From Verrucomicrobiales bacterium (lineage in GTDB: Bacteria > Verrucomicrobiota > Verrucomicrobiia > Limisphaerales > SXTU01): a DNA stretch of 32,454 bases. Position numbers and translations under genes: made by a program. The notes under the pieces are model-generated. The model was not told the DNA's origin and ran no database searches. It worked only from the letters and a program-made list of their open reading frames with translations. The DNA lies in contig SXTU01000268.1 in NCBI GenBank assembly GCA_005791875.1, positions 1 to 32,454 on the forward strand. The letters run 5' to 3'. Shown here in pieces: positions 1 to 32,454 of the stretch. The first letter of the stretch is position 1. Each line of letters begins with the position of its first letter.

Positions 1-7099: not shown

Positions 7100-8074
7100 G
7101 TGAAGTGGATTGCCATCATCGTGTTTGCCGGCGCGCTCGGGCTGCTGCCGGCTGTGGCCGCGTCGAAGTCCGACACGCCGGCCCCGAAGTTTTCGAGCTC
7201 CACTGCCGACCCGGCTGAGTCGGAGTTTCAGAGGGTCATGGCGCTGGACGACACGGCGCACGAGGAGATTGACAAGTGGGTGAAGGGCAACGGCACCTCC
7301 TCGAAGGAGGGCGCGAGTCTTTCGCAGGCGGTGCTCAGTTTGCGAGTCGAGCAGCGACTCGAGCCGGTGAAGAAGGCCTACGAGGAGTTCCTTCAGCGAT
7401 ATCCGAAGCACGCGCGCGGACACCTCGCGTTCGGCAGTTTCCTCAACGACCTCGGCGAGGAGGCGGAGGCGCGGAAGCGATGGGAGAAGGCGCTGGAACT
7501 CGATCCGTCCAATCCCGCCGCCTACAACAACCTCGCCAACAGCTATGGCCAGACCGGGCCGGTGGCAAAGGCCTTCGAGCTTTACGCCAAGGCCATCGAG
7601 TTGAATCCCCGGCAGGCGATCTACTACCACAACCTCGGCTCGGTTATCGTGCTGCATCGCAAGGAAGCCGCAGAACATTACCGCATCGCCGAGCAGCAGG
7701 TGCTACGGCACGCGCTGGAATTGTATCGGCTCGCGCGGCAGTTCGACGCCGGCAACTTCCAGCTCGCGACCGATCTGGCGCAGGTCTATTACGGCGTCCA
7801 ACCGCCGGACCACGAGGCGGCGATCGCGGCGTGGGGCGTCGCGTTGTCACTCGCGCGGAACGACCTGGAGCGCGAGGCCACGCACCTGCATCTCGCGCGG
7901 GTGAAGGCCGCAGCGGGAAAGCTGAGCGAGGCGCGGAGGCACTTGGACCTCGTCTCTGATCCCGCGCTGGCCGGGGTGCGCACCCGGCTCATGCGCGAGT
8001 TGGTGGACAAGGCTCTTCCCCCGCCTGCGAAGGACGACGGCCGTCGCCTGAACCTGCCCAGCCAGCCCAAGTAA
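7100..8074 (+). CDS. secreted TPR-repeat protein
   Basis: The GTG at 7100 gives 'MKWIAIIVFAGALGLLPAVA' followed by 'ASKS', a good signal peptide; GTG at 7091 and TTG at 7064 are alternatives and no start has a convincing ribosome binding site. The mature part has tetratricopeptide repeats in the middle: 'ARGHLAFGSFLNDLGEEAEA', 'PSNPAAYNNLANSYGQTG', 'PRQAIYYHNLG', with a further helical-repeat region to residue about 295. The C-terminus is proline-rich and basic. TPR proteins act as protein-interaction scaffolds; the partner is unknown. The gene is divergent from the ydcF-like gene, about 110 bases away, so the two may share a promoter region. Confidence 0.82.
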   Translation: MKWIAIIVFAGALGLLPAVAASKSDTPAPKFSSSTADPAESEFQRVMALDDTAHEEIDKWVKGNGTSSKEGASLSQAVLSLRVEQRLEPVKKAYEEFLQRYPKHARGHLAFGSFLNDLGEEAEARKRWEKALELDPSNPAAYNNLANSYGQTGPVAKAFELYAKAIELNPRQAIYYHNLGSVIVLHRKEAAEHYRIAEQQVLRHALELYRLARQFDAGNFQLATDLAQVYYGVQPPDHEAAIAAWGVALSLARNDLEREATHLHLARVKAAAGKLSEARRHLDLVSDPALAGVRTRLMRELVDKALPPPAKDDGRRLNLPSQPK

Positions 8075-8233
8075 GCTCGCACTCCGAAGTCTGCGCCACG
8101 CTGTCTGGTGCCTCGGCTGCGAAGTTCGGGGTCAGTGCCAGCCAGTGCCGGTCAATGGTTCCATTTCTGTTCGAGCTTACTTTGAGCTTCGCCCGGCTTC
8201 AGTTCCCGCGTTCAATCCCCGCCTTGAATTGAC

Positions 8234-10108
8234 ATGAGTGCCCATCCCGGTTTCGGTGCCCACACCGACCCCAGCTTCAAATCGCAGCCCCGCTCCACCG
8301 GCGAGGTCGTGCGTAGAGTTGGCGTGTATCTGCTGCCCTACAAGCTGATGGCGCTCGGCACCATCGCCTTCGCGCTGCTTTCACTCGCCGCCGCGTTCAC
8401 CTACCCGAAGCTCACGCAACACGTCATTGACGAGGTCATCACCAAGAAGAACGCCGACAGCCTCGCGCCCGTGATGGGGTTGCTCATCGGCGCCTTTTTC
8501 CTCCGCGAACTCTTCACCGGCATCCGCATCCGCCTTAACAACGAGCTGGAGCAGAAGGTCATCCTCGACCTCCGCCGCGATGTTTACGCGCGCCTGCAAC
8601 GCCTCCCCGTCGGCTGGTTCGACCAGCGCGCGTCCGGCGACCTCATGACCCGCGTCATCGAGGACGTGAACGCCATGGAGCGCCTGCTCATTGACGGCAC
8701 CGAGCAAGGCACCGTCGCCATCCTCAGCATCGTCGGCGTGCTCACGATTCTCTTCTGCACGAACCCGTTGCTCGCTGGCGTCGCGCTCGCGCCACTGCCC
8801 ATTCTCATCGGCGGCGCGCTCTGGTATACGCTCACCGCCCACAAGCGCTACCGCGTCCAGCGCCAGGCCGCCAGCGCCATGAATGCCCTGCTCATGGACA
8901 ACCTCCAGGGCATCCGCCAAATCAAGTCCTTCGGTCGCGAGCGCCACGAGGATACGCGCTTCGGTGCCCGCGCCGAGGATCTCCGCCAAGGCACGCTCAC
9001 CGTGATGCGCGCGTGGGCCATCTACTCGCCCGCGATGGCCTTCGCCTCCTCGCTCGGCATCGGCCTCGTCCTCTGGTTCGGCGGCACGCAAGTCCTCGCA
9101 GGCAAGATGACCGTCGGCGAGTTGGTGCAATTTCTCCTCTACCTCGCGCTCTTCTACGAACCCATCGGCCGCCTCCACGGCTTGAACCAAATGCTCCAAT
9201 CCGCCCGCGCCGCCAGCGAGCGAGTCTTCGACATCATGGATGCAACAGTGGAATCTCGAATGTCGAATTCCGAAGGTCGAACCTCTGGCCCGGCGCAACC
9301 GACCTCCGATTCGCAATTCGCAATTCGTAATTCGCAACTCCCCCGGGGCGAAGTCCGCTACGAGAACGTCGGCTTCCAATACAGCGCCGACCGCGTCGTC
9401 CTCAAAGCCATCTCCCTCCACGCGCGGCCCGGCCAGATGACCGCGCTCGTCGGCCCCACTGGCGCGGGCAAATCCACCCTCGTCAACCTCCTGCCCGCCT
9501 TCTACCAAGCCACGTCCGGCCGCGTGTTCATTGATGGCATGGACACCCGCGAGTTGCCCTTGGAAACGCTGCGCGAACACATCAGCGTCGTCGCGCAGGA
9601 GCCATTCCTCTTCAACGGCACCATCCGCGAGAATATCCTCTACGGTCGCCTCGACGCCTCCGCCGCCGACCTCCACGCCGCCGCCAAGGCCGCCAACTGC
9701 CACGACTTCATCACCCGCCTAACCGACGGCTACGACGCCCGCGTCGGCGAGCGCGGCGCGAAGTTGAGCGTCGGCGACAAGCAGCGCGTGAGCATCGCCC
9801 GCGCGCTGCTGAAGAACGCGCCCATCCTCATCCTCGACGAAGCCACCGCCAGCGTGGACACACAGACCGAGAAACTGATTCAGGAAGCGCTGGAACGGCT
9901 CATGACCGGCCGCACCAGCTTCGTCATCGCGCACCGCCTGAGCACCATTCGCAAGGCCGACCAAATCCTCGTCCTGCGCCACGGCGAGATCGTCGAGCGC
10001 GGCACGCACGACGAACTCCTCGCCACCGACGGCCTCTACGCCAAGCTCGCGCGCATCCAGAACACCACCTTCATCGAGGAGAGCTTCGAGAAGCTGGCGG
10101 CGAACTAG
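8234..10108 (+). CDS. MsbA-type ABC half-transporter (permease-ATPase fusion)
   Basis: 624 residues with an N-terminal exporter transmembrane domain (about 30-330, six segments) and a C-terminal ATPase domain. The ATPase has Walker A 'GPTGAGKSTL', Q-loop 'VVAQEPFLFNGT', signature 'LSVGDKQR' (in place of canonical LSGGQ), Walker B 'ILILDEATASVD' and H-loop 'VIAHRLSTIRKA'. Homodimeric members flip lipids such as lipid A precursors or export drugs; the substrate here is not identifiable. The linker between the two domains (about residues 340-369) is encoded by a heptamer-armed repeat, giving an unusual Ser/Asn/Gln-rich stretch. A strong inverted repeat follows the stop codon by four bases. Confidence 0.9.
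   Translation: MSAHPGFGAHTDPSFKSQPRSTGEVVRRVGVYLLPYKLMALGTIAFALLSLAAAFTYPKLTQHVIDEVITKKNADSLAPVMGLLIGAFFLRELFTGIRIRLNNELEQKVILDLRRDVYARLQRLPVGWFDQRASGDLMTRVIEDVNAMERLLIDGTEQGTVAILSIVGVLTILFCTNPLLAGVALAPLPILIGGALWYTLTAHKRYRVQRQAASAMNALLMDNLQGIRQIKSFGRERHEDTRFGARAEDLRQGTLTVMRAWAIYSPAMAFASSLGIGLVLWFGGTQVLAGKMTVGELVQFLLYLALFYEPIGRLHGLNQMLQSARAASERVFDIMDATVESRMSNSEGRTSGPAQPTSDSQFAIRNSQLPRGEVRYENVGFQYSADRVVLKAISLHARPGQMTALVGPTGAGKSTLVNLLPAFYQATSGRVFIDGMDTRELPLETLREHISVVAQEPFLFNGTIRENILYGRLDASAADLHAAAKAANCHDFITRLTDGYDARVGERGAKLSVGDKQRVSIARALLKNAPILILDEATASVDTQTEKLIQEALERLMTGRTSFVIAHRLSTIRKADQILVLRHGEIVERGTHDELLATDGLYAKLARIQNTTFIEESFEKLAAN
9251..9340. repeat. heptamer-armed inverted repeat inside the ABC transporter gene
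   Basis: The left arm (9251-9281) reads TCGAATG TCGAATT CCGAAGG TCGAAC. The right arm (9308-9340) reads TTCGCAA TTCGCAA TTCGTAA TTCGCAA. The arms are inverse in sense, and the whole is in frame. It encodes 'SRMSNSEGRTSGPAQPTSDS' and 'QFAIRNSQL' between the membrane and ATPase domains. Its low GC contrasts sharply with the flanking gene. Confidence 0.78.
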
Positions 10109-10112
10109 TTTT

Positions 10113-10201
10113 TGCCCGCGGATAACGCGGATGACGCGGATGAAAAGCCGCGCCCTTCGCAGCGCTTTCTTATCCGCGCGAATCCGCGTTATCCGCGGGC
10201 A
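10113..10201. repeat. nonamer-armed inverted repeat, (GCGGATGAC)n family
   Basis: TGCCCGCGGATAACGCGGAT begins the left arm at 10113, with 9-bp units GCGGATAAC GCGGATGAC GCGGATGA. The right arm ends ATCCGCGTTATCCGCGGGCA at 10201. Inner AAAAGC and GCTTT also pair. It sits between the convergent ABC transporter and MBL-hydrolase genes and would form a very stable hairpin, so it may act as a bidirectional terminator. Confidence 0.85.
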
Positions 10202-10211
10202 CTCCTCCCTT

Positions 10212-11069
10212 TCAGCCCGCCAACTCCGCGCTGCTCCACCGCTCGCCCGCCTGCAACACCCGGCACTTCTGTCCGAGCTTCCCGCACTCCGCCACGAACT
10301 CGTCCGGCGACGCCGTGTTGAACGTGAACAGGTCGTAGTGCATCGGGATGGCCAGCCGCGCACCGATGGCTTTCGCCAGTTGCGCCGCCTCGCGCCCGTC
10401 GAGATTCCCCGCAACCTTGCGCTCCGGTTTGTCGCCGTTGATGGGCAGCAGCGCCACGTCCACGCGGAACGGGCGAATCCAGTCCTCCATGCCCTCGAAG
10501 TGCTTCGTGTCGCCCGCGTGATACACGCGCCACGGGCCGAACTGGAGCAGGTAGCCGAGGAACTTGTGATTGCCCGCCGCGTCCACCTCCAGCTCGTTGT
10601 GCGCGGCGGGAATCCCGTTGAACGTGAACCCGCCCGCCGACTTCACCTCGCCCGCGCACACCCCGATGAGATTTGGTGCTTTGAGACTCAGCCCGATGCG
10701 GAACGCCCCCGCGCCCTTGTTCGCCTCCGGCAACACCAGCGGCAGCGCAGGCTTGGCCGCGAGCAACGGCTTGAGCGTGTCCGGGTCGAAGTGGTCCGTG
10801 TGGTTGTGGCTGCTTATCACCACATCCACGAAGCCCAACCGCTCCGGCGCGATCACCCGCGCCGTCATGCGCACATGCGGCTTGTCCGACTGCTCGTATT
10901 TGACAGTGAGCGAGTCGGAGAGATACGGGTCCACCAGCGCGTGCCGCCCGTTGAACTGGACAAGAAACCCGCTCTGCCCCAGCCACCAGAGTCGGAAGTT
11001 CGGACGATCGGACTTCGCGGCATCAACATCCGCGAGCAACGCATCGTCTTGGAGCAAGGGCTTAATCAT
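10212..11069 (-). CDS. MBL-fold metallohydrolase (UlaG/YhfI-like)
   Basis: 285 residues of the metallo-beta-lactamase fold. The metal-binding motif HxHxDH is 'SSHNHTDHFD', preceded by 'WWLGQSGFLVQF' and 'ALVDPYLSDS', and followed by later ligands in 'PAAHNE', 'VYHAGDTKHFEG' and 'IPMHYDLF'. This order matches the UlaG-like group, which includes L-ascorbate-6-phosphate lactonase and N-acyl-phosphatidylethanolamine phospholipase-D relatives. The substrate cannot be fixed from sequence. It is separated from the upstream MetE-like gene by an inverted repeat, and converges on the ABC transporter. Confidence 0.85.
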   Translation of the reverse strand: MIKPLLQDDALLADVDAAKSDRPNFRLWWLGQSGFLVQFNGRHALVDPYLSDSLTVKYEQSDKPHVRMTARVIAPERLGFVDVVISSHNHTDHFDPDTLKPLLAAKPALPLVLPEANKGAGAFRIGLSLKAPNLIGVCAGEVKSAGGFTFNGIPAAHNELEVDAAGNHKFLGYLLQFGPWRVYHAGDTKHFEGMEDWIRPFRVDVALLPINGDKPERKVAGNLDGREAAQLAKAIGARLAIPMHYDLFTFNTASPDEFVAECGKLGQKCRVLQAGERWSSAELAG

Positions 11070-11078
11070 GAGTTGGTG

Positions 11079-11175
11079 TTAGCCACGGATTGAACACAGA
11101 ACAAACAGGGATAGGAAACAACTACGGGTGAAATTGCCTCTGTCCGTGTTCGGTCCGTGTTTCATTCGTGGCTTA
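11079..11175. repeat. inverted repeat TTAGCCACGGAT...ATTCGTGGCTTAA
   Basis: TTAGCCACGGATTGAACACA starts the left arm, and the right arm contains GTCCGTGTTCG, GTCCGTGTTTC and ends ATTCGTGGCTTAA, so the arms contain degenerate 9-11-bp direct repeats. The right terminus supplies the TAA stop of the MetE-like gene. It occupies the whole gap to the MBL-hydrolase gene. Confidence 0.72.
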
Positions 11176-12209
11176 AATTGAAGCTCTCGCTTTCGCCACG
11201 CCAGCAACCATGTTCCCCAGCTTCTGCTTCGCCGCCCAGCGCGCGGTTTGCGAGAGGCCACAGTCCGGCGCGAAGGCGAGCTTCTCCGGCGGCGCGTGCG
11301 TCAGACAGGCACGCACGCGCGTCGCGATGTCCTCCGGCGTCTCGATGTAGTAGCTCTTCACATCCACGATGCCCACGGCGGCGGTGTGCCGCTTCGCGAT
11401 CTCGGCGATGACCTCCAACTCCGCAAACTCGCGGCTCGCCATCTCGACGTGGATTTCGTCCAGGTGCATGTCGAGGAACGCCGGGAACATTGGCGCGTAG
11501 CGGCGCGGCCCGACGGCGCGGCCCTTGTAGTTCCCGAAGCACAGGTGCGTGCTGAGGTGGCACTTGCCCACGACCGCCTCGACGGTGCGGTTGAAGATGT
11601 TCACGAAGCGCTTCGGGTCTTCGCGGTGCGCGTAGCAGCTCATGCTTGGCTCATCCACGCAAATCTCCGTGCAGCCGGCGCGCACCAGCGCCTCCAACTC
11701 CGCGCGCACAAGCGGCAGCAAAGACTCCGTCAGCTCCCAGCGGTTCTTGTATTGATCGTTCGGCAGCAGCCGTCCGCTCAAGGTGTATGGCCCCGGCACT
11801 GACGCCTTCAAGCTGACCGCTGACCGCTGACCGCTGCCACCCGCTTCAGCCGCTCGAAATCCTCCACCGCTCCCAACCCACGCGGCGCGCGCAGTTCGCC
11901 GATGACCTTGTGCTTCCCGCGCTGGTCGTGCGCAGGCGGGCCGAACCGGCGCGGCGCGGCGCTCTCCAGTTCGATGCCCTCGATGAAGCCGTAGAAGCTC
12001 AGGTTGAAGTCCAGCCGTGTCTGCTCGCCGTCGCTGATGACATCGAGGCCCGCGTCGAGCTGGTCCTTCACTGCGATGGCCACGGCGTCGTCCACCATCT
12101 CCGCGCGGTCCGCGTCGCCGAACTGGCCGAGGTGTTGGCAGGCGAATTCCAGCCAGCCCGGAAACGGGTAGCTGCCGATGACCGTGGTCCGCAAGGGTTG
12201 CGTTTTCAT
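11173..12209 (-). pseudogene. cobalamin-independent methionine synthase-like (MetE C-terminal type), frameshifted at a heptamer array
   Basis: Two frames together encode a MetE-C/UROD-like protein of about 340 residues. The first frame starts at ATG 12209 (MKTQPLRTTVIGSYPFPGW) and runs through 'GLDVISDGEQTRLDF' to 'FERLKRVAA'. The second frame resumes at 'LKASVPGPYTLSG' and continues to the end. Candidate zinc ligands are retained: 'STHLCFGN' (His, Cys), 'DEIHVEMA' (Glu) and 'APDCGLSQ' (Cys). Frame is lost in three tandem copies of CTGACCG (plus-strand 11813-11833). Removing two copies (14 bases), or adding one, restores a single ORF, so the gene could be phase-variable, newly broken, or an assembly error. 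Members without the N-terminal MetE domain often transfer methyl groups from non-folate donors; the exact reaction is unknown. Confidence 0.82.
11813..11833. repeat. CTGACCG heptamer, three tandem copies, at the frameshift point
   Basis: Three perfect tandem CTGACCG units followed by a partial CTG. The array lies inside the MetE-like gene. Copy number modulo three decides the frame: one or four copies read through, three do not. Confidence 0.9.
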
Positions 12210-12218
12210 TTCTTGATG

Positions 12219-12285
12219 AGCCGCGAAAGGGCGCAAAGGTCACAAAGCAGAAATCTCTTTGCGCTCTCTGCGCCCTTTCGCGGCT
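12219..12285. repeat. nonamer-armed inverted repeat, AGCCGCGAAAGGGCGCAAAG family
   Basis: AGCCGCGAAAGG at 12219 is mirrored by CCCTTTCGCGGCT ending at 12285. The arms carry 9-bp units (GGCGCAAAG GTCACAAAG; CTTTGCGCT CTCTGCGCC CTTTCGCGG). It lies between the SIS gene and the MetE-like gene, and its terminus contains the SIS stop codon TAG. Related single arms occur at 17477-17511 and 31861-31887. Confidence 0.8.
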
Positions 12286-13069
12286 AAGTCTTCATTCCCA
12301 AGTGCTCGTAAAGTTTTGCCATGCGGCGCGCGTGCTCGTCGTAGGCTGCCTCAAAAAGCTCCGTGGCCTTCGCAGCCCCGACGACAGCTCCCGCAGTCAG
12401 CACCTTCGGCGGGTAGCCGGCCTGCGTGAGCCGCGCGGCGACTTCGGCCTTGATGGAGTTGATGAGCAAGCAGCCGCCGATGGTGGAGCCGGGTGCGACC
12501 GCCGTATCGAGACCCGGCACCTTCACCATCGCGTCACCCACGGGAGCGCCGGTGTCGAGGACGAGGTCGGCGAAGTCCTGAAGTTTCTTGCCGCTCGCGT
12601 GCCGGCTCGTGCTCGCCTCCGAGTGCGCACGGCTGATGATGGCAACGACCTTCACGCCGCGTTTCCGAAACTGCTCGGCCATCTCGATGGGCACGACATT
12701 GCAGCCGGAGGACGACGCGACCAGCGCGCAGTCGCGGTCGGACAAATCGAAGTTGCGCAGGATGCGCTCGGCGAGACCGGAGACATTTTCGAGGAACATC
12801 GCCTGCCGCTGCCCGTTCGCCCCGACGACGAGATTGTGAAACGACAGCGACAGCTCGACGATGGGGTTGAAACCGGGGAACGACCCGTAGCGCGGCCACA
12901 TCTCCTCGACGAGGATGCGGCTGTGCCCCGAGCCGAAGAGGTGAACCATCCGCCCCGCGAGAATGGTCTGCGCGAACCAGTCGGCGGCCTGCGCGATGGG
13001 CGCGGCCTGCGCTTCCACCGTGTCCACCAGCGCGCGGCAGCGGGCGAGGTAGTCAGCGGTCAAGTTCAT
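12284..13069 (-). CDS. SIS-domain phosphosugar-binding protein
   Basis: 261 residues from the ATG at 13069 (MNLTADYLARCRALVD). The sugar-isomerase fold is seen in 'GRMVHLFGSGHSRILVEE', 'DCALVASSSGCNVVPIEMAE' and 'VKVVAIISRAHSEASTSRH', with 'GSTIGGCLLINSIKAEVA' near the end. It resembles the uncharacterised COG4821-type SIS proteins, expected to bind a phosphosugar such as an amino-sugar phosphate; reaction and substrate are unknown. The track's earlier start at 13174 adds a Cys/Arg-rich segment with no family support. The stop TAG lies in the adjacent inverted repeat. Confidence 0.83.
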   Translation of the reverse strand: MNLTADYLARCRALVDTVEAQAAPIAQAADWFAQTILAGRMVHLFGSGHSRILVEEMWPRYGSFPGFNPIVELSLSFHNLVVGANGQRQAMFLENVSGLAERILRNFDLSDRDCALVASSSGCNVVPIEMAEQFRKRGVKVVAIISRAHSEASTSRHASGKKLQDFADLVLDTGAPVGDAMVKVPGLDTAVAPGSTIGGCLLINSIKAEVAARLTQAGYPPKVLTAGAVVGAAKATELFEAAYDEHARRMAKLYEHLGMKT

Positions 13070-13266
13070 AGTCGGGCAAATCTGTCGGCGGAAGTGAACC
13101 AGTTCGCAGCGGCCACGGCAACGCCACTCCGAGAAGCCCGATGTAAACTCGCCGTCCTTCCCTGTCCAATGCATCTCCGGCCGCTCGTTCTACAAACCCG
13201 CAGGGAGCTTGTAGGTGAAGCCGCCGCCGCGTTGCTCCACGATGCCCGGCAAGGAAAAAAACTGTG

Positions 13267-13488
13267 ATGGCGATGCTTGAACTTCTCCTCCTCCTGCCCC
13301 TCGCGGGATTGACGCTGCTGGCGACGGGGTTCTGGGTTTGGATGCTTGTGGGTTGCGCCACGAAGGAATCGAGCGCTGGAAACGACAAGCTCATCTGGGT
13401 GCTCGTCATCCTCTTCACTCACCTCCTCGGCGCGTTGATCTACCTCTTCGTCCGGAGGCCGCAGCGAAAGAGGGAACTGGGCGCGTGA
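13267..13488 (+). CDS. small two-helix membrane protein, PLDc_N-like
   Basis: About 73 residues with two membrane helices (about 3-27 and 42-61). The pattern 'WVWMLVGCATKE', then 'KLIWVLVILFTHLLGALIYL' and 'FVRRPQRK', matches the phospholipase-D-nuclease N-terminal (PLDc_N) family of short membrane proteins, which are often encoded without a nuclease domain. An AAGGA at 13251-13255 is a plausible ribosome binding site for the ATG at 13267. It precedes the NfeD-flotillin pair on the same strand with a 73-base gap and may be co-transcribed with them. Function unknown. Confidence 0.75.
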   Translation: MAMLELLLLLPLAGLTLLATGFWVWMLVGCATKESSAGNDKLIWVLVILFTHLLGALIYLFVRRPQRKRELGA

Positions 13489-13561
13489 AGCCGCTTTCAC
13501 GCTTGCTAGGCCATTCGCCGCCGACTTTACTCAACCCCCATTCAAAAACCACGAGGTCGCT

Positions 13562-14125
13562 ATGAGCCTGGACGCACTAATCTACCTTCTCTGCCTCGGC
13601 GGCGGTTTCCTCTTCCTCGTCGTCCTCGCGCTGCTGGGGCATTTCTTCGAGGGTGCCGGACAGCATGACGTGGGCAGCGGGGGTCACGCCGAAACGGGCG
13701 CAGATGGCACGGATGGCAGCGGCGTTTCGGCCTTCAGCCCCATGATCATTGCGGCCTTCATGACGGGCTTTGGCGCGTTCGGCTATCTCCTGAGCCTGGT
13801 GCCAGCCACCAAATCTCCCCTGCTCAGCGCCCCGCTCGCTGCCGTGGGAGCCTTCGCCTTTGCAAATGTGATCGTCTCAGCCTTGCGGTTGGTGTTCCGC
13901 AAGACGCAAAGCTCCAGCGAGTCCCAAGTCGCCAGCGTCGTTGGCAGCACCGCAACCTTAGGCACCGGCATCCCGGAGAATGGCGTCGGTGAAATAGTCT
14001 ATGTCCAAGGCGGCACGCGCTACACCGCGCCAGCCCGGACGGAGGACGGCAAGCCCATCGCCACCGGTGCGGCCGTCATTGTCACCCGCATCGTCGGTTC
14101 ACAGTTTTTCGTCAAACCCGTTTAA
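13562..14125 (+). CDS. NfeD-like membrane protein, partner of flotillin
   Basis: 187 residues with an N-terminal membrane helix (about 5-28), a Gly/His/Asp-rich linker, two further helices (about 60-80 and 88-110) and a C-terminal soluble domain with beta-rich OB-fold character ('GSTATLGTGIPENGVGEIVY' to 'AAVIVTRIVGSQFFVKP'). This fits short NfeD1b/YuaF-type proteins, which are almost always encoded next to a flotillin, as here, with 23 bases between the genes. In Bacillus the pair organises membrane microdomains. The assignment to the YuaF-like subgroup rests mainly on context and topology. Confidence 0.75.
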   Translation: MSLDALIYLLCLGGGFLFLVVLALLGHFFEGAGQHDVGSGGHAETGADGTDGSGVSAFSPMIIAAFMTGFGAFGYLLSLVPATKSPLLSAPLAAVGAFAFANVIVSALRLVFRKTQSSSESQVASVVGSTATLGTGIPENGVGEIVYVQGGTRYTAPARTEDGKPIATGAAVIVTRIVGSQFFVKPV

Positions 14126-14148
14126 CTCTCCCCACCTCAACCCAGCCT

Positions 14149-15684
14149 ATGACTATGATGCCTCTGCTCGCCCAAGTTTCCTCCCCGGGTGCCGCCCTCG
14201 GCGTGGCCGCGATGCTCGCGCTGCTGGTCGCCGTGGTGATTATCTTCGCCATCTTCGCCAGCCGCTACACCAAGGTCGGCCCGAACGAAGTGCTCGTCAT
14301 CTCCGGCCGCAAACGCCGCGTCGTCGACCCCGACGGCAAGACGCGTGAGGTCGGCTTCCGCATCGTCAAGGGTGGCGGCGTCTTCGTCTGGCCGGTGTTC
14401 GAGAAGGTGGACATCCTCTCGCTGGAACTGCTCACGATTGATGTGCAGACGCCCGAGGTTTACACCAGCAAGGGCGTGCCGGTGAAGGTGGACGGCGTCG
14501 CGCAAATCAAGATCAAGGGCGACGATATCTCCATCGCCACCGCCGCCGAGCAGTTCCTCAGCAAATCCACCGACGAGATCAAGAACGTCGCCACACAAAC
14601 CTTGGAAGGCCACCTGCGCGCCATCCTCGGCACGATGACCGTGGAGGAAATTTACCAGAACCGCGACGCCTTCGCCTCGCGCGTGCAGGAGGTCGCCGCC
14701 GGGGACATGGCCAACATGGGCTTGGGCATCGTGAGCTTCACCATCCGCGACATCCGCGACACCCAAGGCTACCTCGACGCCCTCGGCAAACCGCGCATCG
14801 CCCAGGTCAAGCGCGACGCCCAGATCGCCCAGGCCGAGGCCGACCGCGATGCGATGATCAAGTCCTCCCAAGCCACGCAGGCCGGGCAGGAAGCGAAGTT
14901 CGCCGCCGACTCGAAGATCGCCGAGGCACAGCGCGATTACCAAAGCAACGTCGCCACCTATCAGGCCACCGTGAACCAGAAGAAGGCCGAATCCGACCTC
15001 GCCTACGACCTCCAGAAATACAAAACCGGCCAACTCGTGAAGGCGGAAGAAGTGCAGGTCGAGATCATCGCCAAGCAGAAGCAGATCGAGTTGCAGCAGC
15101 AGGAAATCCTCCGCAAGCAGCGCGAGCTGGAAGCCACCGTGCAGAAGCCCGCCGACGCCGAGCGCTACAAGGTCGAGACCCTCGCCAACGCGCGGAAGTT
15201 CCAGCTCGAAACCGAGGCCGCCGGTGCCGCTTCCGCTGCGAAGGCCACCGGTTTCGCCAACGCCGACGTCAGCAAAGCCACCGGCATCGCCGAGGCCGAG
15301 GCGAACAAGGCCAAGGGTCTCGCCCAAGCCGATATCATCATGGCGCAAGGCAAGGCGAACGCCGAGGCGACGCGCCTCAAGGCCGAAGCCTTCCAGCAAT
15401 ACAACGAAGCCGCTGTCATCGAACTGCTCGTCAAGGTGCTCCCTGACATCGCCGGCCGCATCAGCGAGCCGCTCTCCAAGATGGAGAAGATGGTTATCAT
15501 CAACTCCGGCAGCGGCCCCGGCGGCGGCGCGAGCAAGCTCACCGGCGACGTCACCCAAATCATGGCCCAGCTCCCGCCCGTGCTGGAGAGCCTCACCGGC
15601 ATCAAGTTCGAGAAGCTCCTGGCGCAGGTCCCCGCGCTGAAGAAGGCGATGGAGAAGGACGTGCCACCCGACGCAGATAAATAG
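14149..15684 (+). CDS. floT: flotillin (YuaG/FloT-like membrane microdomain scaffold)
   Basis: 511 residues. An N-terminal membrane segment (about 15-40) is followed by the SPFH/band-7 domain ('YTKVGPNEVLVISGRKRRVV', 'LLTIDVQTPEVYTSKGVPVK', 'AATQTLEGHLRAIL'-like segment 'VATQTLEGHLRAIL', 'LGIVSFTIRDIRD') and a long Ala/Glu/Lys-rich coiled coil with the EA repeats typical of flotillins, then a C-terminal region containing 'EKMVIINSG'. Flotillins oligomerise on the inner membrane and gather signalling and secretion proteins. The NfeD gene immediately upstream supports the call. A zf-TFIIB gene, now broken, starts 9 bases downstream. Confidence 0.92.
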   Translation: MTMMPLLAQVSSPGAALGVAAMLALLVAVVIIFAIFASRYTKVGPNEVLVISGRKRRVVDPDGKTREVGFRIVKGGGVFVWPVFEKVDILSLELLTIDVQTPEVYTSKGVPVKVDGVAQIKIKGDDISIATAAEQFLSKSTDEIKNVATQTLEGHLRAILGTMTVEEIYQNRDAFASRVQEVAAGDMANMGLGIVSFTIRDIRDTQGYLDALGKPRIAQVKRDAQIAQAEADRDAMIKSSQATQAGQEAKFAADSKIAEAQRDYQSNVATYQATVNQKKAESDLAYDLQKYKTGQLVKAEEVQVEIIAKQKQIELQQQEILRKQRELEATVQKPADAERYKVETLANARKFQLETEAAGAASAAKATGFANADVSKATGIAEAEANKAKGLAQADIIMAQGKANAEATRLKAEAFQQYNEAAVIELLVKVLPDIAGRISEPLSKMEKMVIINSGSGPGGGASKLTGDVTQIMAQLPPVLESLTGIKFEKLLAQVPALKKAMEKDVPPDADK

Positions 15685-15693
15685 GTTGTCTCG

Positions 15694-16105
15694 ATGATCT
15701 GTCCGCTGGATCGCACGCCGCTCATTGCAAACAAGCGCGACAACATCGCCGCACTAAGGTCATGGCGTGTAGTTTTCCCGTGCTGCACTGGAGTCGCTTG
15801 CCAAGAGGTCCCCGCAGCCCGCGTCCGCCGAGCCACCGGTTCCTTCCGCCGCGTCAGGCTTCATGCTGCGACGCCTTGCCTCTCCGGCATGCGCCGGCAG
15901 CCAATTGCAGACTCGCACGCAGGGAGACATCGAGGCGAGCCGTTGTCGCGACTGCGGCGGCATCTGGCTGGCGAAGGCGGAGGTGGAGAAAATACTCGAT
16001 GTCCGGGCAAAGCAACCGAAGACCGATTTCGCTTTAGTCGCGATCGATGCAGGCGGCGAGGTCGGGTCTGGGCTTGGTGATTTCCTGAGTAGTTTTCTCG
16101 ACTGA
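15694..16105 (+). pseudogene. zf-TFIIB domain protein interrupted by an insertion
   Basis: The start at 15694 encodes 'MICPLDRTPLIANKRDNI', the first half of a TFIIB-type zinc-ribbon. The second half, 'IEASRCRDCGGIWLAKAEVE' and its tail to a stop at 16105, is in another frame 184 bases later. Excising the 184 bases between two copies of ACATCG fuses the halves exactly in frame into a protein of about 76 residues with the expected CPxD...CxxCGGIWL pattern. Intact members of this family are small zinc proteins of unknown function that often follow membrane-protein genes. The position 9 bases after flotillin suggests it was the last gene of that operon. Confidence 0.75.
15749..15932. mobile_element. 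putative small non-autonomous insertion with 6-bp direct repeat
   Basis: The 6-bp sequence ACATCG occurs at 15743-15748 and again at 15927-15932, consistent with a target-site duplication around an insert of about 178 bases. The insert has no convincing ORF and I could not find terminal inverted repeats; an inner GGCATGCGCCGGC is partly palindromic. It is inferred to be an insertion because its removal repairs the zf-TFIIB gene. A duplication of a short repeat by another mechanism is possible. Confidence 0.5.
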
Positions 16106-16120
16106 GACGCATCCGCCCGC

Positions 16121-17347
16121 ATGACCTCCACCGCCCTCGACATCGCCCACGCCCTCGTCCGCATCCCCAGCGTGAATCCGGACTACGATCCTGCCAGCAC
16201 AGGCGAAGGCGCGGTGACGGCTTGGATTGAGAACTGGGGGCGCACGAATGGTTTCACCGTCTGGCGTCAGCCAGTCCTGCCGGGCCGCGAGAATGTCATC
16301 CTCCAGTTCCGCAACGGTGCGGACCACCCGCACTTCATGCTCAACGGCCACACGGACACCGTGGGCGTCGGTGGCATGACCATCGCGCCCTTCGGCGGCG
16401 AAGTGCGTGACGGGCGATTGTGGGGCCGGGGAGCCAGCGACATGAAAGGCCCGCTGGCGTGCATGATGGCAGCCGCGCTGCGGCTGAAGAACTCGCCGTC
16501 CACCTGGCGCGGCACGCTCACCGTCGCCTGCATGGCGGACGAGGAATTCCGCTTCCGGGGCGTGAATGCGATGCTGGAGCAGATGCGCGCTGAACCCGTG
16601 TCGGCGACTTCCAATCGCCGTCCAGACGCACAGGACGCACCCGACGGCGATTGCAAGTCGCCGGCACGGCTGCCGGATTTCGCCGTCGTGGGTGAGCCAA
16701 CGCGCCTCCACGTCGTGCGCGGATGCAAGGGCTGCCTGCGCTTCGCCATCCACGCGGTGGGCCGCGCGGCGCACAGCAGCAAGCCGCACGAGGGCCGCAG
16801 CGCCGTGGTCGCGATGGCGCACGCCATCCTCGCGTTGGAAACCCACTTCACCACACGGCTGGCGCAGATCGTTGCGCCCGGTTTCGGCGCCAGCACCGGG
16901 TCCATCGGCCTTATCAGCGGCGGCACAGGCGTGAACATTGTGCCAGAGCGCTGCACCGTCCAAGTGGACATCCGCTTGCTCCCCGGCCAGGACGCGCGTG
17001 CGACGCAGGAGGAAATTCATGCCCTGCTGCGCGAGCGGTGCCAGCAAGTGGCGGACGTGGAGTGGCAGTTTCCAGAAGCCAGCGTCGTTGATCCCAGCTT
17101 CGAGTTTCCCGCCGATCACCCACTGGTGATGACTGCTTGTTCCGTGCTCAACCAACCCACGCCCGACGTCGTCTTCTTCGGCTGCGACGCCAGCAAGATC
17201 GCCGCGCGCGGGGTGCCGGTGATCGTCCTCGGCCCCGGCGACATCGCGCAGGCGCACACGGTGGACGAGTTCATCGCGCTGGCGGACTTGGAAGCCGGGA
17301 CCGACGCCTACGTGCGGCTCGCGCAATCACTAATGCCCGCCGCCTAG
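16121..17347 (+). CDS. M20-family metallopeptidase (ArgE/DapE/CPG2-like)
   Basis: 408 residues of a di-zinc amidohydrolase that removes acyl or aminoacyl groups. Metal and catalytic residues are visible: 'LNGHTDTVG' (His77, Asp79), 'GRGASDMKG' (Asp107), 'ADEEF' (catalytic Glu141 and Glu142) and 'VVGEPT' (Glu192). A dimerisation lid domain follows ('VGRAAHSSKPHEGRSAV'), and the late His is in 'AQAHTVDEF'. The family includes acetylornithine deacetylase and succinyl-diaminopimelate desuccinylase; the substrate is not assignable. Residues about 160-183 are encoded by a palindromic insertion and form an Asp/Pro/Ala-rich loop between the catalytic and metal residues. The stop TAG abuts another inverted repeat. 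Confidence 0.88.
   Translation: MTSTALDIAHALVRIPSVNPDYDPASTGEGAVTAWIENWGRTNGFTVWRQPVLPGRENVILQFRNGADHPHFMLNGHTDTVGVGGMTIAPFGGEVRDGRLWGRGASDMKGPLACMMAAALRLKNSPSTWRGTLTVACMADEEFRFRGVNAMLEQMRAEPVSATSNRRPDAQDAPDGDCKSPARLPDFAVVGEPTRLHVVRGCKGCLRFAIHAVGRAAHSSKPHEGRSAVVAMAHAILALETHFTTRLAQIVAPGFGASTGSIGLISGGTGVNIVPERCTVQVDIRLLPGQDARATQEEIHALLRERCQQVADVEWQFPEASVVDPSFEFPADHPLVMTACSVLNQPTPDVVFFGCDASKIAARGVPVIVLGPGDIAQAHTVDEFIALADLEAGTDAYVRLAQSLMPAA
16599..16666. repeat. 68-bp palindromic element inserted in frame in the M20 peptidase gene
   Basis: TGTCGGCGACTTCCAATCGC (arm to 16622, ending CGTC) is mirrored by GACGGCGATTGCAAGTCGCC (arm 16643-16666, ending GGCA). The 24-base arms match at 22 positions, around a 20-base loop. 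It is translated without a stop, giving roughly 23 extra residues ('SATSNRRPDAQDAPDGDCKS'). Confidence 0.85.
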
Positions 17348-17449
17348 GAGCGCGGCCTTCAGGCCGCAGAAAGGTCCGCTTGTCTGGCGCGCTCAAATCA
17401 CGAAGCGCGCTCAGCCTGCTCGCCTTCTGCGGCGTGAACGCCGCGCTCC
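17347..17449. repeat. inverted repeat GGAGCGCGGC...GCCGCGCTCC
   Basis: GGAGCGCGGCCTTCAGGCCG (then CAGAAAGG) at 17347 is mirrored by CCTTCTGCGGCGTGAACGCC (then GCGCTCC) ending at 17449. Each arm is itself partly palindromic, and an inner GCGCGCTC is repeated. It begins at the last base of the M20 peptidase stop codon TAG. Confidence 0.8.
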
Positions 17450-17476
17450 AGCGTCGCTGCCACGCCACTCGGCAAA

Positions 17477-17511
17477 TTTTCTTTGTGTCCTTTACGCCGG
17501 CTCACGGCTAA
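17477..17511. repeat. single nonamer arm related to the 12219-12285 repeat
   Basis: Units CTTTGTGTC CTTTACGCC followed by CACGGCTAA match the right arm of 12219-12285 (CTTTGCGCT CTCTGCGCC ... GCGGCTAA) in period and ending. No partner arm was seen, so this looks like a half or decayed element just upstream of the aminotransferase gene. Confidence 0.5.
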
Positions 17512-17520
17512 ATCCCTCCC

Positions 17521-18645
17521 ATGCTGACACCCGCCACACGCCATCGCGATTTCCCCGCGCTGGACTCGATGACTTACCTGAACACCGCCGCCGAGAGCAT
17601 CCCGCCGCTCTGCGTAGGCGAGGCGTTGCAAGCCTACTGGCAAGACAAGCTGCGCGGCATGAAGGGTCGCGACGCGCACTTCAAGCAAGTCGAGGACTGC
17701 CGCGAAGTCGCCGCGCGCATGACGGGATTCAAAACAGCAGAAGTCTCCTTCTGCTCGTGCAGCTCGGAGGCTTACAACCTCCTCGCCACTGCGCTGAACC
17801 TCCAGCCGACCGACGAAGTCGTCGTCACCGACCTCGACTTCCCGGCGGGCGCAACGCCTTGGCTCACCGCCTCCACACGCCCGCAGACGCGCGTGTGGAA
17901 GGCCGCGCAAGGTGAGCTGCGCGTCGAAGCCCTCGTGCCGCTGCTCAACGCGCGAACCCAGCTCGTGCAGGTTTCGCTCGTGAGTTTCTACAACGGCCAT
18001 CGCCTCGCCTGGGAGCCGTTCCGCGACGCCGTGCGCCAACTCGCGCCCAACGCGCTCATCTCCGTGGACGTGACGCAGGCGCTCGGTCGCGTCGTGCTCG
18101 ACTGCTCGGACGCCGACTGCCTCATCAGCAGCACGCACAAGTGGACGCTCGCCGTCCACGGCGGCTGCATCGTCGGCATTCCGGAGCGTGCGGCGGCGCG
18201 GCTCACGACGCACGCGGGTGGCTGGTTCCACCTGCGCAACGCCTTCGATGCCGACCGCTTTCAGCGCGCGGACACGAAGGCCGGCGCGGCGAGCTTCTCC
18301 GTCGGGATGCCGAACTTCGCCGCGATCTACGCGCTGAACGCCGCGCTGCGTTACGTGGAGGCCGTCGGCGTCGAAGCCATTTCCCGACACGCGAACCCGC
18401 TGGTCGGACAGGTTCACGCCGGTTTGTTGAAGCTCGGCTTGCAGCCAATGGCCCCCGCTCAGCCCACAAACCCCACCGGCATCCTCGCCTTCTTGCATCC
18501 GAACACGGCGGGGATTTTCGCCGCCTTGGACAAGGAGCACATCCACGTCATGCACCACGCTGGCCGAATCCGCATCGCGGTGGCGGGCTACAACACGGCG
18601 CAGGATGTGGGGCGGTTGCTGGCGGTGCTGGCGAAGGCGGTGTAG
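17521..18645 (+). CDS. class V aminotransferase / cysteine-desulfurase-like PLP enzyme
   Basis: 374 residues of fold-type I. 'YLNTAAESIPPL' near the N-terminus, 'VTDLDFPAGATPWL', the PLP-ring aspartate in 'ISVDVTQALG' and the Schiff-base lysine in 'LISSTHKWTLAVHGG' are typical of class V enzymes, as is 'ASFSVGMPNFAAIYALNAAL' near the substrate side. The SufS/IscS active cysteine loop is not evident, so desulfurase activity is unlikely; an isopenicillin-N-epimerase-like or amino-acid aminotransferase or lyase is possible. The start ATG at 17521 is 10 bases after a repeat fragment. Substrate unknown. Confidence 0.83.
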   Translation: MLTPATRHRDFPALDSMTYLNTAAESIPPLCVGEALQAYWQDKLRGMKGRDAHFKQVEDCREVAARMTGFKTAEVSFCSCSSEAYNLLATALNLQPTDEVVVTDLDFPAGATPWLTASTRPQTRVWKAAQGELRVEALVPLLNARTQLVQVSLVSFYNGHRLAWEPFRDAVRQLAPNALISVDVTQALGRVVLDCSDADCLISSTHKWTLAVHGGCIVGIPERAAARLTTHAGGWFHLRNAFDADRFQRADTKAGAASFSVGMPNFAAIYALNAALRYVEAVGVEAISRHANPLVGQVHAGLLKLGLQPMAPAQPTNPTGILAFLHPNTAGIFAALDKEHIHVMHHAGRIRIAVAGYNTAQDVGRLLAVLAKAV

Positions 18646-18670
18646 CCGCCGAGGTGAGGAGGCGGAGGGA

Positions 18671-18733
18671 GAGAAGTATTTAGTGATTAGTCGGCGTAAG
18701 GTCTGACCTTTTACTAATCACTAATCACTTCTC
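18671..18733. repeat. heptamer-armed inverted repeat, (TGATTAG)n family, copy 1
   Basis: GAGAAGTATTTAGTGATTAG (then T) at 18671-18691 pairs with ACTAATCACTAATCACTTCT (then C) at 18713-18733, with 19 of 21 positions complementary. Both arms are 7-bp arrays of TGATTAG. The loop holds a further small hairpin, AAGGTC-T-GACCTT. It lies between the aminotransferase and RluA-type genes. Confidence 0.88.
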
Positions 18734-18766
18734 CCTTTCCCGCCGTGCGCTACTCTGTCAGCGCAC

Positions 18767-19594
18767 ATGGCCAAACCGCCTTTCATCGAACTCGCCGACG
18801 CCCCGCCGATTCCCATCCTCTTCGAGGACCGGTCGGTCATCGCGATTGACAAGCCCGCCGGCTGGATGCTCGTGCCTCACTCGTGGCAGCGCACGGGCTG
18901 GAACCTCCAGGCGGCCATCTCCTCCTCCATCAACGCCGGCCACTACTGGGCGCGCTCGCGGAACTTGAAATTCCTCCGCTACATCCACCGGCTCGACGCA
19001 GACACGAGCGGCGTGCTGCTGTTCGGCAAAAGCTTCGGCGCGGTGGAGACGTATGGTGACCTGTTCCAGTCGAGGCAGATGGAGAAGCGCTACCTTGCCA
19101 TCGTTCACGGGAAGCCGCGCAGCCCCGATTGGACATGCAACCTGCCGCTTGGCTCTGATCCGCAGGCAATTGGCCGGGTGCACGTGGATGACGAAGAGGG
19201 CAAGGACTGCGAGACGTTCTTCCGTGTGCTGCGGAGCAAGGGAAATTTCACACTCGTCGAGGCACATCCGCTCACGGGCCGGCAGCATCAGATCCGCGTT
19301 CACCTGAGCGCGACCGGCCATGGCATCATGGGCGACCCGCTCTACGGGCCGTCTGCGGAGGAAATGCCTTACACCCGTCCGCCGCTGGCGCTGCGCTCGG
19401 TCGAACTGGCGTATCGTGACCCGTTCACGAAACGGCCGGTGCGCATCCAAGCGTCGGCGGATGAGTGGCTGAAAACCTACGGATGGACGGCGCACGAAGA
19501 GAAGCCTGGGCCCCAACCGACCGCCGTCGCCCCAACTCCTCCTCAGAAGCCTGCGCCAGCAAAGCGCGGTGCTTTTCCGCGCAGGAGAGTTTGA
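18767..19594 (+). CDS. RluA-family pseudouridine synthase
   Basis: 275 residues with the RluA catalytic motif 'IHRLDADTSGVLLF' (Asp as nucleophile), the preceding 'VIAIDKPAGWMLVPHSW' and the later 'LTGRQHQIRVHLSATGHGIM' with 'GDPLYGP'. No S4 domain is present at the N-terminus, unlike RluD or RluC, so it is closest to the short RluA/TruC-like branch acting on rRNA or tRNA. The C-terminal 30 residues are Pro/Lys/Arg-rich and probably disordered. The target uridine is not predictable. Confidence 0.88.
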   Translation: MAKPPFIELADAPPIPILFEDRSVIAIDKPAGWMLVPHSWQRTGWNLQAAISSSINAGHYWARSRNLKFLRYIHRLDADTSGVLLFGKSFGAVETYGDLFQSRQMEKRYLAIVHGKPRSPDWTCNLPLGSDPQAIGRVHVDDEEGKDCETFFRVLRSKGNFTLVEAHPLTGRQHQIRVHLSATGHGIMGDPLYGPSAEEMPYTRPPLALRSVELAYRDPFTKRPVRIQASADEWLKTYGWTAHEEKPGPQPTAVAPTPPQKPAPAKRGAFPRRRV

Positions 19595-19630
19595 CCCGCT
19601 TCGCAGCCCGTCCTCAGACTCCGCGGCAAG

Positions 19631-21670
19631 ATGCACGGCGCAACCTTCCTCCAAGACCTCGCCATCGTGATGATGGCGGCGGCGTTGGTGACGGTGCTCT
19701 TCCACAAGCTCCGCATGCCCGTCGTGCTCGGCTACATCCTCGCCGGCGTGCTCATCGGCCCGCACGTCTTGCCTTCGCCGCTCATCTCGGACGAGGCAAC
19801 CATCAAGACTCTCTCCGAACTCGGCATCGTCTTCCTCATGTTCTCGCTCGGGCTGGACTTCAGCTTCCGTCGGCTGCGAAAGGTCGGCACGACCGCGCTC
19901 ATCGCCGCGCCGCTGGAAATCCTGTTGATGATCCTCGTCGGCTATCAGATCGGCCAGTGGTTCGGCTGGGGGCGGATGGACTCGGTCTTCCTCGGCGCGA
20001 TGATTTCCATCTCCTCGACCACCATCATCGTGAAGGCGTTGCAAGAGGCGCGGCTCACGAAGGAGCCGTTCGCGCAGGTCATCTTCGGCATCCTGATCGT
20101 GGAGGACATCCTCGCCATCGTGCTGCTGGCGCTGCTCTCCGGCATCGCGATGACCGGCGCGCTCGATGCCGCCGACGTCGCAGGCACGCTTGGGCGGCTT
20201 GGGATTTTCCTCGTCGTCGTCGTCGTGCTGGGCCTGCTCGTGGTGCCGCGACTCCTCGGCTGGGTGACGAAGTTCCGCAGCAACGAAGTCCTGCTCGTCA
20301 CCGTGCTGGGCCTGTGCTTCGGCGTGTCGCTGCTGGCGCTCAAGCTCGGCTACAGCGTGGCGCTCGGCGCGTTCATCATCGGCGCGGTGATCGCGGAGGC
20401 GCGAGAGATCGGGCGAATCGAGATACTCACTAGCTCCCTGCGCGACCTGTTCTGCGCGGTGTTCTTCGTCGCCATCGGGCTGCTCATCGAGCCGCGCATG
20501 CTCGCGCAGCACTGGCTGCCCATCGTGGTCATCACGGCGGCGGTGGTCATCGGCAAGTCCGTGGCGTGCGCGTTCGGCGCGTTTGTTGCAGGGCACGACA
20601 ACTGGACCTCCATGCGCGTGGGCAACGGCCTCGGACAGATCGGCGAGTTCTCCTTCATCATCGCGGCGCTGGGTCTGCAACTGAAGGTCACGAGCGAATT
20701 CCTTTACCCCGTCGCTGTCGCGGTCTCGGTCATCACCGCGTTCCTCACGCCGCTGCGGCTCAAGCACTCGGACGACCTCGTGGAATGGTGGGGCCGCCAC
20801 GCGCCGCGCGCGCTGACGAACTATCTCGACCTCTACACCGAGTGGCTGGGGCGTTTCCGCGAGAGCCGGCGGTCGGGCTTCGTCGGCCGGATGGTGCGGA
20901 AATGGTTTTGGCAGATGGGGTTGAACGTCGCCCTCACGGCCGGGGTGTTCATCATCGCTGTGTTCCTCGCGCAGCGGAAACCCGCGTGGCTGCCGAAATT
21001 TCCCGGCGGTGAGATCGGGATGAACGCCTTCCTCTGGCTCGGCGCGACGGTGCTCTCGCTGCCGCTGCTCATCGCGAACTTCCGCAAGCTCCAGGCCCTT
21101 GGCCTGCTGGTCGCGGAGATCAGCGTGCGGCCCGAGGCGGCGGGCGAACGCACCGCGAGCATCCGCGCCGTCATCGCGCAAGCCATTCCCTTGGCGGGCG
21201 TGGTGGCGCTCGCCCTGTTGGTGCTGGCGCTGAGTTCCACGCTGCTGCCGCCGCTGGAGGTGCTGCTGGTGCTCGTGCTCATCGTGGCGCTGGTGATGTG
21301 GGTCTGGTGGCGCGCGTTTGTGAAATGGCATTCCAAGGCGCAGGTCGCGCTCATCGAGACCTTCGAGCGCCCGCCACCCGCGCGACCCGAGAGCACCACC
21401 CAGTTTTTCCGGCTCCTGTCTCATGCGCAAATCCGAGTGGTGCTCGTGGACCCCGGCTCGCCCGTCGCTGGGAAACTCATCCGCGAACTGGAGCTGCGCA
21501 CCCGCACCGGCGCAAGCGTAGTGGGGATCGAGCGCAACGGCGAGAGCATCGTCAATCCCGGCCCCGACGAGGAGCTTCGCGCAGGCGACAAGCTGCTGCT
21601 GCTGGGCAGCGGCGACCAGCTCGCGCAGGTCGCGGAGCTGTTTCACGTTGCGAAGGAAGAGGACGAATGA
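19631..21670 (+). CDS. CPA2 monovalent cation:proton antiporter with C-terminal TrkA-C domain (KefB/KhtU-like)
   Basis: 679 residues. The first about 390 form the sodium/hydrogen exchanger domain with 12-13 membrane segments; typical family pieces are 'MPVVLGYILAGVLIGPHVLP', 'ELGIVFLMFSLGLDFS', 'ISISSTTIIVKALQE' and 'ALGAFIIGAVIAEA'. Two to three further membrane segments (about 430-555) follow, then a TrkA-C/RCK-C domain (about 600-675: 'LIRELELRTRTGASVVGIER', 'LRAGDKLLLLGSGDQL'). There is no RCK-N nucleotide domain, so ligand gating would be by the TrkA-C domain, as in KhtTU-like systems. Likely potassium or sodium exchange. It overlaps the next gene by ATGA. Confidence 0.87.
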   Translation: MHGATFLQDLAIVMMAAALVTVLFHKLRMPVVLGYILAGVLIGPHVLPSPLISDEATIKTLSELGIVFLMFSLGLDFSFRRLRKVGTTALIAAPLEILLMILVGYQIGQWFGWGRMDSVFLGAMISISSTTIIVKALQEARLTKEPFAQVIFGILIVEDILAIVLLALLSGIAMTGALDAADVAGTLGRLGIFLVVVVVLGLLVVPRLLGWVTKFRSNEVLLVTVLGLCFGVSLLALKLGYSVALGAFIIGAVIAEAREIGRIEILTSSLRDLFCAVFFVAIGLLIEPRMLAQHWLPIVVITAAVVIGKSVACAFGAFVAGHDNWTSMRVGNGLGQIGEFSFIIAALGLQLKVTSEFLYPVAVAVSVITAFLTPLRLKHSDDLVEWWGRHAPRALTNYLDLYTEWLGRFRESRRSGFVGRMVRKWFWQMGLNVALTAGVFIIAVFLAQRKPAWLPKFPGGEIGMNAFLWLGATVLSLPLLIANFRKLQALGLLVAEISVRPEAAGERTASIRAVIAQAIPLAGVVALALLVLALSSTLLPPLEVLLVLVLIVALVMWVWWRAFVKWHSKAQVALIETFERPPPARPESTTQFFRLLSHAQIRVVLVDPGSPVAGKLIRELELRTRTGASVVGIERNGESIVNPGPDEELRAGDKLLLLGSGDQLAQVAELFHVAKEEDE

Positions 21671-22131
21671 GCACCCCCACCACAGTCGGATTCGCCGAGT
21701 TTCGATCCTCACCCATCCACGGGCACGGCGGGTTTGCCGCCCGCGACGTGCCCTCCGGCACGCGGCTCATCGAGTATCTCGGCGAGCGGATCAACAAGGC
21801 GGAAGCGGACCGTCGTTGCGAGGCAGACAACCCGTTCATCTTCTACCTCGACGAGGAGACCGACCTCGACGGCAACGTGGACTGGAACCCCGCGCGCTGG
21901 TTCAACCACAGTTGCGCGCCCAACTGCGAGGCCGACAACGACGATGGCCGCATCTGGATTGTCGCGTTGAGGGACCTCGTGGCGGGCGAGGAACTTACCT
22001 TCAACTACGGCTACGACGTTGCCGACTACCGCGCCTCCCCTTGTCTCTGCCGCACGCCGGCGTGCGTCGGCTTCATCGTGGCGGAAGAGCACTTCGAGCA
22101 GGTGCGACTGGAGAATCCGGCGCTGGCGTGA
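21667..22131 (+). CDS. SET-domain protein-lysine methyltransferase
   Basis: 154 residues, almost entirely a SET domain plus post-SET. The SAM and lysine-channel motifs are present: 'HGHGGFAARDVPSGTRLIEY' , 'RWFNHSCAPNCEAD' (the conserved NHSC) and 'GEELTFNYGYD', followed by a Cys-containing post-SET segment 'CLCRTPACVGFI' that should bind zinc. Bacterial SET proteins in chlamydiae modify histone-like or ribosomal proteins; the substrate here is unknown. Translation is coupled to the antiporter (ATGA overlap). The ORF track shows it only as the tail of a longer out-of-frame ORF starting at 21298; the true start is 21667. Confidence 0.87.
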   Translation: MSTPTTVGFAEFRSSPIHGHGGFAARDVPSGTRLIEYLGERINKAEADRRCEADNPFIFYLDEETDLDGNVDWNPARWFNHSCAPNCEADNDDGRIWIVALRDLVAGEELTFNYGYDVADYRASPCLCRTPACVGFIVAEEHFEQVRLENPALA

Positions 22132-22235
22132 CTCCGCCCTTCGGCCCTGCCACCCGTCAGCCGTGTTGGTCGCCCGCCACCAAGGGAGGCACCTCACCCG
22201 CACCGGCGCTCCGTCAATTGCATCGTTCCGCCAAA

Positions 22236-22264
22236 GCAAAAGCCCCGGTCTTGCGACCGGGGCT
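22236..22264 (-). terminator. intrinsic terminator of the PFOR operon
   Basis: GCCCCGGTC-TTGC-GACCGGGGC forms a 9-bp perfect GC-rich stem with a 4-base loop at 22242-22263. On the minus strand it is followed by TTTTGC. It lies 26 bases past the stop of the delta/beta chain gene. On the plus strand it could also help end the SET gene, although it has no downstream T tract there. Confidence 0.8.
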
Positions 22265-22289
22265 TGGGTGATTCGTTGGCCTGCGCGGC

Positions 22290-23921
22290 TCAGATGATGC
22301 CGGCTAGCTCTTGGAGCACGCGCCAGTTGTCGAGGCGGTCTTGCTTGGCTTCGAGCATCAGCGGGGAGGGCACGCCGTCCTTGTCGAAGTGTTTGGAGAA
22401 GCGGCCTTCGGTGCGGGCGAACATGACGAAGTCGAAGAGGTCGCCGGTCTTGGGGTCTTTATACCAGTCGTCCTTCGGCGCGGGGTTGCCTTGGAGGCTG
22501 AGGCGCTCGGCGATTTTGTTGCCCTTGCGCGGGTCGTAGATGAGGACGGGAAAGGTGCGCGTGTCCACGGCGAGCTTGGACTGGTTCATGGCAAGGTTGT
22601 CGCCCACGCCGTGCTCGGGCTGGCAGGTGGTGTAAACGCTGATGACCGCGGGGCCGTCGAACTCGTTGGCCGCCATGATGGACTTGTAGAAGTGGTTCGA
22701 CATGGCGCAGGAGGTCTGCGCGACGAACGTGTTCGGGTGCATCATCGCAATCTGCGCGATTTCCTTGCGGCGCTCGGTCTTGCCCTGGATGACCTTGCCG
22801 TGGACGGAGAACTTGGTGTTCTGCGATTTGAAGGTGGCGGTGGAGCTTTGGCCGCCGGTGTTCGAGTAAACCTGCGTGTCGAGGATGAGCACCTTGATGT
22901 TCATGCCCGAGGCGAGCATGCGGGAGAGGGATTGGAAGCCGATGTCGAGCATCGCGCCGTCGCCGCCGACGACCCAGAGCTTCTTGTCGCCCCAGCCCAT
23001 CTGGTCCCAGCGGGCGCGGACGCCCATGGCGTCGGCGGGGCCGTTCTCGAAGAGGGAGTTGGTCCAGGGGACGAGGTAGGGGTTGTAGGGATACGTGGAG
23101 GCGTAAACGGTGGAGCAGCCGGTGGAGTTGACGATGCCGACGCTTTCCTTGCCGTATTGGAAGCCGGTCGCGGCGAGCATCATGCGGAGGGCGGTGGCCT
23201 CACCGCAGCCCATGCAACTGCCCGCGCCGCCGACGTAGAGGAGGCTGCGCTCGGCGAGCATCATGTCGCTGAGGAGTTTCTCGTTGATGTATTCCTTCGG
23301 GGTCTCGGGGAGCTTGCGGTAGAAGTTGAAGGTGCGCTGGGAGGTTTTGAGAATTTCCGTGTCCTTCATCAACATGGAGAGCGCGCCGTGGTTGCCGCAG
23401 GCGTCCACGCACTCGGCGCAGCCCTTGCACTTGGTGGGGTCAATGAAGATGCCGAAGTAGGCGGGTTCCTTGCCCTTCTTCTCGTAGGTGGTCCAGAACT
23501 TGGTGGTCTTGGCGAATTGCTTGGCGAGGTGCTCGCGCTCGACGGGGTCGGCGATGGCGGCTAGCTCGGCCTCGAGGACGGACTTGGGGACGGCCTTGCC
23601 GAGAATGGCGGTGTCCGGGCACTCGACGACGCAGTCCATGCACGCGACGCAGTTCTCGCTGTGGAGCAGGGGAATCTCGGGCGCGATATAGCTGAAGTCG
23701 CGGAGCGCTCCGGTGCCGGCGGGAATGAGCGAGCGCAGGGTGCTGTGGTCGGCGGGCAGCTCCATCTCAGCGCTGCCGTCGTTGTAAGCTCCGATGATGC
23801 GCTCGTTGAAGTCCTGCACGTCGAGCACATCCTTGGTGATGGGCCGCTTGTTGGAGCGGTCAACGACGGGGGCGGGGACGGCGGCGGGTGCGCCAGCTAC
23901 GTTTTCGGTGGGTTGAATCAT
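22290..23921 (-). CDS. pyruvate:ferredoxin oxidoreductase, ferredoxin-like plus TPP-binding (delta/beta) chain
   Basis: 543 residues corresponding to the C-terminal half of NifJ-type enzymes. Two 4Fe-4S motifs ('CVACMDCVVECP' and 'CKGCAECVDACG') form the electron wire. The thiamine diphosphate domain has the proximal cluster cysteines ('GSCMGCGEA', 'NSTGCSTVY', 'TTCQPEHG') and the TPP/Mg motif 'GGDGAMLDIGFQSLSRML' through 'LDTQVYSNTGGQSS'. It oxidatively decarboxylates pyruvate (or another 2-oxoacid) to acetyl-CoA and reduces ferredoxin, in the cytoplasm of anaerobes or facultative organisms. It is the second gene of a two-gene operon, 69 bases after the alpha/gamma gene. Confidence 0.9.
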   Translation of the reverse strand: MIQPTENVAGAPAAVPAPVVDRSNKRPITKDVLDVQDFNERIIGAYNDGSAEMELPADHSTLRSLIPAGTGALRDFSYIAPEIPLLHSENCVACMDCVVECPDTAILGKAVPKSVLEAELAAIADPVEREHLAKQFAKTTKFWTTYEKKGKEPAYFGIFIDPTKCKGCAECVDACGNHGALSMLMKDTEILKTSQRTFNFYRKLPETPKEYINEKLLSDMMLAERSLLYVGGAGSCMGCGEATALRMMLAATGFQYGKESVGIVNSTGCSTVYASTYPYNPYLVPWTNSLFENGPADAMGVRARWDQMGWGDKKLWVVGGDGAMLDIGFQSLSRMLASGMNIKVLILDTQVYSNTGGQSSTATFKSQNTKFSVHGKVIQGKTERRKEIAQIAMMHPNTFVAQTSCAMSNHFYKSIMAANEFDGPAVISVYTTCQPEHGVGDNLAMNQSKLAVDTRTFPVLIYDPRKGNKIAERLSLQGNPAPKDDWYKDPKTGDLFDFVMFARTEGRFSKHFDKDGVPSPLMLEAKQDRLDNWRVLQELAGII

Positions 23922-23990
23922 TTGCTTTGGGTCAGGTTGTCCTGAGTTTTTGGGTTTGGTTCTCCCGATGGTTGTCCACCGGGCAAAGAG

Positions 23991-25991
23991 TTATTTCGCC
24001 GCGACTAGTTCACCAGCGGCAACTGCCGTCGCCCTGCCGGTGACCTCAGCGGGGATTTCCATCACGTCGGTCAGGCCGTGGCGGACGCAGGTAATGTTTT
24101 CCTGCACGACTTTCTCACCGCGCTTGCCGAAATACTTGCGGATGTATTTCTCGACCGACGCGAGCACCTGCTCGTCGCCCATGCCAGAGCGGCTAGCGAA
24201 GGGCGTGACCTTGATGAAGATGCCCACGAGGCAGACGCCCTGCATGCGCTGCTGGAGGTCGGGGTCGGTGGCGATCTGCCGCGCGATCTTCACGGTGTCG
24301 AGGTAGAAGACCTTGAGCTTCTTGTTGCGGATGATCTTCTGGCCGTAGGCGGGGATGGCGTTCCAAACGTCCAGCGGGTCGAGCTTGTCGCTCTGAATGA
24401 AGATGCAGCCCTTGGCAGCGATGCCTGCGAGCGGGTTGCCGAGGTTGAAGGCGTTCACGTCGTTGAGCGGGATGAACTCGACGTGTTCCAGCTCGCTGTG
24501 CGTGCGGATGTGGGCGTCGGCGACGGTGAGGTAGTAAGTGGTGGGCAGGCCCTTCTTCTCCGAGCCGTATTTCGGGTAGGCCTGAACGTGGAGGTTGAAC
24601 AGCTCGCCCACGAAGGAGGCGATGAGCTTGTTGGTCGTGACGGAGCCGAAGCCGCCGACGGAGTGGCCGCGCATGGAGAACGCGCCGGCGGGCCGGAGGT
24701 CGGGGTCTTCCGCGCCGGGGAGTTCGAGCTTGTGCTTCACGCCGACGCAGGAGAACTCCATCGGCTTGGCCGACATCATGTTCTTCAGGATGGCGTTGAA
24801 GTGGCCGCCGCGGATGTCGCGCGAGCCGAGGCCGGCGACGCAGGCGTAAATCTTCGGGATGCCCGTGATGGCGGGATACTTGAACTCGCCGAAGGAGCCG
24901 TAGCTCAGGCCGGTGAACGCGTCCGAGAAGGCGGCGCGGATGCCCTGCACGAGCGGGTTCGATTGCGCGAGCGGGTTGTCCATGCGCTCGACGACGGTGA
25001 GCGCCTTGACGTTCTTGAGCGCGGCGACGAGCTGCGTGGCCGGGAACGGCGCGAAGCAGGTGACGTGGACGCCGCCGACCTTCGCCCCGGTGGTTTCGCG
25101 GATGTAATCAATGGCCGCCTCCGCTGTCTCCATCATGCCGCCCATGCCGACGACGGCGTAGTCGGCGTCCTCCATGCGGTAGCAATCAATCATCCCGTAG
25201 CGACGGCCGGTGTTCCTGTAGAACGTATCCATCGCCTCCTGCACGGCGGCGGGGACGGTGTCATACACGTTGCGCTGGGCAACCTTGCCCTTCATGTAGG
25301 AATCCTGGTTTTGCACCACGCCGGACATGAGCGGGTTGTTCGGGTCGAAGAGGCACCGCAGCTTGAGCGTGGGGTCGCCGATGAAGTCCTTCATGAACTC
25401 CAGCTCGGGGAGCAGGACGTTCTCGATGGTGTGCGTGGTGAGGAAGCCATCCTGCACGTTCATGAACGGCGTCTCGCAGCTCTCCGCCGCGCGGCGTGCG
25501 ATGAGCGCGAGGTCGCCAGCCTCCTGTGCGTTCCGACCGAAGACGATGCCCCAGCCACAGTCCGCGCAGCTCATCACGTCGTCGTGGCCGGCGTGGACGT
25601 TGAGCGAATGGCTGGTGAGCGCGCGCGCGCCGATGTGGAAGACGGCGGGAAGGCGCTTGCCGGAAATGGTGTAGAGCACTTCCTTCATCAGCACGAGGCC
25701 CTGGCCGGAAGTGAAGTTCGTCACGCGCCCGCCCGCGAGCGCGTAGCCCTCGCAGGTCGAGGCCGCCGAGTGCTCCGACTCCGGCTGGACGAAGGTGATG
25801 ACATCGCCCCAGAGGTTCTTCTTACCGTTGGAGACCTCCGTTTGATACCCGGTCCCCATCGTGGTCGAGGAGGTGATCGGGTAAGCGCAAGCGCCGTTGG
25901 TGATGTTCGTGTCCACCCACACAACGCAGCCCGCTCCGTCTGACGTGGTCGGAATCCCAGGGTAGGGAAACTGCTTTTTTTCGTCGCTCAT
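23991..25991 (-). CDS. pyruvate:ferredoxin oxidoreductase, alpha/gamma chain
   Basis: 666 residues from the ATG at 25991 (MSDEKKQFPYPG), the N-terminal half of a NifJ-type enzyme. The alpha (pyrimidine-binding) domain shows 'NGACAYPITSSTTMG', 'SCADCGWGIVFGRNAQEAGD' and 'FMNVQDGFLTTHTIENV'; a transketolase-C-like domain follows ('CYRMEDADYAVVGMGGMMET', 'VKALTVVERMDNPL'), then the gamma domain ('RGHSVGGFGSVTTNKLIASF'). Together with the downstream gene it makes the full PFOR, so a normally single chain is split between the gamma and ferredoxin-like domains. The track's longer start at 26105 overlaps the region next to aat and lacks family support. Confidence 0.9.
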   Translation of the reverse strand: MSDEKKQFPYPGIPTTSDGAGCVVWVDTNITNGACAYPITSSTTMGTGYQTEVSNGKKNLWGDVITFVQPESEHSAASTCEGYALAGGRVTNFTSGQGLVLMKEVLYTISGKRLPAVFHIGARALTSHSLNVHAGHDDVMSCADCGWGIVFGRNAQEAGDLALIARRAAESCETPFMNVQDGFLTTHTIENVLLPELEFMKDFIGDPTLKLRCLFDPNNPLMSGVVQNQDSYMKGKVAQRNVYDTVPAAVQEAMDTFYRNTGRRYGMIDCYRMEDADYAVVGMGGMMETAEAAIDYIRETTGAKVGGVHVTCFAPFPATQLVAALKNVKALTVVERMDNPLAQSNPLVQGIRAAFSDAFTGLSYGSFGEFKYPAITGIPKIYACVAGLGSRDIRGGHFNAILKNMMSAKPMEFSCVGVKHKLELPGAEDPDLRPAGAFSMRGHSVGGFGSVTTNKLIASFVGELFNLHVQAYPKYGSEKKGLPTTYYLTVADAHIRTHSELEHVEFIPLNDVNAFNLGNPLAGIAAKGCIFIQSDKLDPLDVWNAIPAYGQKIIRNKKLKVFYLDTVKIARQIATDPDLQQRMQGVCLVGIFIKVTPFASRSGMGDEQVLASVEKYIRKYFGKRGEKVVQENITCVRHGLTDVMEIPAEVTGRATAVAAGELVAAK

Positions 25992-26132
25992 ATCAGTGCT
26001 CGGTCGTTTGTCGCGCAGCGAAAAAGGATTTTTCGGCGGCGGACTTCGAGAAGGTGGATTTCGGCTATGGACGGCGCAAGACAAAAAGGCCGCGCTTGCG
26101 GTCACAGTTGCGAAAGCCCTGGTCGCGCCGTT

Positions 26133-26804
26133 TCAGAAGCTCGCGCGGACCTTCACCGCCGCTCGCAACCGCCGCAGATAACTCGCTCGGGAAATCTCGA
26201 CGGCCCCCAACGACCGCGTCACCGGCGTGACCATCTGCGTGTCGAACAGTGTGAAGCCCCGCTCCCGCAGCCGCCCGACCAGATGGAACAGCGCGACCTT
26301 CGAGGCATCGTCGGCGCGGTGGAACATGGACTCGCCGGCAAACAGCCCGCCCACGGCCACGCCATAGACTCCGCCGACCAGTTTCCCCGCCAGCCAGCAC
26401 TCGACGCTGTGCGCGTGTCCGGCTTCGTGCAACTCGGTGTAAGCGTTGATGAACTCCACCGTGATCCAACCGCTAGGCCGCCGCGTCTTGGCGCAGGCGG
26501 TGATGACCTCGCGGAAGGCGCGGTCGAAGGTGACTTCAAAAACACCCTTCCGCAGCGTGCGAGAGAGACTCCGCGAGACGTGGAACTGGTCGAGTTCAAT
26601 GATCCCGCGCGGGTCCGGCGACCACCACGTCGCCGGGTCCGCCGTCCACGGGAACAGTCCGCTGCAATATGCCAGGAGCAGGCGAGGCACGGAGAGATCA
26701 CCGCCGACGGCCACCAAGCCCGCGTGGGGGCCGTGCTTCACGGCGTCGTTCGCGTCGGGGAACCAGAGGCGGTCGTCGAGGAGGATGGGAGCGGGGGCGG
26801 GCAC
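26133..26804 (-). CDS. aat: leucyl/phenylalanyl-tRNA--protein transferase
   Basis: Aat transfers Leu or Phe from tRNA to the N-terminal Arg or Lys of proteins, creating an N-degron read by ClpS. Family motifs present are 'LWFPDANDAVKHGPHAGLVA', 'GLFPWTADPATWWSPDPRGI', 'AYTELHEAGHAHSVECW', 'GGLFAGESMFHRADDASKVA' and 'LFDTQMVTPVTRSLGA'. 223 residues is normal. It follows clpS and the DUF2017-like gene on the same strand, so the enzyme that writes the degron is encoded beside the adaptor that reads it. A heptamer-armed repeat separates it from the DUF2017-like gene. Confidence 0.93.
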   Translation of the reverse strand: MPAPAPILLDDRLWFPDANDAVKHGPHAGLVAVGGDLSVPRLLLAYCSGLFPWTADPATWWSPDPRGIIELDQFHVSRSLSRTLRKGVFEVTFDRAFREVITACAKTRRPSGWITVEFINAYTELHEAGHAHSVECWLAGKLVGGVYGVAVGGLFAGESMFHRADDASKVALFHLVGRLRERGFTLFDTQMVTPVTRSLGAVEISRASYLRRLRAAVKVRASF

Positions 26805-26810
26805 AGGCCG

Positions 26811-26889
26811 GAGTGATTAGTAATTAGTAATTGGTGAAACGCAGTTCCGGTCACAGCCGCCAACTAATCACTAAGCACTAATTACTTTC
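26811..26889. repeat. heptamer-armed inverted repeat, (TGATTAG)n family, copy 2
   Basis: The left arm reads TGATTAG TAATTAG TAATTGG TG from 26813, and the right arm ACTAATC ACTAAGC ACTAATT ACTTTC to about 26888. It is the same heptamer family as 18671-18733. The stop of the DUF2017-like gene (AGT AAT TAG) is read from the right arm, so its last residues Ser-Asn come from the element. Confidence 0.85.
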
Positions 26890-27351
26890 CCCTCCTCCCA
26901 ACGCCTCCAACAGCCGCGACTGGAAGAGTGCGCAAATCTCCATCGCCGCCACCGCTTCGAGCTGCCCGCCTTTCGCCAGCGGGATCAGCTCCTCGGGCCT
27001 GCCCAGCTTCAGCCACAGGCCGACGCGCACCTCGTTCAGCACCCGGAGCAGCCAGTCCACCTGCGCCGTGGTCAACCGCAGGCGGAAGCCGCCCTTCGCG
27101 TCCTCGGCGAAGCGGCCCTGCTCGCCAAGGAACGCGTCCACGAGGCGCTTGTGTTCCGCGCGTTGCTCGGCCAACGCCTCGGTGAGCGAGCGCTCATGCT
27201 CGGCCAACTTCTTCTCATCCCCGCTCTTCGAGAGCGGCGCGACAGGTCCGCCGCTCACAGGAAACATCTTCATCACATGAATGAGCAATGCCCGCTCCTG
27301 CTTCGCGAGGTTGAAGACGAACAACCCGTCCTTGGCCTCCACGAGTCTCAC
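26878..27351 (-). CDS. DUF2017-like protein encoded with clpS
   Basis: 157 residues, mostly alpha-helical. A long charged helix ('DEKKLAEHERSLTEALAEQR') is followed by 'TTAQVDWLLRVLNEVRVGLW' and a C-terminal 'AAMEICALFQSRLLEAL'. The 'W...LN..R..L...LG' pattern and the position directly after clpS fit DUF2017, best known beside clpS in Actinobacteria. Function is unknown; a role with Clp proteolysis is inferred from context. The start overlaps the clpS stop by four bases (ATGA), so translation is coupled. The stop lies within the downstream heptamer repeat. Confidence 0.65.
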   Translation of the reverse strand: MRLVEAKDGLFVFNLAKQERALLIHVMKMFPVSGGPVAPLSKSGDEKKLAEHERSLTEALAEQRAEHKRLVDAFLGEQGRFAEDAKGGFRLRLTTAQVDWLLRVLNEVRVGLWLKLGRPEELIPLAKGGQLEAVAAMEICALFQSRLLEALGGGESN

Positions 27352-27659
27352 TCGCCTGACTCCATGGTGGCGTGGAGCTGATACTTTTGCAGCTCATGCA
27401 CGTAAAACTCCGCGCGCTCCATCGTCTCGCGCGTCAGCACGCTCTTGCCTTGATAATGCACCTGCATCATGTGGAACTCCGCCTTCTCCTTCTTCCACGC
27501 GAACACCTGCTGGAACGCGTGCGTGACGAAGTCCATCAAATTCACCGGGTCGTTCCAGCAAATCACGAGGTAGCCCGGGTCAAGGTTCTCCTTCGACTCC
27601 GTCTCGTCCTCTCGGAAAATGTCCGGGGCAACTTCCGGCAGTTCAATCGTGGTCGGCAC
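27348..27659 (-). CDS. clpS: ATP-dependent Clp protease adaptor ClpS
   Basis: ClpS binds N-terminal Leu, Phe, Tyr or Trp residues and delivers substrates to ClpAP. The conserved 'ICWNDPVNLMDFVTHAFQQV' (adaptor Asn-Asp and helix), 'HMMQVHYQGKSVLTRETMER' and 'ELQKYQLHATME' are present in 103 residues. The start is the GTG at 27659 ('MPTTIELPEV'); no in-frame ATG is nearby. The ORF track hides it as the tail of an 870-residue antisense ORF. It is divergent from the secreted protease gene at 27717, with a 57-base gap. It heads the clpS-DUF2017-aat cluster. Confidence 0.9.
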   Translation of the reverse strand: MPTTIELPEVAPDIFREDETESKENLDPGYLVICWNDPVNLMDFVTHAFQQVFAWKKEKAEFHMMQVHYQGKSVLTRETMERAEFYVHELQKYQLHATMESGE

Positions 27660-27716
27660 ACCCGCAGCATGGAATGCCACCGCTGAATTTTCAAGCCCTC
27701 CGCCCATCCAAGCACC

Positions 27717-29981
27717 GTGACTCTTCCCGTCATCACGCGGTTCGCACTCGCCTCCCTGTTTCTCGCAACTCTCGTCGCTCGCGCCCAAGTCAAACCTGGC
27801 ACGCTGCTGAACCAGACGAAGTCCGCCAAGCCCGCCGCCAAATCCGTTCCCACTCCCGCCCCGCCCAACTCCCCCGCCCTCTCCGTCAAGGACATCGCCG
27901 CCCGCGTCAAGCCCTCGCTCGTCACCATCACTTTCACCGGGCGCGACGGCGCGGTGGACGGCACCGGCTCCGGCTTCGTCGTCGCGGCGGACGGCCTCAT
28001 CGCGACGTCGCTGCACGTCATCGGCGAGGCGCGGCCCATCAAGGTCCAGTTCGCCGACGGCCAGAAGTTCGATGTCACCGAAGTCCACGCGTGGGACCGC
28101 CGCTCCGACCTCGCACTCATCCGCATTGACGCGAAGGGCCTCACGCCGCTCCCGCTCGGCGACTCCGACGCACTCGAACAAGGCTCGCCCATCGTCGCCA
28201 TGGGCAACCCGCGCGGCCTCGACTTCAGCGTCGTCTCCGGCGTCGTCTCCGCACGCCGCGAGGTCAAGACCGGCGACCTCGACGCCGACGCGATGATTCA
28301 GCTCGCCATCCCCATCGAGCCGGGCAACAGCGGCGGCCCCCTCCTCGACCTCCAAGGCCGCGTCCACGGCATCCTCACACTCAAGTCCGCGCTCACTGAA
28401 AACCTCGGCTTCGCGATGCCCATCAACGCCCTCAAGCCCCTCCTCGCCAAGCCCAACCCCGTTCCCATCGCCCGCTGGCTCACCATCGGCAACCTCAACC
28501 CCCGCGAGTGGCAGCCGCTGCTCGGCGCGCGTTGGTCGCAGAAGGCCGGGCGCGTCTCCGTCGAGGGACTCGGCAAAGGCTTCGGCGGACGCGCGCTCTG
28601 TTTGAACCAGCGCGAAGTCCCCGCCGTGCCTTACGAAATCGCCGTGACCGTGAAGCTCGACAACGAGAGCGGTGCCGCCGGTCTGGTCTTCTCCGCCGAC
28701 GGCGGCGACCTCCACTACGGCTTCTATCCCACCGCCGGCCAGCTCCGCCTCACGCGCTTCGACGGCCCGACGGTTTACTCGTGGGCGATTCTGAAGACCG
28801 TCCCCTCGCCGCACTACCGCGCGGGCGACTGGAACACCATCAAGGTCCGCGTCGAGAAGGACCGCCTCCTCTGCTACGTCAACGACCAGCTCACCATCGA
28901 GTCCGACGACGCCATGCTGCGCACCGGCAAGGTCGGCCTCGCCAAGTTCCGCGACACCAAGGCTGCCTTCAAAAACTTCCAGGTCGCCAAGTCCATTCCC
29001 ACCGCCGCCGCCAGCGCTGCCGTTGAGAAAGACCTGCTCCAAAAGCTCGAAACCCTCACCACGCCGCCGACCGAAAAACTCCTCTCGTCCCTCCAAACCA
29101 ACGCCGCCGCCAGCCGTGCCGTCCTCACTGCGCGCGCCGACCGCCTCGAAAAGGAAGTCGGCCAGCTCCGCACACTCGCGCGCACCGTCCACCGCCGCGA
29201 CATCCAGGCCGCGCTGCTCCGCGAACTCGACCAGCCCGAGACGAAGATTGACCTCTTCCACGCCGCCCTCCTCCTCGCCAAGCTCGACAACGAAGAACTC
29301 GACCTCGCCGCCTACCGCCGCCAGCTCGACGACATGGCCAAGGACATCACCACCCAGCTCGCCGCCATGCCCGACGACGACACGAAGCTGCGGGCGTTGA
29401 AAAAGTTTCTCTTCGAGGAAAACGGCTTCCACGGCAGCCGCAGCGACTACGCCAACCGCGCCAACTCCTACATCAACGAAGTCCTCGACGACCGCGAAGG
29501 CATCCCCATCACCCTCTCCGTCGTCTTCCTCGAACTCGCCCGCCGCATCGGCCTCGACACCGTGAGCGGCGCGCCCGTGCCCGGCCACTTCATGGTGTTG
29601 CATCGCCCCAAGATGGGGAACCGCCAGCTCCTCGACGTCTTCGACGGCGGCGCGCTCGTCCCCGACAAACGCCAGGAGCAAATGCAGCTCACCGAGGAAG
29701 ACCTTCAACCCGCCACCAAGCGCTCCATCATCGTGCGCATGTTGCGCAACCTCATCACCGGCGCGCGCGCCACGCAGGACGCCGCCGCCATGCTCCGCTA
29801 TCAGGAACTCATCGTCGCCCTCTCCCCCGAGTCCGCCGGCGAGCGCATCGGCCGCGCCTTGCTCCGCCTGCAAAACGAAGACCCCGAAGGCGGCCGCCTC
29901 GACCTCCTCTGGCTCCTGGAAAACCGCCCGCGCGGCATAGACCTCGACCGCGTCGAGCAACTCCTCCGCTCCCTACGCTGA
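27717..29981 (+). CDS. secreted trypsin-like protease fused to LamG/DUF1080-like and SirB1-type domains
   Basis: 754 residues. A signal peptide (residues 1-22, ending 'LVARAQ') and a Pro/Ala linker precede an HtrA-like trypsin domain with a visible triad: His100 ('ATSLHVIG'), Asp131 ('RRSDLALI') and Ser205 ('EPGNSGGPLL'). There is no PDZ domain. Residues about 255-425 resemble a LamG/DUF1080 jelly roll ('GAAGLVFSADGGDLHYGFYP', 'GDWNTIKVRVEKDRLLCYVN'). A helical linker follows, then a SirB1/transglutaminase-like domain (about 555-700: 'NSYINEVLDDREGIPITLSV', 'PVPGHFMVLHR', 'LLDVFDGG') and a short helical tail. It is probably periplasmic; the role may be envelope protein quality control, but the combination is unusual. 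Start GTG 27717 is supported by the signal peptide. Confidence 0.82.
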   Translation: MTLPVITRFALASLFLATLVARAQVKPGTLLNQTKSAKPAAKSVPTPAPPNSPALSVKDIAARVKPSLVTITFTGRDGAVDGTGSGFVVAADGLIATSLHVIGEARPIKVQFADGQKFDVTEVHAWDRRSDLALIRIDAKGLTPLPLGDSDALEQGSPIVAMGNPRGLDFSVVSGVVSARREVKTGDLDADAMIQLAIPIEPGNSGGPLLDLQGRVHGILTLKSALTENLGFAMPINALKPLLAKPNPVPIARWLTIGNLNPREWQPLLGARWSQKAGRVSVEGLGKGFGGRALCLNQREVPAVPYEIAVTVKLDNESGAAGLVFSADGGDLHYGFYPTAGQLRLTRFDGPTVYSWAILKTVPSPHYRAGDWNTIKVRVEKDRLLCYVNDQLTIESDDAMLRTGKVGLAKFRDTKAAFKNFQVAKSIPTAAASAAVEKDLLQKLETLTTPPTEKLLSSLQTNAAASRAVLTARADRLEKEVGQLRTLARTVHRRDIQAALLRELDQPETKIDLFHAALLLAKLDNEELDLAAYRRQLDDMAKDITTQLAAMPDDDTKLRALKKFLFEENGFHGSRSDYANRANSYINEVLDDREGIPITLSVVFLELARRIGLDTVSGAPVPGHFMVLHRPKMGNRQLLDVFDGGALVPDKRQEQMQLTEEDLQPATKRSIIVRMLRNLITGARATQDAAAMLRYQELIVALSPESAGERIGRALLRLQNEDPEGGRLDLLWLLENRPRGIDLDRVEQLLRSLR

Positions 29982-29987
29982 CTCGGA

Positions 29988-30070
29988 CTCCTGCTCGTAA
30001 TCCTGATCCTAATCCTGCTCGGTCCCTTTCTCCCGGGGAGCAAGATCAGGATCAATAACAGGAGAGGAGT
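29988..30070. repeat. hexamer-armed inverted repeat, (TAATCC)n family
   Basis: The left arm starts ACTCCTGCTCG and continues in 6-bp units TAATCC TGATCC TAATCC TGCTC. The right arm inverts this as GAGCAA GATCAG GATCAA TAACAG GAGAGG AGT, ending at 30070. The centre contains CCCGGGG. It follows the stop of the protease-fusion gene by six bases. Confidence 0.82.
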
Positions 30071-30082
30071 GGCTGGAAGTCA

Positions 30083-30098
30083 GATCGCTGCAGCGATC
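30083..30098. repeat. perfect 16-bp palindrome GATCGCTGCAGCGATC
   Basis: A perfect palindrome in the 177-base gap between the convergent protease-fusion gene and the secreted hypothetical gene. It could be an operator or part of a terminator; there is no T tract. Apart from this and the hexamer-armed repeat, I see nothing in the gap. Confidence 0.45.
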
Positions 30099-30158
30099 AC
30101 CTCGATAATCCGCAGCCTCAACGCCGCCCGTGCCACGCCGGCAACGACCGGCCCGCGA

Positions 30159-31079
30159 TCACTGCTTCGCCCGCGTTTCGGCTGGGGTTAGCTGAAGCTT
30201 GGCGGGCGAAATGTCATCGGGCCGCGCGCGGCGTGCGCCGCCTTTGACCGTCACCACACCCTCGTCGTCCAAGAGCAACGTCGGCTGCGAGCCGATTGAT
30301 TCATGCGTCTCGCGCACGAGCAGGTCGCCGCGCGGACTCACGATACTGTGGACGAAGTGCCGTCCGTTCTCCGTCTGGTGGAGCACGTGGAGATTGCTCA
30401 GGCGGTCCAGTTGAGTGGGCGGCTTGTTGCTTCCCGCCATCCGGCCCAGCTTCAACTGGCGGATGATCGTCGCCTCCGAGACATCCGTGACAGCCAGGTA
30501 GAGTCGCATCTCCCGTGGCTCGGTAAGCGTCAACTGCTGAAGCAAATACTTCCGGGCCTCGGGCGGCGCGTCTGAATCCGCGCGCGGCGGCAGGCCGAAC
30601 ACGTGCTCCGTCAGCTTGAACCCCGGGACCACATTGAATGTGACCGGCTCGGCCGTGACCGGCGCAGTCGCGCCCCGGTAAACCATGGAGGCAGTGACCC
30701 GGTAAAGCCCCGGCCGCCGCATATCGAAGCCCGGCGTCAGGTTCACAGTGGTCCGCGCCGCATCCGTGTGCTTCACGGTGAAGGTTTCCTCGACCGTCAC
30801 AGGCCTGAGGCGGGCCACCGGGTTGCCCTCGCCAGTCGGCTTGAGCATGCTCCAGACGGTGAATTCCAGCCAGCCGTCCTCCGGGCGGAAAGTCAGCGGC
30901 CCGCCGGAGTTGTTCAGCATCGCGACCTCAAGCTCGATGGATTCGCCGGCGAGAAAAAGCTTTTGCTTGAGGGAGATTTGGAACCGCACCAGGGAGTTGG
31001 CCGTCTTGGCCTGCGGCTGCTGGGCGGGAGCCGACAGCGCCGCAAGACAAACCGCGCCGAGTGCAAGCAGGATACGCAT
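30159..31079 (-). CDS. secreted protein of unknown function
   Basis: 306 residues from the ATG at 31079 with a clear signal peptide ('MRILLALGAVCLAALSAPAQ', cleavage after about residue 19-20). The mature part is beta-rich: 'KLFLAGESIELEVAMLNNSG', a 'PGLYRVTASMVYRG' segment and 'VVPGFKLTEHVFGLPP' suggest one or two immunoglobulin-like or bacterial Ig-type domains, followed by a C-terminal domain with 'LHVLHQTENGRHFVHSIVSP' and 'TLLLDDEGVVTVKGG'. No catalytic motif is recognised. The track's upstream start at 31184 overlaps nth and is unlikely. It is divergent from nth with a 108-base gap. Confidence 0.72.
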   Translation of the reverse strand: MRILLALGAVCLAALSAPAQQPQAKTANSLVRFQISLKQKLFLAGESIELEVAMLNNSGGPLTFRPEDGWLEFTVWSMLKPTGEGNPVARLRPVTVEETFTVKHTDAARTTVNLTPGFDMRRPGLYRVTASMVYRGATAPVTAEPVTFNVVPGFKLTEHVFGLPPRADSDAPPEARKYLLQQLTLTEPREMRLYLAVTDVSEATIIRQLKLGRMAGSNKPPTQLDRLSNLHVLHQTENGRHFVHSIVSPRGDLLVRETHESIGSQPTLLLDDEGVVTVKGGARRARPDDISPAKLQLTPAETRAKQ

Positions 31080-31187
31080 GGCGGCACTGTAGGCTGGCGC
31101 GGGCGGCAGGCAAGCCGGGGTTTGTCGCCGTCGCGGCGCGGTGGCATTGACGAGAGCGGCGCGGACACTAGGCTTCGCCGCCAAGTC

Positions 31188-31844
31188 ATGTCACGCGAAT
31201 CAGCCGAAGCTAGAGCCAGTCGCACGACCGCGATCATCGCCGCGTTGCAGCGCACTTACCCGGACGCGTATTGCGAGCTGAACCATGCAAACCCAGTGGA
31301 GCTGCTCGTCGCGACCATCCTTTCGGCGCAATGCACGGACAAGCGGGTGAACATGGTCACGGCGGAGTTGTTCAAGCGGTATCGGAGTGCGCGGGACTTC
31401 GCGGAGGCTCCGTTGGCGGATTTGGAGCAGGCGGTGAGGAGCACGGGCTTTTACCGGAACAAGGCGAAGAACATCCAGTCGTGCTGCCGCAAGCTGGTTG
31501 AGCGCCACGGCGGCGTGGTGCCGCGCACGATGGACGAACTAACGGCGCTGGACGGGGCAGGGCGCAAGACGGCGAACGTGGTGCTCGGAAATGCCTTCGG
31601 CATCAATGTGGGCGTGGTGGTGGATACTCATGTCTCCCGGCTTTCGCAACGGCTCGGGCTGACGCGGGCGACGACGCCGGAGCGAATCGAGACGGACTTG
31701 ATGAAGCTCGTGCCGCGGCCGCAGTGGGCGCAGTTCAGTCACTGGCTCATCTGGCACGGGCGGCGGAGGTGTGATGCGCGCAAGCCGGATTGTGCTGGCT
31801 GTGAGTTGAAGGAGCTTTGCCCGCGCGTCGGGGTGAAGCGGTAG
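31188..31844 (+). CDS. nth: endonuclease III (DNA glycosylase/AP lyase)
   Basis: 218 residues. Nth removes oxidised pyrimidines and cleaves the abasic site in base-excision repair. The helix-hairpin-helix motif 'LDGAGRKTANVVLGNAFG' carries the catalytic lysine; 'VVVDTHVSRLSQRLGL' carries the catalytic aspartate; and the C-terminal iron-sulfur loop is C-x6-C-x2-C-x5-C ('CDARKPDCAGCELKELC'). 'ATILSAQCTDKRVN' is the family's DNA-wedge region. The true start is the ATG at 31188; the ORF track extends antisense to the neighbouring gene as far as 30603. A degenerate nonamer arm follows the stop. Confidence 0.94.
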   Translation: MSRESAEARASRTTAIIAALQRTYPDAYCELNHANPVELLVATILSAQCTDKRVNMVTAELFKRYRSARDFAEAPLADLEQAVRSTGFYRNKAKNIQSCCRKLVERHGGVVPRTMDELTALDGAGRKTANVVLGNAFGINVGVVVDTHVSRLSQRLGLTRATTPERIETDLMKLVPRPQWAQFSHWLIWHGRRRCDARKPDCAGCELKELCPRVGVKR

Positions 31845-31860
31845 CAAAGGTTTCCTCAAG

Positions 31861-31887
31861 CAAAGGACGCGAAGGACGCAAAGCGGG
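31861..31887. repeat. single nonamer arm, CAAAGGACG CGAAGGACG CAAAGCGGG
   Basis: Three degenerate 9-bp units just after nth, of the same kind as the 12219-12285 arms. No complementary arm was found before gmd; the rest of the 133-base gap shows no clear signal. Confidence 0.5.
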
Positions 31888-31977
31888 ACGTGATGATCCA
31901 CGAGCAATTTTGCCGCGCGCGGCTGATTCTATTCTTGCCACGTCGCGCGGCGTTGGCCCATCGTGCGAGCACTAAAT

Positions 31978-32454
31978 ATGTCCAAAAAGGCTTTGATTAC
32001 TGGCGTTACTGGCCAAGACGGCTCTTACCTCGCGGAACTCCTGCTCGCCAAGGGCTATGAGGTCCACGGCATCATCCGGCGCGCCAGCACGTTCAACACG
32101 CACCGGCTCGACCACATCTACACGGACCCGCATTCGCCGAAGCACAAGCTCTTCCTGCATTACGGCGATCTGAGCGATGCGAGCGGTCTGGCGCGGCTCG
32201 TCGGGAAAATCCAGCCGGATGAGATTTACAACCTGGCCGCGCAAAGCCACGTGCGCGTGAGCTTCGACGCGCCGGAATACACAGCGGACATCGTCGGCAC
32301 CGGCACCATCCGACTGCTTGAGGCGATCCGCGAAGTCGGCATCAAGCCGCGCTTCTACCAAGCCTCCTCCTCCGAGATGTATGGCAAGGTGATGGAAGTG
32401 CCGCAGACGGAGACGACGCCTTTCGACCCGCGCAGCCCGTATGCTTGCGCGAAG
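31978..32454 (+). CDS. gmd: GDP-mannose 4,6-dehydratase, N-terminal part (3' end outside window)
   Basis: 159 codons are visible and the frame is open at the window edge. Gmd converts GDP-mannose to GDP-4-keto-6-deoxymannose, the precursor of GDP-fucose, GDP-rhamnose and related surface sugars. The Rossmann motif '[20 protein letters not shown]' , '[18 protein letters not shown]', '[10 protein letters not shown]', '[17 protein letters not shown]' and '[10 protein letters not shown]' are diagnostic; the YxxxK catalytic tyrosine is just present in 'SPYACAK'. The short-chain dehydrogenase fold and length so far are normal. The ORF track omits it because it has no stop in the window. Confidence 0.94.

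Follow-up and report, generated by a model that had tools for sequence, protein, structure and literature searches.

A family of REPIN-like palindromes with in-frame copies in the genes of a Limisphaerales genus

The stretch of DNA analysed here (the window, 32,454 nt of contig SXTU01000268.1 from a Verrucomicrobiales bacterium) carries a palindrome within a gene of the M20 peptidase family. Very probably, this palindrome belongs to a genus-specific family of small mobile palindromes that are non-autonomous and consist of two inverted REP hairpins with about 20 nt between them, and owes its survival to a tolerant loop of the encoded protein. The family is dispersed over at least 84 places of the genome, orthologous sites may hold or lack a copy, copies occur in frame within genes, and the M20 loop is empty in five sister species.

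The palindrome in the M20 gene

The features of the locus are as follows (window coordinates):

16121–17347, plus strand: host gene, M20 family ArgE/DapE-like metallopeptidase/deacylase, 408 aa (from the ORF, Pfam and the nearest structures)
16586–16663, plus strand: net insertion of 78 nt or 26 residues in comparison with empty orthologues, RAEPVSATSNRRPDAQDAPDGDCKSP
16596–16669, no strand assigned: REPIN-like palindromic element, 74 nt, matched over its full length by the family model R1 (80.2 bits, E=3e-18)
16596–16622, plus strand: left arm, 27 nt, with the inner hairpin GGCGACTTCCAATCGCC at 16603–16619 (one internal C/A mismatch in the M20 copy)
16623–16642, no strand assigned: variable spacer between the arms, 20 nt
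16643–16669, minus strand: right arm, inverted, 27 nt, with the inner hairpin GGCGACTTGCAATCGCC at 16646–16662 (minus strand)

The product of the ORF matches Pfam Peptidase_M20 (E=1.6e-30) and M20_dimer (E=9e-20); among proteins of solved structure, DapE and ArgE are the closest to it. Acetylornithine deacetylase is the best NCBIfam match; all matches among the 25 listed fall below their cut-offs. The reading frame stays open across the palindrome, which contains no stop codon, as the original prediction had stated. Its placement of the insert between a Glu pair and Glu192 was confirmed as well, the acidic pair being E141/E142 and the glutamate of the GEPT motif E192.

The 24-nt arms with 22 matches proposed earlier (16599–16666) are real, but they form the core of longer arms of 27 nt which are complementary at 25 of 27 positions. 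Similarly, an addition of about 68 nt or 23 residues had been expected and proved too short; the net insertion includes 10 nt to the left of the palindrome (CGCGCTGAAC) which are not present at empty sites. The palindrome is far above chance, its inverted-repeat score being 21, whereas the best scores of 20 equally long first-order Markov windows were 10–14.

An AlphaFold2 model of the protein (mean pLDDT 75) gave pLDDT values below 50 for residues 159–181, a stretch flanked by a helix (147–157) and by the strand (187–191) leading to E192. The disordered loop is a prediction, because the underlying alignment of 11 orthologues is shallow; an example of a tryptic peptide spanning the predicted insert is RPDAQDAPDGDCK. 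The insert peptide is most likely a neutral disordered loop rather than a functional part of the enzyme.

Whether homologues have the same loop, as the original prediction had asked, can be judged from nine close M20 orthologues of congeners, which were compared with that of the window's genome (G000). Two of them (G005 and G001) share the palindrome at the same codon, five (G009, G010, G003, G006 and G002) have an empty site (..LEQM directly followed by xRLPDF.., or similar) and two carry unrelated inserts, again at the same codon. The insert of G007 is a palindrome with 28-nt arms (GGTAGGGCGAGACTCCGTCGAGCCCCAT, 93%) and that of G004 contains a short hairpin (CGGCAGGCA/TGCCTGCCG). All inserts at this site (G000, G005, G001, G007 and G004) are in frame. 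The M20 proteins encoded by the congener loci L089, L092 and L094 are 79–85% identical.

A dispersed family of inverted REP units

The search for further genomic copies of the arm proposed in the original prediction was far from empty. Tens of copies were returned by a DNA search of the window's genome (4.7 Mb), and a covariance model search detected at least 84 distinct places, a number to be read as a lower bound. Most copies in this genome have a length of 73–77 nt, a second class measures 97–101 nt, and some are solo arms. The class of 97–101 nt suggests a subfamily with its own history; its members (L160–L179) have a longer, partly conserved spacer (..GTGGGCCACAGCAGTTCGAG..CACCCGCAA..). 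G005 gave 151 strand-matches to the family model, most places being counted on both strands, and its number of matches is similar to that of G000. The family was matched in all 10 congeners. Among 116 genomes sampled from the order, all four members of the genus matched, and of the 112 others 4 did so with few matches each (E<=1e-8). Judged from these searches, in which all genomes compared are incomplete MAGs, the family is largely restricted to one genus of Limisphaerales and nearly absent elsewhere in the order.

The consensus of the element is CCGTGCCGGCGACTTGCAGTCGCCGTC-(about 20)-GACGGCGACTGCAAGTCGCCGGCACGG. The 27-nt arms each form a hairpin of their own (consensus GGCGACT-TGC-AGTCGCC); this internal palindrome had gone unnoticed in the original prediction, which was right in describing the arms as not tandem-periodic. 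In 32 copies, 15 double-change cells were counted for pairs within arms, a value reached by 0 of 500 shuffles. The two variable stem pairs of 116 arms in G000 were AC/GT (48), GT/AC (22), AT/AT (20), GC/GC (14) or otherwise (12), with 104 of the 116 arms perfectly paired at both positions in four alternative states; the pairing tally in this analysis was 147/156 within arms versus 105/156 across arms. Covariation occurs within the arms and not between them, which identifies the element as two REP units in inverted orientation and thus as REPIN-like. Single-hairpin forms of ~31 nt were found at orthologous sites in sister species.

Cross-arm pairing as a conserved structure was rejected, since it was weaker than pairing within arms, with 8 double-change cells in the 32 copies and 34 of 500 shuffles reaching this value. 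Compensatory change in place was rejected as well: among copies at orthologous sites, double Watson-Crick switches were counted 16 times, but there were also 42 single changes by which a pair is gained or lost. Decay and switching are thus mixed at these sites, where another copy may have replaced the resident one.

Two Y1_Tnp genes were detected in G000. One of them (L074:1417–2184) encodes 255 aa and matches the NCBIfam REP-associated tyrosine transposase (RAYT) below its cut-off. It is surrounded by GGGGACACTCYTGTCCCC repeats, which represent another REP family, matched 77 times in the genome (<=1 mismatch). Its ORF reads through a copy of its own flanking REP near the N terminus (..RKGDTLVP..); the transposase may thus include REP-derived residues, unless its true start lies downstream. 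An arm of the R1 family was found beside Y1_Tnp genes at 0 of 16 loci in 11 genus genomes. The link between REP and RAYT is visible for the other family and not for R1, and mobilisation of R1 elements in trans is therefore putative. Because a RAYT may have been missed in incomplete genomes, we kept the name to 'REPIN-like'; the R1-family repeat to be expected beside any cognate HuH/Y1 gene is GTGCCGGCGACTTGCAGTCGCC.

The window holds further palindromes. One at 3011–3079 (GGACACTCCTGTCC/GGACAGGAGTGTCC) is a copy of this other REP family (GGGGACACTCYTGTCCCC), which clusters around a RAYT gene on contig C79. Directly after the M20 stop codon (17347–17449) lies a palindrome with 25-nt arms (GGAGCGCGGCCTTCAGGCCGCAGAA, 92%), the left of which looks internally palindromic, and a perfect 20-nt inverted repeat (TGCCCGCGGATAACGCGGAT) at 10113–10201 overlaps the start of ORF 10131–11093. 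The palindromes at 18664–18740 and 26810–26895, which have ATTAGT-like tandem arms, are probably what the original prediction called the tandem-armed class. The second coding-tolerant type that it distinguished from this class does exist and is unrelated to the tandem-armed palindromes, and several more types fill the same coding slots in sister species.

Copies inside genes

About one third of the full copies in G000 (25/71) lie within one continuous reading frame; in G005 this applies to 21 of 40 examined copies, and one more contains a stop. Coding calls were made with a codon-usage score of the flanks only, which is the sole basis for copies without a Pfam match. Pfam-supported hosts include LigA, KsgA/RsmA, Lnt, a GCV_T/YgfZ-like protein, two MFS transporters, a heptosyltransferase-family protein, a PMT_2 protein and a PSCyt2/PSD1 protein. 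The insert of LigA adjoins the match to the C4 zinc finger. In this ligA gene (L018:1501–1700) two different palindromes stand in a row, an R1-family element followed by CCCCTCACCCCGGCCCTCTCTCCC..GGGGGAGAGGG, and both are translated in frame directly before the zinc-finger match.

Flanks on the same strand were in frame with each other in 25 cases and out of frame in 5 in G000, and in 23 versus 6 in G005 (binomial against 1/3, p=2e-8 and p=5e-7, respectively). This bias is if anything understated, because the out-of-frame cases may be adjacent genes. An excess of element lengths of 1 modulo 3 among in-frame copies was not significant (p=0.18 and 0.71). The consensus arms contain no stops in any of the three phases, and the element is therefore unusually harmless. 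The phase reading RAGDLQSPS..DGDCKSPAR is preferred, being used by 20 of 25 copies in G000 (p=2e-6) and by 16 of 22 in G005 (p=2e-4), with some sites common to both species; the M20 copy reads in a minority phase.

At 12 further sites, congeners carry at the same codon a short linker, an element of the same family, a collapsed form or an unrelated insert. A 13-nt linker occupies the slot of the ygfZ-like gene in G001, G002, G008 and G009, and in G007 this gene contains a palindrome (GACTCCGTCGAACCCCA) closely similar to the M20 palindrome of that genome. The simplest reading is that the loops at these slots tolerate insertion, in which case whatever lands in frame would survive. CGTGC is a candidate target motif and no more than a lead: it occurs in 4/6 ygfZ-like, 2/3 C180, 1/5 M20 and 1/5 C118 sequences at empty sites and is missing from others, and a scar is indistinguishable from a target. 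A clean target-site duplication, which together with the terminal inverted repeats of a parent IS would mark a MITE, was not seen at the few empty sites compared.

Origin of the insert and relation to known elements

Among other explanations, the insert might be a functional loop of the M20 enzyme, kept by protein selection for substrate specificity or oligomerisation. Its retention in three species with 85–87% identical proteins and the preference for one reading phase across the family are in line with such a role, which is nevertheless improbable, as the site is empty or holds unrelated sequence in sister species, the loop is predicted to be disordered and the same peptide recurs in many unrelated proteins. 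If the palindrome were an RNA element (terminator, attenuator or regulatory hairpin) that is maintained because it acts on the M20 mRNA, this would account for the strong stems, for their covariation within arms and for the 8 copies found between convergent genes in G000. We consider this explanation highly improbable: an Rfam scan across the window gave no family match, the palindrome lies in the middle of a gene whose reading frame continues, five sister species do without it and the host genes are unrelated in function. A local origin by chance or by templated quasipalindrome correction, without mobility, is hardly credible, for although imperfect palindromes can be perfected by template switching, dispersal is needed to account for the related places, at least 84 in number, and for the empty orthologous sites; local correction is refuted as the origin and could contribute to the maintenance of the stems.

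The preferred reading remains a copy of a mobile family surviving in a tolerant loop. Copies would insert widely, presumably mobilised by an HuH/Y1 transposase acting on single-stranded hairpins, and selection would remove those that break genes. The survivors would be insertions with a net length that is a multiple of three, located in tolerant surface loops, and such filtering would explain why unrelated palindromes occupy the same codon in sister species.

In-frame palindromes are already known from the Rickettsia palindromic elements (RPEs; reviewed in PMC10969869), which are short and dispersed, in many cases lie in frame within genes that are unrelated to each other, and yield a recurrent peptide on translation; several families coexist. 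The present family resembles them in behaviour, namely in-frame insertion in unrelated genes and absence from orthologues, and not by membership. Compared by description, it differs in phylum, in length (73–100 nt versus about 150 nt) and in having a REP hairpin as its arm. Intragenic REPs occur in many bacteria; the highest count of the GTAG type was reported for the verrucomicrobial Opitutus terrae, including one in its DNA ligase gene, and different REPs are found at about the same recB site in two Xanthomonas species (PMC3733652). Opitutus terrae belongs to the same phylum, and its REP dimers inside ORFs encode 20–30 residues (PMC3733652), whereas the present family occurs in another order, Limisphaerales, and largely in one genus.

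With respect to the REP superfamilies, no unpaired terminal tetranucleotide of the GTAG type was found, and the outer ends CCGTGCC/GGCACGG are not a variant named in PMC3733652. The CGTC superfamily is characterised by a terminal CGTC, AT pairs at stem positions 1–2, a loop of 4–5 nt and an unpaired CCA-like tail (PMC3733652); many inner ends of the present family read CGTC, but its stem starts with C-G/G-C, the loop has 3 nt and a CCA tail is absent. The likeness to REPINs (PMC3116915) comprises two inverted REPs, a short variable spacer, solo or collapsed forms and a high copy number. The REP units are inverted and form hairpins of their own, and the 84 or more places in G000 fall within the tens to hundreds of copies per genome that characterise REPINs. 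REPINs are associated with RAYT transposases (PMC3116915), whereas no linked RAYT was found for the present family. It is a new family which fits neither tagged superfamily as described in PMC3733652 and which comparison of the congeners resolves well, and the general phenomenon is already known. As both in-frame palindromes and intragenic REPs had been described, the novelty lies in the family and not in the kind.

Present in the M20 gene and in some two dozen others without breaking them, the element illustrates how proteins can come to incorporate selfish DNA, and in-frame palindrome insertion is extended to a freshwater lineage that is free-living and represented by 11 related genomes. As each gene can be compared in its filled, empty and differently filled states, the entry of repeats, the filtering by frame and phase and the tolerance of loops become testable. 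Annotators should be aware that such inserts can split profile matches or be mistaken for functional insertions. It is conceivable, though rather doubtful, that effects at the protein level have shaped the family, one phase being preferred although all are open, and that a set of slots in housekeeping proteins is filled and refilled by several unrelated palindrome families. If this is true, mobile hairpins would be a standing source of new disordered loops.
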